Shown here: piece after piece, positions 1 through 64,000 of the stretch
Position numbering within the stretch: the first letter of the stretch is position 1
How the letters are laid out: each line of letters opens with the position of its first letter
Assembly: GCA_945869165.1 (NCBI GenBank)
Contig: CAMBNY010000001.1
Location: 84,468-148,467 of the forward strand
Source of the DNA: Comamonas sp. lk
Lineage (GTDB): Bacteria > Pseudomonadota > Gammaproteobacteria > Burkholderiales > Burkholderiaceae_C
Direction of reading: 5' to 3'
Length of the DNA: 64,000 nt
Notes under the pieces: model-generated
What the model was told of the DNA's origin: nothing
The model's database searches: none
The model's input: only the letters and a program-made list of their open reading frames with translations
Translations under genes and position numbers: made by a program

Positions 1-488
1 TGGCGATCAACGAGTTTGAAGGCACCGTCATGCTGGTGAGCCATGACCGGGCCCTGCTGCGCTCGGTGTGCGATGAGTTTTGGATGGTCTCGCACGGCGG
101 CGTCGCGCCATTTGACGGCGATTTGGACGACTACCAGCGCTATTTGCTCGACGAAGCCAAGCGCGCCCGCGAAGCCGTGCGCCAAGAGCAAGTGCAGGCC
201 AACAAAGCCCTGGCCGCTGCCAAAGCCGCGCCCATTGCCAAGCCGCTACCGGCGGCGACCGCTGAAAAACGCAAATGGGAAAAAGAGATTGCCAGGTTAG
301 ATGCCCGCATGCAGGCTCTGAGCACCGAAGGCAGCCAGCTGGAAAGCCAAATCAACGCCAACCCTACACCGCAGGAGATTGCCTCGCTGGGCAAGCGCCT
401 CAAGGCCATCAACGAGGAACTGCAAACCTTGGAAGACCATTGGCTGGGCGCTACCACAGCCCTGGAAGCGGCATCGGACCCGAGCTAG
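1..488 (+). CDS. ABC-F family ATPase, C-terminal part (5' truncated by window edge)
   Basis: Frame open from window start; 'NEFEGTVMLVSHDRALLRSVCDEFW' is the ABC-F H-loop region, followed by a charged coiled-coil tail. Confidence 0.85.
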   Translation, partial: AINEFEGTVMLVSHDRALLRSVCDEFWMVSHGGVAPFDGDLDDYQRYLLDEAKRAREAVRQEQVQANKALAAAKAAPIAKPLPAATAEKRKWEKEIARLDARMQALSTEGSQLESQINANPTPQEIASLGKRLKAINEELQTLEDHWLGATTALEAASDPS

Positions 489-493
489 ACCGG

Positions 494-736
494 CTAGTGC
501 CCGCTCTTTTTCTCTACCTTTTTTTCTTCTTTCTTGGCCGTGGCCGCTTTTTGCGCCTCGGTCATGACCAGCAGAGTTTTGCAGACTTTCTTGGCCGGCG
601 CCTTGAGCGAGGCCTCGGTGGTCTCACAGACACGCTCGGTTTTGTAGGCCCACGCCGGCATAGCCGCAATGAAGACCATGGCTAGCACCAGAGTCAACGG
701 GCGCGAGCTTACGCAAATTAATTTGAAATCAGACAT
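494..736 (-). CDS. small secreted/periplasmic hypothetical protein, 80 aa
   Basis: ORF with N-terminal signal-like hydrophobic segment (LTLVLAMVFIAAMPAWA) and Lys/Glu-rich C-terminus. Confidence 0.45.
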   Translation of the reverse strand: MSDFKLICVSSRPLTLVLAMVFIAAMPAWAYKTERVCETTEASLKAPAKKVCKTLLVMTEAQKAATAKKEEKKVEKKSGH

Positions 737-1116
737 CGTGCGTTAGGAAGGCAAATTGCAAAACAGTACGAATTTGACAGAAAGCTGAGTTTATTCTAGT
801 GAAAATACCAAATTCAAGGAAATCAAACAATTTCATTAAGGACATCTTGTCCGCTGGGCGGCACGCAAACCGCCGGTCCAAATTGGTTTTTGATTGGCGT
901 TGCGGCCACAGAACGACACCACACGAGGTACGTGGCTCGTAGGGCATCGGGACTGGACCCTCATGTTTGCGCGCACATTTCCCTTGGATGCCTCCATGAA
1001 TAATTAACTTATTTAATATGTTTTTCACGCCCTTTATCAGCTGGGGCTATGGGCTAGGCGTCTCAACTCACCCTAGAATGAAATCAACACATCAAAAAGC
1101 ACCAAGGAGACCCCTC

Positions 1117-2802
1117 ATGACCAGCACCACCAAGCTCATCCTCGACCACATCTACCAGCACGAAAAGGAACGCGCGCAGCAGGTGTACCTGACACAACCC
1201 CTGGGTGCGGGGCGTGTAGTGGACTACACCTGGGCCCAGACCATGGACCAGGCCCGGCGCATGGCCACCCATTTGCAGTCCATGGGCTTTGCGCCCGCCG
1301 CACGCATCGCGATCCTGTCTAAAAACTGCGCACACTTTTTCATGACGGAGCTGGCCATTTGGATGGCCGGCTACACCACGGTAGCGATCTTCCCCACCGA
1401 AAGTGCGCAAACCATCCGTTTTGTGCTCGAGCACAGCGAGGCTAGTCTGCTGTTTGTGGGCAAACTAGACACCTGGCCAGACCAAGAACCCGGAGTACCG
1501 ACAGGGATACCACGCATCGCCTTCCCCCTGGCGCCCGCCACCTCGTATGAAACGTGGGATGCCATCACGGCACGCAGCGCGCCCATGGCTGGCCAACCGC
1601 AGCGGGCGGGCACCGATCTGGCCATGCTGATTTACACCTCGGGCTCCACCGGCCAGCCTAAAGGCGTGATGCACAGCTTCGAGCGCATCACCAAGGCAAC
1701 CGAACTTGCCGTGCAGCAAAGCATGGCGCAGGACCCAGGAAATAACCAAATCCACCGCGTGCTCTCGTATTTACCGCTGGCACATGTGTTTGAGCGCGCA
1801 GTGGTGGAATGTGCCAGCTTCGTCAGCGGCGAGTTGCATGTGTTTTTTGCGGAATCGCTAGACACCTTTGCCGCCGACTTGCAGCGCGCACGCCCCACTA
1901 TTTTTGTGTCCGTGCCACGTTTGTGGCTGAAGTTTCAGCAAGCAGTGTTTGCCAAGATGCCGCAAAAAAAGCTGGACTTGCTGCTGCGCATCCCGATTCT
2001 GAACAAAATCATCGCCAAAAAGATTCTGACCAATCTGGGCCTGGACCAAACAATTTCTGCTTTTAGTGGCTCGGCGCCTTTGCCTGCTGACCTGATCCGC
2101 TGGTATCGCAGCTTGGGCTTGCAACTGCTTGAAGGCTTGGGCATGACCGAAGACTTTGCTTACTCCCATACGGCCACGCCTCGCTTTAGCGAACCCGGGT
2201 ATGTGGGCATTGCCAACCCGGGCGTGCAAGCGCGCATCAGCCCCGAAGGGGAAATATTGGTCAAATCGCCCGGCCAACTGGTGGGTTACTACAAGCGCCC
2301 AGATCTGGACGCCGAATCGTTTACCGAAGACGGCTTTTTCCGCACCGGCGATTTGGGTTCACTCGCGGCCGATGGCCAGCTCAAAATCACGGGTCGCATG
2401 AAAGAGCTGTTCAAGACCAGCAAAGGCAAATACGTCGCCCCCGCTCCCATCGAGAACAGGATAAACAACCATCCGCTGGTAGAAATGTCCCTCGTAGGCG
2501 GTGCCAGCCACGAAGCGGCCTTTGCCATGGTGGTGCTGGCCGAAGATATTCGCCCGCGCCAAAAAGACGCGGCAGTGCGCGCTGAGGTAAAAAGCGCGCT
2601 GACCACCCTGCTTGCCGAAGTGAATAGCCAAGTGGCAGACTACGAAAAGCTGAAGTTCATCGTCGTGGCCGACCAGCCTTGGCAAATCGAAAACGGCATG
2701 CTCACGCCCACTATGAAAATCAAGCGCACCAATATCGAGAAGGCCATCGAACCCCAGCTAGACGCCTGGTACGCTGCCAATCAGCCTGTGCAGTGGGCTT
2801 GA
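1117..2802 (+). CDS. AMP-binding long-chain acyl-CoA synthetase
   Basis: AMP-binding motif 'MLIYTSGSTGQPKGVMHS'; 'GYYKRPDLDAESFTEDGFFRTGDLG'; AAGGAG SD just upstream of ATG 1117. Confidence 0.9.
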   Translation: MTSTTKLILDHIYQHEKERAQQVYLTQPLGAGRVVDYTWAQTMDQARRMATHLQSMGFAPAARIAILSKNCAHFFMTELAIWMAGYTTVAIFPTESAQTIRFVLEHSEASLLFVGKLDTWPDQEPGVPTGIPRIAFPLAPATSYETWDAITARSAPMAGQPQRAGTDLAMLIYTSGSTGQPKGVMHSFERITKATELAVQQSMAQDPGNNQIHRVLSYLPLAHVFERAVVECASFVSGELHVFFAESLDTFAADLQRARPTIFVSVPRLWLKFQQAVFAKMPQKKLDLLLRIPILNKIIAKKILTNLGLDQTISAFSGSAPLPADLIRWYRSLGLQLLEGLGMTEDFAYSHTATPRFSEPGYVGIANPGVQARISPEGEILVKSPGQLVGYYKRPDLDAESFTEDGFFRTGDLGSLAADGQLKITGRMKELFKTSKGKYVAPAPIENRINNHPLVEMSLVGGASHEAAFAMVVLAEDIRPRQKDAAVRAEVKSALTTLLAEVNSQVADYEKLKFIVVADQPWQIENGMLTPTMKIKRTNIEKAIEPQLDAWYAANQPVQWA

Positions 2803-2884
2803 TGTAAAGACCGCGAAGGACACTCCAGGCCTCCCAAAGCAGGTATCCCGGCGGTGCCCTTCCACCGGGAAAACGCGCCCTGCC

Positions 2885-5860
2885 CTAAAACCCGATAGCC
2901 GCGCCATCCGAGCGCGGGTCGGAGCCGCCGTAGCGCATGCCCGATTGTGGGTCGATCAGGATGCCGTGCGCGTGGCCGGCAAACTCGTTCCAGTCGCCCC
3001 AACGGTTGAGCAAGTGGCCGCGCCGGTCTAGCTCGGCAATGGTCTCGGCAGGAAAGCGCGCCTCGATATGCAGCGTGTCGCGCGACTCCAGCAGGCCAAA
3101 GCGACCCGACAGCCAACGCGGCGCCTCCAGGGCTTCCTGGATGTCGCAGCCGTAGTCAATCAGGTTGATATAGGTTTGTAAATGGATTTGCGGCTGCCCG
3201 TCGGCGCCCATGCAGCCGACCACGCCCCAGAGCTTGTCGTCTTTGAAGGCGATGGACGCAATCAGCGTATGCAGCGGCGTCTTGCCCGGTTCCAGGTGGT
3301 TGGGGTGGGTCGGGTCCAGGTTGAAATAGGCGCTGCGGTTTTGCAGCACCACGCCGGTATTACCCGCCACCACGCCCGAGCCGAACACGCCGTACAGGCT
3401 GTGAATCAGCGCCACGGCATTGCCTTCGGCGTCCACCGTGGCAATAAACACGGTATCGCCGCTCAGGCTGCCGTAGGACGGCACTTTGTCCCAGGGCAAG
3501 GCGCGCGCCGGGTCCATCAGGCTGCGGCGCTCGTCGGCGTAGGCTTTGGAGATCAGGCGCTCCATCGGCACGTCCGCAAAAGCCGGGTCGGCCAGGTGGC
3601 GGTCGCGGTCGTGGTAGGCGATTTGCTTGGACTGCACCAGCAAATGCACATGGTCTGCGCCCAGGTGCGGGCGCTTGTGCAGCTCCAGCGGCTCCAGCAA
3701 ATTGAGCATTTCCAGCACGGTAAACCCCTGGGTGGGCGCGGGCGTTTCAAAAATTTTGACGCCCCGATAGGTGCCGCTGATGGGTTCGCCCCAGCGCGCG
3801 GTTTGCGCGGCGAGGTCGGCCTCGGTAAACAAGCCGCCTTTTTCCTTAGAGAAACGGGCTAGTTCGCGCCCTACTTCGCCTTCGTAAAAACCGGCGCGGC
3901 CACGGTCGGCAATGGCTTGCAACGTCTTAGCCAGGCCGGGGTTGCGCAAAAGCGCGCCGGGGCGCGGAGTTTTGCCATCGGGCATAAAGATGGCCATGGT
4001 CTCGGGGTGCGGCGCCAAGTCTTTGGCGGTGGCGTCGATAAAGCCGGACAAGCGGGCCGTGACCGGAAAGCCGTCGCGCGCATAGCCAATGGCGCTTTGC
4101 AGGTTGCGCGCCAGGGGCAGCTTGCCGTAGGCGGCATGCGCCTCGGCCCAGCTGGCCACGGCGCCGGGTGTGGTGGTGGTGGCAGGCAGGATGCCGCGAA
4201 ACGGGATTTCGCTATGCCCTTGGCTTTTGTACCAGTCCACCGTCGCGCTGGCTGCGGCGCGACCGCCGCCGTCCAGGTAGCGCACGGCCTTGGTTTTGGC
4301 GTCGTAAATCAGCCAAAACGCATCGCCGCCCACACCCGTCATGTGCGGGTAGAGCACCGCCAAAGCGGCGGTGGTGGCGATAGCCGCATCGACCGCCGAG
4401 CCACCAGCGCGAAGCACGTCCGCGCCTGCTGCGGAAGCCAAAGAATGCGGGCAGGTGACCATGCAGGAAGGGCCCATGGTGACGGGGCGGCCGGTATTGA
4501 TTTTCATAAGAGGTTGGGGAAGTGAATTGTTGAGTTGTCGTTGGTCACCCGATGGCTCAGCACAAGGCCGGATGCCGGGGTGGCGATTATCAGGGTTAAC
4601 CAAGAAGGCGGCCCTGCCCCAAACCACCTCCACCCGCTCCAACCCATGAAAGTGGTAAACATCCTTCACCACCGGCCGCTGCGCCAGACGCAGCCCCGGC
4701 AGTCGGGCAAACAGAATCGGCAAAGCCACCTGTAGCTCAAGGCGTGCCAGCGGGGCGCCTATGCAAAAGTGGATGCCCGCACCAAAGGACAGGTTGGCGC
4801 CTTGGTCGCGCTGCGGCCAAAAGCGCAGGGGCTCGGTAAATTGCAGCGGGTCTAGGTTGGCGGCGGCCAGGATGAGACCGATGCTTTGGCCTTTCTTGAT
4901 GTGCACGCCCTCGGCCATTTGCACGTCCTCCAGCGCGTAACGCGAAAAAATATGCACCGGGGCGCAGATGCGCAAGCACTCTTCCACCGTGGCCTGGGTG
5001 GCGGCGTCGTCGGCAAACAATATGGCCGGGTCCAGCCCGCTGTCCAGGATGGTGGTAACCGCGTTGCCGATCTGGTGCACCGTGGCTTCGTGGCCAGCGT
5101 TGAGCAGCACGATGATGGTGGAGACCAGTTCCTCATCCGTCATGGGCGGGCCGGCGCGGTCGCTGCTGATCATGCTGCTGATCAGGTCGTCTTGCGGCTG
5201 GCTACGCCGCTGCGCGATCAGGCCGCGCACATAGTCGGCAAATTCGCCCGCTGCTTGGTTGGCCGCCAGTTCGTCGGCATGGGTGCGGCCGAACATATAC
5301 ATGTGCACATAGTCGTGCGACCAGCGCAGGAGCTGCGGGCCCATCGCCTCGGGTACGCCCAGCAGGCGGGCGATGATGGTGACGGGGATGATGTCGGCAA
5401 AGTCGCCAAGCAATTCGGCATGGCCTTGGGCCGCAAAGCCGTCGATCAGCGTATGCGCCAGCGTGGCGATTTGCGGGCGAAAGCGCGCGATCTGCCCGGA
5501 CACAAAAGCGCGGTTGACCATGGTGCGCAAGCGCGTGTGCTCGGGCGGCTCTAGCGACAGCAGCGACCATTGCTCGGCCTGGTCAAAGTCGCGCAGATGC
5601 GGCGCGGGCTCGGGCAGGCCCAGTTCTTGGCGCGTGGCCACATGCAGTATTTGCCGCCCAAAGCGCTTATCGCGCAAGAGGCTATTGACCTGCGCGTAGC
5701 CGCAGCAAAACCACTGCGCTTGTTCCTCCCAATAAAACAGTGGGCATTGCGCGTGCAAGGCGGCGTAGGCGGCATTGGGATTGCGATAAAAAGCGGGGTC
5801 GCGCGCGTTGAGCGATACGCGGCGGGTGGCGGGGTTTATGTGCAGGTACGTAGGGTGCAT
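2885..5860 (-). CDS. Single ORF: cytochrome P450 (N-terminal) joined to gamma-glutamyltransferase (C-terminal)
   Basis: P450 motifs: I-helix 'NAGHEATVHQIGNA', ExxR 'ECLR', heme loop 'FGAGIHFCIGAPLARLE'. GGT part begins 'MKINTGRPVTMGPSCMVTCPHSLASAAGADVLRAGGSAVDAAIA' and contains 'GDTVFIATVDAEGNAVALIHSLYGVFGSGV'. No stop between them. ATG at 5860 (MHPTYLHINP) preferred over TTG at 5914. Confidence 0.8.
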   Translation of the reverse strand: MHPTYLHINPATRRVSLNARDPAFYRNPNAAYAALHAQCPLFYWEEQAQWFCCGYAQVNSLLRDKRFGRQILHVATRQELGLPEPAPHLRDFDQAEQWSLLSLEPPEHTRLRTMVNRAFVSGQIARFRPQIATLAHTLIDGFAAQGHAELLGDFADIIPVTIIARLLGVPEAMGPQLLRWSHDYVHMYMFGRTHADELAANQAAGEFADYVRGLIAQRRSQPQDDLISSMISSDRAGPPMTDEELVSTIIVLLNAGHEATVHQIGNAVTTILDSGLDPAILFADDAATQATVEECLRICAPVHIFSRYALEDVQMAEGVHIKKGQSIGLILAAANLDPLQFTEPLRFWPQRDQGANLSFGAGIHFCIGAPLARLELQVALPILFARLPGLRLAQRPVVKDVYHFHGLERVEVVWGRAAFLVNPDNRHPGIRPCAEPSGDQRQLNNSLPQPLMKINTGRPVTMGPSCMVTCPHSLASAAGADVLRAGGSAVDAAIATTAALAVLYPHMTGVGGDAFWLIYDAKTKAVRYLDGGGRAAASATVDWYKSQGHSEIPFRGILPATTTTPGAVASWAEAHAAYGKLPLARNLQSAIGYARDGFPVTARLSGFIDATAKDLAPHPETMAIFMPDGKTPRPGALLRNPGLAKTLQAIADRGRAGFYEGEVGRELARFSKEKGGLFTEADLAAQTARWGEPISGTYRGVKIFETPAPTQGFTVLEMLNLLEPLELHKRPHLGADHVHLLVQSKQIAYHDRDRHLADPAFADVPMERLISKAYADERRSLMDPARALPWDKVPSYGSLSGDTVFIATVDAEGNAVALIHSLYGVFGSGVVAGNTGVVLQNRSAYFNLDPTHPNHLEPGKTPLHTLIASIAFKDDKLWGVVGCMGADGQPQIHLQTYINLIDYGCDIQEALEAPRWLSGRFGLLESRDTLHIEARFPAETIAELDRRGHLLNRWGDWNEFAGHAHGILIDPQSGMRYGGSDPRSDGAAIGF

Positions 5861-5933
5861 GAACAAATTTGGCAGGGGCTGCGAAACGGTTTCATCAAGT
5901 GCTCCAGCGATCAATGGGTGACTGATTCAAAAG

Positions 5934-5985
5934 CAAACCTGGATTGCTTCGCTTCGCTCGCAATGAACGAATTGGACCTTCTACT
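5934..5985. repeat. half-copy of the dispersed inverted-repeat family (copy D)
   Basis: CCTGGATTGCTTCGCTTCGCTCGCAATGAACGAATTGGACCT matches the right arm of copy B. Confidence 0.75.
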
Positions 5986-6046
5986 GAACTTGCTTCACTG
6001 GATGGGCGTGGCGCGCAGCGCAGCCCAGCTCAGATCAGCGCAACCA

Positions 6047-7165
<1,119 letters not shown>

Positions 7166-7391
7166 CTAAGTTGAGGCGGAATATAGCCGCAAGCGCAGCA
7201 TGAGATAGCAACATGATTGGCAGCTGTGAATTAGTGAAAAATTGCTCTGCTGCTATTTGCTAATTGCATTACCAGGTCGCCGACTTACAGAACCTACTGA
7301 GCCATCGCGACGTGGCCACCGGGGTGAGGCGCATAATGGTTCGATACTTTCCGGCGAACCCTAGCTGGACCTTGAAAGCCTGCCCGCGCCC

Positions 7392-8633
7392 ATGATTGCC
7401 CTGCTCGAATCCCGCACCGCCGGTCTCTATGGCAAAGCCAGCTGGCTGCCCAATATCGTGGCGGGCGTGGTGGTGGGGGTGGTGGCGCTGCCCCTGGCCA
7501 TGGCCTTTTCGATTGCATCGGGAGCGCGGCCCGAGCAAGGCATTTACACCGCCATCGTGGCAGGCATTTTGGTCAGCGTGCTGGGTGGCAGCCGCGTCCA
7601 GATTGCCGGGCCGACTGGTGCTTTTATTGCCATCTTGAGCGGTATCACCGCCACCCATGGCATCGTTGGTTTACAAATTGCCACGCTCATGGCTGGGGTG
7701 ATGCTCACGCTGATGGGCCTGCTGCGCTTAGGCGGAGTCATCAAGTTCATCCCCGCGCCGGTGATTGCCGGGTTTACCACCGGCATTGGCGTGATTATTT
7801 TTGTGGGGCAGTGGAAGTATTTTTTCGGGCTACCTGCCACACAAGGCATTCACTTTCACGAAAAGTTGATGGCCCTGGTGCAGGTATTACCGCAGTGGCA
7901 CCCGGCCACGCTGGGCTTGTCGCTGCTAAGCCTGGCGCTGGTGCTGTATGCGCCCCAACTGCCGCGCATGCAGCGCGTGCCCGGGCCGCTGGTGGCCATG
8001 GTGGTGGCCACGGTGCTGCAAGCCGTGTTTCAGTGGGATGGCGTGGCCACGATAGGCAGCGCTTTTGGCGGTATCCCGCAGGGTTTGCCTAGTTTGCAAT
8101 GGCCCGACCTTACTTGGGCGGGCATGATCCCGTTGGTAGTGCCTGCGGTATCCATCGCCTTGTTGGGAGCGATTGAATCCTTGCTGTCGGCCGTGGTAGC
8201 CGACGGCATGGCCGGGCTGACGCACGACTCCAACCAAGAGCTGATCGGCCAGGGCATCGCCAACATCGTCGCGCCCCTGTTTGGCGGCTTTGCCGCCACC
8301 GGCGCCATCGCCCGCACCGCAACGAATATCCGCAACGGCGGTACCAACCCGGTGGCCGGTATTACCCACAGCCTGACGCTTGTGGTTACCCTGCTTTTTT
8401 TGGCACCGCTAGCCGGACAAATTCCCTTGGGGGCGTTAGCGGCTATCTTGTTTGTGGTGGCCTACAACATGAGCGATTTAAAACACTTTTTTCACATCGC
8501 CCGTGGCCCCTCACGCACGGAGGTGCTGGTGCTACTGGTGACTTTTGCGCTGACGGTGTTGGTGGACTTGGTGGCCGCCGTGTTGGTCGGCGTGGTGCTG
8601 GCGGTGGTGTTCAAGCGGTGGGCCAAGGGTTGA
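7392..8633 (+). CDS. SulP-family anion transporter lacking a C-terminal STAS domain
   Basis: SulP signature region 'IVAGVVVGVVALPLAMAFSIASGARPEQGIYTAIVAGILVSVLGGSRVQIAGPTGAF'; protein ends shortly after the last TM (KRWAKG). Confidence 0.85.
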   Translation: MIALLESRTAGLYGKASWLPNIVAGVVVGVVALPLAMAFSIASGARPEQGIYTAIVAGILVSVLGGSRVQIAGPTGAFIAILSGITATHGIVGLQIATLMAGVMLTLMGLLRLGGVIKFIPAPVIAGFTTGIGVIIFVGQWKYFFGLPATQGIHFHEKLMALVQVLPQWHPATLGLSLLSLALVLYAPQLPRMQRVPGPLVAMVVATVLQAVFQWDGVATIGSAFGGIPQGLPSLQWPDLTWAGMIPLVVPAVSIALLGAIESLLSAVVADGMAGLTHDSNQELIGQGIANIVAPLFGGFAATGAIARTATNIRNGGTNPVAGITHSLTLVVTLLFLAPLAGQIPLGALAAILFVVAYNMSDLKHFFHIARGPSRTEVLVLLVTFALTVLVDLVAAVLVGVVLAVVFKRWAKG

Positions 8634-8694
8634 GCGGGGCTTAAGGCATCTATCGCTGCGTGAAAGTGTGATTGAAACTCTGCCACTGACTCGC

Positions 8695-8740
8695 CATGAA
8701 ACGCGATGAAACGCGATGAAACGCGATGAAACGCGATGAT
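8695..8740. repeat. short tandem repeat, 10-bp unit ACGCGATGAA, about 4 copies
   Basis: catgaa-acgcgatgaa-acgcgatgaa-acgcgatgaa-acgcgatgat read directly. Confidence 0.95.
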
Positions 8741-8784
8741 GTCATCAATATCCAGCACGCGCCCGACGATGACCTGATCTCAGT

Positions 8785-8813
8785 TTGTTCTACCCCAGAC
8801 AGGCACTTATAAT
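8785..8813 (+). promoter_or_regulatory. sigma70-type promoter upstream of prlF/yhaV-like module
   Basis: TTGTTC - 17 bp - TATAAT. Confidence 0.6.
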
Positions 8814-8850
8814 ATGTAATTACTTTCGTAACCACATAGAAAGAAGCATC

Positions 8851-9177
8851 ATGGATGAAACCAACACAGCATCGCACTACGAAGGCAGCATCGTGCGGGT
8901 TGGCAACTCGCGGGGCATGCGCCTGCCCGCCCGGTTTTTTCAGGCGCACCCCGAGTTTGCGGGCAAAGTCCAACTGACGGTGGTGGCCGACGGCGCGGTC
9001 CTAATGTCGGCCAAACCCATATCCGAACCCGTTGACGCCGAGGAAGACCCGGTACTGACCAGCTTTCTGGGTTTTTTGGAAAAGCAAATGGGCGCGCGCC
9101 CCGAAGACATCGTGGCCGCAGACGCCGCGCAATTGCGGCGCATTGCCAAGCTGGTCAAAGGCGTAGCCACCGAGTAA
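8851..9177 (+). CDS. prlF: PrlF/SohA-type antitoxin (AbrB-like fold)
   Basis: 'EGSIVRVGNSRGMRLPARFF' SpoVT/AbrB-like N-terminus; immediately upstream of YhaV-like toxin. Confidence 0.75.
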   Translation: MDETNTASHYEGSIVRVGNSRGMRLPARFFQAHPEFAGKVQLTVVADGAVLMSAKPISEPVDAEEDPVLTSFLGFLEKQMGARPEDIVAADAAQLRRIAKLVKGVATE

Positions 9178-9181
9178 ACCC

Positions 9182-9640
9182 ATGCCAACCCTAGCCAAAG
9201 GCTGGCGCCTGTACTACTTTCGCATATTCCAAGCCGCCCTGGATGAACTCGAGGCCACGGTGACCCAACTTGCCCGCGAAAAGCCCAATACCTACAAAAC
9301 ACACCCCAAAACCAAGCTGCTGGCCTCGGTGTACAAAGCCATCACCGACACGGTGCCCAGCAACCCCGACGCCCCCGAGTTCCGCTTGGGCAAAACCCTA
9401 GGCGCCCACAATACCCACTGGCGCCGGGTAAAAAAAGGGTTGCCCGAGCGCTACCGTCTGTTCTTTCGCTTTGCATCCAGCCCCACAAAAGTCATCGTCT
9501 ACGTTTGGTTCAACGACGAAGACAGCTTGCGCAAGGCAGGCGCCAAGACCGATGTGTACGAAACCTTCCAAAGCATGCTGGCACGCGGTGTGGTGCCGGG
9601 CGGGATAGGGGAATTATTGGCGGGAGCGGCTGAGCGGTAA
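9182..9640 (+). CDS. yhaV: YhaV-family ribonuclease toxin
   Basis: 'KTKLLASVYKAI', 'FRLGKTLGAHNTHWRRVKKGLPERYRLFFRF', 'VWFNDEDSLRKAGAKTDVYETFQSML' resemble E. coli YhaV. Confidence 0.85.
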   Translation: MPTLAKGWRLYYFRIFQAALDELEATVTQLAREKPNTYKTHPKTKLLASVYKAITDTVPSNPDAPEFRLGKTLGAHNTHWRRVKKGLPERYRLFFRFASSPTKVIVYVWFNDEDSLRKAGAKTDVYETFQSMLARGVVPGGIGELLAGAAER

Positions 9641-9649
9641 GCAATCCGC

Positions 9650-10549
9650 TCAAGCCACCTTCAAGCGCGCCCCCGCCAGCCCCGTCTCCAGCAGCAGCCG
9701 CTCTGGCGCGCTAAAGCACAGAAAGCGTTTGTTGGTGGCGCGGCCTATGGCGCACAGGTTCAGGCGCTGGGCGACCTGGTGGCCCATTTGGGTGATGCCG
9801 CTGCGCGAGATCACCACCGGCACGCCCATTTGCGCGGACTTGATGATCATCTCGCTGGTCAGGCGACCGGTGGTGTAGAACACTTTGTCATGCGCGCTCA
9901 TACCGGTGCGCTCGCCCAGGCCGGTGCTTTCGTTAGGCTGCATAGACATCCAACCGGCAATCGCATCTAGTGCATTGTGGCGGCCCACATCTTCCACAAA
10001 CATCAGCATGCGCTCGCCCTGAAACAGCGCACATCCATGTACCGAGCCTGCGGTTTTATAAACGCTGTCGTTCAAGCGGATGGTGTTCACGATGCCATAG
10101 AGCTGGCTTTGGGTGATGGTGGCCACAGGCAGTTGGATACTGTCGATATCTGCCATCAGATCGCCAAACACACTGCCCTGCCCGCAGCCGGTGGTAACTA
10201 CGCGCTTGGCAGTCTTTTTCTCTAGATTGGCAATGCCTTTATAGGTCTTGACCGCCGCAGCGCCCACTTCCCAATCGACCGTGATGGACTCCACTTCCTG
10301 CGCTGATGCGACCAGGCGCTGATTCAGCAAATAGCCCATCACCAACCACTCGGGCTGCGCGCCCAGGGTCATGAGCGTTACGATTTCGCGCTTGTCTACA
10401 TACACCGTCAGTGCCCGCTCGGCGGGAATTTGCAGGCTTTGCGTTTCGCCATATTCGTTCAGTACTTCAATAGAACGCGTCACCGCCACCTGGGCGCGAC
10501 TCAGGCGGGGTAGTCTCGGCGCGGCGGGTATGCGGGGCAAAGTCTGCAT
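9650..10549 (-). CDS. fdhD: formate dehydrogenase accessory sulfurtransferase FdhD
   Basis: 'VVTTGCGQGSVFGD', 'CALFQGERMLMFVEDVGRHNALDAIAGW', 'YTTGRLTSEMIIKSAQMGVPVVISRSG'. Confidence 0.93.
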   Translation of the reverse strand: MQTLPRIPAAPRLPRLSRAQVAVTRSIEVLNEYGETQSLQIPAERALTVYVDKREIVTLMTLGAQPEWLVMGYLLNQRLVASAQEVESITVDWEVGAAAVKTYKGIANLEKKTAKRVVTTGCGQGSVFGDLMADIDSIQLPVATITQSQLYGIVNTIRLNDSVYKTAGSVHGCALFQGERMLMFVEDVGRHNALDAIAGWMSMQPNESTGLGERTGMSAHDKVFYTTGRLTSEMIIKSAQMGVPVVISRSGITQMGHQVAQRLNLCAIGRATNKRFLCFSAPERLLLETGLAGARLKVA

Positions 10550-10551
10550 GG

Positions 10552-13500
10552 TCAGGCAGACGCCTCTGCCACCGGGTCATTCACACCAAAGCCCGCGTTC
10601 TCGCGCGTGGTGCCGCCTTTGCTCACGGCCACTGCGCAGTACTTGAACTCGGGGATTTTGCCCACTGGGTCTAGCGCGGAATTAGTCAACTCATTGGCTG
10701 CCGCTTCGTAATAGGCAAAAGGCACGAATACGGCGCCTTGCGGCGTGCCGTCGTCGCGGCGCACATGCAGCGCCACTTCGCCCCGACGCGAGGCAATGGT
10801 GATGATGTCGCCCGCGTCCATGCCCAGCACCTTCAGGTCCGCGCCACACATGGAGGCAGTGGCCATGGGCTCAATGGCATCGAGCACCTTAGCCCTTCGC
10901 GTCATGCTGCCGGTGTGCCAATGTTCCAGTTGGCGACCCGTGATCAGCACAAAGGGGTAAGCCGCATCGGGCCGCTCGTTGGCGGGGATGATGTCGGCAG
11001 GCACCAGTTTCACGCGGCCACTGGCGGTGGGGAAGTTGTCGATAAACACGGTGGGCGAGCCCGGCGCGTCTTCGCTCAGGCACGGATAGGTCACGCTGGA
11101 TTCGCGCTGCAAACGCTCCCAGGTAATCCCCGAAATAGCAGCGTGCATGGCGCGGCGCATTTCGTCATAAACGGCGGCCACGCCATCGTGCGCGCCCTGA
11201 TAATCCCAGGGCAAACCAATGCGCTTAGCCAGGTCTTGCAATATCCATAAATCAGCGCGGGCCTGACCGGGCGGATCGATGGCTTGTTTGCCCAGTTGCA
11301 CCATGCGGTCGGTGTTGCTAACGGTGCCGGTTTTTTCGGGCCAGGCGGTGGCGGGCAACACCACGTCGGCCAACCAGGCGGTTTCTGTCATGAAAATATC
11401 TTGCACCACCAAATGGTCCAGGCTGGCCAGCGCATGGCGCGCGTGGTTCAGGTCGGGGTCGCTCATGGCGGGGTTTTCGCCCATGATGTACATACCGCGA
11501 ATCTTGTGCGGATCGCTGTCCTCGGCCAGCGCTTTGCGCATGATCTCGACAACGGTGTAGCCGGGCTTGTCGTCTAGCTTGCTGCCCCAGAAATCTTCAA
11601 ACCAGGCATGCGCAGCGGCGTTGTCCACGCGCTGGTAGTTGGGGAACATCATGGGGATCAGGCCCGCGTCCGACGCGCCTTGCACATTGTTTTGGCCGCG
11701 CAGCGGGTGCAAGCCCGAGCCCGGTTTGCCGATCTGGCCGGTAACGCTGACCAAGGCAATCAAACAGCGCGCGTTATCGGTGCCGTGCACATGCTGGCTA
11801 ATGCCCATGCCCCACAAAATCATCGCGCCTTTGGCCTTCGCAAAAGCCCGCGCTACTTCGCGCAAGGTTTGCGCCGGTATACCGCAAATGGGCGCCATGG
11901 CTTCGGGGCTATAGCCTTTGACGTTATCGCGCAGCGCTTCATAGTTGCTGGTGCGGTTGGCGATAAAGGTTTCGTCAACTAGGCCTTCTTCGATCACGGT
12001 GTGGATTAGCGCATTGAGCATGGCCACATCGGTATCTGCCTTGAACTGCAAGGTGCGCCAGGCGTGTTGGCCTATATCGGTAATGCGTGGGTCAGCCAGC
12101 ACAATTTTGGCGCCACGCTTGGCGGCGTTTTTCATCCAGGTGGCGGCCACCGGATGGTTGGACGTGGGGTTGGAGCCGATGATGAAAATCAGATCCGCAT
12201 GTTCCACATCGTTGACCTGGTTGCTCACCGCGCCCGAGCCCACACCTTCGAGCAAAGCGGCCACGCTGGACGCATGGCACAAGCGGGTGCAATGGTCCAC
12301 GTTGTTGCTGCCAAAGCCGGTACGCACTAGTTTTTGAAACAAATACGCTTCTTCGTTACTGCCCTTGGCCGAGCCAAAACCGGCCAGCGATTTGGGGCCA
12401 TGGCTATCGCGCAGACCCTTGAGCCCGCCAGCGGCCAGCGCCATCGCCTCTTCCCACGTGGCTTCGCGGAACACGTCCGACCAATCGGCGGTATCGCGGT
12501 TGAGGTGGTTGATTTGCTCCGGGTCTTTGCCCACGCCGGCTTTGCGAATCAGTGGCACCGTCAGGCGTTGCGGGCTGGCCGCGTAGTCAAATCCAAAGCG
12601 GCCTTTGACGCACAAGCGGCTATGGTTGGCCGGTCCGTCGCGTCCATCCACACTGACGATGGCGTTGTCTTTGACGTTATAGGTCAGCAAGCAACCTACA
12701 CCACAAAACGGACACACCGAGTCCACTTTTTTGTCCACCACCTGGGTGCCCACTTGCGTCTTCGGCATGAGCGCGCCCGTGGGGCAGGCTTGCACGCATT
12801 CGCCGCAGGCCACGCAGCTGCTGTCGCCCATCGGGTCATGCAAGTCAAACACAATTTCGCTATGCGAGCCGCGCATGGCGTAGCCGATCACGTCGTTGAC
12901 CTGCTCTTCGCGGCAAGCACGGACGCAGCGGTTGCATTGAATGCAAGCATCCAGATTAACGGCCATCGCGGGATGCGAGTAATCGGATTTCGGTTGCTCC
13001 CGGCGAATTGCTTTTAGGGCGGGACGCACCGTAACGTCCATGCGGTCCGCCCAAAGGCTGAGTTCGCCATGCTGCCCCGCCAAACCCCCGGCTGCGGCAG
13101 GGGATGCGCCGGGCGCCGCATTGCGCCCTCGCTCTAAGGTGCCCGGCGTATCCCCTGGCGCAGCAGCGCCAGAAGCATTAGTCGCTCCAGCAGTACCCGA
13201 AGCAGAAGAATATGAAGCGTCATTCCATTTGTACCCCACATCCGGCATATCCGATAGCAGCATCTCCAGCACCATCTTTTGGCTCTTGATAGCCCGCTCA
13301 CTCTGCGCCTGCACTTCCATTCCTTCGGTGGCACTGCGACAGCAACTCGGGGCCAGCGTGCGCTCGCCTTTGATCTCGACCACGCAGGCGCGGCAATTGC
13401 CGTCGGCGCGGTAACCGTCTTTGTAGCAAAGGTGCGGGATATCCACCCCGTGGCGCTTGGCGGCTTTGAAAATGGTCTCGCCTTCGTAGGCATGGATGGT

Positions 13501-13566
13501 TTGCGCGTCGAGCTTGAACTCTATGGTTTTGAGCGTCACTTCAGACAACTTGGTCGGTGCATTCAT
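10552..13566 (-). CDS. fdsA: NAD-dependent formate dehydrogenase alpha subunit (Mo/W, multiple Fe-S)
   Basis: N-terminal 2Fe-2S 'CYKDGYRADGNCRACVVEI', 4Fe-4S 'CIQCNRCVRACREEQ', 'CVACGECVQACPTGAL', MGD domain 'CPFCGVGCLLTYNVKDNAIVSVDGRDGPANHSRLCVKGRFG'; ATG at 13566 (MNAPTKLSE). Confidence 0.92.
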   Translation of the reverse strand: MNAPTKLSEVTLKTIEFKLDAQTIHAYEGETIFKAAKRHGVDIPHLCYKDGYRADGNCRACVVEIKGERTLAPSCCRSATEGMEVQAQSERAIKSQKMVLEMLLSDMPDVGYKWNDASYSSASGTAGATNASGAAAPGDTPGTLERGRNAAPGASPAAAGGLAGQHGELSLWADRMDVTVRPALKAIRREQPKSDYSHPAMAVNLDACIQCNRCVRACREEQVNDVIGYAMRGSHSEIVFDLHDPMGDSSCVACGECVQACPTGALMPKTQVGTQVVDKKVDSVCPFCGVGCLLTYNVKDNAIVSVDGRDGPANHSRLCVKGRFGFDYAASPQRLTVPLIRKAGVGKDPEQINHLNRDTADWSDVFREATWEEAMALAAGGLKGLRDSHGPKSLAGFGSAKGSNEEAYLFQKLVRTGFGSNNVDHCTRLCHASSVAALLEGVGSGAVSNQVNDVEHADLIFIIGSNPTSNHPVAATWMKNAAKRGAKIVLADPRITDIGQHAWRTLQFKADTDVAMLNALIHTVIEEGLVDETFIANRTSNYEALRDNVKGYSPEAMAPICGIPAQTLREVARAFAKAKGAMILWGMGISQHVHGTDNARCLIALVSVTGQIGKPGSGLHPLRGQNNVQGASDAGLIPMMFPNYQRVDNAAAHAWFEDFWGSKLDDKPGYTVVEIMRKALAEDSDPHKIRGMYIMGENPAMSDPDLNHARHALASLDHLVVQDIFMTETAWLADVVLPATAWPEKTGTVSNTDRMVQLGKQAIDPPGQARADLWILQDLAKRIGLPWDYQGAHDGVAAVYDEMRRAMHAAISGITWERLQRESSVTYPCLSEDAPGSPTVFIDNFPTASGRVKLVPADIIPANERPDAAYPFVLITGRQLEHWHTGSMTRRAKVLDAIEPMATASMCGADLKVLGMDAGDIITIASRRGEVALHVRRDDGTPQGAVFVPFAYYEAAANELTNSALDPVGKIPEFKYCAVAVSKGGTTRENAGFGVNDPVAEASA
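13092..13163. repeat. palindromic (REP-like) element in frame inside fdsA
   Basis: Arms ggctgcggcaggggatgcgccgggcgcc (from 13090) and ggtgcccggcgtatcccctggcgcagca (from 13138) are near-perfect inverted repeats flanking a 20-nt spacer. Confidence 0.85.
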
Positions 13567-13567
13567 A

Positions 13568-15367
13568 TCAGGCCACCTCGTGAGGAAAATATTTTTGAAC
13601 ACAGCGCACCGGATTGGGCGCTGCCTGGCCGAGGCCGCAAATCGAGGCGTCGGTCATGACGATGTTGAGGTCTTCCAGCGTCTCGTGGTCCCAATGTGCC
13701 GCTTGCATCAAGGTGGCCGCTTTGTCGGTGCCGACGCGGCAGGGGGTGCACTGGCCGCAGCTCTCGTGGGCAAAAAATCGCATCATATTGAGCGCCGCAT
13801 CGCGCGCCTTGTCTTTGTCGCCCAGCACGATGACCGCAGCCGAGCCGATAAAGCAACCGTGGGGCTGCAAGGTGTCAAAGTCCAGCGGGATATCGGCCAT
13901 GCTGGCAGGCAAGATGCCGCCGGATGCGCCGCCGGGCAAGTAGGCATACAGGCTGTGCCCATCGGCCATGCCGCCGCAGTATTCATCGACCAATTCGCGC
14001 AGGCTGATACCGGCGGGCGCCAGCTTGACGCCGGGGCGCTTCACGCGGCCACTGACGCTAAAACTGCGCAAACCTTTGCGCCCGTTGCGCCCGAAGCTGC
14101 TAAACCATTGCGGTCCTTTTTGCACAATGTCGCGCACCCAGTACAGGGTTTCAAAATTGTGTTCCAGCGTGGGGCGCCCAAACAAGCCCACTTGCGCAAT
14201 ATAGGGCGGACGCATACGCGGCTCACCGCGCTTGCCTTCGATGCTTTCAATCATGGCCGACTCTTCGCCGCAGATATACGCCCCGGCACCACGGCGCAAA
14301 TGAATGGTGGGCAGCGGGCACGGCGGATGGGCCTGCAAAGCCGCGATTTCATGCTCCAAGATGGCGCGGCAGCCGTGGTACTCGTCGCGCAAATAAATGT
14401 AGCAAGCGTCTATGCCGACCACTTGTGCGGCGATCAGCATGCCTTCCAAGAAACGGTGGGGGTCGCGTTCTAAATAGGTGCGGTCTTTGAAGGTGCCGGG
14501 TTCGCCTTCGTCAATGTTGACTGCCATAAGCTTTGGCGCAGGCTGGTCCCGCACGATGCGCCATTTACGCCCCGCCGGAAAGCCCGCGCCACCCAAGCCG
14601 CGCAAGCCGGAATCTTCCATGGCTTTGACGATGGATTCGCCGTCTTGCTTGCCCTGCGACAAGGCAGCAGCCAATTGGTAACCGCCTTGCGCCAAATAGG
14701 CTTGCAAGCCAACATAGGCGGGGGCTACTTGCACATCCGCACTGGCGGGAGACACTGCTTTTTCGCTGTGCGCGGCGGCATCAAACGCTGCATTTTGTGC
14801 GGCTGTCGGATGTTGGCAAGCGTGTGCTTGTACGGCAGCGGCGATACGATCCGTAGTAGCAAAAGCCACTGGGTTTTGGTCCACCACCGCAGCAGGCGCT
14901 TGTTCGCAGCGGCCAATGCACGGCGCGGCAATCACGCGCACATCATCGCGGCCCAAAATGGCTGGCAAGCGTGCCAGCAAATCTTTGGCACCTGCCATTT
15001 CACAGCTCAGGCCATCGCACACACGCACGGTGATAGCCGCAGGTTGCGCATCACCGCGCAGCACTTCAAAGTGGTGATAAAAAGTGGCGACTTCAAACAC
15101 TTCGGCCATGCCGATGCGCATTTGCTTGGCCAGCGCGACCAGGTGCCGGTCGTGCAAGCAGCGGTAGGTATCGTTGAGCTTGTGCAGGTATTCGATTAGC
15201 AGGTCGCGCGGGTGCGGCCCATCGCCTATCAAAGCCTGAACCTCCAGCACGGCAGTGTCTTCAGGTTGGCGGCCTTTGAGTTTGCTTTTACTGCGGATGC
15301 GCTTGCGCATATCGTCCACCGTACCCAAAGAGACGGCGGCGGGACTGGAAATCGTGTTCTGGGTCAT
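13568..15367 (-). CDS. NAD-dependent formate dehydrogenase, fused NuoE-like + NuoF-like subunit
   Basis: NuoE-like N-terminus 'VFEVATFYHHFEVL...CDGLSCEMAGAKDLL...APCIGRCEQAPAAVV', then NuoF-like 'GLRGLGGAGFPAGRKW...NIDEGEPGTFKDR...[15 protein letters not shown]'. Confidence 0.92.
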   Translation of the reverse strand: MTQNTISSPAAVSLGTVDDMRKRIRSKSKLKGRQPEDTAVLEVQALIGDGPHPRDLLIEYLHKLNDTYRCLHDRHLVALAKQMRIGMAEVFEVATFYHHFEVLRGDAQPAAITVRVCDGLSCEMAGAKDLLARLPAILGRDDVRVIAAPCIGRCEQAPAAVVDQNPVAFATTDRIAAAVQAHACQHPTAAQNAAFDAAAHSEKAVSPASADVQVAPAYVGLQAYLAQGGYQLAAALSQGKQDGESIVKAMEDSGLRGLGGAGFPAGRKWRIVRDQPAPKLMAVNIDEGEPGTFKDRTYLERDPHRFLEGMLIAAQVVGIDACYIYLRDEYHGCRAILEHEIAALQAHPPCPLPTIHLRRGAGAYICGEESAMIESIEGKRGEPRMRPPYIAQVGLFGRPTLEHNFETLYWVRDIVQKGPQWFSSFGRNGRKGLRSFSVSGRVKRPGVKLAPAGISLRELVDEYCGGMADGHSLYAYLPGGASGGILPASMADIPLDFDTLQPHGCFIGSAAVIVLGDKDKARDAALNMMRFFAHESCGQCTPCRVGTDKAATLMQAAHWDHETLEDLNIVMTDASICGLGQAAPNPVRCVQKYFPHEVA

Positions 15368-15565
15368 GGCGTTGGGGTACAAATACCCTTGTAATTTGCG
15401 CCAGAGTATGGGTGCATACCGCCAAGGGCGTCCAATTGAATCCCTACATTAAGCCATTCAGGGGTTGAATGACGCAGCGCAGCAAACCACAAATGCAAAA
15501 CAAGGTGGCTCGCCTCTGGGCGACTGGCCCGCGCAATGCTGGTGTGGCTAAGAGGCCTCGGGAAG

Positions 15566-15690
15566 GCCTGCATAAGTCCGTCATCGCGAGGAGCGCAGCG
15601 ACGCGGCGATCCATAGGGGCAAGATTCGCAAGCAAAGATAGATTGCTTCGCTGTACGCAATGACGGGTTTGGACCTATGCAGAGTTTGCT
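15566..15690. repeat. dispersed inverted-repeat element, copy A
   Basis: Left arm CTGCATAAGTCCGTCATCGCGAGGAGCGCAGCGACGCGGCGATCCAT; right arm is its approximate reverse complement (AGATTGCTTCGCTGTACGCAATGACGGGTTTGGACCTATGCAGAG). Confidence 0.85.
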
Positions 15691-16330
15691 ATACCGGCCC
15701 GGCTTGGCCTTCCAAGGCCTGTAGTTCGTCCAGCGTATTGGCATTAAAAAAAGCCAGCGGGTCGTCGCCCGGCTGGTCGAAGGGCACGATTGCCAAGCGC
15801 TGCTGCGCGGCCCAGGCGTCTATCTTGCGCCCGCCCGCTTGCGTGAAGTCCACCAATCCGGGCAAAAGATCTGTGCGCAGCAGGCAAAAAACCGGTTGCT
15901 TGCGCAAGCGGGTTTGCCCACTTTCGTCGCGCTCGGGTGCAGCGGCCATGGCGATCCGGGCATCTTGCGCCTGCAGCGCAGCACACAGGCGCGGCACCAA
16001 ATCCAGCGGAAACAGCGGCGTGTCGCAAGGCAAAGTTAGCAAATACGGCGTCTGGCAATGCGACAGTCCCACCAAAAAACCGGCCAGCGGACCGGCGTAA
16101 TCGGCCAGGCCATCGGGCCAGACCGGCGCACCAAAGGCTTCGTACTGTTCAAGATTGCGGTTGGCGTTGAGCATGATCGGACCTACGCTGCCCGTGCCGC
16201 GCAGGCGCTGCAGGCTGTGCAAAGCCAGAGGCTGGCCTCTGAAATTTTGCAAGCCTTTGTCTACGCCGCCCATGCGGCTGCCACGGCCACCGGCCAACAA
16301 TACGGCGCTGATTTCCTGCGGGTCAATCAT
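15689..16330 (-). CDS. mobA: molybdenum cofactor guanylyltransferase MobA
   Basis: '[29 protein letters not shown]' nucleotidyltransferase signature; '[13 protein letters not shown]'. Confidence 0.9.
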
Positions 16331-16351
16331 GTACGGCCTCGTATAGGGTGC

Positions 16352-17314
16352 TCAGGCCGACCCGGCTACTGGCGATGTCAGCATGCCGCTATGCATAGCC
16401 GCGTGCTGCAACCATTGCGCATCCCGCGCCAGGTTCAATGCCACTTGCAGTGCCCTCGAGGGGCGCATCTGCACGTTATACATAAAGCCGATGGGCGTGC
16501 GCACTTCCGGCTCGACCAAAGGCAGCGCTTCCAATTGGCGATCGCTGCGCACCGCACCCACCAGTGCACCGGGCAAGATGCCGCATATCTTGCCTTGCAC
16601 CACGCACAGCGCCATACCGAGGATGGAGTTTGTCTCCATGGCCGGAACTACTTGCACGCCCGCCTGGCGCAAGGCGGTATCCACAATCGTACGGTTGTGC
16701 ATCTCTGGCGTTAACAAGCACAAGGGAAAGCGACCTGCCTGTTGCCAGGTCAGGGGGTGACCGATGCGCAGACCATCGGCTTGCGGGCTATCTGCACGAC
16801 GCAGCAAAAAATAATGCTCGGTGTATTGCACGAAGGAACTCAGCCGTGCGCCTTTAGAGTCCATGCGCTCGATATAGCCCATGGCCATGTCCAAAGATAA
16901 AGTCTCCAAGCCTTTTTCTATTTCGGCGGAGCTGAGCGACAAGACAATAGGCCGGATACCGCTTTGCCGGGCTTGCAACATCGCCGCAAAGCGCGCCGCT
17001 ACGGGCATGGCCGTGGGAACCGCCCCGATGCGCAGCGGGCCGTGCGGCGCCAAGGCATCGCCTTTGAGCGACTCTTGCAACAAAGCGTGTTCGTGCAGCA
17101 TGCGCTGCGCCGAGGCCAAAATAATTTCGCCTTCGGGCGTGAAACCTACGTAATTGCGCTCGCGCTTGACGATGACCGCCGCAAACTCTTCCTCTAGCGC
17201 CCGCAAGGCATTGGACAGCGCCGGTTGCGTGATATGGCAGGCCTGCGCCGCCCGCCCGAAATGGCGGTGCTCGTTCAAAGCTACCAAATAACGCAGGCTG
17301 GGGAGCAGGTTCAT
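16352..17314 (-). CDS. LysR-family transcriptional regulator
   Basis: N-terminal HTH 'LRYLVALNEHRHFGRAAQACHITQPALSNALRALEEEF'. Confidence 0.9.
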   Translation of the reverse strand: MNLLPSLRYLVALNEHRHFGRAAQACHITQPALSNALRALEEEFAAVIVKRERNYVGFTPEGEIILASAQRMLHEHALLQESLKGDALAPHGPLRIGAVPTAMPVAARFAAMLQARQSGIRPIVLSLSSAEIEKGLETLSLDMAMGYIERMDSKGARLSSFVQYTEHYFLLRRADSPQADGLRIGHPLTWQQAGRFPLCLLTPEMHNRTIVDTALRQAGVQVVPAMETNSILGMALCVVQGKICGILPGALVGAVRSDRQLEALPLVEPEVRTPIGFMYNVQMRPSRALQVALNLARDAQWLQHAAMHSGMLTSPVAGSA

Positions 17315-17332
17315 TGCAGGACTTTGGCCCTC

Positions 17333-18424
17333 TCAAGTGCCTTTAGAGATAGTGATCGACGGAAACTTAGAAGAGAAGTCTTTGTTCTTCGCCGCTATCG
17401 CCACCGCCACTTTGCGCGCCACGGCCATATAGATAGCTGCTACATCGCCCTCAGGGTCGGACACCACGGTGGGCTGGCCGCTATCGGCCTGCAAACGGAT
17501 TTGCATGTCCAAAGGCAGCGCACCTAAGTAGTCCATCTCGTATTCCTCGGCCAACTTACGCCCACCATCGGCACCGAAAATGTGCTCTACATGCTTGCAG
17601 TTGCTGCACACATGCACCGCCATGTTTTCCACAATGCCCAAAATCGGCACGCCCACTTTTTCAAACATCTTGATGCCTTTTTTGGCATCGAGCAGCGCAA
17701 TGTCTTGCGGCGTGGTGACCACGACTGCCCCAGTCATGGGCACGCGCTGCGACAAGGTCAGTTGGATATCGCCGGTGCCCGGTGGCATGTCGACAATCAA
17801 ATAATCGAGTTCGCGCCAGTTGGTTTGGCGCAGCAGTTGCTCCAATGCCTGCGTGGCCATGGGGCCGCGCCAGATCATGGCCTGGTCTTGGTCCACCAAA
17901 AACCCGATGGACATGACTTGAACGCCATAGTTTTCCATCGGCTCCATGGTCTTGCCGTCGGCGCTGGCGGGTTTGCCGCTAATGCCCATCATCATGGGGA
18001 TGCTGGGGCCGTAAATATCCGCGTCGAGCAAGCCCACGCTGGCACCCTCAGCGGCCAGGGCCAGGGCCAGGTTCACGGCAGTAGTGCTCTTGCCCACACC
18101 ACCCTTGCCCGAGGCCACCGCCACAATATTTTTCACGCCAGGCAAAAGTTGCACGCCGCGCTGCACCGCATGCGCGGCGATCTTGGTGTGTAAATTGACG
18201 GTGACTTGCTTGACGCCATCCAAGGCCTGCACCGCCGCCGTCAAGGCCTGGCGCAGCGAGTCCAACTGGCTTTTGGCCGGGTAGCCCAGCTCTATGTCAA
18301 AGGCCACCGCGTCTTGCGCAATCTGCACATTGCGCACCGCTTTGGTCGATACAAAATCCCGCCCTGTGTTGGGGTCTATTACCTGCTTGAGGGCATCCAA
18401 CACACCCTGTTCTGTCACTGCCAT
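17333..18424 (-). CDS. mrp: Mrp/ApbC P-loop iron-sulfur cluster carrier
   Basis: 'VASGKGGVGKSTTAVNLALALA', 'VDMPPGTGDIQLTLSQ', 'GIVENMAVHVCSNCKHVEHIFG'; ATG at 18424 (MAVTEQGVLDAL). Confidence 0.92.
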   Translation of the reverse strand: MAVTEQGVLDALKQVIDPNTGRDFVSTKAVRNVQIAQDAVAFDIELGYPAKSQLDSLRQALTAAVQALDGVKQVTVNLHTKIAAHAVQRGVQLLPGVKNIVAVASGKGGVGKSTTAVNLALALAAEGASVGLLDADIYGPSIPMMMGISGKPASADGKTMEPMENYGVQVMSIGFLVDQDQAMIWRGPMATQALEQLLRQTNWRELDYLIVDMPPGTGDIQLTLSQRVPMTGAVVVTTPQDIALLDAKKGIKMFEKVGVPILGIVENMAVHVCSNCKHVEHIFGADGGRKLAEEYEMDYLGALPLDMQIRLQADSGQPTVVSDPEGDVAAIYMAVARKVAVAIAAKNKDFSSKFPSITISKGT

Positions 18425-18521
18425 TGCATTCTCCGCAAAGGGCCATAGTCTAGCCCTGCGGCCCATGGCCTTGGTGAGTAGCGGACTTGCGCTTGCCCCA
18501 GGGCTCGCTACTATTGGGCGC

Positions 18522-19736
18522 ATGCCCACGGCACTCCCCGCACCTTCCAAGTCCAGCGCGCACAACGCGCTGGTGCTCAGTGGTGGCGGCGCGCGGGCGG
18601 CTTACCAGGTGGGCGTGCTGCAAACCATCGCCGCCATCCGCCGTGAACAGGGGCAGGCCCACGGGCCCAATCCCTTTCCTATCCTGAGCGGCACCTCGGC
18701 TGGCGCGATCAATGCCGCTGCATTGGCCTGTGGCGCGGATGACTTTGATAAGGCCGTGGCCCACATGGCCCACACCTGGCAACATATTCATGCCGAGCAG
18801 GTCTACCACGTCAGCGGCTTGCGCATGCTGCGCGCCGGTGCCCGCTGGCTGGGGCTGTTGTCGCTGGGCTGGTTGCTGACGCGCTGGTGGCGCATCAAGC
18901 CACGCTCTTTGCTGGACAACGCGCCGCTGGAAGACTTGCTAGCCAAGATGGTGGCGCTGGGCCGCCTGCCGCATATGCTGCAAGGCGGGCACCTCAAGGC
19001 CCTGGCGGTTAGTGCCTCAAGCTACACCACCGGCCAGCATGTCACGTTTTTTCAGGGCGCCAAAGAGGTGCAAGAGTGGCAGCGCTCGCAGCGCTTTGGC
19101 GTGCGTGCCGGTATCAGCCACACGCATTTAATGGCCTCTGCGGCTATTCCCTTTATCTTTCCGGCCAAGGCCTTGCCGCTGCACCGGCACCAAGAATATT
19201 TTGGCGATGGGTCTATGCGCCAAAGCGCACCCTTGTCGCCGGCCATCCGGCTGGGGGCCGAGCGGATATTGGTCATAGGCGCCGGGCGCATGGCCGAGCC
19301 GCATGAACCAGCGCAGGCGCAAGCGGGGCATTACCCCTCCCTAGCGCAAATTGCCGGGCATGCCATGTCCAGCATATTTCTGGATGCACTGGCAGTGGAC
19401 GTGGAGCGCATGCAGCGCATTAACCAGACCATCGCCCTGGTGCCGCCCGAGGTACGCACCACCAGCAGCCTGCGCCCGGTGGAGGTGCTGGTCATCGCGC
19501 CCAGCCAGCGCCTAGACGACATCGCCAGCCGCCATGTGGGCGCCTTGCCGGTGGCGGTGCGCAGCCTGCTGGGCGGCGTAGGCATTTCGGCAGCGCCACA
19601 AGACGCCAAGGGCGCGGCCCTGGCCAGCTACCTCTTGTTTGAAGCGGCCTATACCGGCGAACTCATGGCCCTGGGCCGCGCCGATGCGTTGGCGCAAAGG
19701 GCCGCAATCTGCGGCTTTTTTGGCTGGGCGGACTAA
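18522..19736 (+). CDS. patatin-like phospholipase
   Basis: 'ALVLSGGGARAAYQVGVLQ', GxSxG 'LSGTSAGAINAAAL', 'DGSMRQSAPLSPAIRLGA'. Confidence 0.9.
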   Translation: MPTALPAPSKSSAHNALVLSGGGARAAYQVGVLQTIAAIRREQGQAHGPNPFPILSGTSAGAINAAALACGADDFDKAVAHMAHTWQHIHAEQVYHVSGLRMLRAGARWLGLLSLGWLLTRWWRIKPRSLLDNAPLEDLLAKMVALGRLPHMLQGGHLKALAVSASSYTTGQHVTFFQGAKEVQEWQRSQRFGVRAGISHTHLMASAAIPFIFPAKALPLHRHQEYFGDGSMRQSAPLSPAIRLGAERILVIGAGRMAEPHEPAQAQAGHYPSLAQIAGHAMSSIFLDALAVDVERMQRINQTIALVPPEVRTTSSLRPVEVLVIAPSQRLDDIASRHVGALPVAVRSLLGGVGISAAPQDAKGAALASYLLFEAAYTGELMALGRADALAQRAAICGFFGWAD

Positions 19737-19787
19737 AATCTGCCCCTTTTGCCTCGTACGGGCGGCTGTCAAAGCTGCCACGCCACC

Positions 19788-21935
<2,148 letters not shown>

Positions 21936-21938
21936 GCC

Positions 21939-23549
21939 ATGGCGAGCGCGCAGCCCTCTACCTCGCTGGACTTTGACGTTCTGATTGTCGGCAGCGGCCT
22001 GGCCGGGCTGAGTTCGGCGCTGCTGCTATCCAGCAAATACCGCGTCGCCGTCATTACCAAACGCGCCGTGCGCGAGGGCTCCAGCGGTTGGGCCCAAGGC
22101 GGTATCGCCGCCGTTTGGGACAAGACCGATAGCTTTGCCTCGCATGTGGACGACACCCTGATAGCAGGCGCAGGTTTGTGCGATATGGCCGCCACGCAGT
22201 TTGTGGTGGAGCAAGCGCCGCAGGCAATTGCCTGGTTGCAGTCCCTGGGCGTGCCCTTTAGCACCGAGGACAACGGCGACTTACACCTGACGCGCGAAGG
22301 CGGCCATAGCGCGCGACGCATCGTGCATGTGACAGACGCCACGGGTGCAGCCGTGCAGCGCACCCTCATTGAGCGCGTGCAGCAAACCGCCAACATCACG
22401 CTATTTGAAAACCATACGCTGGTGGACCTGATCACCACGGACAAAGTACCTGACCCCAAGACTGCGGAACGCCGCTGCCTGGGCCTGTACGCGCTGGACG
22501 AAGACAGCGACGAGGTGCTGACCTTCCGTGCGCCGCACACCTTGCTGGCCACGGGCGGCGCGGGCAAGGTGTATCTGTACACCACCAACCCCGACACCGC
22601 CACCGGCGACGGCATCGCCGCTGCCTGGCGCGCCGGTTGCCGGGTGCAGAACATGGAGTTCATCCAGTTCCACCCCACCTGCCTGTACCACCCGCACGCC
22701 AAGTCGTTCCTGATCAGCGAAGCGGTGCGCGGCGAAGGCGGGCGTTTGCTCTTGCCCGACGGCACGCGCTTTATGCCCCAACACGATGCGCGCGCCGAAC
22801 TGGCCCCGCGCGACGTGGTAGCCCGCGCCATTGACTTTGAGATGAAAAAAGGCGGCTTTGATTGCGTGTACTTAGATATATCGCACCAGTCGCTGGCCTT
22901 TATCCAGGAGCACTTCCCCAATATCTATGCACGCTGCCTGGAGCTGGGCATCGACATCAGCCGCGCACCGATTCCGGTGGTGCCTGCTGCGCACTACACC
23001 TGCGGCGGCGTGCTGGCCGATTTGCAGGGCCGCACCGACCTAGCGGGTTTGTACGCCATCGGCGAAGCAGCGTGCAGCGGCCTGCATGGCGCCAACCGAC
23101 TAGCCAGTAATTCGCTGTTGGAATGCATGGTGTTTGCCCGCGCCGCCAGCCAGGACATTGAAAATAGCCACCTCAGCGCGCCGCCCGCCCTGCCCGCGTG
23201 GGACGACAGCCGGGTGACGGACGCCGACGAATCGGTGGTGATTTCGCACAACTGGGACGAGCTGCGCCGCTTTATGTGGGACTACGTGGGCATCGTGCGC
23301 ACCAACAAGCGCCTGGAGCGGGCCGCGCACCGTATCGCGTTGCTGCAAGGTGAGATCAACGAGTTTTACGCCAACTTCCACGTCAGCCGCGACCTGCTGG
23401 AATTGCGCAACCTGGTGCAAGTGGCCGACCTGATAGTCCAAAGCGCCCGCGCCCGCCACGAAAGCCGCGGCCTGCACTTCAGCCGGGATTACCCGGACAT
23501 GCTGCCGCAGGCGCTGCCTACGACTTTGGCCCCTAACAAAAAGGGCTGA
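21939..23549 (+). CDS. nadB: L-aspartate oxidase
   Basis: '[18 protein letters not shown]', '[15 protein letters not shown]', '[44 protein letters not shown]'. Confidence 0.95.
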
Positions 23550-23570
23550 CGATGTAGCGCCCCATAGGGA

Positions 23571-23700
23571 AGGTCTGCATAAGTCCGTCATCGCGAGGAG
23601 TGCAGCGACGCGGCGATCCATAAATCATTGATTGGCAAGCAAAAATGGATTGCTTCGCTGCGCTCGCAATGACGGGTTTGGACTTATTCAGAGGTTCCTT
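23571..23700. repeat. dispersed inverted-repeat element, copy B
   Basis: GTCTGCATAAGTCCGTCATCGCGAGGAGTGCAGCGACGCGGCGATCCAT ... ATGGATTGCTTCGCTGCGCTCGCAATGACGGGTTTGGACTTATTCAGAG. Confidence 0.88.
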
Positions 23701-23740
23701 AGCGGCGCGTATCGCTAAAGTAATTGCAAAGACTCATTGC

Positions 23741-24070
23741 TCAGGCTGCAGAAGTACGCACCCGCTTGGCCTGCGGTTTAAGCCGTATTTCCACCGTGCG
23801 CCCTACCGCGCCTGCCGCTTTGATCAAGGTATCGAGTTGAATGGACAAGTTACTGGGGTCCAGTACCCGGTCTAATTGCGAGCGGCTGGTGGCCATGCGC
23901 TGCGCCATCAGCACCTTACTTAGATTTCCTGTCTGCATCGCATCTTCTAGTTGCTCTGCCAAGGCGCGTTTAAGCGCGCGCGCCTGCACTAATTCAAATA
24001 GGCCGTCTTCCTTCAAGAAGTCGTCAAAATCACTGCCCCGATGAGGGTTTGTTTTAACTACTTTAGCCAT
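23741..24070 (-). CDS. XRE-type HTH antitoxin (HigA-like)
   Basis: 'GNLSKVLMAQRMATSRSQLDRVLDPSNLSIQLDTLIKAAGAVGRTVEIRL'. Confidence 0.75.
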   Translation of the reverse strand: MAKVVKTNPHRGSDFDDFLKEDGLFELVQARALKRALAEQLEDAMQTGNLSKVLMAQRMATSRSQLDRVLDPSNLSIQLDTLIKAAGAVGRTVEIRLKPQAKRVRTSAA

Positions 24071-24138
24071 TCACGAACTGGCTCGGCGCCGCTGGCGCTG
24101 CGGTAAAAAATCGCAGGGATTTTTCTCAAGGGCGTCAT
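24058..24138 (-). pseudogene. 5' remnant of a HigB/Gp49-like RelE-superfamily toxin gene (26 codons)
   Basis: Reverse strand reads MTPLRKIPAIFYRSASGAEPVREWLK-stop, resembling the N-terminus of Gp49-like toxins; overlaps the antitoxin start. Confidence 0.7.
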
Positions 24139-24423
24139 GCCCGAAATGTACCTCATAAAGTACTTACTCGGAAGTTTGGCGCCACACTTTGCCGACACAT
24201 CCTTGATTCGACAAGGGCATGCACTCTTGCCTTAGACGCTTACCCATGTAGGTAGCGATGTGTGCCAGTGCCTCAGCTAATCGACCCTCTCCCACACATG
24301 ACACCGTACTCTCGCACGATAAAAATCTGATAAAAACATGTTAAATTCAAATAAATCTATTTATTTATCAAAATAAACAGATTAAATCCCTTAGCTCAGC
24401 CTCCACGAGGAAATAGTGCATAC

Positions 24424-24891
24424 ATGACAAACCTGGATTGGCTCTTCACCGCGACGCTGCTTATAGCCATGGCGGTGGGCGCTTACCGGGGTTGGATGCC
24501 GCAGGCGCTGTCGATGTTGAGTCTGGTGCTAGCGCTGTTTGCGGTGGTCTATTTAGGACCCATCGTCGGCGCCCATTTACCGCTGAGCGGGCCGGGTGAG
24601 AGTCTGCGTCAGGGTCTAGGGGCTTTGTTGGCCTTGGTAGTTACGCTGTATGTAGGCCAGTTGGGCGTACGCCTGCACCGCCATATGTTCCACCATAGTG
24701 GAGTGCAACCGGCGCACCGCACCGTGGGCGCCGTGTTCGGCCTGGTCAGTGGCCTGATGATTTGCCTAGGGCTCAGCACCTTGATTGAGCTGACCGAACT
24801 GCGCGAGGAAAGTTGGTGGCAGGGTTCTGTCGAAAAGCACATGACTGAAGCCGTGCTAAACCGGCTCAAGGCCACGCCACCCGCGAATTAG
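24424..24891 (+). CDS. CvpA-like membrane protein, 155 aa
   Basis: Multiple TM segments; 'LDWLFTATLLIAMAVGAYRGWMPQALSMLSLVLALF' resembles CvpA N-terminus. Confidence 0.6.
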   Translation: MTNLDWLFTATLLIAMAVGAYRGWMPQALSMLSLVLALFAVVYLGPIVGAHLPLSGPGESLRQGLGALLALVVTLYVGQLGVRLHRHMFHHSGVQPAHRTVGAVFGLVSGLMICLGLSTLIELTELREESWWQGSVEKHMTEAVLNRLKATPPAN

Positions 24892-25028
24892 TTCTTTTCA
24901 AGGCTAGGCAGGCGCTCCTGCATGGCGACCTGCACCGTGCGCCAGGCCTTTTCCATTTGGGCCACGGTCTCGCCCACGCCATAGGTGGCGACGCTCATGC
25001 CCAGGATAAATGCGATTATGTGACTCAT
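24888..25028 (-). CDS. putative small membrane-anchored protein, 46 aa
   Basis: Not in the provided ORF track; reverse strand reads MSHIIAFILGMSVATYGVGETVAQMEKAWRTVQVAMQERLPSLEKN-stop. Confidence 0.4.
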   Translation of the reverse strand: MSHIIAFILGMSVATYGVGETVAQMEKAWRTVQVAMQERLPSLEKN

Positions 25029-25116
25029 GCTGCTAGCTTTCAGTGGCTGTACCAAATAGTGGGCCTACTTAGGTATCGGCATCAGCCGCCCAAAACTTGA
25101 GCCCGCGCAGCCCGCC

Positions 25117-25776
25117 TTACCAACGCTGCCGCAAAACCCCCGCCTGCAACTCCAAGCCGCGCGCGCCCACGGCGTGCGCCTCGGCCTCGTCGTGGGTCAC
25201 CCACACCACCGCCATCGGCCAGCGGGCAATATGCTGGGCAAACTCGGCGCGCAAGCTGACGCGTAGTTGCGCATCCAGCGCCGAAAAAGGCTCGTCCAGC
25301 AAGAGCACACGCGGGCGCGTGATGAGCGCGCGCGCCAGCGCCACCCGTTGTTGCTCGCCGCCCGATAGCTGCCAGACGCGGCCCAGCGCATGGTCCGCCA
25401 TGCCAAATCGCTGCAACATGGCCAGCGCCTGCGCACGTGCTTGGCTGCGGCGTTGGCCCTGCTCTACCAGGCCAAAAGCTACGTTGTCCTGCACAGTCAG
25501 GTGCGGAAACAAGGCAAAGTCTTGAAACATCAGGGCAAAGCGGCGCAGGTGGGCGGGCAAGGTGCTGATGTCCTGCCCTTGGCAAAAGACCTGTCCGCTG
25601 TCGGCCGCTTCCAGCCCGGCGATGATTTTGAGCAAGGTGCTTTTACCGCTGCCCGAGGGGCCCAAAATGGCCACGGTCTCGCCGCTGGCCACGTGCAAAT
25701 GCAGGCCAGCGAGCAGCACCCGTGGCGCGGCACCCGGCGCCTGCCAGTGTTTGACGATATTGCGTAATTCAAGCAT
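25117..25776 (-). CDS. thiQ: thiamine ABC transporter ATP-binding protein
   Basis: Walker A 'GPSGSGKSTLL', 'LSGGEQQRVALARAL', 'LLLDEPFSALD'; overlaps permease gene; TPP riboswitch upstream of operon. Confidence 0.82.
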   Translation of the reverse strand: MLELRNIVKHWQAPGAAPRVLLAGLHLHVASGETVAILGPSGSGKSTLLKIIAGLEAADSGQVFCQGQDISTLPAHLRRFALMFQDFALFPHLTVQDNVAFGLVEQGQRRSQARAQALAMLQRFGMADHALGRVWQLSGGEQQRVALARALITRPRVLLLDEPFSALDAQLRVSLRAEFAQHIARWPMAVVWVTHDEAEAHAVGARGLELQAGVLRQRW

Positions 25777-27385
25777 GGAGCGAAGGGTTTAAGGGGTCGT
25801 CGCGGCCAGGCCACTCCAGCAGCATAAACGCCGCAAAGGCCAGCGCCATCAGCGCGCAAGAAAGCACCAGCGCCGAAGCGTAGTGCGTTTGCCCCGGACG
25901 GCCCAAATGCTCGTAAATGAGGGTAGTCAAAGTGGCCCACTCGGGCCGGCTTAAAAACAGCGTGACCGCAAACTCGCCCACGGCCGTGGCCGCTGCAAAG
26001 GCCATGCCCCGGCGCAAAGCGGGCTGCAAGAGCGGCCAGCGCACACGCCAAAAGGCACGCCAGGGCGATGCGCCCAGACTGGCCGCTGCGTGCATATAGT
26101 GCGCAGGCATACCGTCCAGCGCCGAGGCCAAAGCCTTGGCGATAAACGGATAGGCCAGCAAAGCATAGGCCGCTACCAGCAGCGGCGCGCTGGCCGTCCA
26201 GGCCGGGTAAAGCAACAGCAAGCCAAAGGCCACCAACACCGGCGACACCACAAAAGGTAAAAACGCGATCGCCCGCAACAAGGCCCAGCGCTGCGCCGCC
26301 ATGGCGTGGCACACCCCGAGCACAGTCGCCAGCACCAACGCCGATGCAGAAAAACGCAAGGTATTCCACAGCGCATGCAAGGTGTCGGGCTCCAGCAACA
26401 CGGCCCAAGCAGCAGCACCGGCCCCCACCGCGCGGGCCACAATCGCCAGCACCGGGGCCGCGCAGACCAGACCCAGCATCAGCACCGTCAGCCACACCGC
26501 CAACCACTGCCCGGCGCTGTTCGGCCTGCGGCGCGCGATGCGGTCCGCGCGCAGCGGCGTGGCTAATCGCCGCTCCAAAATCGCATAGGCCAGCGCACAA
26601 GGCGCGGTAAGGCACAGCGTCCAGACCGCCAACACGCCGGCCTGGTTGATTTGGAGTTCATAGGCCACCAGGGTGTAAATCTCCACCTCCACGGTGGCAT
26701 AGCCCGGCCCTCCCAGCACCAGCGCCAATCCAAAACCAGCAAAGCAATACAAAAACACCAGGCACAAGGCCGACATCAACCAAGGCGCAATAGCGGGCCA
26801 CTCGATGCGCCAAAACGCACGCCAAGGCGTGGCGCCCAGCGTGCGCGCCGCTGCCACACGCGATGCGCTGACTTGCTCTAGGGCCTCGGTCGCTGCGCGC
26901 ACCAGTACGCACAAATTGAAAAACACATTGCCATAGAGCAGCAAATACGGCGTGCCCTGCCAAGACGCGCCGCCCCAGCGCTGCCACAGGCCTTGCGGCC
27001 CGGCCAGAGCCAGCACACCCATGGCCGCGACCAAAGTGGGCACCACAAAAGGCAGCATCAAAGCGCGCAAGAGCCAGCTGCGCCCGGCAAATTCCAGCCG
27101 GGCCAGCACCCAGGCCATCGGCAGGCCCAGCACCAGCACCAACACACAGGTGATACCCGCTTGCAGACCCGACCACAGTAGCCGCCAACGCAAATACGGG
27201 TCTTGCAAAGGCGCAAGCCAAGCCGCATCGCTACTGCCTACGTCAGCGGCTTCGGCCAGCAGGCGAAGCGCGGGCGCGATCAGCACCGCCAGCAAAAACA
27301 CGAGTGGCAGGCACGCCAGCGCCCAGTCGCCCGCCGCGATAGACAAGGCCTTGCGCGGCTTATGCATAGCGCTTTGCACCTGCAC
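25769..27385 (-). CDS. thiP: thiamine ABC transporter permease (two fused permease domains)
   Basis: 538 aa polytopic protein with two permease EAA-type loops; operon context with thiB/thiQ. Confidence 0.82.
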   Translation of the reverse strand: MQVQSAMHKPRKALSIAAGDWALACLPLVFLLAVLIAPALRLLAEAADVGSSDAAWLAPLQDPYLRWRLLWSGLQAGITCVLVLVLGLPMAWVLARLEFAGRSWLLRALMLPFVVPTLVAAMGVLALAGPQGLWQRWGGASWQGTPYLLLYGNVFFNLCVLVRAATEALEQVSASRVAAARTLGATPWRAFWRIEWPAIAPWLMSALCLVFLYCFAGFGLALVLGGPGYATVEVEIYTLVAYELQINQAGVLAVWTLCLTAPCALAYAILERRLATPLRADRIARRRPNSAGQWLAVWLTVLMLGLVCAAPVLAIVARAVGAGAAAWAVLLEPDTLHALWNTLRFSASALVLATVLGVCHAMAAQRWALLRAIAFLPFVVSPVLVAFGLLLLYPAWTASAPLLVAAYALLAYPFIAKALASALDGMPAHYMHAAASLGASPWRAFWRVRWPLLQPALRRGMAFAAATAVGEFAVTLFLSRPEWATLTTLIYEHLGRPGQTHYASALVLSCALMALAFAAFMLLEWPGRDDPLNPSLHA

Positions 27386-27427
27386 ATTGGCTGGTGCCTA
27401 TTACATAGACGAAGCACTCTTTGCTCG

Positions 27428-27580
27428 CGTCACTGCGAGGAGCGAAGCGACGCGGCAGTCCATCAATCCATGGATTGCCACGGCCTGCGGCCTCGCGACA
27501 TCCCGTCACTGCGAGGAGCGACGCGACGCGGCAGTCCATGAATCCATGGATTGCCACGGCCTGCGGCCTCGCAATGACGC
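27428..27580. repeat. tandem duplication (about 76-bp unit) of a palindromic repeat related to copies A/B, in the thiB-thiP gap (copy C)
   Basis: Two copies of GTCACTGCGAGGAGCGA(A/C)GCGACGCGGCAGTCCAT(C/G)AATCCATGGATTGCCACGGCCTGCGGCCTCGC. Confidence 0.9.
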
Positions 27581-27650
27581 GCTTGGCGTATTGCAATAGG
27601 GTCATAGCGCGTTGATCCGAAGCAAGCAAGGCGGGGTGCCTAAAAAGGCT

Positions 27651-28700
27651 TTACTTCAACACCACTTGCGTCCAGCGCGCCACCCAGGCGGCGCCTTTGT
27701 CGGCGATGTCTTTGTCCGAAGGCGCATCGGCTTTGGCAGGTTCAGGCGCGAACTTCATGACGTCGGCACGCGCTACACCGGACTCGACTGGGTACATCCA
27801 CATCTCGGTTTGCAATTGCTTTTGCACTTCTGCAGAGCGCATAAATTCGATAAATTTTTCTGCGGCAGGACGGGCCTGTCCGCCCTTGACCAAAGCCACG
27901 CCTTCGACTTGTTTAAAAACCGCGCCAGGCAGGCTGAGGCTACCGGTCGGCGGCTGGGTGAGCTTTTCTTTGCTGTAAAACAATTCGGCTGCAGGGCTGG
28001 TGGCGTAGCTGACCACCAGGGGGCGGGCGCCGCCTTCGGCGCGGCTGAAGTCGGTGTAGTAAGCCTCGCTCCAACCCTTGGCTACTTTCACGCCACCCTT
28101 GCGCATACGCGCCCACCAGTCAAAGGCTTTTTCCTCGCCCATCGCGCCAATCGTGGCGAGCAAAAATGCATAGCCCGTGCTGGAAGTGGCTGGGTTTTGC
28201 ACCACCAGCAAGCGAGCCATCGCGGGTTGCGCCAAGTCATCCAAGCTGCTTGGCAAAGCGAGATTGCGCTTGGCAAACCATTGCACGTCGTAGTTAATCG
28301 TGACATAGCCGTAATCCACCGGAACCAAAGGCGCGGGCAGCGTCTGCGCTGCGGCGCGTTGGCTGGCCGGGCCGCTGTAGGCATCCAGCACATCCGCAGC
28401 AATCGCTTTAGCGGCCAAGGTGTTGTCGATGCCATAGACCACATCGGCAATCGGCGCTTTGCGGGTCAGGATCAGCTTGTTGAGCATCTCGCCAGCATCG
28501 CCTGCTTTGCTGATGCGCAGCTTGACGCCGGCCTCTTTTTCAAACTGCGCCAGCAAAGGCTTGGGCACGCCAAAAGAGCTGTGCGTCAGCACCCGCAATT
28601 CTTGGGCTGCGCTGGCAAAACTCGCGCCCATCAATGCGCCGCCCAGCAGCGTGGTGGCCAGCGCTTTGCGCCGTGAAAATAAAAAAATGCCGTGTTGCAT
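27651..28700 (-). CDS. thiB: thiamine ABC transporter substrate-binding protein
   Basis: Signal peptide, 'ELRVLTHSSFGVPKPLLAQFEKEAGVKLRI...ADVVYGIDNTLAAKA'; downstream of TPP riboswitch; ATG at 28700 with AAAGG SD. Confidence 0.88.
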   Translation of the reverse strand: MQHGIFLFSRRKALATTLLGGALMGASFASAAQELRVLTHSSFGVPKPLLAQFEKEAGVKLRISKAGDAGEMLNKLILTRKAPIADVVYGIDNTLAAKAIAADVLDAYSGPASQRAAAQTLPAPLVPVDYGYVTINYDVQWFAKRNLALPSSLDDLAQPAMARLLVVQNPATSSTGYAFLLATIGAMGEEKAFDWWARMRKGGVKVAKGWSEAYYTDFSRAEGGARPLVVSYATSPAAELFYSKEKLTQPPTGSLSLPGAVFKQVEGVALVKGGQARPAAEKFIEFMRSAEVQKQLQTEMWMYPVESGVARADVMKFAPEPAKADAPSDKDIADKGAAWVARWTQVVLK

Positions 28701-28779
28701 GGAATACCTTTTTAACGTTTCAAAACAATCCAGCATGGATGTATGAAACGAAAAAGAGGCCCACAGAACACGGCATTTT
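28684..28779 (-). promoter_or_regulatory. candidate riboswitch expression platform: 13-bp perfect inverted repeat spanning leader and first thiB codons
   Basis: AAAATGCCGTGTT (28779-28767, minus) pairs with AACACGGCATTTT (28696-28684, minus), followed by TTT-A-TTTT. Confidence 0.55.
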
Positions 28780-28788
28780 CCCCATCAC

Positions 28789-28868
28789 ACTTCCTACGCT
28801 GGCATGACCCAGATCAGGTTCATGGGGTATTTCTCAGTCCAACTTGCGCCAGACACCCCCGGTGAAGC
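28789..28868 (-). ncRNA. TPP riboswitch (THI element) aptamer
   Basis: Reverse strand: CTTCACCGGGGGTGTCTGGCGCAAGTTGGACTGAGAAATACCCCATGAACCTGATCTGGGTCATGCCAGCGTAGGAAG; conserved CTGAGA, ACCTGATCTGG and GCCAGCGTAGG(A)A blocks. Confidence 0.97.
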
Positions 28869-28901
28869 CGCGATCATACCCGCGCCTACGACAATCAGGA
28901 C

Positions 28902-31553
28902 ATGCCCAACGCGATCTGGCCCCTCTTCACGACCTTTTCCTGGCAGGAATTGCGGCATCACCCCTGGCGCAATGGCGCGGCGGTGCTTGCGGTGATGCTG
29001 GGGGTGGCGCTGGCATTTGCGGTGCATGTGATCAATGCCTCGGCGCTAGATGAATTTGCGCGCGGCATGCGCAGCGTGGCGGGCCAAGCCGATGTGCAAG
29101 TACAAGGACGGGGCAAGCCCGTCATCGACGAGGCTTTGTATGGGCGCTTGATTCGCCACCCGGATGTGCAACTAGCCTCGCCGGTAATTGAAATTAGCAG
29201 CTATGCCCAGCTTCCCCAAAGCAGCAAGGATGCGTCCCTGCGTAGCAGTAGCAAACTGCCCATGCGTGTCTTGGGTGTCGATGCTTTGCAAGTAGCGGGC
29301 ATCACGCCCGAGGTACTACCTATGCCGGATACCGAAGCGGGCCGCTTGGATGTGTTTGCGCCTGATGCGGTTTTTTTGAATAGCGCGGCGCGTGCGGCAT
29401 TAGCGCTTACCAGCGCTGCAACGACCGTGCGTCTGCAACAAGGGATGCAATGGCAAAACCTTCGCTTGGCAGGCCGCGTCGCAGCAGGCGGCGCGCCCTT
29501 AGCCGTGATGGATGTGGCGACAGCGCAAACGGTGTTTGGCATGGTGGGGCAACTCAGCCGCGTGGACCTGCAATTGCGTCCCGGCGTGGACCGCGCACGC
29601 TTTATGGCGCAGCTGCAAGCCCAGCCCGATTGGCCTGCGGACGCCGTGCTGGCCGAGCCGGGACAGGCCATGGCGCGTATGGACAATGTCTCGCGCGCGT
29701 ACCGCGTCAACCTGACGGTGCTGGCCTTGGTAGCTTTGTTTACCGGCGGCTTTTTGGTCTTTTCGGTGCTGGCGCTGAGCGTGACGCGGAGGGCGCAGCC
29801 CCTGGCTTTATTGGGCGTGCTGGGCTTGGATCCGCGCCAACGCTGGGCTTTGATCCTGCTGGAGGCGGGCACTTTGGGCCTGCTGGGTAGTTTGCTGGGT
29901 ATCGCGCTTGGCACCGGGCTGGCCATGCTGGCTTTGCGCATGCTGGGCGGCGATTTGGGTGGTGGCTATTTTCCCGGCGCCCTACCGGAACTGCAATGGA
30001 GCGGCGGCGCAGCTTTTGTGTTTGGCGCCCTAGGCGTGGTAGCGGCATTGGTCGGCGCTTGGTGGCCGGCACGCATGGCGGCGCGCATGGCACCGGCCCA
30101 AACGCTCAAAGGCTTGGGGCTGTCGGCGCAAGGCACGGGGCATGCCCGCGCGGGGCTGGCCTTGCTGGCGGCCGGTGCAATGCTTGCACTGCTGCCACCC
30201 ATAGGCGGTGTGCCACTGGCGGCCTATGTCAGCGTGGCCTTGATCTTGCTGGGCGGCATTAGCGCCCTCCCCGTTTTGGTGGGCTGGCTGCTGGACCGGA
30301 TCGCTCCGTTTGTGACGCATAAGCCCCTGGCCCTGCTCGCGGTAGAGCGTGCGCGGCGCATGCGCGCTGGCGCGGCCATTGCCGTGAGCGGCGTGGTCGC
30401 CTCGCTGAGTCTGGCAGTAGCGCTGACGGTGATGGTCGATAGCTTTCGCAGCTCCATGCTGCAATGGCTAGACACGGTGCTGCCCGCAGCCCTGTATGTG
30501 CGCACGGCGGGCAATACCAGCAGCAGCGAGCATGCCTACTTTGACCCTGCGTTGGTACAGGCCATTGGCCAACTGCCCGGTGTGGCGCGCTTGCGCACGC
30601 AACGCAGCATGGCCTTGTCACTAGACAGCACGCGCCCCACGGTGGCGCTGCTGGTGCGGCCTTTGCGCGAATTGCAAAGTGCGGATGCGGCGGCCTTGGC
30701 TACGGACCTGCCGCTGCTGGCCCCGGCCTTGCCCGCGCCCGCAGGTTTTATCGCGGTGTATGTCAGTGAAGCTATGGTCGATTTGTATGGTGCCCACACC
30801 GGCAGTGAATTGGCACCACTTGCGCAGGCGCTCGGTGCACAAACGCGACCGGACACAGCAACGCCACGCTTTTTTGTGGCCGGTGTGTGGCGCGACTATG
30901 CACGCCAATTTGGGACCATCGTCATAGACAGCCACGACTTTGCGCGCCTGAGCGATGACGCGCGGGTAAACGATTTGGCGCTGTGGCTACAAACGGGCGC
31001 ACAGAGTGGCCAGGTGCAACAGGCGATTCGCGACCTGGCTACTGCGATGGCGGATAGCGAGGAAAAAGCGAGCGATGCCGCCAGCCTGCTGGAATTTGGC
31101 TCAGCCCAAGAGATTCGCAGCCGCACCATGGATATCTTTGACCGCAGCTTTGCCGTCACCTACTGGCTGCAGGCGGTGGCCATTGGCATCGGCCTGTTTG
31201 GCGTGGCAGCCAGCTTTAGTGCCCAGGTACTGGCGCGGCGCAAAGAGTTTGGGCTACTGCTGCATTTGGGCCTGACGCGGGCGCAAGTGCTGCAAGTGCT
31301 GGCCTTGGAAGGCGCCGCCTGGACCACACTGGGCGCCGTCGCCGGTACCACGCTTGGAATGGCGGTGGCAACCGTGTTGGTCTATGTGGTCAACCCGCAA
31401 AGCTTTCACTGGAGCATGGATATGCAAGTGCCGCTGCTGCGCCTACTGGCACTGGCCGTAGCCGTGATTGCCGCAGGTACGCTGACCGCCTGGTTAGCAG
31501 GCCGCGCTGCCGCCGGGCGCGATGCCGTGATGGCGGTGAAGGAGGATTGGTAA
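28902..31553 (+). CDS. FtsX/MacB-like ABC transporter permease
   Basis: 883 aa; 'FSWQELRHHPWRNGAAVLAVMLGVALAFAVHVINASAL'; two FtsX-like domains; C-terminal 'RKEFGLLLHLGLTRAQVLQVLALEGAAW'. Confidence 0.88.
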   Translation: MPNAIWPLFTTFSWQELRHHPWRNGAAVLAVMLGVALAFAVHVINASALDEFARGMRSVAGQADVQVQGRGKPVIDEALYGRLIRHPDVQLASPVIEISSYAQLPQSSKDASLRSSSKLPMRVLGVDALQVAGITPEVLPMPDTEAGRLDVFAPDAVFLNSAARAALALTSAATTVRLQQGMQWQNLRLAGRVAAGGAPLAVMDVATAQTVFGMVGQLSRVDLQLRPGVDRARFMAQLQAQPDWPADAVLAEPGQAMARMDNVSRAYRVNLTVLALVALFTGGFLVFSVLALSVTRRAQPLALLGVLGLDPRQRWALILLEAGTLGLLGSLLGIALGTGLAMLALRMLGGDLGGGYFPGALPELQWSGGAAFVFGALGVVAALVGAWWPARMAARMAPAQTLKGLGLSAQGTGHARAGLALLAAGAMLALLPPIGGVPLAAYVSVALILLGGISALPVLVGWLLDRIAPFVTHKPLALLAVERARRMRAGAAIAVSGVVASLSLAVALTVMVDSFRSSMLQWLDTVLPAALYVRTAGNTSSSEHAYFDPALVQAIGQLPGVARLRTQRSMALSLDSTRPTVALLVRPLRELQSADAAALATDLPLLAPALPAPAGFIAVYVSEAMVDLYGAHTGSELAPLAQALGAQTRPDTATPRFFVAGVWRDYARQFGTIVIDSHDFARLSDDARVNDLALWLQTGAQSGQVQQAIRDLATAMADSEEKASDAASLLEFGSAQEIRSRTMDIFDRSFAVTYWLQAVAIGIGLFGVAASFSAQVLARRKEFGLLLHLGLTRAQVLQVLALEGAAWTTLGAVAGTTLGMAVATVLVYVVNPQSFHWSMDMQVPLLRLLALAVAVIAAGTLTAWLAGRAAAGRDAVMAVKEDW

Positions 31554-31675
31554 AAGCTTACCTGGACCAGATTGACCTCATCGCCGCCCAAGTAGACCAT
31601 ACCCATATTGCATAGTATGAGCGCAAGCGATGCGAAAGCCTTTGTGTGGCCGAGGAAGTCGCCGAAACAACAAAG

Positions 31676-31999
31676 TCAAATCAAGCCCAAGACCAGTAAC
31701 AGGGCCCGATCCACTGCGCGCATAAGGTCATCATCCAATCGTCCGAAAGGTTGACTGACTTTGGTACGGGTCAGCGTGGAAAGCTTGTCTACCATCACTT
31801 GAGAAAGCAATTGAAGACCATTGGCAGATGTCGGCTCCACCGTTACCCTGAATGCGGCAGTGCGCAACTCGCTGGTTACCGGACAAACCACGACGCTGTC
31901 CAGGCCCCCCAATAAATTGGACTGAACTACCAAAGCGGGGCGAGGTTTTCCATAGTCGCCCTGTAATGAAACGGTCACCAAATCGCCGCGCTGCATCAA
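31676..31999 (-). CDS. MazF/PemK-family mRNA interferase toxin
   Basis: 'RGDLVTVSLQGDYGKPRPALVVQSN', 'VVCPVTSELR', 'QVMVDKLSTLTRTKVSQPFGRLDDDLM'. Confidence 0.88.
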   Translation of the reverse strand: MMQRGDLVTVSLQGDYGKPRPALVVQSNLLGGLDSVVVCPVTSELRTAAFRVTVEPTSANGLQLLSQVMVDKLSTLTRTKVSQPFGRLDDDLMRAVDRALLLVLGLI

Positions 32000-32217
32000 G
32001 CCCAGCCTCCCACTTGCCCTGCCGCATCGTCAGAAAACTTCAGCACATCTAATTCTGGGGGGTCACCACGTAGCGCAGCGCACTGGCGCTGCAAGTCGGC
32101 GATAAAGGCGGGGGCACGCGTATCTGGCACCCAAAACTGAACCGGGCGAAACCCTTTTGCCCGCATCCGCTCGCGTGACCGACTTACCTTAGCCGTTTGA
32201 TCATCGATTTCTGACAT
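31996..32217 (-). CDS. MazE-like antitoxin (DUF3018 type)
   Basis: 'RSRERMRAKGFRPVQFWVPDTRAPAFIADLQRQ'; overlaps the toxin start by 4 bp. Confidence 0.8.
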   Translation of the reverse strand: MSEIDDQTAKVSRSRERMRAKGFRPVQFWVPDTRAPAFIADLQRQCAALRGDPPELDVLKFSDDAAGQVGGWA

Positions 32218-32250
32218 TCATTAGCTCCAAAATAAGGCATGCAGAATAAC

Positions 32251-32264
32251 ATGCATTTGTGCAT
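32251..32264. promoter_or_regulatory. candidate TA operator palindrome ATGCA-TTTG-TGCAT
   Basis: Inverted repeat about 35 bp upstream of the antitoxin start in an AT-rich stretch. Confidence 0.35.
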
Positions 32265-32392
32265 GCACGAAAAATAGACGCAAAATAGAAATTTTGATAT
32301 CTAATTGCACCAATAAATAGCAATTAATAAACTAACGAACATGTACAACCCACCGCTTTAAACGCACCCGGGCGATCTGCAAAAATGACGCT

Positions 32393-33580
32393 ATGACACA
32401 CAAGCTGGCGGCTAAAAACGTGGCGATCTCCCCAGCAAGGCGAGCTGCCATACGCAGTGCTTTGAACTTTGCGGCACTAAGCACTGACTTTTCGATCGCC
32501 GCTGCACCAACTACCGCGCCCACCGCGCCCAATAGGGTCGTTGCCAGTGAGCCATCAGTCCAGCACAAAGACTTGCGGTTCCCTCGGGACTTTGGCGCAC
32601 ACCCAGACTTTCAAACCGAATGGTGGTACATCACCGGTTTCATCCACGCGGAAAAGGCATCCGGTGGATTCGGATTTCAGATCACTTTTTTTCGCAGCAA
32701 AGTCGCTTCGGCGCAGGGCTCGACATCCCGATTGGCAGCAAAACACCTCCTCTTTGCGCATGCTGCGCTCAGCGATGTGGACGGCAGAACTCTGCACAGT
32801 GACCAACGCATCGCGCGCTGGTCGGGCCTGACAGCCGGCAGCAACCCGGCAGACCAGGCCTGGGCGCGGCTGGACGATACCGGCCTGATGTTGCGCGAAT
32901 GGTCATTGGCCCGCCAGAGCGACGGACGCCTTCGCGCGCAAGTGCAGAGCAAGGACTTCGCTTTGGATTTGCATTTATCAGAAACACAGCCCGTGCTGCT
33001 TCAAGGCAAGAACGGCGTATCGCGCAAAGGCCCTTCGCCCGCGCATTTCAGCTACTACTACAGCCAACCGCAGTTGGCAGTGCAAGGGCAACTCCGACTG
33101 CAAGGCGCCAGCCATGCAGCGGGCACCAGCAGCCTTGCCTGGCTAGACCATGAATGGAGCGACGCCTTGCTGCCGCCGGGTGCCGTGGGCTGGGATTGGA
33201 TAGGCATCAATATGCTGGACGGCAGTGCTTTGACCGCCTTTCAGATGCGCGATAAAGCCGGGGCTGCTATGTGGGACGGCGGCTCGTTTCGTGCGGGCAG
33301 CACGCTCTATACCTTTGCGCGCGGCGAAGCGGTTTTTCAAGCGACCCACTGGTGGCGCAGTCCGCGCAGCCAGGCGCGCTACCCGGTGCAGTGGCTCGTG
33401 CGTACCCCGGCGGACTTTTATACGGTCAAAGCCGTCTTCGAGGCCCAGGAACTAGACAGCCGCAACTCTACTGGAACCATTTACTGGGAAGGCCTGTGCG
33501 AGGTGTTCGACAGCAAGCAGCGTCTGGCAGGCCGGGGCTATCTGGAGATGACCGGCTACGCATCCCCGCTGCGGCTGTAA
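32393..33580 (+). CDS. AttH-like / lipocalin-like hydrolase
   Basis: 'FPRDFGAHPDFQTEWWYITGFIH', 'GFQITFFRSKV', 'WLDHEWSDALLPPGAVGWDWIGINMLDG'. Confidence 0.85.
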   Translation: MTHKLAAKNVAISPARRAAIRSALNFAALSTDFSIAAAPTTAPTAPNRVVASEPSVQHKDLRFPRDFGAHPDFQTEWWYITGFIHAEKASGGFGFQITFFRSKVASAQGSTSRLAAKHLLFAHAALSDVDGRTLHSDQRIARWSGLTAGSNPADQAWARLDDTGLMLREWSLARQSDGRLRAQVQSKDFALDLHLSETQPVLLQGKNGVSRKGPSPAHFSYYYSQPQLAVQGQLRLQGASHAAGTSSLAWLDHEWSDALLPPGAVGWDWIGINMLDGSALTAFQMRDKAGAAMWDGGSFRAGSTLYTFARGEAVFQATHWWRSPRSQARYPVQWLVRTPADFYTVKAVFEAQELDSRNSTGTIYWEGLCEVFDSKQRLAGRGYLEMTGYASPLRL

Positions 33581-33645
33581 ATGCCGCGACAATAGGCGCT
33601 TCGGGCGCGCTTGCAGCTGCGCCCTCTGGCCCCATCTCGCAGCCC

Positions 33646-35421
33646 ATGACGACCGAACGCCCCAAATCCCAAAGCCCCAAATCCTTGAGCGGTCTGATTC
33701 CGTTTTTACTCCCCTACCGCGGGCGCATCGGCTTGGCGCTGGTGTTTTTGGTGCTGGCGGCCACGGCCACACTGGCTTTTCCCGTGGCGCTGCGCATGCT
33801 GATCGACGGCGGCCTGGTGCGCCAGGACAAGGGCGAACAAATGGTGGCGATGCGCGAGCACTTTGCTTTGCTGTTCGGTGTGGCCAGTGCGCTGGGCATT
33901 TTTTCCGCACTGCGCTTTTACATGGTGAGCTGGTTGGGCGAGCGGGTAACGGCTGATATCCGCAATGCGGTGTATCACCATGTGCTGCAACAAAGCCCTG
34001 AGTTTTTCGAAACCACGCAAACCGGTGAAGTGCTCTCGCGCTTGTCGGCGGACACCACGCTGGTGCAAACCGTGGTGGGCTCATCACTGAGCATGGGCTT
34101 GCGCAATGCAGTGCTAGGCCTGGGCGCTTTGAGCGTGCTGATCTGGACCAACCCGATCGTGATGTTGCAAGTGACACTGGTGCTGGTCTTGATCGTCATG
34201 CCCAGCCTATGGTTTGGGCGGCGGGTGCGCAAACTCTCGCGCGCCAGCCAGGACCGGATTGCCGACTCCAGCGCCATTGCCGCCGAAGTGCTCAATGCGA
34301 TTCCGGTGGTGCAAAGCTATACCGCCGAGGGGCGCGAGTCAGACCGATTTAGCCTGTCTACCCGCAATGCGTTTGACACCGCCATCCGCCGCATCGGCGC
34401 GCGCTCTATTTTGGTGTGTTTCATCATCATCGCCACTTCGGCCGCCCTGCTCTGGGGTTTGTACCAGGGTACGCAAGCGGTGGTTGCCGGGCGCATTTCG
34501 GCGGGTGATTTGGGGCAGACCGTGGTGTACGTGATCTTGCTGGCCAGCGCGTTTGCGGTGCTGGGTGAGGTGTATGGCGACTTGCTGCGCGCTGCGGGTG
34601 CTACCGAGCGTTTGATGGAGTTGCTGCATACCCGATCGCCCATTGCATCGCCTTCTCATCCGGTGGCCGCACCTTTGCCGCGAGCCGGTAGTGCGGTGCG
34701 CTTTGAGGACTTGCATTTCCACTACCCCTCGCGCCCGCTGCAAGAGGCTTTGTCCGGCTTTTCGCTGAACATAGAGGCTGGTCAAACCGTGGCCATTGTG
34801 GGCCCCAGCGGCGCGGGCAAGAGCACGGTGTTTCAATTGCTGCTGCGCTTTTACGACCCTCAGTCGGGCAGCATCATGCTCGACGGTGTGGCAAGCCACG
34901 ACATGGCGCTGAGCGACTTGCGCGCGCGCATCGGCATCGTGCCGCAAGACGCGGTGATTTTCTCCAACAGTGCTTTAGAAAACATCCGCTATGGCAAACC
35001 CGATGCAAGTGATGACGAAGTGCGTCAGGCGGCCGAAGCGGCTTTTGCCCATGAATTTATCAGTACCCTGCCCCAGGGCTATGACACGTTTTTGGGCGAA
35101 CGCGGATTGCGCCTGTCCGGCGGACAGCGCCAGCGCATTGCCATTGCGCGCGCGATGCTAAAAAACCCGCCCTTGTTGCTGCTGGACGAAGCCACCAGCG
35201 CGCTGGATGCCGAAAGCGAACGCATGGTGCAAGCCGCCCTGGAGTCCGCCATGCGCAATCGCACTACCCTGGTCATTGCGCATCGACTGGCCACGGTGCA
35301 AAAAGCCGACTTGATAGTGGTGCTGGACAAAGGCCACCTGGTAGAACAAGGCACCCACGCGCAACTGGTCGCTCAAGGCGGGGTGTACGCCGGGCTGGCG
35401 GCGCTGCAATTTAACGTGTAG
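33646..35421 (+). CDS. ABC exporter, fused TM and ATPase domains (MsbA/lipid-exporter-like)
   Basis: 'GPSGAGKSTVFQLLLRFYDPQSGSI', 'LSGGQRQRIAIARAMLKNPPLLLLDEATSALDAESE'; ATG 33646. Confidence 0.9.
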   Translation: MTTERPKSQSPKSLSGLIPFLLPYRGRIGLALVFLVLAATATLAFPVALRMLIDGGLVRQDKGEQMVAMREHFALLFGVASALGIFSALRFYMVSWLGERVTADIRNAVYHHVLQQSPEFFETTQTGEVLSRLSADTTLVQTVVGSSLSMGLRNAVLGLGALSVLIWTNPIVMLQVTLVLVLIVMPSLWFGRRVRKLSRASQDRIADSSAIAAEVLNAIPVVQSYTAEGRESDRFSLSTRNAFDTAIRRIGARSILVCFIIIATSAALLWGLYQGTQAVVAGRISAGDLGQTVVYVILLASAFAVLGEVYGDLLRAAGATERLMELLHTRSPIASPSHPVAAPLPRAGSAVRFEDLHFHYPSRPLQEALSGFSLNIEAGQTVAIVGPSGAGKSTVFQLLLRFYDPQSGSIMLDGVASHDMALSDLRARIGIVPQDAVIFSNSALENIRYGKPDASDDEVRQAAEAAFAHEFISTLPQGYDTFLGERGLRLSGGQRQRIAIARAMLKNPPLLLLDEATSALDAESERMVQAALESAMRNRTTLVIAHRLATVQKADLIVVLDKGHLVEQGTHAQLVAQGGVYAGLAALQFNV

Positions 35422-35484
35422 CGCTTGCGCCTTCAATAGCTATGGCTAGCTTGGCTCGAAATAGCCAAGGCGCGAGGCGAGGCG

Positions 35485-35970
35485 CTACTGCAACGGCCCT
35501 TTGAGCGCTTCGGGCACGGCAAAGGGCAGCACGCCTATGCCCTCCTCCATCAACTCGCGCGCTTCACGGGCGCTGGTTTGGCCGCGGATGCCGCGCTCGG
35601 GGGCTTCGCCGTAGTGGATTTTGCGGGCTTCTTCAGCAAAACGCTGGCCTACATCGGTAGTGTTGGCCATCAAGTGGCGCCCGATTTCCATCCAAAGTTT
35701 GGCCATATTGGCGTCTTGCGGGCCAGCAACGGCCAAGGCTTTGTCGCCCTGATCAGCCCCTTTAGACTGCTCAGCCCGGCCAGACGACTCAGGCGTTGAG
35801 GTGCGCGACAAATTCAGGCGCGGCGCGCTCAGCTTTTTGCTGATGCTGGCATCGCCACACAAGGGGCATTGCACCAGCGCGCGCGCCTGTTGCGATTGAA
35901 AGTCTTCCTCAGAACCAAACCAACCCTCAAAGGCGTGGCCTTGGGCGCACTGCAAATCAAGGACCTTCAT
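35485..35970 (-). CDS. DUF1178 family protein
   Basis: 'MKVLDLQCAQGHAFEGWFGSEEDFQSQQARALVQCPLCGDASISKKLSAPRLN'. Confidence 0.85.
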   Translation of the reverse strand: MKVLDLQCAQGHAFEGWFGSEEDFQSQQARALVQCPLCGDASISKKLSAPRLNLSRTSTPESSGRAEQSKGADQGDKALAVAGPQDANMAKLWMEIGRHLMANTTDVGQRFAEEARKIHYGEAPERGIRGQTSAREARELMEEGIGVLPFAVPEALKGPLQ

Positions 35971-36587
35971 GGGGCGTCCTGCCAATGCAGCGGCCACGCA
36001 CCGCTAAGGTAGTTTTGGAGCCAGAGCGCGCCAGTCAGGGTTTTGGCGTCAGTGATACGGCCATCGCGGCACCAGGCAAAAAATTCGTCTGTGCTGGCGC
36101 TGAACACCTCTAAAAATTCACCAGCGTCCAACTGGCTCGGGCCGGCCTGCAGGCCTTGGGCAAACCAAATGTCGATGTACTCGGTGGAATAGGAAATGCA
36201 GGGATGCACTACCCCGGCGTGTGCCCATTGCGTGGCGCTGTAGCCGGTTTCCTCGCGCAGTTCGCGCTGGGCGCAAAGCAGCAAATCTTCTTGGCCATCG
36301 CGCTTGCCCGCGGGCAGTTCGATCATCACCTGGCCTACCGGGTAGCGGAACTGGCGTTCTAGCACGATGCGGGTTTGGCCTTGGTCATTCATCAGTAATG
36401 GGATCACCATCACTGCACCCGGATGCACAACATATTCGCGAAAACTGCTAGTTGCGTCTGGCAGCGTCACCTGGTCGCTAAAGACTTGCAGAAAGCGACC
36501 AGACAAGATTTTGTCGCTGCTCTGGCGCAGCTCGCGCAGGCCGGCGTCGGACACAGCGCTATTTGTGAATTGCGTGTGGCTGGGCAT
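35967..36587 (-). CDS. NUDIX hydrolase (ADP-ribose pyrophosphatase-like)
   Basis: Nudix box 'ELPAGKRDGQEDLLLCAQRELREETGY'. Confidence 0.88.
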   Translation of the reverse strand: MPSHTQFTNSAVSDAGLRELRQSSDKILSGRFLQVFSDQVTLPDATSSFREYVVHPGAVMVIPLLMNDQGQTRIVLERQFRYPVGQVMIELPAGKRDGQEDLLLCAQRELREETGYSATQWAHAGVVHPCISYSTEYIDIWFAQGLQAGPSQLDAGEFLEVFSASTDEFFAWCRDGRITDAKTLTGALWLQNYLSGAWPLHWQDAP

Positions 36588-36621
36588 AGCGCACTACCCG
36601 ATTAGTAGAAACCGATGGCGT

Positions 36622-38109
36622 TCAAGTGCCCAGCATTTGCAAAACGGACTGCGCTGACAAAGCCATCAGACCGGCGGGGAAGATGCCTAGCAGCAGCACC
36701 AGCGCGCCGTTAAGCGCCAACACAACGCGCACATCAGCACCGGCCACGACTTCGTTCGCCGTGATAGGCGCATCAAAGTACATCACCTTGACCAAGCGCA
36801 GGTAATAGAAAGCGCCTACCAGAGACATCAAGACCGCGTAAATTGCCAAGCCAATGTGCATGGCCTGGCCCGAGGCGATCAGCGCTTGCAGCACCGAGAG
36901 CTTGGCGTAAAACCCTACCAGCGGCGGGATGCCAGCCATAGAGAACATGCAAGCGGCCATGACACCGGCGTACAAAGGGCTGCGTTGGTTCAGGCCGGCG
37001 AAGTCGGCAATCTCTTCGCTTTCAAAGCCTTCGCGCGCTAGCAACATGATGACGCCGAAGGCTGCCAGCGTAGTCAATACATAGGTGACGACATAAAACA
37101 TGGCCGAGCTGTAGGCATTGGCGGTGGAAATGGTGTTGCCATTGATCACGCCCGAGAAGATGCCGATCAACACAAAGCCCATCTGGGCAATGGTGGAAAA
37201 GGCCAGCATGCGTTTGACGTTGGTTTGCGCAATAGCAGCAAAGTTACCGATAAAAAGCGAGGCCACGGAGAGCAACATCAGCATCTGTTGCCAGTCGATA
37301 GCCAAGGGCAACATGCCTTCCACCAACAAGCGCATGGTGACGGCAAAAGCCGCCAGCTTGGGCGCGCCACCAATCATCAGCGTGACTGCCGTAGGCGCGC
37401 CTTGGTAGACATCGGGGATCCACATGTGAAAAGGCACCACACCCAGCTTGAAGGCCAGTCCCGAGACGATAAACACCAAGCCAAATACCAGCACTTGGTG
37501 GCGAACATGGCCGGTGGAGATTGCACTAAAGACTTCGTTGATATCCAGCGAGCCGGTGGCGCCGTACAGCATGGACATGCCGTAGAGCAAAAAGCCCGAG
37601 GCCATCGCGCCCAGCACAAAATACTTCATCGCCGCTTCGACGGCTTGTACGTTATCGCGACGCAAGGCGACCAAGGCGTAGCTGGACAGCGTCAGCAACT
37701 CCAGGCCCATGTAAATGATGAGGAAGTTATTGCCCGATATCATGATGAACATACCCAGCAGCGCGAACATGGACAGGGTAAACAACTCCCCACCGCGCAG
37801 CATGTCACGCGCACCCGCATAGGGGCGCCCATAGACCAGCGTGACCATCACTGCCACGGTAGCAAAACACTTCAGCCAAGCAGCCATCGTGTCGGCGATC
37901 ACCATATTGCCAAAGCCGTAAAGCGTGAGGCCGGTGCTAGCGAAAAAGCCTTCTATCAGGGCGACGAGGCCCAAAGTAATCAGCGTCAAGGTATAGGTGT
38001 AGCCGCGCAGTGGGCCTTGGGGGCGCAGGTCCAGCAAGGCGATGGCGCAGGCCATGGCCAAAAGAACGGCCTCGGGGAATATGGCAAACCAGCTGATTTC
38101 GTCGATCAT
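36622..38109 (-). CDS. nuoN: NADH-quinone oxidoreductase subunit N
   Basis: Polytopic antiporter-like subunit at operon end. Confidence 0.95.
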   Translation of the reverse strand: MIDEISWFAIFPEAVLLAMACAIALLDLRPQGPLRGYTYTLTLITLGLVALIEGFFASTGLTLYGFGNMVIADTMAAWLKCFATVAVMVTLVYGRPYAGARDMLRGGELFTLSMFALLGMFIMISGNNFLIIYMGLELLTLSSYALVALRRDNVQAVEAAMKYFVLGAMASGFLLYGMSMLYGATGSLDINEVFSAISTGHVRHQVLVFGLVFIVSGLAFKLGVVPFHMWIPDVYQGAPTAVTLMIGGAPKLAAFAVTMRLLVEGMLPLAIDWQQMLMLLSVASLFIGNFAAIAQTNVKRMLAFSTIAQMGFVLIGIFSGVINGNTISTANAYSSAMFYVVTYVLTTLAAFGVIMLLAREGFESEEIADFAGLNQRSPLYAGVMAACMFSMAGIPPLVGFYAKLSVLQALIASGQAMHIGLAIYAVLMSLVGAFYYLRLVKVMYFDAPITANEVVAGADVRVVLALNGALVLLLGIFPAGLMALSAQSVLQMLGT

Positions 38110-38133
38110 GGTGTATTTCTCAATTCGCAGCCA

Positions 38134-39609
38134 TCAAGGCAGCTTGGACTGGGCCACGTGCTGCAGCAGGCCGGCCACCGAGGCATCCATCACATCGGTA
38201 AAGGGTTTGGGGTTGATGCCCATATAAAGCACCGCGACAGCCAGTAGCGCCAGCATGACAAATTCGCGGGCGTTGATGTCTTGCAACTCTTGGACGTGAT
38301 GGTTGGTAACCGGGCCCAGGTACACGCGTTTGAACATCCACAAGGTATAGGCGGCGCCAAAAATCAAGGCGCTGGCTGAGGCCATGCCGATCCAGAAATT
38401 GAACTTCACCGCGGCCAGAATGACCATCCATTCGCCTACAAAGCCTGCGGTGCCAGGCAGGCCGCAGTTGGCCATGGCAAACAACAAGGCGAAGGCCGAA
38501 AAGCGCGGCATGGTGTTCACAACACCGCCGTAGCTGGCGATCTCGCGCGAGTGCACGCGGTCGTACAACACGCCGATAGACAAGAACATGGCGCCCGAGA
38601 CAAAGCCATGCGCAATCATTTGCACAATGCCACCGGCCATGCCCAAGTCGTTAAAAATGAAAAAGCCCAAAGTAACAAAGCCCATGTGCGCGACCGACGA
38701 ATAGGCCACGAGTTTTTTCATGTCTTGCTGCACCATGGCCACCAGGCCCACATAGACCACGGCTACCAATGACAAGGTAATCATCAGGCCTGCCCACTCG
38801 TGCGCTGCGTCAGGTGCAATCGGCAAAGAAAAGCGCAGGAAACCATAGGCGCCCAACTTGAGCATGATCGCCGCCAGCACGGCTGAACCACCGGTAGGCG
38901 CCTCGACGTGCACATCGGGCAACCAGGTATGCACCGGCCACATCGGCACCTTGACGGCAAAGGCGGCAAAGAAGGCAAAGAAGATGGCCGTCTGTGCGGT
39001 CTGGCTAAGCGGCAATGCATGCCAATCGGCAATATCAAAACTGCCGTTGGAGGTAATGTAGAGGTAAATCAGCGCGACCAAGGTCAGCAGCGAGCCGAGC
39101 AAGGTGTAGAGGAAAAACTTGAAGGCCGCGTAAATTTTGTTCGGGCCACCCCAGATACCGATGATCAGGTACATGGGTATCAGCGTGGCTTCGAAAAACA
39201 CGTAAAACAAGAGGCCGTCCAAAGCGCAGAACACGCCGATCATCAGGCCCGACAAAATCAGGAAGGACGCCATGTACTGGCTGACTTTGTGGGTGATGGA
39301 TTCCCACCCAGCAATGACTACCACTACGTTGATAAAAGCGGTCAGCAGTACAAACCAAAACGAGATGCCGTCCACACCCAAGTGGTAATTGACGTTAAAG
39401 CGCTCGATCCACATGCTGTTTTCAACGAACTGCATTTCGGCGGTGCCGAGTTGGAAACCTGCATACAAAGGCAGGGTCACCAGGAAACCAGCGAGCGCGC
39501 CGATCAGCGCCACCCATCGCACCGCACCGGCTTGCTCATCCCGGCCCAAGGCCAGGAGCACGACGCCAAAAACAATCGGCGTCCAAATAGCGAGGCTCAA
39601 CAATCCCAT
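38134..39609 (-). CDS. nuoM: NADH-quinone oxidoreductase subunit M
   Basis: Antiporter-like subunit; ATG at 39609 (MGLLSLAIWTP). Confidence 0.95.
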   Translation of the reverse strand: MGLLSLAIWTPIVFGVVLLALGRDEQAGAVRWVALIGALAGFLVTLPLYAGFQLGTAEMQFVENSMWIERFNVNYHLGVDGISFWFVLLTAFINVVVVIAGWESITHKVSQYMASFLILSGLMIGVFCALDGLLFYVFFEATLIPMYLIIGIWGGPNKIYAAFKFFLYTLLGSLLTLVALIYLYITSNGSFDIADWHALPLSQTAQTAIFFAFFAAFAVKVPMWPVHTWLPDVHVEAPTGGSAVLAAIMLKLGAYGFLRFSLPIAPDAAHEWAGLMITLSLVAVVYVGLVAMVQQDMKKLVAYSSVAHMGFVTLGFFIFNDLGMAGGIVQMIAHGFVSGAMFLSIGVLYDRVHSREIASYGGVVNTMPRFSAFALLFAMANCGLPGTAGFVGEWMVILAAVKFNFWIGMASASALIFGAAYTLWMFKRVYLGPVTNHHVQELQDINAREFVMLALLAVAVLYMGINPKPFTDVMDASVAGLLQHVAQSKLP

Positions 39610-39622
39610 TGGTATTTTTCCC

Positions 39623-41647
39623 TTATTTGTTGAGCCAGACAAAGTAGGTCATGAGGACAAAAATGCCCAAAATCATGACCAGCGCGTAGTGGTAGAGGTA
39701 GCCAGACTGCAAGCCGCGCACCCGCTTGGATACCCAGCCCACCAGCTTCCAGGAGCCATTGACGAAGAATCCGTCGATGATGGCTCGGTCGCCGCCCTTC
39801 CACAAACCATTACCCAACATACGCGCACCGCGCGCCAGCACGTTTTCATTGAACCAGTCCATGTAGTACTTGTTTTCCAGCAAGACAACGATGGGACGCA
39901 GGCCACGCCCGATGGCGGCTGGCACCGCCGGATTGATGAGGTACATATACCAAGCGGTGACGACACCGGCCAGCGCAAGCCAAAATGGCGCGGTGCTCAG
40001 CCCATGCAGTGCCATAGCCATCGGGCCGTGGAAAGCTGCTTCTAATTCCTTCATCGCGTGGTGGCGGGTAGCGTCCACCACGATGGCGTCTTTGAAGAAC
40101 TCGCCAAAGAGCATCGGCTCGATGGTCATGAAGCCGATGACGACCGAGGGGATCGCCAACAACACCAGCGGCAGCCACACCACCCAGGGGGATTCATGCG
40201 GGCTATGGTCGTGGGGGTCGCCATGGCCATGGTCATCGTGGCCGTGGTGGGCATCGGGGTTTTGGTCGTAGCGCTCTTTGCCGTGGAAGACCAAAAAGTA
40301 CATGCGGAAAGAATAAAAGGCCGTTACAAACACACCGGCCAAAACCGCAAAGTGCGCAAACCCGGCAGCAGGTAAGTGGCTTTCGGCCACGGCTTCAATA
40401 ATGCTGTCCTTGGAATAAAAGCCAGCGAAAAACGGTGTGCCGATCAGCGCCAAAGAACCTAACAGCGAAGTGATCCAGGTGATCGGCATGTACTTGCGCA
40501 CGCCGCCCATCCAGCGGATGTCCTGGTTGTGGTGCATGCCGATGATGACCGAACCTGCACCTAAGAACAACAAGGCTTTGAAGAACGCATGCGTCATCAA
40601 ATGGAACACCGCTACCGAGTAGGCCGAAGCCCCCAGGGCCACCGTCATATAACCTAGCTGCGACAGCGTGGAATACGCCACTACGCGCTTGATGTCGTTT
40701 TGGATGATGCCCAAAAAGCCCATGAACAGGGCGGTAATCGCTCCCACGACCAATACCAAGTTAAGCGCGGTATCGGACAACTCAAACAGCGGCGACATGC
40801 GCGCCACCATAAAGATGCCAGCCGTCACCATGGTCGCGGCGTGGATGAGCGCGGAAATAGGTGTGGGGCCTTCCATGGAATCAGGCAACCAAACGTGCAG
40901 CGGAAACTGTGCCGATTTACCCATGGCGCCGACAAACAAACAAATACAAGCCACCGTGAGCAGCATCCAGCTGGTGCCGGGCAGGGTCAGCGCCGCCAGT
41001 TCAGGGGCTTTGCTAAAAATCTCTGCGTAATTGAGCGTACCGGCGAATGCGGCTATCAGGCCAATGCCCAGAATGAAGCCAAAGTCGCCCACGCGGTTGA
41101 CCAAAAAGGCTTTCATGTTCGCAAAAATAGCGCTAGGTTTGTTGTACCAAAAACCGATCAACAAGTAGGACACCAGGCCGACCGCTTCCCAGCCGAAGAA
41201 AAGCTGCAAAAGGTTGTTGCTCATGACCAGCATCAGCATGGAGAAGGTGAACAGCGAGATATAGGAAAAGAAGCGGTTGTAGCCCTCGTCTTCGTCCATA
41301 TAGCCAATGGTGTAGATGTGCACCATCAGCGACACAAAGGTCACCACGCACATCATCATCGCGGTCAGGCCGTCGACCAGAAAGCCGATTTCCATCTTCA
41401 AGTCGCCCACCACCATCCAGGTGTAAAGCGTTTCATTCAAACGCGCGCCGCTTTGGACGACGGCTTGCAAAGTGAGCGCGGAGATGATGAAAGAGATCAG
41501 CACCCCGGCAATCGTCAAGGTGTGGGTGAGCGTGCGCCCGATGCGGTTTCCGCCGAACTTGGTGCCAAAAATACCGGCCAGCAGTGCGCCGACCAGCGGG
41601 GCCAGGGGCACGATTAGCAGCGTGGCTGCGTTGAGACTTGCTTGCAT
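39623..41647 (-). CDS. nuoL: NADH-quinone oxidoreductase subunit L
   Basis: 'AQFPLHVWLPDSMEGPTPISALIHAATMVTAGIFMVAR'. Confidence 0.96.
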   Translation of the reverse strand: MQASLNAATLLIVPLAPLVGALLAGIFGTKFGGNRIGRTLTHTLTIAGVLISFIISALTLQAVVQSGARLNETLYTWMVVGDLKMEIGFLVDGLTAMMMCVVTFVSLMVHIYTIGYMDEDEGYNRFFSYISLFTFSMLMLVMSNNLLQLFFGWEAVGLVSYLLIGFWYNKPSAIFANMKAFLVNRVGDFGFILGIGLIAAFAGTLNYAEIFSKAPELAALTLPGTSWMLLTVACICLFVGAMGKSAQFPLHVWLPDSMEGPTPISALIHAATMVTAGIFMVARMSPLFELSDTALNLVLVVGAITALFMGFLGIIQNDIKRVVAYSTLSQLGYMTVALGASAYSVAVFHLMTHAFFKALLFLGAGSVIIGMHHNQDIRWMGGVRKYMPITWITSLLGSLALIGTPFFAGFYSKDSIIEAVAESHLPAAGFAHFAVLAGVFVTAFYSFRMYFLVFHGKERYDQNPDAHHGHDDHGHGDPHDHSPHESPWVVWLPLVLLAIPSVVIGFMTIEPMLFGEFFKDAIVVDATRHHAMKELEAAFHGPMAMALHGLSTAPFWLALAGVVTAWYMYLINPAVPAAIGRGLRPIVVLLENKYYMDWFNENVLARGARMLGNGLWKGGDRAIIDGFFVNGSWKLVGWVSKRVRGLQSGYLYHYALVMILGIFVLMTYFVWLNK

Positions 41648-41654
41648 CGTTGTC

Positions 41655-41966
41655 TTAGCCCTTGAGCGTATTGAGTTCGTCCACGCTGATGCTGGACTTG
41701 GCCCTGAACAAGAGCACCAAAATGGCCAGGCCGATGGCCGACTCGGCAGCGGCCACGGTCAGGATAAAGAACACAAACACCTGGCCGTGCATGTCGTTGA
41801 GGTAATGCGAGAAGGCGACGAAATTGGTGTTCACCGCCAGCAGCATCAGCTCGATGGCCATGAGCAAAACAATCAGGTTGCGGCGGTTCAAAAAGATGCC
41901 CACCACCGATAGCGCAAACAACATTGCGCCCAGGGACAAAAAGTGGCCCAGTGTCAGGGTCTTCAT
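41655..41966 (-). CDS. nuoK: NADH-quinone oxidoreductase subunit K
   Basis: '[18 protein letters not shown]', '[13 protein letters not shown]'. Confidence 0.96.
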
Positions 41967-42619
41967 CATGCTTTGGTCTCCGGTGGGGCGGCCGCCTCGG
42001 GGGGCGCAGGCGCGGGGGCTTCTTGCGTGGCGTCCATCTTGAGCACCGTCATGCGGTCTTGCGCTTTGACGCGCACTTGGTCGCCGGGGCTGACGTATTT
42101 GCTGTCTTTGCGCGCGCGCAGCGTCAGCGCAATCGCGGCAATCATGGCCACCAGCAAAATCGCAGCGGCAATTTCTAATGGATAGATGTATTCGGTGTAA
42201 AGCAGCTTGCCCAATTGCTGGGTGTTGGACGGGCCGCCCACGGCATTGTTCGCCGCCGCCGGGTCATCGACCACACGAAAGCCGCCCAGCAGCACCGCCG
42301 CCATTTCCAGCGCAATCACCACGCCCACCGCAGCGGCCAGCGGGAAGTGGTTCCAAAAGCCGACGCGCAGGTTCTCGACGTTGATGTCCATCATCATCAC
42401 TACGAACAGGAACAGCACCATCACCGCGCCGACATAGACCAGCACCAGGGTAATCGACAGGAACTCGGCTTTGAGCAGCATCCAGATCATGGCGGCCTGG
42501 AAAAAGGTGAGCACCAAAAACAATGCGGCATGCACCGGGTTGCGGGCGGTAATCACCCGAAACGCCGCAATCAGCAAAACCGCCGAAAAGGCGTAAAACA
42601 AACCGGTGGTAACACTCAT
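41966..42619 (-). CDS. nuoJ: NADH-quinone oxidoreductase subunit J
   Basis: Position and '[51 protein letters not shown]'. Confidence 0.95.
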
Positions 42620-42643
42620 GGTGGCAAACTTTCTTGCAGAGGC

Positions 42644-43159
42644 TTAGCGGTACTTGGCATCCGCCTGCTTGGCCGCAGCGATCTCGGCTTCATAGCGGTC
42701 TCCGACCGCCAGCAACATGTCTTTGGTGAAATACAAGTCGCCCCGCTTTTCACCGTGGTATTCCAGAATATGCGTCTCCACAATCGAGTCCACCGGGCAG
42801 CTTTCTTCGCAAAAGCCGCAAAAAATGCACTTGGTCAGGTCGATGTCGTAGCGCGTCGTGCGGCGCGAACCGTCCTCGCGCACATCGGATTCGATGGTGA
42901 TCGCCATCGCGGGGCAGACCGCCTCGCAAAGTTTGCAGGCGATGCAGCGCTCTTCACCGTTTTCATAGCGGCGCAGCGCATGCAGGCCGCGAAAGCGCGG
43001 CGAGAGCGGTGTCTTCTCTTCCGGAAACTGCACCGTAAATTTTTTGCGGAAGGCGTAGCGCATGGTTAGCGCCATGCCTTTGAACAACTCGATCAGCAAA
43101 AAGCTGAGCAAAAAGTCTTTAAGCGAAAAGGCAGCGGGCTTGTAAGCAATGCTTGGCAT
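42644..43159 (-). CDS. nuoI: NADH-quinone oxidoreductase subunit I
   Basis: Two 4Fe-4S motifs '[16 protein letters not shown]', '[16 protein letters not shown]'. Confidence 0.96.
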
Positions 43160-43168
43160 GTCTGTCTC

Positions 43169-44245
43169 TTACTTCCAGATATTGAATGAGGTCTGCATCC
43201 AGCCGCCGACCACGACCAACCAGACCAAGGTGACGGGGATAAAGATTTTCCAACCCAGACGCATGATCTGGTCATAGCGAAAGCGTGGGAAGGTGGCACG
43301 CACCCAAATAAACAGGCTGACGATGGCACAGGTTTTCAGGCCGAGCCAAATGCCACCGGGAATCCAATCAAGCGCCGCCACTGGCGAGAGCCAGCCGCCC
43401 AAAAACATGACCGACGCCAGAATCGCGACCAGCCACATATTGGCGTACTCGGCCAGATAAAACATGGCATACGACATACCGGAATACTCGACCATGTGCC
43501 CCGCCACAATTTCGGCCTCGCCCTCGACCACGTCAAAAGGGTGGCGGTTGGTTTCGGCCAGGCCAGAGATCACATAGACCACAAAAATCGGCAAAAGTGG
43601 CAGCCAGTTCCAGGACAAAAAGCCCAAGCCCTGGTCAGCAAACAGGCCTTTGGATTGCTCGATAACGATCACGCTCATATTCATGCTCCCGGTCACCATC
43701 AAGACCACGACCAAGCAAAAGCCCATGGCGATCTCATAGCTGACCATTTGCGCAGAGGCGCGCAAGGCGCCAAGGAAGGCGTATTTGGAATTAGAGGCCC
43801 AGCCAGCGATGACCACGCCATAGACTTCCATGGAGGTAATCGCCATCACAAACAACAAACCGGCGTTGATGTTGGCAAGCGCCACATCCGGCCCAAAGGG
43901 CACAACTGCCCAGGCAGCCAGAGCGGGCATGATGGTAAGAATAGGCCCGATAAAAAACAGGCCCCGGTTGGCGGCGGCAGGCACCAAAATTTCTTTGGTC
44001 AGCAGCTTGAGTGCATCGGCAATCGGCTGCAAGAGGCCCAAAGGCCCGACACGGTTGGGGCCGACGCGCACTTGCATCCAACCCAAAAATTTACGCTCCC
44101 ACAGCGTCAGGTAGGCCACGGCGCCCAGCAAAGGCAAGAGCACAACCAGAATCTTCATCAGGGTCCAGACCACGGGCCAGACCACGACCGTCCACCAAGT
44201 GGCCGCGACGGCTTGCAGGCCTGCGTTGTAGATCGCGTCGATCAT
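43169..44245 (-). CDS. nuoH: NADH-quinone oxidoreductase subunit H
   Basis: '[36 protein letters not shown]'. Confidence 0.96.
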
Positions 44246-46359
44246 GCCTGCACCTCCGCGCTAGCGCGGGCGTCCGCCGTCATTTGCAAGCTGCTTGCGC
44301 GGCGCACCAATCCGTCGAGCTGGTAAATGGCAGCGGTGCAAGGTGCCGATCCGGGGCCCGCTTGCGTGGGCTGGCTGCTGGCGTTGTTCAGGCGCTCAGC
44401 GCTCAACTGCTCAGGGGCAGCGCCCGCGAAGATTTCGTGCAGCACATCTTGGGAAGACTCTTGCGCAAAGCCGTCGATCTTCATCATGTTGCCCAGCACG
44501 CGTAACACTTTCCATGCCGGCCTGGCCTCGCCCTGCGGCTTGACAACGGCATGGAAGCTTTGCACCCGGCCTTCGGCATTGACAAAGGTGCCCGAAGTTT
44601 CGCTAAACGGTGCGATGGGCAGCAACACATCGGCGCACTGCATATTGGCTTTGAAGGGCGAGAGGCTGACCACCATTTGCGCTTGTGCCAGTTGGGCCAA
44701 GGCGGCTTGTCCGGCAGCGCTATCGAATTCGGGCTCGTTATTGAGCAGCAAAACGGCTTTGAGCGCACCGCCCAGCATCTGGCCCGCATGCAAACCGCCT
44801 TGCCCCGGATCAGCGTGGACGAACTGCGCGCCCACGGTGTTGGCCGCTTCGGTCAGGAAGCCAAAGCTTGCGCCGGTGGCCGTTGCAATCCAGGCCGCGA
44901 CAGCTTGCAAAGCCGAGGCCTGCGCGTGGTGTGCGGCCCCATTGCCCAGCAAAACCGCTTTGCGTTCGCCACCTAAAAGCGATTTGGCAATCGCCAGTGC
45001 CTGGTCGTTGACTGTTGCACTGTTAGGGCAGCTAATTTCGGCCAGTTGCGCCACAGCTGCGGCTATCGATTGCAGATGCGCCAGCCAATCTTGCGACGTG
45101 GCTTGTACATCCTGCGCAAGTGGGATCGCCCAATCAGCCGCGTCGCTGCGCAGCGCATGCACCGCGCAGCCACTGCGCGCCGCTTGGCGAACGCGCAGAG
45201 CAAACAGCGGATGCTCTTTGCGCAAATGAGTACCCACCAAGAGAACGCGCTGCAAGGTGGAAAGCCCGGCGATGGGCATGCCCAAATGGCGCACGCCATC
45301 GGTAGCGGTGAAATCTTGGTTGCGCAAGCGGTGGTCTATGTTCTCACTGCCCAAGCCGCGCACAAGCTTGGATGCTAGGTGCAATTCTTCTAAGGTGCTG
45401 TGCGGGCTGACCAAGGCGCCCAGCGCCTCTGAGCCGTGGTTGCTCTTGATTTGTTTGAGGCCATTGGCCACGTATTCCAGGGCGGTTTGCCAATCGACGC
45501 TAGACCACTTGCCACCCTGCTTGATCATGGGCGTGTGCAAGCGGTCCGGGCTGCTCAGGGCTTCGTAAGAAAAACGGTCACGGTCTGCAATCCAGCATTC
45601 GTTGACCGCGTCGTTTTCCATGGGCACCACGCGCATGACGTGGTTATTTTTCACTTGAATGACCAAATTTGCGCCGGTCGAGTCATGCGGGCTGACCGAC
45701 TTGCGGCGCGACAGTTCCCAAGTGCGGGCGCTGTAGCGGAAAGGCTTGCTGGTCAAGGCGCCCACGGGGCAGATGTCGATCATGTTGCCCGAGAGTTCGG
45801 AGTCCACGGTCTGGCCGACAAAGGTTTCGATTTCCGCATGCTCGCCACGGTGCGACATACCCAGTTCCATGACGCCAGCCACTTCTTGGCCAAAGCGTAC
45901 GCAACGGGTGCAATGGATACAGCGGCTCATCTCCTGCATGCTGATGAGCGGGCCTACGTCTTTGATAGCCACTACGCGCTTTTCTTCTTCGTAGCGGGAA
46001 TTGGAGCCACCATAGCCCACGGCCAAGTCTTGCAACTGGCATTCACCGCCCTGGTCGCAAATCGGGCAATCGAGCGGATGGTTGATCAGCAAAAACTCCA
46101 TTACCGACTGCTGCGCCTTGATGGCTTTTTCGCTCTTGGTGTGCACCACCATGCCATTGGTCACTGGCGTGGCGCAGGCGGGCATAGGCTTGGGGGCTTT
46201 TTCAATGTCTACCAAACACATGCGGCAATTGGCCGCAATGCTCAGCTTCTTGTGGTAGCAGAAATGGGGGATGTACGTACCGGCTTTTTCGGCGGCATGC
46301 ATCACCATGCTGCCTTCAAGCACTTCTACTTTTTTGCCGTCGAGTTCGATTTCAACCAT
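44242..46359 (-). CDS. nuoG: NADH-quinone oxidoreductase subunit G
   Basis: '[33 protein letters not shown]', '[18 protein letters not shown]', '[15 protein letters not shown]'. Confidence 0.95.
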
Positions 46360-46372
46360 GGTGCTGCACCGA

Positions 46373-47725
46373 TCAAACGTAGGCACCGACCACGCAGGTC
46401 TTGTGCTCAATGTGGTGTTCAAATTCGGACCGGAAATGCTTGAGCATGCCGCGCACCGGCATAGCCGCCGCGTCGCCCAGCGCGCAAATCGTGCGGCCCA
46501 TGATGTTGCCAGCCACGCTATCGAGCGTCTCTAAGTCGCTGGCGCGGCCCTGCCCGTTTTCAATGCGGTCCACCATGCGCCAGAGCCAGCCTGTGCCCTC
46601 GCGGCAGGGGGTGCATTGGCCGCAGGACTCGTGCGAGTAAAAGTAAGACAGGCGTCGCAATGACTTGACCATGCAACGCGTATCGTCCATGACGATGACC
46701 GCGCCCGAACCCAGCATGGAGCCGGCCTTGGCAATCGCGTCATAGTCCATGGTGATGTCCATCATGATGCTGGCGGGCAATACCGGCGCGGAAGACCCGC
46801 CAGGAATAACCGCCTTGAGCGTGCGGCCCGGGCGCATGCCGCCGGCCATCTCCAGCAACTCGGCAAAAGGCGTGCCCATAGGCACTTCGTAATTGCCGGG
46901 GCGCTGCACATCGCCACTGACAGAAAAAATCTTGGTGCCGCCGTTATTGGGTTTTCCGCAGGCCAAATAGGCCGCGCCGCCATTGCGGATGATCCAGGGC
47001 ACCGCAGCAAAAGTCTCGGTGTTGTTGATGGTGGTCGGCTTGCCGTAGAGGCCAAAGCTGGCCGGAAATGGCGGCTTAAAGCGGGGTTGGCCTTTTTTGC
47101 CTTCCAGCGATTCCAGCAAGGCCGTCTCTTCGCCGCAGATGTAGGCACCAAAGCCATGCGCTGCATGCAGCTGGAAGCTGAAGTTGCTGCCCATGATGTG
47201 CTGACCCAGAAAACCGGCTGCACGCGCTTCTTCCAAAGCCGCCTCAAAACGCTCGTAGGTCTGAAAAATCTCGCCGTGGATGTAGTTGTAGCCCACTGTA
47301 ATACCCATGGCATACGCGGCGATCGCCATGCCTTCAATCACCGTATGCGGGTTGAACTGCATGATGTCGCGGTCTTTGCAAGTGCCAGGCTCACCTTCGT
47401 CGGAGTTGCACACCAGGTACTTCTGGCCGGGAAACTGGCGGGGCATAAAGCTCCACTTCAGCCCGGTCGGAAAACCCGCACCGCCGCGACCGCGCAGACC
47501 AGATTCTTTGACGGTGGCAATCACCTGGTCCTGCGTCATGCCCTCGCCGCCGTCCTGGCCCAAAATCTTGCGCAATGCCTGGTAGCCGCCACGCGCTTGG
47601 TAGGCTGCAATGCCCCAGTTGCTGCCGTCCAAGTCAGCCAAAATTTGTGCGCCTTTGTGGCGCCCATGGAATGAAGTTTCCCGACCCGTGGCCTGGAACG
47701 GTGCCAGAACGTGTTGCAGCGTCAT
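46373..47725 (-). CDS. nuoF: NADH-quinone oxidoreductase subunit F
   Basis: '[20 protein letters not shown]', '[15 protein letters not shown]', '[15 protein letters not shown]'. Confidence 0.96.
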
Positions 47726-48213
47726 TGCGCGCCCTCCGCTTGCTTGAGGCTAGCTATCAATTGGTCGAGTTTTTCATCGCTCATGAAGCTGCACATGTGG
47801 CGGTCGTTGACCAGCAGCACCGGCGCATCGGCGCAAGCGCCCTGGCATTCGCTCGGTTGCAAGGTGAACAAGCCGTCGCTGGTGGTTTCACCGGAATGGA
47901 CACCTAGGGTTTTTTCTAGATGCGCCATGGCTTTTGCGCCGCCGCCTAGTTGGCAAGGCAGATTGGTGCAGACGTTGAGCTTGTATTTGCCCATCGGCTT
48001 TAAGTTGTACATGTTGTAGAAGGTGCTGACCTCATGCACAGCCATCGGCGCCATACCCAGGTAGTCGGCCACCATGCGCTCGTTCTCGGCGCTGACCCAA
48101 CCTTGCTCCTGTTGCACGATGGACAAACAGGCCATCACAGCGGACTGTTTCTGGTCCGACGGGTATTTGGCGACTTCGCGATCAAAACGCGCCTTGGTGG
48201 CATCCGACATCAT
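47722..48213 (-). CDS. nuoE: NADH-quinone oxidoreductase subunit E
   Basis: '[31 protein letters not shown]'. Confidence 0.95.
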
Positions 48214-49463
48214 CGGTCAATCTCTCCAAAAACAATGTCCATGGTGCCAATGATGGACACCGCGTCGGCAATCATGTGGCCCTTGGCCATTTCATTGAGC
48301 GCGGCCAAATGCGCAAAACCGGGAGGACGAATCTTCAGGCGGTACGGTTTGTTGGCACCGTCGCTGACGATGTAAATACCAAACTCTCCCTTGGGGTGCT
48401 CCACGGCGGCATAGGCCTCGCCCTGGGGCACATGAAAGCCTTCGGTAAACAGCTTGAAGTGGTGAATCAGGCCTTCCATATTCGTCTTCATGGATTCACG
48501 CGAGGGCGCAGCCACTTTGTGGTTGTCGGTGATGACCGGGCCGGGGTTGGCCTTGAGCCACTGCACGCACTGGCTGATGATGCGGTTGGACTGCTTCATC
48601 TCTTCCATGCGCACCAAGTAGCGGTCGTAGACGTCGCCGGTCTTGCCCACGGGGATGTCAAAGTCCAACTGCGAATACACGTCATAGGGCTGTTTTTTGC
48701 GCAAGTCCCAGGCGATACCGGAGCCGCGCAGCATGGGGCCGCTAAAGCCCATGTTGAGCGCACGCTCAGGCGTGACGATGCCGATGTTGACGGTACGCTG
48801 CTTCCAGATGCGGTTATCGGTGAGCAACGTGTGGTACTCCGACAAACACTGCGGGAAGCGCTGGGTAAAGTCTTCGATGAAGTCCAGCAGCGAGCCCTGG
48901 CGGTTGACATTGAGTTCGGCAATGCCTTTGGCGTTGCGAATCTTATTGGCCTTGAACTGCGGCATGGTATCGGGCAGATCGCGGTACACGCCGCCGGGCC
49001 GGAAATACGCAGCATGCATGCGCGCACCGCTGGCCGCTTCGTACATATCAAACAAATCTTCGCGCTCGCGGAAGGTGTAGATCAAAATCGTCGAGCTGCC
49101 GCAGTCATTACCGTGCGAGCCCAGCCACATCAGGTGGTTGAGCAAGCGGGTGATCTCGGCATACATCACGCGGATGTATTGCGCACGGATAGGCACTTCG
49201 ATACCCAACAACTTTTCGATGGCAAGGCAGTAAGCGTGCTCATTGCACATCATGGACACATAGTCCAAGCGGTCCATATAGGGCAAGGCCTGGATGTAGG
49301 TCTTGGACTCTGCCAGTTTTTCGGTGGCGCGGTGTAAGAGGCCGATATGCGGGTCAGCGCGCTGGATGACTTCGCCGTCCAGCTCCAAGACCAAACGCAG
49401 CACGCCGTGTGCAGCCGGGTGCTGAGGACCGAAGTTAAGGGTGTAGTTTTTGATTTCAGCCAT
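48210..49463 (-). CDS. nuoD: NADH-quinone oxidoreductase subunit D
   Basis: '[24 protein letters not shown]', '[15 protein letters not shown]'. Confidence 0.96.
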
Positions 49464-49475
49464 GGCGAGCCCTGC

Positions 49476-50084
49476 TTAGTGCAGGCCTCCGTAGTTCTCT
49501 TCGCGGATGATGCGCGGCGTGATTTCACGCGTCTCAATCGTCACCGGCTGGTAGATTACCCGCGCCTGCTCGGCGTCGTAGCGCATTTCAACATGGCCGG
49601 TGGTGGGGAAGTCTTTGCGGAAGGGATGACCGATAAAGCCGTAGTCGGTCAGGATGCGGCGCAGGTCATCATGGCCTTCAAACACCACGCCAAACAGATC
49701 GAACGCTTCACGCTCAAACCAATTGGCCGAATTCCAGACATCGTTGATCGAATCGAGCACCGGCATATCGTCGTCGGTAGCAAACACTTTGAGGCGCACG
49801 CGCTGATTTAAGCTGATCGACAACAAATGCACCACCACGCAGTAGCGCGGACCTTCGTAACGGCCGTCGCCATACGTGGAGTAGTCCACCGCGCACAAAT
49901 CCATCATCTGCTCAAATTGGCAGCCCGCACTGTCGCGCAATAACAGTGCTACAGCGTGATAGTCCGCGGCGGACACCAGCACTTTGACTTCACCCAGATC
50001 TACCGAAATGCGTTTGACTTTGTCACCCAGCGCCTGCGCAATAGCAGCCTGGGTATCTTCAGGACGAACAGAATAAGAAGTCAT
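49476..50084 (-). CDS. nuoC: NADH-quinone oxidoreductase subunit C
   Basis: '[40 protein letters not shown]'. Confidence 0.96.
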
Positions 50085-50092
50085 GGATGGGG

Positions 50093-50572
50093 TCAGGCGC
50101 GCGCGATGGTTTCGGTGCGGCGGATTTTTTGTTGGAGTTGCAAAATGCCGTAAAGCAGCGCCTCAGCCGTAGGCGGGCAACCGGGTACATAGACATCAAC
50201 CGGCACGATGCGATCACAACCGCGCACCACTGAGTAGCTGTAGTGGTAATAGCCGCCCCCGTTGGCGCAGGAACCCATACTGAGCACCCAGCGCGGCTCG
50301 GACATTTGGTCATAGACTTTGCGCAGTGCCGGCGCCATCTTGTTGCACAGCGTGCCCGCCACAATCATGAGGTCGGACTGGCGCGGGCTGGCGCGAAATA
50401 CTTCCGAGCCAAAGCGGCTGATGTCATAACGCGCCGCAGCCGCATGCATCATCTCCACCGCACAGCAGGCCAGGCCGAATGTCATGGGCCAGATAGAGCC
50501 GGTCTTTGCCCAGTTGACGACTGCGTCGTAGCTGGTGGTGGCAAAGCCCTCTTTGAATACGCCTTCAATCAT
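50093..50572 (-). CDS. nuoB: NADH-quinone oxidoreductase subunit B
   Basis: '[19 protein letters not shown]', '[40 protein letters not shown]'; ATG 50572 (MIEGVFKEG). Confidence 0.96.
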
Positions 50573-50576
50573 GGTG

Positions 50577-50936
50577 TCATTCCCAGTCAAGGGCCCCTTT
50601 TTTCCATTCGTACACAAAGCCCACGACAAGGATGGCCAAAAACAGCATTACGGCCCAAAAGCCCACCGGACCAATTTCTTTGAGCGACACCGCCCAAGGA
50701 AACAGGAAGGCAATTTCCAGGTCAAACAAAATGAACAAGATGGCGACCAGGTAGTAGCGCACATCGAACTTCATGCGGGCGTCTTCAAAGGCTTCGAAGC
50801 CGCATTCGTAAGGGGAATTTTTGGCCTGATCAGGCCGGTTGGGACCGAGGATGTAACCCAGTACCTGGGGAATGATGCCGATAGCGACACCGACCAGAAT
50901 GAACAGCAAAACAGGAAGGTATTGGTCCAGATTCAT
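50577..50936 (-). CDS. nuoA: NADH-quinone oxidoreductase subunit A
   Basis: '[42 protein letters not shown]'. Confidence 0.96.
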
Positions 50937-51011
50937 AGCTATGTAGGGCTCGTCCGACAGTAAGTCTGGTTATTTGCATGACCCTTACGGGCACGTAGTT
51001 CGTTCTTGCTA

Positions 51012-51096
51012 TGGTGCCGTCGGCGAGACTCGAACTCGCACAGCTTTCGCCACTACCACCTCAAGATAGCGTGTCTACCAATTTCACCACGACGGC
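51012..51096 (-). tRNA. tRNA-Leu (anticodon GAG), 3' CCA encoded
   Basis: Reverse strand GCCGTCGTGGTGAAATTGGTAGACACGCTATCTTGAGGTGGTAGTGGCGAAAGCTGTGCGAGTTCGAGTCTCGCCGACGGCACCA; acceptor GCCGTCG/CGACGGC, anticodon loop TTGAGGT, long variable arm. Confidence 0.96.
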
Positions 51097-51215
51097 GGCA
51101 TTTCAAACCAACAAGGCCAAGAGCTTCTGTGCCGCTCTCAAGGACCTGATTAGCCACTGAGTTTACCCTGATTTACAAAGGCTACCCGAGGGACTTTTGG
51201 ACTTTGTAACCAGGC

Positions 51216-51575
51216 TCAATTCGCCGGGATTTGGGCTGCGCCAGAGGCCGCAGGCGCTGGGGATGCGGCACTGGCCGACGCTGCGGCCGGGGCGGCGACG
51301 CTGGCCGCCTCTAGCACGCTACCGCTGCTGGCCGGGCGCAGGTTACCGAAATAGGCTAGGGCCAAAGTGGCGGTAAAAAATACGGTAGCCAGCACAGCGG
51401 TGGTGCGCGACAAAAAGTTAGCGCTGCCGCTGGCGCCGAACAAGCTGCCCGAGCCACCGCTGCCAAAAGCCGCACCCATGTCGGCGCCTTTGCCATGTTG
51501 GATCAAGATCAAACCGATCATCGAAATTGCGGAAATCATCTGTACTGTCAGGATGATCGTAACCAAATAACTCAT
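51216..51575 (-). CDS. secG: preprotein translocase subunit SecG
   Basis: 'ISMIGLILIQHGKGADMGAAFGSGGSGSLFGASGSANFLSRTTAVLA'. Confidence 0.95.
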   Translation of the reverse strand: MSYLVTIILTVQMISAISMIGLILIQHGKGADMGAAFGSGGSGSLFGASGSANFLSRTTAVLATVFFTATLALAYFGNLRPASSGSVLEAASVAAPAAASASAASPAPAASGAAQIPAN

Positions 51576-51608
51576 CTTCTACTCCTGGAAAAAGCTGTTT
51601 GAACCGCT

Positions 51609-52352
51609 TTACTGCGCGGCCTGAATAATCGATAAAAAATCTGCCGCCTTCAAAGAGGCACCGCCAATCAGGCCGCCGTCAATATCGTGCTGGGCCAGCA
51701 AGGACGCGGCATTGCCGGCGTTCATGCTGCCACCGTACAAAATACGCACCCGGCCAGCGCTGGCACTGGCCGCTTGCAATTGCTGACGCAACACTAAATG
51801 CACTGCCTGTGCTTGTTCGGGGCTGGCTGTTTTGCCCGTACCAATAGCCCATACCGGCTCGTAGGCAAGCACAATTTCGCTAATGCAGTGACCGTTGAGA
51901 TGCACCACCGCTGCCAGTTGGCGCTTGATCACGGCTTCGGTATCGCCCGCTTCACGCTCGGCGAAAGTCTCGCCGACGCACACAATGGGTGTAATACCTG
52001 CGGCCAAGGCGCGCTGCGCTTTAGTGGCCACCAAGGTATCACTTTCCTGGTGGTACTGGCGGCGCTCCGAATGGCCCACCAAACAGAACCGTACGCCGAA
52101 ATCTTTGAGCATGGCCGCCGAGCTCTCGCCGGTAAAGGCACCGCTTTCTTGGGCCGATACATCTTGGGCGCCTAATGCCAAGGCACTACCTTGGGTCAGC
52201 GACTGCAATTGCGCCAAGTAGGGAGAGGGCACGCAGACCGCAACATCACAAGCCCAAGCTTGCCCGCCCTGGGCGAGCAAGGCTTGAACCAGCGCAGTAT
52301 TGGCCGCCAGCGAACCGTTCATCTTCCAGTTACCGGCAATCAGCTTTTTCAT
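51609..52352 (-). CDS. tpiA: triosephosphate isomerase
   Basis: '[13 protein letters not shown]', 'GHSERR', '[13 protein letters not shown]', '[12 protein letters not shown]'. Confidence 0.96.
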
Positions 52353-53344
52353 GCACCGTCCCACTGCAAGACGATTTTGCCAATGTGCTGGCTCGCTTCC
52401 ATCTCGGCATGGGCCTGCGCCGCCTGCGCCGCCGGATAAGCTGCATGCAGCACCGGCTTGATTGCGCCGCTTTCCAGCAAAGGCCAAATATGGCGCTGCA
52501 AAGACTGGGCGATAGCGGCTTTGAAAGCGACAGGCCGGATGCGCAAGGTAGAGCCGGTAATCGTCAAGCGCTTACGCAAAACCAAACCGGCATTGAACTC
52601 CGCCTTCACCCCGCCCTGCACCGCGATAAACACCAAACGCCCATCTTCGGCCAGGCAATTGACTTCTTTGTTCACATAGGCACCGGCCACCATATCAAGC
52701 ACCACGTCCACACCGCGCTTGTTGGTGATGCGGGCCACCTCGGCCTCAAAATCCTGGGTTTTGTAATTGATGGCATGGTCCGCGCCCAAGGCCAAGCAGG
52801 CTTTGCATTTGTCGTCATTGCCTACGGTAACAATCACGGTAGCGCCCATAGCCTTGGCCATTTGGATGGCGGTGACACCAATCCCGCTAGAGCCGCCTTG
52901 GATCAGTATGGTTTCACCGGCCTGCAAGCGGCCGCGGTCAAAGACATTGCTCCACACGGTAAAAAAGGTTTCGGGCAAGCCCGCTGCGTCGGAGTCGCTC
53001 CAGCCCTTGGGCACTGACAGGCATTGGCCCACGGGCGCCACGCACCATTGCGCATAGCCACCACCGGCCACTAAAGCACACACACGATCGCCCACTTTGA
53101 AGCCCGCTGCTGCCATAGCCTGCGCGTCGCCGGACTCGATGACGCCTGCCACTTCGAGCCCCGGAATATCCGAGGCGCCAAGAGGTGCGGGGTAATGCCC
53201 CAGGCGCTGCAACACGTCCGGGCGGTTGATGCCGCTGGCCGAAACGCGAATTAGCACCTCGCCGCTAACGGCCACAGGCGCGGGCCGCTCAGCCAGGCGC
53301 AGCACCTCTGGCGCACCGAAACTGGAAATCTCAACGACTTGCAT
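52349..53344 (-). CDS. NAD(P)H-quinone oxidoreductase / zeta-crystallin-like (PIG3 type)
   Basis: MDR family; '[29 protein letters not shown]'. Confidence 0.88.
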
Positions 53345-53413
53345 AGGCTAAAGACCCTTGTCCGCTGGTAATTCAATAGGCCGGTGGCCTTGCGGCAACC
53401 GGCACCCTATCGA

Positions 53414-55522
53414 TCAATGCTGTTCGTTGTGGACAGGACGATCGAGCAAGGCTTTCATGGACAACTTGACCCGGCCTTTTTCGTCCGTCTCGAGCACTTT
53501 GACGCGCACGATCTGGCCTTCAGACAGGTAGTCGGTGACCTTTTCCACACGCTCATGCGCGATCTGGCTGATGTGCAGCAAACCGTCTTTACCGGGCAGC
53601 AGGTTGACCAATGCACCGAAATCCAAAATCTTGGTGATCGGGCCTTCATAGACCTTGCCGATTTCCACTTCAGCAGTGATCTCTTCGATGCGGCGCTTAG
53701 CCTCCTCAGCCTTGGCTGGGTCGCTGGAGGCGATGGTGATGGTGCCGTCTTCCTCGATGTTGATTTGGGTGCCGGTCTCTTCGGTCAGCGCGCGGATCAC
53801 CGCGCCGCCTTTGCCGATCACGTCACGGATTTTCTCGGGGTTGATCTTCATCGTGAACAGACGCGGTGCGAAGTTGGAGACTTCGGCTTTGGCACCGGCC
53901 ATGGCTTCTTGCATCTTGCCCAAAATGTGCATGCGCGCTTCTTTGGCCTGGGCCAATGCCACTTGCATGATTTCTTTGGTGATGCCTTGGATTTTGATGT
54001 CCATTTGCAAAGCGGTAATACCGTGCGTGGTACCGGCCACTTTGAAGTCCATATCGCCCAAATGATCTTCGTCGCCCAAGATGTCGGTCAACACCGCAAA
54101 GCGGTTGTCTTCCTTGATCAGGCCCATGGCGATACCAGCCACGTGTGCCTTCATGGGCACGCCAGCGTCCATCAGCGACAAGCAACCACCGCAGACCGAA
54201 GCCATGGACGAGGAGCCGTTGGACTCGGTGATTTCAGACACCACACGCATGGTGTAGGGGAAGTCTTCTTTGCTGGGCAGGCAAGCGGCCAAAGCGCGCT
54301 TGGCCAGACGGCCATGGCCGATTTCACGGCGCTTGGGCGTGCCCACACGACCAGTTTCGCCGGTCGCAAACGGAGGCATGTTGTAGTGCAGCATGAAGCG
54401 GTCTTCGTAGTCGCCGCTCAGGGCGTCAATGCGCTGGGCATCGCGCTCGGTACCTAAGGTGGTGACCACCAGCGCCTGGGTTTCGCCGCGTGTGAACAGG
54501 GCAGAACCGTGGGTGCGGGGCAGTACGCCATTACGGATTTCGATAGCGCGAACGGTGCGCGTGTCGCGGCCATCAATCCGGGGCTCGCCCGCCAAGATTT
54601 GGCTGCGCACAATCTTGGCTTCGATTTCGAACAACAGGCCTTCTATGCCTACGCTGTCAAACGCAGCGCCTTCGGCTTTGAGTGCAGCCATCACGTCGGC
54701 ATAAGCGACGCGGCAGGCTTGGGTGCGGGCTTGCTTGTTGCGAATTTGATAGGCAGCTACCAGTTTGTCTTTAGCAAGGCCGTCGATCTTGGCAATCAGC
54801 GCTTCGTCTTTGGCGGGGGCTTTCCAGTCCCACACGGGTTTACCTGCGTCGCGCACCAGTTCGTGGATGGCGTTGATGGCGATATTGCCTTGCTCGTGGC
54901 CAAACACCACGGCGCCGAGCATGATGTCTTCGGACAATTGCTGCGCTTCGGACTCGACCATCAACACAGCCGCTTCGGTACCGGCAACCACCAGATCCAT
55001 CACCGAATCTTTGCGGGCGGTCTGGCCGGGGTTGAGGATGTATTGGCCATTGACATAACCCACGCGGGCCGCGCCGATGGGGCCGCTAAATGGGACGCCG
55101 CTGACAGACAAAGCTGCGCTGACGGCAATCATGGCGGCGATGTCTGCGTCCACTTCGGGGTTGAGCGACACGGTGTGCACCACCACGTGCACTTCATTGA
55201 AAAAGCCTTCGGGGAACAAGGGGCGGATGGGGCGGTCGATCAGGCGGCTGGTCAGCGTCTCGAACTCGCTGGGGCGGCCTTCGCGCTTGAAGAAGCTGCC
55301 GGGAATCTTGCCTGCTGCATAGCTTTTTTCCAGGTAATCCACCGTCAGGGGGAAGAAATCCTGGCCGGCTTTGCCTTCGGTGCGGGCCACAACGGTGGCC
55401 AAAACGACGGTGCCGTCCATATCGAGCAGCACTGCGCCAGTGGACTGACGGGCGATTTCGCCGGTTTCCATGGTGACCGTGTGCTGGCCCCACTGGAAGG
55501 TTTTACTAACTTTTTTAAACAT
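53414..55522 (-). CDS. pnp: polyribonucleotide nucleotidyltransferase (PNPase)
   Basis: Two RNase PH domains, KH ('[28 protein letters not shown]') and S1 domain. Confidence 0.97.
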
Positions 55523-55691
55523 GGTCATGGTCAAACTCCATTACTTTCTCAACAGGTGGGAGGTGCAGGCCACCCCGCCAAAGCCCGGATTCAAAGTCAC
55601 AGCCCACGATGCCATTCCAGAGCCCCTTGGGGCCAAATTGCTCTGGAATGACACAGCTTCGTACTGCTTTCCCTGTCTCCGAAGTAAAAAA

Positions 55692-55719
55692 CGCCTGAGC
55701 TAGTGTCCTAACTCAGGCG
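55692..55719 (-). terminator. Rho-independent terminator between rpsO and pnp
   Basis: Reverse strand CGCCTGAG-ttaggacacta-GCTCAGGCG followed by TTTTTT. Confidence 0.85.
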
Positions 55720-55741
55720 CTTCGTATTCATATTCCCGAAA

Positions 55742-56008
55742 TTACTTGCGCAGACCCAATTTGGCGATCAGTGCGGTGTAACGGTCTGCGTCTTTGTGCT
55801 TGAGGTAATCAAGCAATTTACGACGGCGGCTGACCATGCGCAACAGACCGCGGCGACCATGGTGGTCTTTGGCGTGGGTCTTGAAGTGGGGGGTCAGTTC
55901 GTTGATACGAGCCGTCAGCAGGGCGACTTGGACTTCGGGGCTACCGGTATCACCGGCTTGGCGGGCATTGTCTTTAACGACAGCCGCTTTGATTTCAGAT
56001 GCGATCAT
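55742..56008 (-). CDS. rpsO: 30S ribosomal protein S15
   Basis: '[51 protein letters not shown]'. Confidence 0.97.
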
Positions 56009-56130
56009 GTGTGTTTCCGTAAAAATCTATAAGGACTTGCGATTGCGGCTGGAACTGCTGCAAACGTGCGCTTCGCGAACTGCAAAGCCTGTCGATTGTA
56101 ACCATGGTTGGCAATGCACCCAGCAGGCGC

Positions 56131-57456
56131 CTAGGGAGCGGGCCGCTGCATGGCGCAGCTTTCAGGCATGCGGGCCTGGGCGGCGGTCAGGGTTTTGATG
56201 ACTTTGAAGCCGTAGCCCGAGCCTTCCACGTCAAATTTCACCCCCGGCGCGCCTTGGCGCTCCATGACGCCCACCACCAGCGGCTGCTGAAACTGGTGGT
56301 CGCTGGCGCGCATGCTGCCGCTTTGGCCAGCCAAACTGACGCTCACTGACTCCAGGGCGCGCGCAATGTCTGCGGCCTCTGGGGCGGCCCCCTCGGGGCT
56401 GCCGCGCTTGCCGGCCTCTCCAATAGCCTGGGCCAGCGCCTCGACCATTAGCTGCATGCGCATATGCACATAGTCGTCATCCGGCTTGGGAAAACGCGCC
56501 CGGAATGCCCGGTAAAAGCCCTCGGCCTGTGCCGATTGCACATTAGGTAACCAATCGGCCACGGCAATAACCTTGCCCACACCCGCTTCGCCCATGGCCG
56601 CCGGAGCGCCCAGTGCATTACCGTAAAAGGTGTAAAAAGTGCCGTCAAAGCCCGATTCGCGCGCCGCTTTGACCAGCAGCGTCAGGTCCGGCCCAAAATT
56701 GCCGGTGACCACAGCCTGCGCGCCGCTGGCCTTGATTTTGGCCATGTAGGGCGCGAAATCTTTGATGCGCAAGAGCGCATGCAACTCATCGCCCGCAATA
56801 CGCACATCAGGCCTTTGCACCGCCAATTGACGCCGCGCCTCGCGCAACACGCTTTGCCCGAAGCTGTAATCCTGGCCCAGCAGGTACACCGACTTGAGCG
56901 CCGTGTCCTCGCGCAGCAGCTCCATCAGCGCTGCCATACGCATGTCGGCATGGGCGTCGAAGCGGAAATGCCAAAAGCTGCACTTTTCATTGGTCAGCGC
57001 CGGGTCCACGGCGGCGTAGTTCAGAAACACCACGCGCCTTGCCGGATCGCGGGCGTTGTGCTTGTTTACCGCGTCGATCAAGGCCGCGGCCACTGCCGAG
57101 GAATTGCCTTGCAAAATAATCCGTGCCCCGCCGTCGATGGCCAGGCGCAGGGCCGATAGCGCTTCTTGGGTCTGGCCCTGGCTGTCAAAACGCTCCAGTA
57201 ACAACGGCACCGACGATTTGCCCCAAGGCACGCCGCCGCGCGCATTGACGCGCTCTATAGCCCACACCACATTGCGGTACACCGCTTCGCCGCCGCTGGC
57301 GTTGGGCCCGCTCAAGCCCTCAATCAAAGCGAGCTTGATAGGCGCGGGCGCAAGCTGCGCCAAGGCGGCGATCGGGGCCGTTAAACCCACGCAAAAAGCC
57401 GCGCCAGATAACGCCAAACAAAGCCTTTTCAAGACCGCAGACAAAACAATAAACAT
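56131..57456 (-). CDS. ABC transporter substrate-binding protein (branched-chain amino acid/LivK-like)
   Basis: Signal peptide; 'IKLALIEGLSGPNASGGEAVYRNVVWAIERVNARGGV'. Confidence 0.85.
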   Translation of the reverse strand: MFIVLSAVLKRLCLALSGAAFCVGLTAPIAALAQLAPAPIKLALIEGLSGPNASGGEAVYRNVVWAIERVNARGGVPWGKSSVPLLLERFDSQGQTQEALSALRLAIDGGARIILQGNSSAVAAALIDAVNKHNARDPARRVVFLNYAAVDPALTNEKCSFWHFRFDAHADMRMAALMELLREDTALKSVYLLGQDYSFGQSVLREARRQLAVQRPDVRIAGDELHALLRIKDFAPYMAKIKASGAQAVVTGNFGPDLTLLVKAARESGFDGTFYTFYGNALGAPAAMGEAGVGKVIAVADWLPNVQSAQAEGFYRAFRARFPKPDDDYVHMRMQLMVEALAQAIGEAGKRGSPEGAAPEAADIARALESVSVSLAGQSGSMRASDHQFQQPLVVGVMERQGAPGVKFDVEGSGYGFKVIKTLTAAQARMPESCAMQRPAP

Positions 57457-57549
57457 AAGGAAAAAAGCTTGAATTTAGGACAAACGCGCACACCTCGAAT
57501 GCATGCGGACCTCATGTCGAGGGCCGCGCAGTCTAATCGGAGCCATCCT

Positions 57550-57966
57550 ATGTTTTTGACAGCCACCACTTCCCCTTGGGCTATTCATTCCCTTTCCGCC
57601 GCCGATGCACTTACCCGCCGTAAAGCCTACGCCCAAGTCGGTCGCCTAGTGCGCGACCTGAGCGCAAGCGGCGCTACGCCTACACCCAAGCTGGCCGCCA
57701 GTCCGCTGCAAGAGGACGACAAAGCCTACCGCTTTAGCCTGGACTTGCCAGGCGTCGGCAAAGAGCATTTGCGCATCCAGATCGAAGACACCGTGCTGCG
57801 CGTGGAAACGCTAGAAGGTGCGCCGCGCAGTTACCGCGCGGTGTACGAATTTGCGCAGCAAATCGACAGCGCATCGAGTCAAGCGCGTATGGAGCACGGC
57901 GTGCTGCATCTGAGCCTGACGAAAAAACTGCCAGTGAGCAAGGCCGCTGAACTGAACATTTCCTAA
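57550..57966 (+). CDS. Hsp20/alpha-crystallin-like small heat-shock protein
   Basis: 'DDKAYRFSLDLPGVGKEHLRIQIEDTVLRVE ... ARMEHGVLHLSLTKKLPVSKAAELNI'. Confidence 0.75.
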   Translation: MFLTATTSPWAIHSLSAADALTRRKAYAQVGRLVRDLSASGATPTPKLAASPLQEDDKAYRFSLDLPGVGKEHLRIQIEDTVLRVETLEGAPRSYRAVYEFAQQIDSASSQARMEHGVLHLSLTKKLPVSKAAELNIS

Positions 57967-57977
57967 GCGTAGCAATC

Positions 57978-59201
57978 TCAAAGTGACTGCAAAGGCCAGC
58001 GCGGCTGCACGTGAAAACCGTAGTCGCGCTTGGCTTCTTGGATGCCGCTTTGCAAGCGCATTGCGGCGGCCAAGGCGATCATGGCGCCGTTGTCGGTGCA
58101 CAGGTGCAGCTCGGGGTAATGCACCCGCACGCCGCGTGCTGCGCATTGGGCGTTGAGCTGCTCGCGCAGACTCCTGTTCGCGCCCACGCCTCCGGCCACG
58201 ACCAGTCGTTTTAAGCCTGTCGCCTTAAGCGCAGTCATCGATTTTTTGACCAGCACATCGGCAATCGCCGCTTGCGTGGACGCAGCCAGATCAGCCTGGG
58301 CTTGCACAGGCAATGCGCCAAAGCCCGGCGTGGCACCCGAGGCTAAGGTGTATTCCGAAGGCGCAATCGGCGCGCCATGCACGGCCACCATTTTTTGCGA
58401 CTGCACCAACACCGCCGTTTTGAGCCCCGCAAACGAAAAATCTAAGTCGCCGCTGTGCAATAAAGGGCGCGGCAAGGCATAGGCCTTGGGGTCACCCTGC
58501 TCCGCCAACGCCGCCAATGCTGGGCCGCCGGGATAGCCCAGGCCCATGAGCTTGGCGGACTTGTCAAACGCCTCGCCAGCCGCATCGTCAATCGTCTCGC
58601 CCAGCATCTCGTAACGGCCGACGCCATCGACGCGCATCAACTGCGTATGCCCGCCCGATACCAGCAGCGCCACAAAAGGAAACTGCGGCGGATCGGCGCT
58701 CAGAAATGGCGACAGTAAATGCCCTTCCAGATGGTGCACGCCCAGCACCGGTTTGTCCAAAGCTGCTGCCAGCGCACACGCCAGCCCCGCGCCCACCAAG
58801 AGCGCGCCCGCCAAGCCGGGGCCGCGCGTGTAGGCGACCACATCGACTTCGCTCAAGCTGCGCCCGGCAATGGCAATGACTTCGCTCGTGAGCGGCAGCA
58901 CGCGGCGGATATGGTCGCGGCTGGCCAATTCGGGCACCACACCGCCAAAGGCCTGGTGCATCTCCACCTGGCTGTACAAAGCATGGGCCAGCAAACGCGG
59001 CACGGCCTGGCCGTGCAGCTCGACCAAGGCCACGCCGGTTTCGTCGCAGGATGACTCAAAGCCCAGCACCAGCAGGGGCCGCGCGTCCGCGTTTGTAGGC
59101 CCGTCAGAAAGTTGGTTGCGCACGCTGGCCGCCGGCGTCACCGGCGACGCAGCCTGGTGTAGGCCCGGGGCACAAGGAGGTGCGGGATCGGCTTGGTTCA
59201 T
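57978..59201 (-). CDS. tsaD: tRNA N6-adenosine threonylcarbamoyltransferase
   Basis: '[17 protein letters not shown]', '[14 protein letters not shown]', '[16 protein letters not shown]'; N-terminal extension of about 40 aa or later start uncertain. Confidence 0.94.
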
Positions 59202-59243
59202 AGCGGGCGCCAGTGTAGGCCAGCCCTACGCCACAATGCCGCC

Positions 59244-60110
59244 ATGCCTGACACCGCCCTCGCGCCGCACGACATCGAAAGCCTGGAGCGCGCCACGCTG
59301 GACGCCGTCTGCCCCGCTGCGCAAAGCGAGTTGCCGGGCTGGCTGCTGCCGTTTGATGCAGCCGACATCGGGCGGGCGCGCAGCGCCATTCCATTGCGTC
59401 ATGACGATCTGACCATCACTGCGCTGTCCGCTATCGAACAGCTTTATCGCGACCAGGGTTTGTCACCCAGGTTTCGCATCGCCAACACGCCGGGCCTGCG
59501 CCATTGGCAAGACCGCTTGTTGGAGCTGGGTTACCACCAAACCGCACCAGTGCATGTGCAAATAACCTCAATTGCGGACATGCAAGCCGCGGTCCTTCGT
59601 TTTTTTGAAACCGAGCGCAAGGGCTTTTTACTGAATGCAATGCAGGCAACAGACCTGGCAACGTCTGTACAAACTTTTGCGCCAACGCAGGATGGCGCAA
59701 TCCGGCGCGGCAAGGTCGTGGTGCTCGATACGCCCGCCCAGGCCTGGGCCAGCGTCTATACCGCGCAAGGCTTTGACCCAGCGGACGGCGCATTGCGCGT
59801 GCAGTTGCTCAGCCGCAGCCGCTTTGCCCGCTACGCCTATGTGCAAAGCGCGGGCGTGTCGCTGGCGGCGGGCACGGCCTGCATTAGCCGCGACTGGCTC
59901 AGCGTGCACGGCATGCGAACCCTGCCCCACGCCCAGGGCCAAGGCCTGGGCGCGTCCCTGCTGGCGGCATTTACCGACCTGGCACGCCAGTACGGCATTA
60001 GCCGCGCGTTTTTGCAAGTGGAGGCCGACAACGCCCCAGCGCTGGCCCTGTACCGCCGCTTTGGGTTTGACACCGCCTGGACTTACCACTACTGGAAAGC
60101 GCCCGCCTGA
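59244..60110 (+). CDS. GNAT-family N-acetyltransferase
   Basis: 'GQGLGASLLAAFTDLARQYGISRAFLQVEADNAPALALYRRFGFDTAWTYHYW'. Confidence 0.88.
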   Translation: MPDTALAPHDIESLERATLDAVCPAAQSELPGWLLPFDAADIGRARSAIPLRHDDLTITALSAIEQLYRDQGLSPRFRIANTPGLRHWQDRLLELGYHQTAPVHVQITSIADMQAAVLRFFETERKGFLLNAMQATDLATSVQTFAPTQDGAIRRGKVVVLDTPAQAWASVYTAQGFDPADGALRVQLLSRSRFARYAYVQSAGVSLAAGTACISRDWLSVHGMRTLPHAQGQGLGASLLAAFTDLARQYGISRAFLQVEADNAPALALYRRFGFDTAWTYHYWKAPA

Positions 60111-60179
60111 CCTTCGTGGGATAGGGCCACTGCATAAGCTCATACCCAGCAGCTCGCAACCCTCACCGACAATCGCCGC

Positions 60180-61097
60180 ATGGCTATTGGCATGTACTTG
60201 CGGGAAATCGGGCGCGGCAAAGACGGGGCGCGGGGGTTGAGCCGCGCGCAGGCGGCTGATTTGTGGGGCCAGTTGCTCGATGGCGCGGTTAGCGATTTGG
60301 AAGTAGGCGCTTTTTGCCTGGCCATGCGCGTCAAGGGCGAAACGCCGGAAGAAATGGCCGGTTTTCTGGACGCCACCGCGCCGCGCCTGCACACCGTACC
60401 CCATGGCGAAAAGACAGTCGTCGTCATTCCCAGCTACAACGGCGCGCGCAAAATTCCGGTACTCACGCCCTTGCTGGCCCTGCTGCTGGCGCGCGAAGGC
60501 CACCCGGTCATGATCCACGGCACACCCACCGAAAATAGCCGCGTGTTCACCTGCGAAGTGCTGGAGCAATTGGGCATTCATCCGCGCAACAGCTTTGCGC
60601 CGCTAGCTGCTGGCGAAGTAGCTTTCTATCCCACCGCCGCTTTAAGCACCGGCCTGCAAAGGCTGCTGGAAGTACGCCGCGTGGTGCAACTGCGCAATTC
60701 GGCGCACAGCCTGGTCAAGCTGATGAACCCCTGCGCCGGGCCCAGCTTGCTGGTGACCAGCTACACCCACCCGGAATACGCGCACTCCATGGCCGCGACT
60801 TTGCAACTGGTGCAGGCCAACGCCCTGCTCTTACGCGGCACCGAAGGCGAGGCTGTGGCCGACGCCCGCCGCCTGCCGAAAATGCAAGGCTTTATCGCCG
60901 GTGAAACCGTGTTTGCCCAAGACGCCCAAAGCGGCAGCCTTGGCAGCCTGCCCGCGTTACCCGCTGGCATCGACGCGCTCGGCACCGCTGGCTACATCCA
61001 CGCCGTAATGGACGGCGCGCAGCCCGTGCCCGCGCCGATTGCGCAACAAGTGATAGAAATCTCGAAACTCATTTCCCGCATGGAAGGGGCTGCATGA
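60180..61097 (+). CDS. ybiB: YbiB-like DNA-binding protein (anthranilate phosphoribosyltransferase fold)
   Basis: 'LSRAQAADLWGQLLDGAVSDLEVGAFCLAMRVKGETPEEMAGFLDA'. Confidence 0.8.
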   Translation: MAIGMYLREIGRGKDGARGLSRAQAADLWGQLLDGAVSDLEVGAFCLAMRVKGETPEEMAGFLDATAPRLHTVPHGEKTVVVIPSYNGARKIPVLTPLLALLLAREGHPVMIHGTPTENSRVFTCEVLEQLGIHPRNSFAPLAAGEVAFYPTAALSTGLQRLLEVRRVVQLRNSAHSLVKLMNPCAGPSLLVTSYTHPEYAHSMAATLQLVQANALLLRGTEGEAVADARRLPKMQGFIAGETVFAQDAQSGSLGSLPALPAGIDALGTAGYIHAVMDGAQPVPAPIAQQVIEISKLISRMEGAA

Positions 61098-61909
61098 AGA
61101 ACAAGCCACACAAACCACCCGCAACAGCCGTAGGCCAAGTCAGCCTGGTAGGCGCCGGGCCGGGCGACCCGGATTTGTTGACGCTCAAAGCCGTTAAAGC
61201 CATTGCCGCCGCCACCGTCATCTTGGTGGACGACCTGGTGAACGAGGCTGTGCTGGCCCACGCCAGCCCCAGCGCCCGCATCGTCTATGTGGGCAAGCGC
61301 GGCGGCTGCGCGTCCACGCCGCAGGCCTTTATTGAAAAGTTGATGGTGAGCGAAGCCCATAAGGGCGAAAACGTGGTGCGCCTAAAGGGCGGCGACCCCT
61401 TGGTATTTGGCCGCAGCGGCGAGGAGATCGAGGCCCTGCAACAAGCGGGCATCGAGGTGCACGTGGTCAACGGCATCACCGCCGCCTTGGGCGCGCTGGC
61501 ATCGCTCAACACCGCCCTCACCCACCGCGACCATGCCCATGGCGTGCTGATGGTGACCGGCCACGCCAAGCCCGGCGACCCCGGTACCGACTGGCGCGCG
61601 CTAGCCCACACCGCCCGCCAGGCCAAACTCACCCTAGTGGTCTACATGGGCGTAGCCGCCGCACAGCGCATACAAGACGAACTGCTCCACGGTCTAGCCG
61701 CCGACACGCCGGTGGCTATCGTGCAAGACGCCACGCTGCCTTCGCAGCGGCGGGCTTTGTGCACCTTGGATTGCTTGCACCAAACGCTGACTGAACAGCG
61801 CATGGCTAGCCCTTGTGTCTTGGTGATTGGGGATGTGTTGCGGGGACTGGCTAGCTTGGGGCAAGCGCAAGAGGCGGTGCTGGCACGAGGTCAGATCCGG
61901 GCAATGTGA
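61094..61909 (+). CDS. cobA: uroporphyrinogen-III C-methyltransferase (SUMT)
   Basis: 'VSLVGAGPGDPDLLTLKAVKAIAAATVILVDDLVNEAVL', 'VVRLKGGDPLVFGRSGEEIEAL'. Confidence 0.93.
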   Translation: MKNKPHKPPATAVGQVSLVGAGPGDPDLLTLKAVKAIAAATVILVDDLVNEAVLAHASPSARIVYVGKRGGCASTPQAFIEKLMVSEAHKGENVVRLKGGDPLVFGRSGEEIEALQQAGIEVHVVNGITAALGALASLNTALTHRDHAHGVLMVTGHAKPGDPGTDWRALAHTARQAKLTLVVYMGVAAAQRIQDELLHGLAADTPVAIVQDATLPSQRRALCTLDCLHQTLTEQRMASPCVLVIGDVLRGLASLGQAQEAVLARGQIRAM

Positions 61910-61970
61910 GATGCGATGGACCCTCAGACGGTCTAAAACTGATATGCCTCCGCAGGTTTCTTTGGAGCCT

Positions 61971-62034
61971 GCCGCTTGAGCTAAGCGGCCAGCGACGAAC
62001 GCTGTAGCAAGGTTGGTTGCGCATAGCGTTCGTC
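61971..62034. repeat. two adjacent hairpins downstream of brnA
   Basis: GCCGCTT-gagct-AAGCGGC (61971-61989) and GACGAACGCTGT ... ATAGCGTTCGTC (61994-62005 / 62023-62034). Confidence 0.7.
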
Positions 62035-62052
62035 TAACGCCTAACGGCAAAG

Positions 62053-62352
62053 TCAAGCCACTACGCGCTTACGGGTTGTCGGGCTTGGACGACCACTTAA
62101 ATTTCGCTCCACCTCCATACGAAGTGCAGCATTGATACGCGATTGATAGCCAGCCCCTTTAGACTTGAAGAACTCTAGGATGTCTGCATCCAATCGGACC
62201 GAAGTGAGCACCTTCGTAGGGGTGGCTTGCGGCCCACGGCCACGCTTCAGTACTGGCGCACCCAGCATGTCCTCAGTCCACGCTGGATTAACTGGGTCAT
62301 TGACCTTAGCCGAGGTTTTCTTTGGCAACTTGGCGGTAGTAGCGAGCTTCAT
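62053..62352 (-). CDS. brnA: BrnA-family antitoxin
   Basis: 'VLTSVRLDADILEFFKSKGAGYQSRINAALRMEVERN' RHH-like BrnA C-terminus. Confidence 0.88.
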   Translation of the reverse strand: MKLATTAKLPKKTSAKVNDPVNPAWTEDMLGAPVLKRGRGPQATPTKVLTSVRLDADILEFFKSKGAGYQSRINAALRMEVERNLSGRPSPTTRKRVVA

Positions 62353-62587
62353 GTTTTTCTGCCTTTCGCAGCGATATCACGTGAGGCCCTCGCGGGCGCT
62401 CGGTGTAAACCATCACAAGCACATCGACCCCAAGAAGACCGAAACAGACCAGGCGCACTTCGCCGTAGCCTTGCCGCTTATCTTCGCGGGTCACTGTGAA
62501 GTGGTCCCAGATTGCGTCGCATCCAACGAAGTCAAGCCCGTGCTTCTTGATGTTCAGCTTGCGCTTTGGTTCGTCCCATGTGACCAT
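62306..62587 (-). CDS. brnT: BrnT-family ribonuclease toxin
   Basis: 'WDEPKRKLNIKKHGLDFVGCDAIWD', 'VYTERPRGPHVISLRKAEKHEARYY'; overlaps brnA by 47 bp. Confidence 0.9.
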   Translation of the reverse strand: MVTWDEPKRKLNIKKHGLDFVGCDAIWDHFTVTREDKRQGYGEVRLVCFGLLGVDVLVMVYTERPRGPHVISLRKAEKHEARYYRQVAKENLG

Positions 62588-62593
62588 ACTTAA

Positions 62594-62605
62594 TTGTATC
62601 TACAA
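62594..62605. promoter_or_regulatory. candidate brnTA operator TTGTA-TC-TACAA
   Basis: Perfect 5-bp-arm palindrome immediately upstream of brnT. Confidence 0.4.
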
Positions 62606-62979
62606 AATAAAGTAATGCGTAGTGAAATTTAACGTCTGAATTCACCGCACTGGCGCATATTTCCGCCACAGGTGCAGTGGAACTATGCTTTAGACACCGA
62701 GGCGAACCTCAGCGCGGTCTTTGATTCTTCCGAGACGAACAAGACGAGAGGCAATAGCCCCAAGAGTTTGGTCTGCTCACTTGCTCGGCTTGATCACGCT
62801 CGCAAGCATTCTTCTGAGCTCACTATAAATTAAGAATAAATAATATTTACCATTATGTTTTTTTCAATCTAAGCGGGGTACCTTTGCGACAAGTTGTCTG
62901 CCTGAGACACCAAAGGCCTTCCCCCACCCGCTACCATACGCCCCGCCAAAAACAACTATCCCCAGCGGGAAGACTTCGT

Positions 62980-63492
62980 ATGCAACTCCTCATCAACGGC
63001 CAGCGCACCCACGCCGACGCTGACCCTGCCACGCCCTTGCTGTGGGTGCTGCGCGACCAACTCAATCTGACGGGCACCAAATTTGGCTGCGGTATCGCCG
63101 CCTGCGGCGCGTGCACCGTCCATGTGGACGGCCAAGCGGTGCGCTCTTGCGTGACGCCGGTGTCTACGGTGCAGGGTAAAGACGTTCGCACGATTGAATC
63201 GCTTGGCAGCGCGGAAAAGCCGCACGCGTTGCAGCAGGCCTGGCTTGCCGAGCAAGTGCCCCAGTGCGGCTATTGCCAAAGCGGCATGCTGATGGCGGCA
63301 GCCGCGCTCCTAGCGCGCACGCCCAAACCTACTGATGCCGACATCGACGCGGCCATGAGCAACATCTGCCGCTGTGGCACCTACCAACGCGTGCGCGCCG
63401 CGATTCACCGCGCAGCAAACAGCGTAAGTAGTGGCGCGACGAAGAGCGCAAGTAATAGCGCAGATCCCCAAGCAAGCGGGAGCGCAGCATGA
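62980..63492 (+). CDS. iorA: (2Fe-2S)-binding small subunit, isoquinoline 1-oxidoreductase/aldehyde oxidase type
   Basis: '[27 protein letters not shown]', '[17 protein letters not shown]', '[14 protein letters not shown]'. Confidence 0.88.
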
Positions 63493-64000
63493 AGCGGCGC
63501 ACGCTATTGCTGAGCGCCCTCGGCGCAAGCGGCGCACTGCTGGTGGGCTGGGGCGTGGCCCCGCCGCGCAGCCGCCTGGGCAGCGCAGACAGCATGTTGC
63601 CTACGCAGGGCAGCGTGGGGCTGAACGGCTGGATCAAGATCGGCGAAGACGGCTCGGTGGCGCTGGCCATGCCGCGCAGCGAAATGGGCCAGGGCGTACA
63701 CACCGCGCTGGCCATGCTGGCTGCTGAAGAGCTGGACATTCCTTTGGACAAAGTGCGCTTAGAGCAAGCCGGGCCCGATGCCCTATACGGCAACGTGGCC
63801 GCCGTGCTGGCCTTTTTGCCCTTCCATCCGCAGCAAACCGAAGAGGGTAAGCGCAGCGCGACGGTCAAAACCGCGCAGTGGCTGACGGCCAAAGTCGGGC
63901 GCGAGTTGGGCCTGATCATGACCGGCGGCTCGTCCAGCGTGGCCGACGCCTGGGAGCCGGTGCGCCTAGCCGCCGCCAGCGCGCGCGCCAGCCTGGCCCA
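63489..64000 (+). CDS. iorB: molybdopterin-binding large subunit of the same oxidoreductase (3' truncated by window edge)
   Basis: Twin-arginine-like start [22 protein letters not shown]; '[36 protein letters not shown]'; ATGA overlap with small subunit. Confidence 0.85.

Follow-up and report, generated by a model that had tools for sequence, protein, structure and literature searches.

A single reading frame on the minus strand of the 64,000-nucleotide stretch of Comamonas sp. lk DNA analysed here (the window) encodes a cytochrome P450 followed by a member of the gamma-glutamyltransferase (GGT) family, which raises the question of whether the two constitute a fusion enzyme or are neighbouring genes. 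Judged from comparison with related loci, the joined frame looks incidental and not like a new fusion enzyme.

The joined frame and its two enzymes

Counted from a TTG, the open frame (5914..2885, minus strand) has 1009 codons; from the ATG of the P450 at 5860 it extends uninterrupted for 991 codons (5860-2885). It is laid out as the P450 (5860-4619), 37 linker codons (4618-4508) and the GGT-family protein from an ATG at 4507. A sequence-only reading of this DNA had placed both enzymes in one ORF with no intervening stop, which is confirmed by frame reading and by Pfam, where the joined ORF matches p450 (E 3.4e-22) and G_glu_transpept (E 9.2e-145, positions 2-512 of the 512 in the profile). 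The heme loop FGAGIHFCIG, the linker GRAAFLVNPDNRHPGIRPCAEPSGDQRQLNNSLPQPL and MKINTGRPVTMG, and the coordinates given in that reading were likewise correct on re-reading. Shuffling the bases of the spacer leaves it open in 33% of cases, so 37 open spacer codons alone are not unusual; the unusual part of the joined frame is the loss of the P450 stop, and not the openness of the spacer.

The P450 gene (4619..5860, minus strand) comprises 414 codons to a conserved terminal Trp and has relatives that are 66-97% identical. Its assignment rests on both the Pfam profile (p450, PF00067) and the Cys heme loop, and its nearest solved chain is 8yhn_A (E 7.1e-85). Like other bacterial cytochromes P450, of which 8yhn is the nearest solved, it is full-length, with the heme loop, the ExxR motif and the HEAT motif of the I-helix, but in this genome it lacks a stop of its own. 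Following the conserved Trp414, its relatives mostly show a Gly and then a stop, or a stop directly.

The GGT-family Ntn-hydrolase (2885..4507, minus strand) comprises 540 codons with its own ATG, and scores above the curated cut-offs of both family profiles (PF01019, 483.8 bits against 27; NCBIfam TIGR00066, 401.9 against 357.85). Its best structural match is PDB 2nlz (E 1.1e-103), and it aligns in register with the small chains of GGTs, a register that predicts Thr352, within DTVFIATVD, as the nucleophile and start of the small subunit. No signal peptide is apparent by eye. With the 2NLZ-like members of the family, named 'cephalosporin acylase' in the PDB, it shares a full-length alignment and the position of the Thr nucleophile; like 2NLZ, it is also without the glycine motif of the E. 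coli enzyme, having GCMGADGQPQ where E. coli has GSPGGSRI, and no E. coli-type GSPGGS motif was found in its alignment with 2e0w (VVGCMGADGQPQ). Because this motif is absent, gamma-glutamyl substrates are not assured. It differs from the 2NLZ-like GGTs in being open to an upstream P450. By these matches, both enzymes are ordinary members of their families.

The junction in close relatives

Among 103 genomes of the genus, the junction region is present as one block in four, namely the window's own genome, G021, G019 and G002. The last three are the tandem-pair relatives of the window; their loci, L033, L032 and L031, are 87.7-94.2% identical to it in DNA, and all begin the GGT at the same ATG as the window does. 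Their P450 ends separately, with WG and then TAG in L033 and L031, and with WGQGRPLG and then TAA in L032. More broadly, the P450 is terminated on its own, no more than eight codons past Trp414, in 74 of 74 distinct loci drawn from this group and the Rhizobiaceae.

Relative to these loci, the window lacks bases at two sites of the minus strand. One, between 4617 and 4616, is present in L033, L031 and L032, and its absence removes or bypasses the P450 stop (window GGGG-CAGGG; L033 GGGGCTAGGG; L031 GGGGATAGGG; L032 GGGGGCAGGG). The other, between 4557 and 4556, is present in L032 and L033, and its absence is needed to join the GGT frame (window GCTGA-GCC against GCTGATGCC). The requirement for the second missing base was judged against a 94%-identical relative. 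When L033 is read in three frames, a skip of one base past its stop yields the window-like RAALLVNPDNRHPGILPCADAIG and then a TGA, and only the +2 frame, shifted once more, leads on into SGDQRQLNNSLPQPL and the GGT; since the +1 frame meets this TGA, two indels, both deletions, are needed relative to L033. A CAG in place of the TAG is common to L032 and the window, such that a substitution in an ancestor of both may already have abolished the P450 stop, with a G perhaps dropping out afterwards.

The sequence-only reading had proposed either a fusion via stop loss or an indel, and where the relatives have their stop the window is indeed one base short. It had also named in advance a one-base junction difference in close relatives as the sign of separate genes, and a small difference of this kind is what keeps the two genes separate there.

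Accident, draft error or fusion

That the missing bases are an assembly or consensus error, with the genes separate in the organism, is rather unlikely. The draft consists of 81 contigs and is 84% complete, and one of the missing bases sits in a G run (GGGG against GGGGG in L032), as such an error might; random errors, however, would rarely spare about 2860 coding bases and yet strike the spacer twice. Compared with the tandem-pair relatives, the P450 and GGT together contain no indels in about 2860 coding bases, and the 111-base spacer contains two. The spacer also differs by indels among all members, relatives included. Because the coding parts are without indels while the spacer varies by them, true spacer evolution is favoured, and real spacer indels appear likelier than sequencing error. 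Changes private to the window number 15 synonymous and 2 nonsynonymous in the P450 and 17 synonymous and 1 nonsynonymous in the GGT, a pattern that indicates purifying selection on both genes; because these changes are mostly synonymous, neither gene looks like a pseudogene.

With real deletions, the joining could still be accidental or functional. A genuine, selected fusion in which the P450 and GGT act together would suit a frame that is open, with both domains intact and constraint relaxed in neither, but it is very improbable: the joined frame occurs in one genome only, its linker corresponds to leader DNA, adjacency of the two genes is limited to a few relatives while other genomes of the genus carry the GGT apart from the P450, and further GGT-family genes are present in the same genome. 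No second case of the two-domain P450-GGT architecture was found in the 103 genus genomes, in 151 family genomes or in a GTDB scan, the species being represented in this comparison by a single genome. The 151 family genomes drawn held GGT orthologues 76-81% identical and no other fused frame, and the exact junction pattern had no match in viral contigs. The architecture search thus gives no support to a P450-GGT fusion of general significance. In the open-licence papers searched, no described P450-GGT fusion was found, the matches being unrelated or concerning other P450 fusions. P450 fusions known from nature, P450 BM3 (CYP102A1; e.g. PMC6367340) for example, resemble the window frame in carrying the P450 N-terminal to a second domain in-frame; P450 BM3, however, joins the P450 to its reductase, whereas the frame described here joins it to an unrelated hydrolase and was found once. 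There is little probability, too, that a newly arisen fusion, born by the two spacer deletions, is really made with both halves working. Tandem but separate genes joined by accident in this genome, through one-base deletions in the spacer, are by a good measure the probable explanation.

On this accidental origin, one-base deletions would have taken the P450 out of its stop-carrying frame and then into the frame of the GGT, and read-through of the P450 message would produce a P450-linker-GGT chain. GGTs cleave themselves before the Thr of the small subunit. Cleavage before Thr352 would release just the small subunit and keep the P450 joined to the large one; as the sequence-only reading had suspected, it would not set the P450 free. 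These products we infer, as we do the GGT promoter and the reality of the deletions. In a single draft genome, an open frame spanning two enzymes gives weak grounds for inferring a fusion protein, and near relatives settle the question; if the deletions are real, the locus is a clean, small case of stop loss joining neighbours that are both under purifying selection.

A conserved P450-GGT operon, as might be read from the Rhizobiaceae matches, was rejected. In only 25 of 65 Rhizobiaceae-type loci, a 66-70% identical P450 lies just downstream of a different GGT, which is 29-32% identical and upstream of the P450, the opposite order (Rhizobiaceae loci L048-L104, e.g. L048:4815-7943); the pair is therefore a different one. 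The GGT of L048 apparently carries a signal peptide.

The spacer, GGT expression and surrounding genes

The spacer (4508..4618, minus strand; about 111-112 bases), read as the 37-codon linker, is the non-coding leader of the GGT in relatives, as seen in spacer alignments and the three-frame reading. The suspicion that the linker is translated intergenic DNA is well founded, as the spacer matches the GGT 5' leader of relatives with different upstream genes. Within it, a GATAAT element (4586..4591, minus strand) in the shared upstream sequence could be the -10 box of a promoter for the GGT. Each of the nine distinct GGT upstream sequences aligned from close relatives carries a CATAATC or GATAATC some 65 to 90 bases ahead of the ATG, and keeps it although the DNA further upstream differs among them. 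A generic promoter scan made no call at the spacer or the GATAAT element, and no convincing -35 was seen upstream of it.

The start MKINTG is common to relatives with other DNA upstream, L036 among them. As the sequence-only reading had observed, the ATG at 4507 has no Shine-Dalgarno sequence, but the same is true of the close relatives read, even those without a P450 directly upstream. The possible dependence of GGT translation on the P450 that it had drawn from this is not supported, and translational coupling as a general mechanism was rejected on the same start context. Purine-rich, Shine-Dalgarno-like stretches occur in the more distant GGT relatives L037 and L038, and are absent in the window's group irrespective of a P450 upstream. 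Because its own start codon and the conserved upstream element are kept, the GGT probably remains independently expressible, with free GGT still made.

In L036 (3321-4842), two toxin-antitoxin-like pairs, one MazE-like with PIN and one unnamed with PIN, separate the P450 from the GGT; the spacer may be a site of insertions. A palindrome-like sequence, AGGGTTCTGGAACCCT, directly precedes CATAATC in L036, with a similar one upstream of the GGT in L034, and is a possible operator beside a promoter.

The joined frame is flanked upstream by an S-(hydroxymethyl)glutathione dehydrogenase gene (6047..7156, minus strand; TIGR02818, 725 bits against a cut-off of 544) and on the other side by a convergent gene for an AMP-binding acyl-CoA synthetase-like protein (1018..2802, plus strand; Pfam AMP-binding). 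Elsewhere in the window, a PrlF-like antitoxin gene is followed by a YhaV-like toxin gene (8845-9640, plus strand; Pfam), and a TPP riboswitch match scores 65 bits (28773-28870, minus strand).
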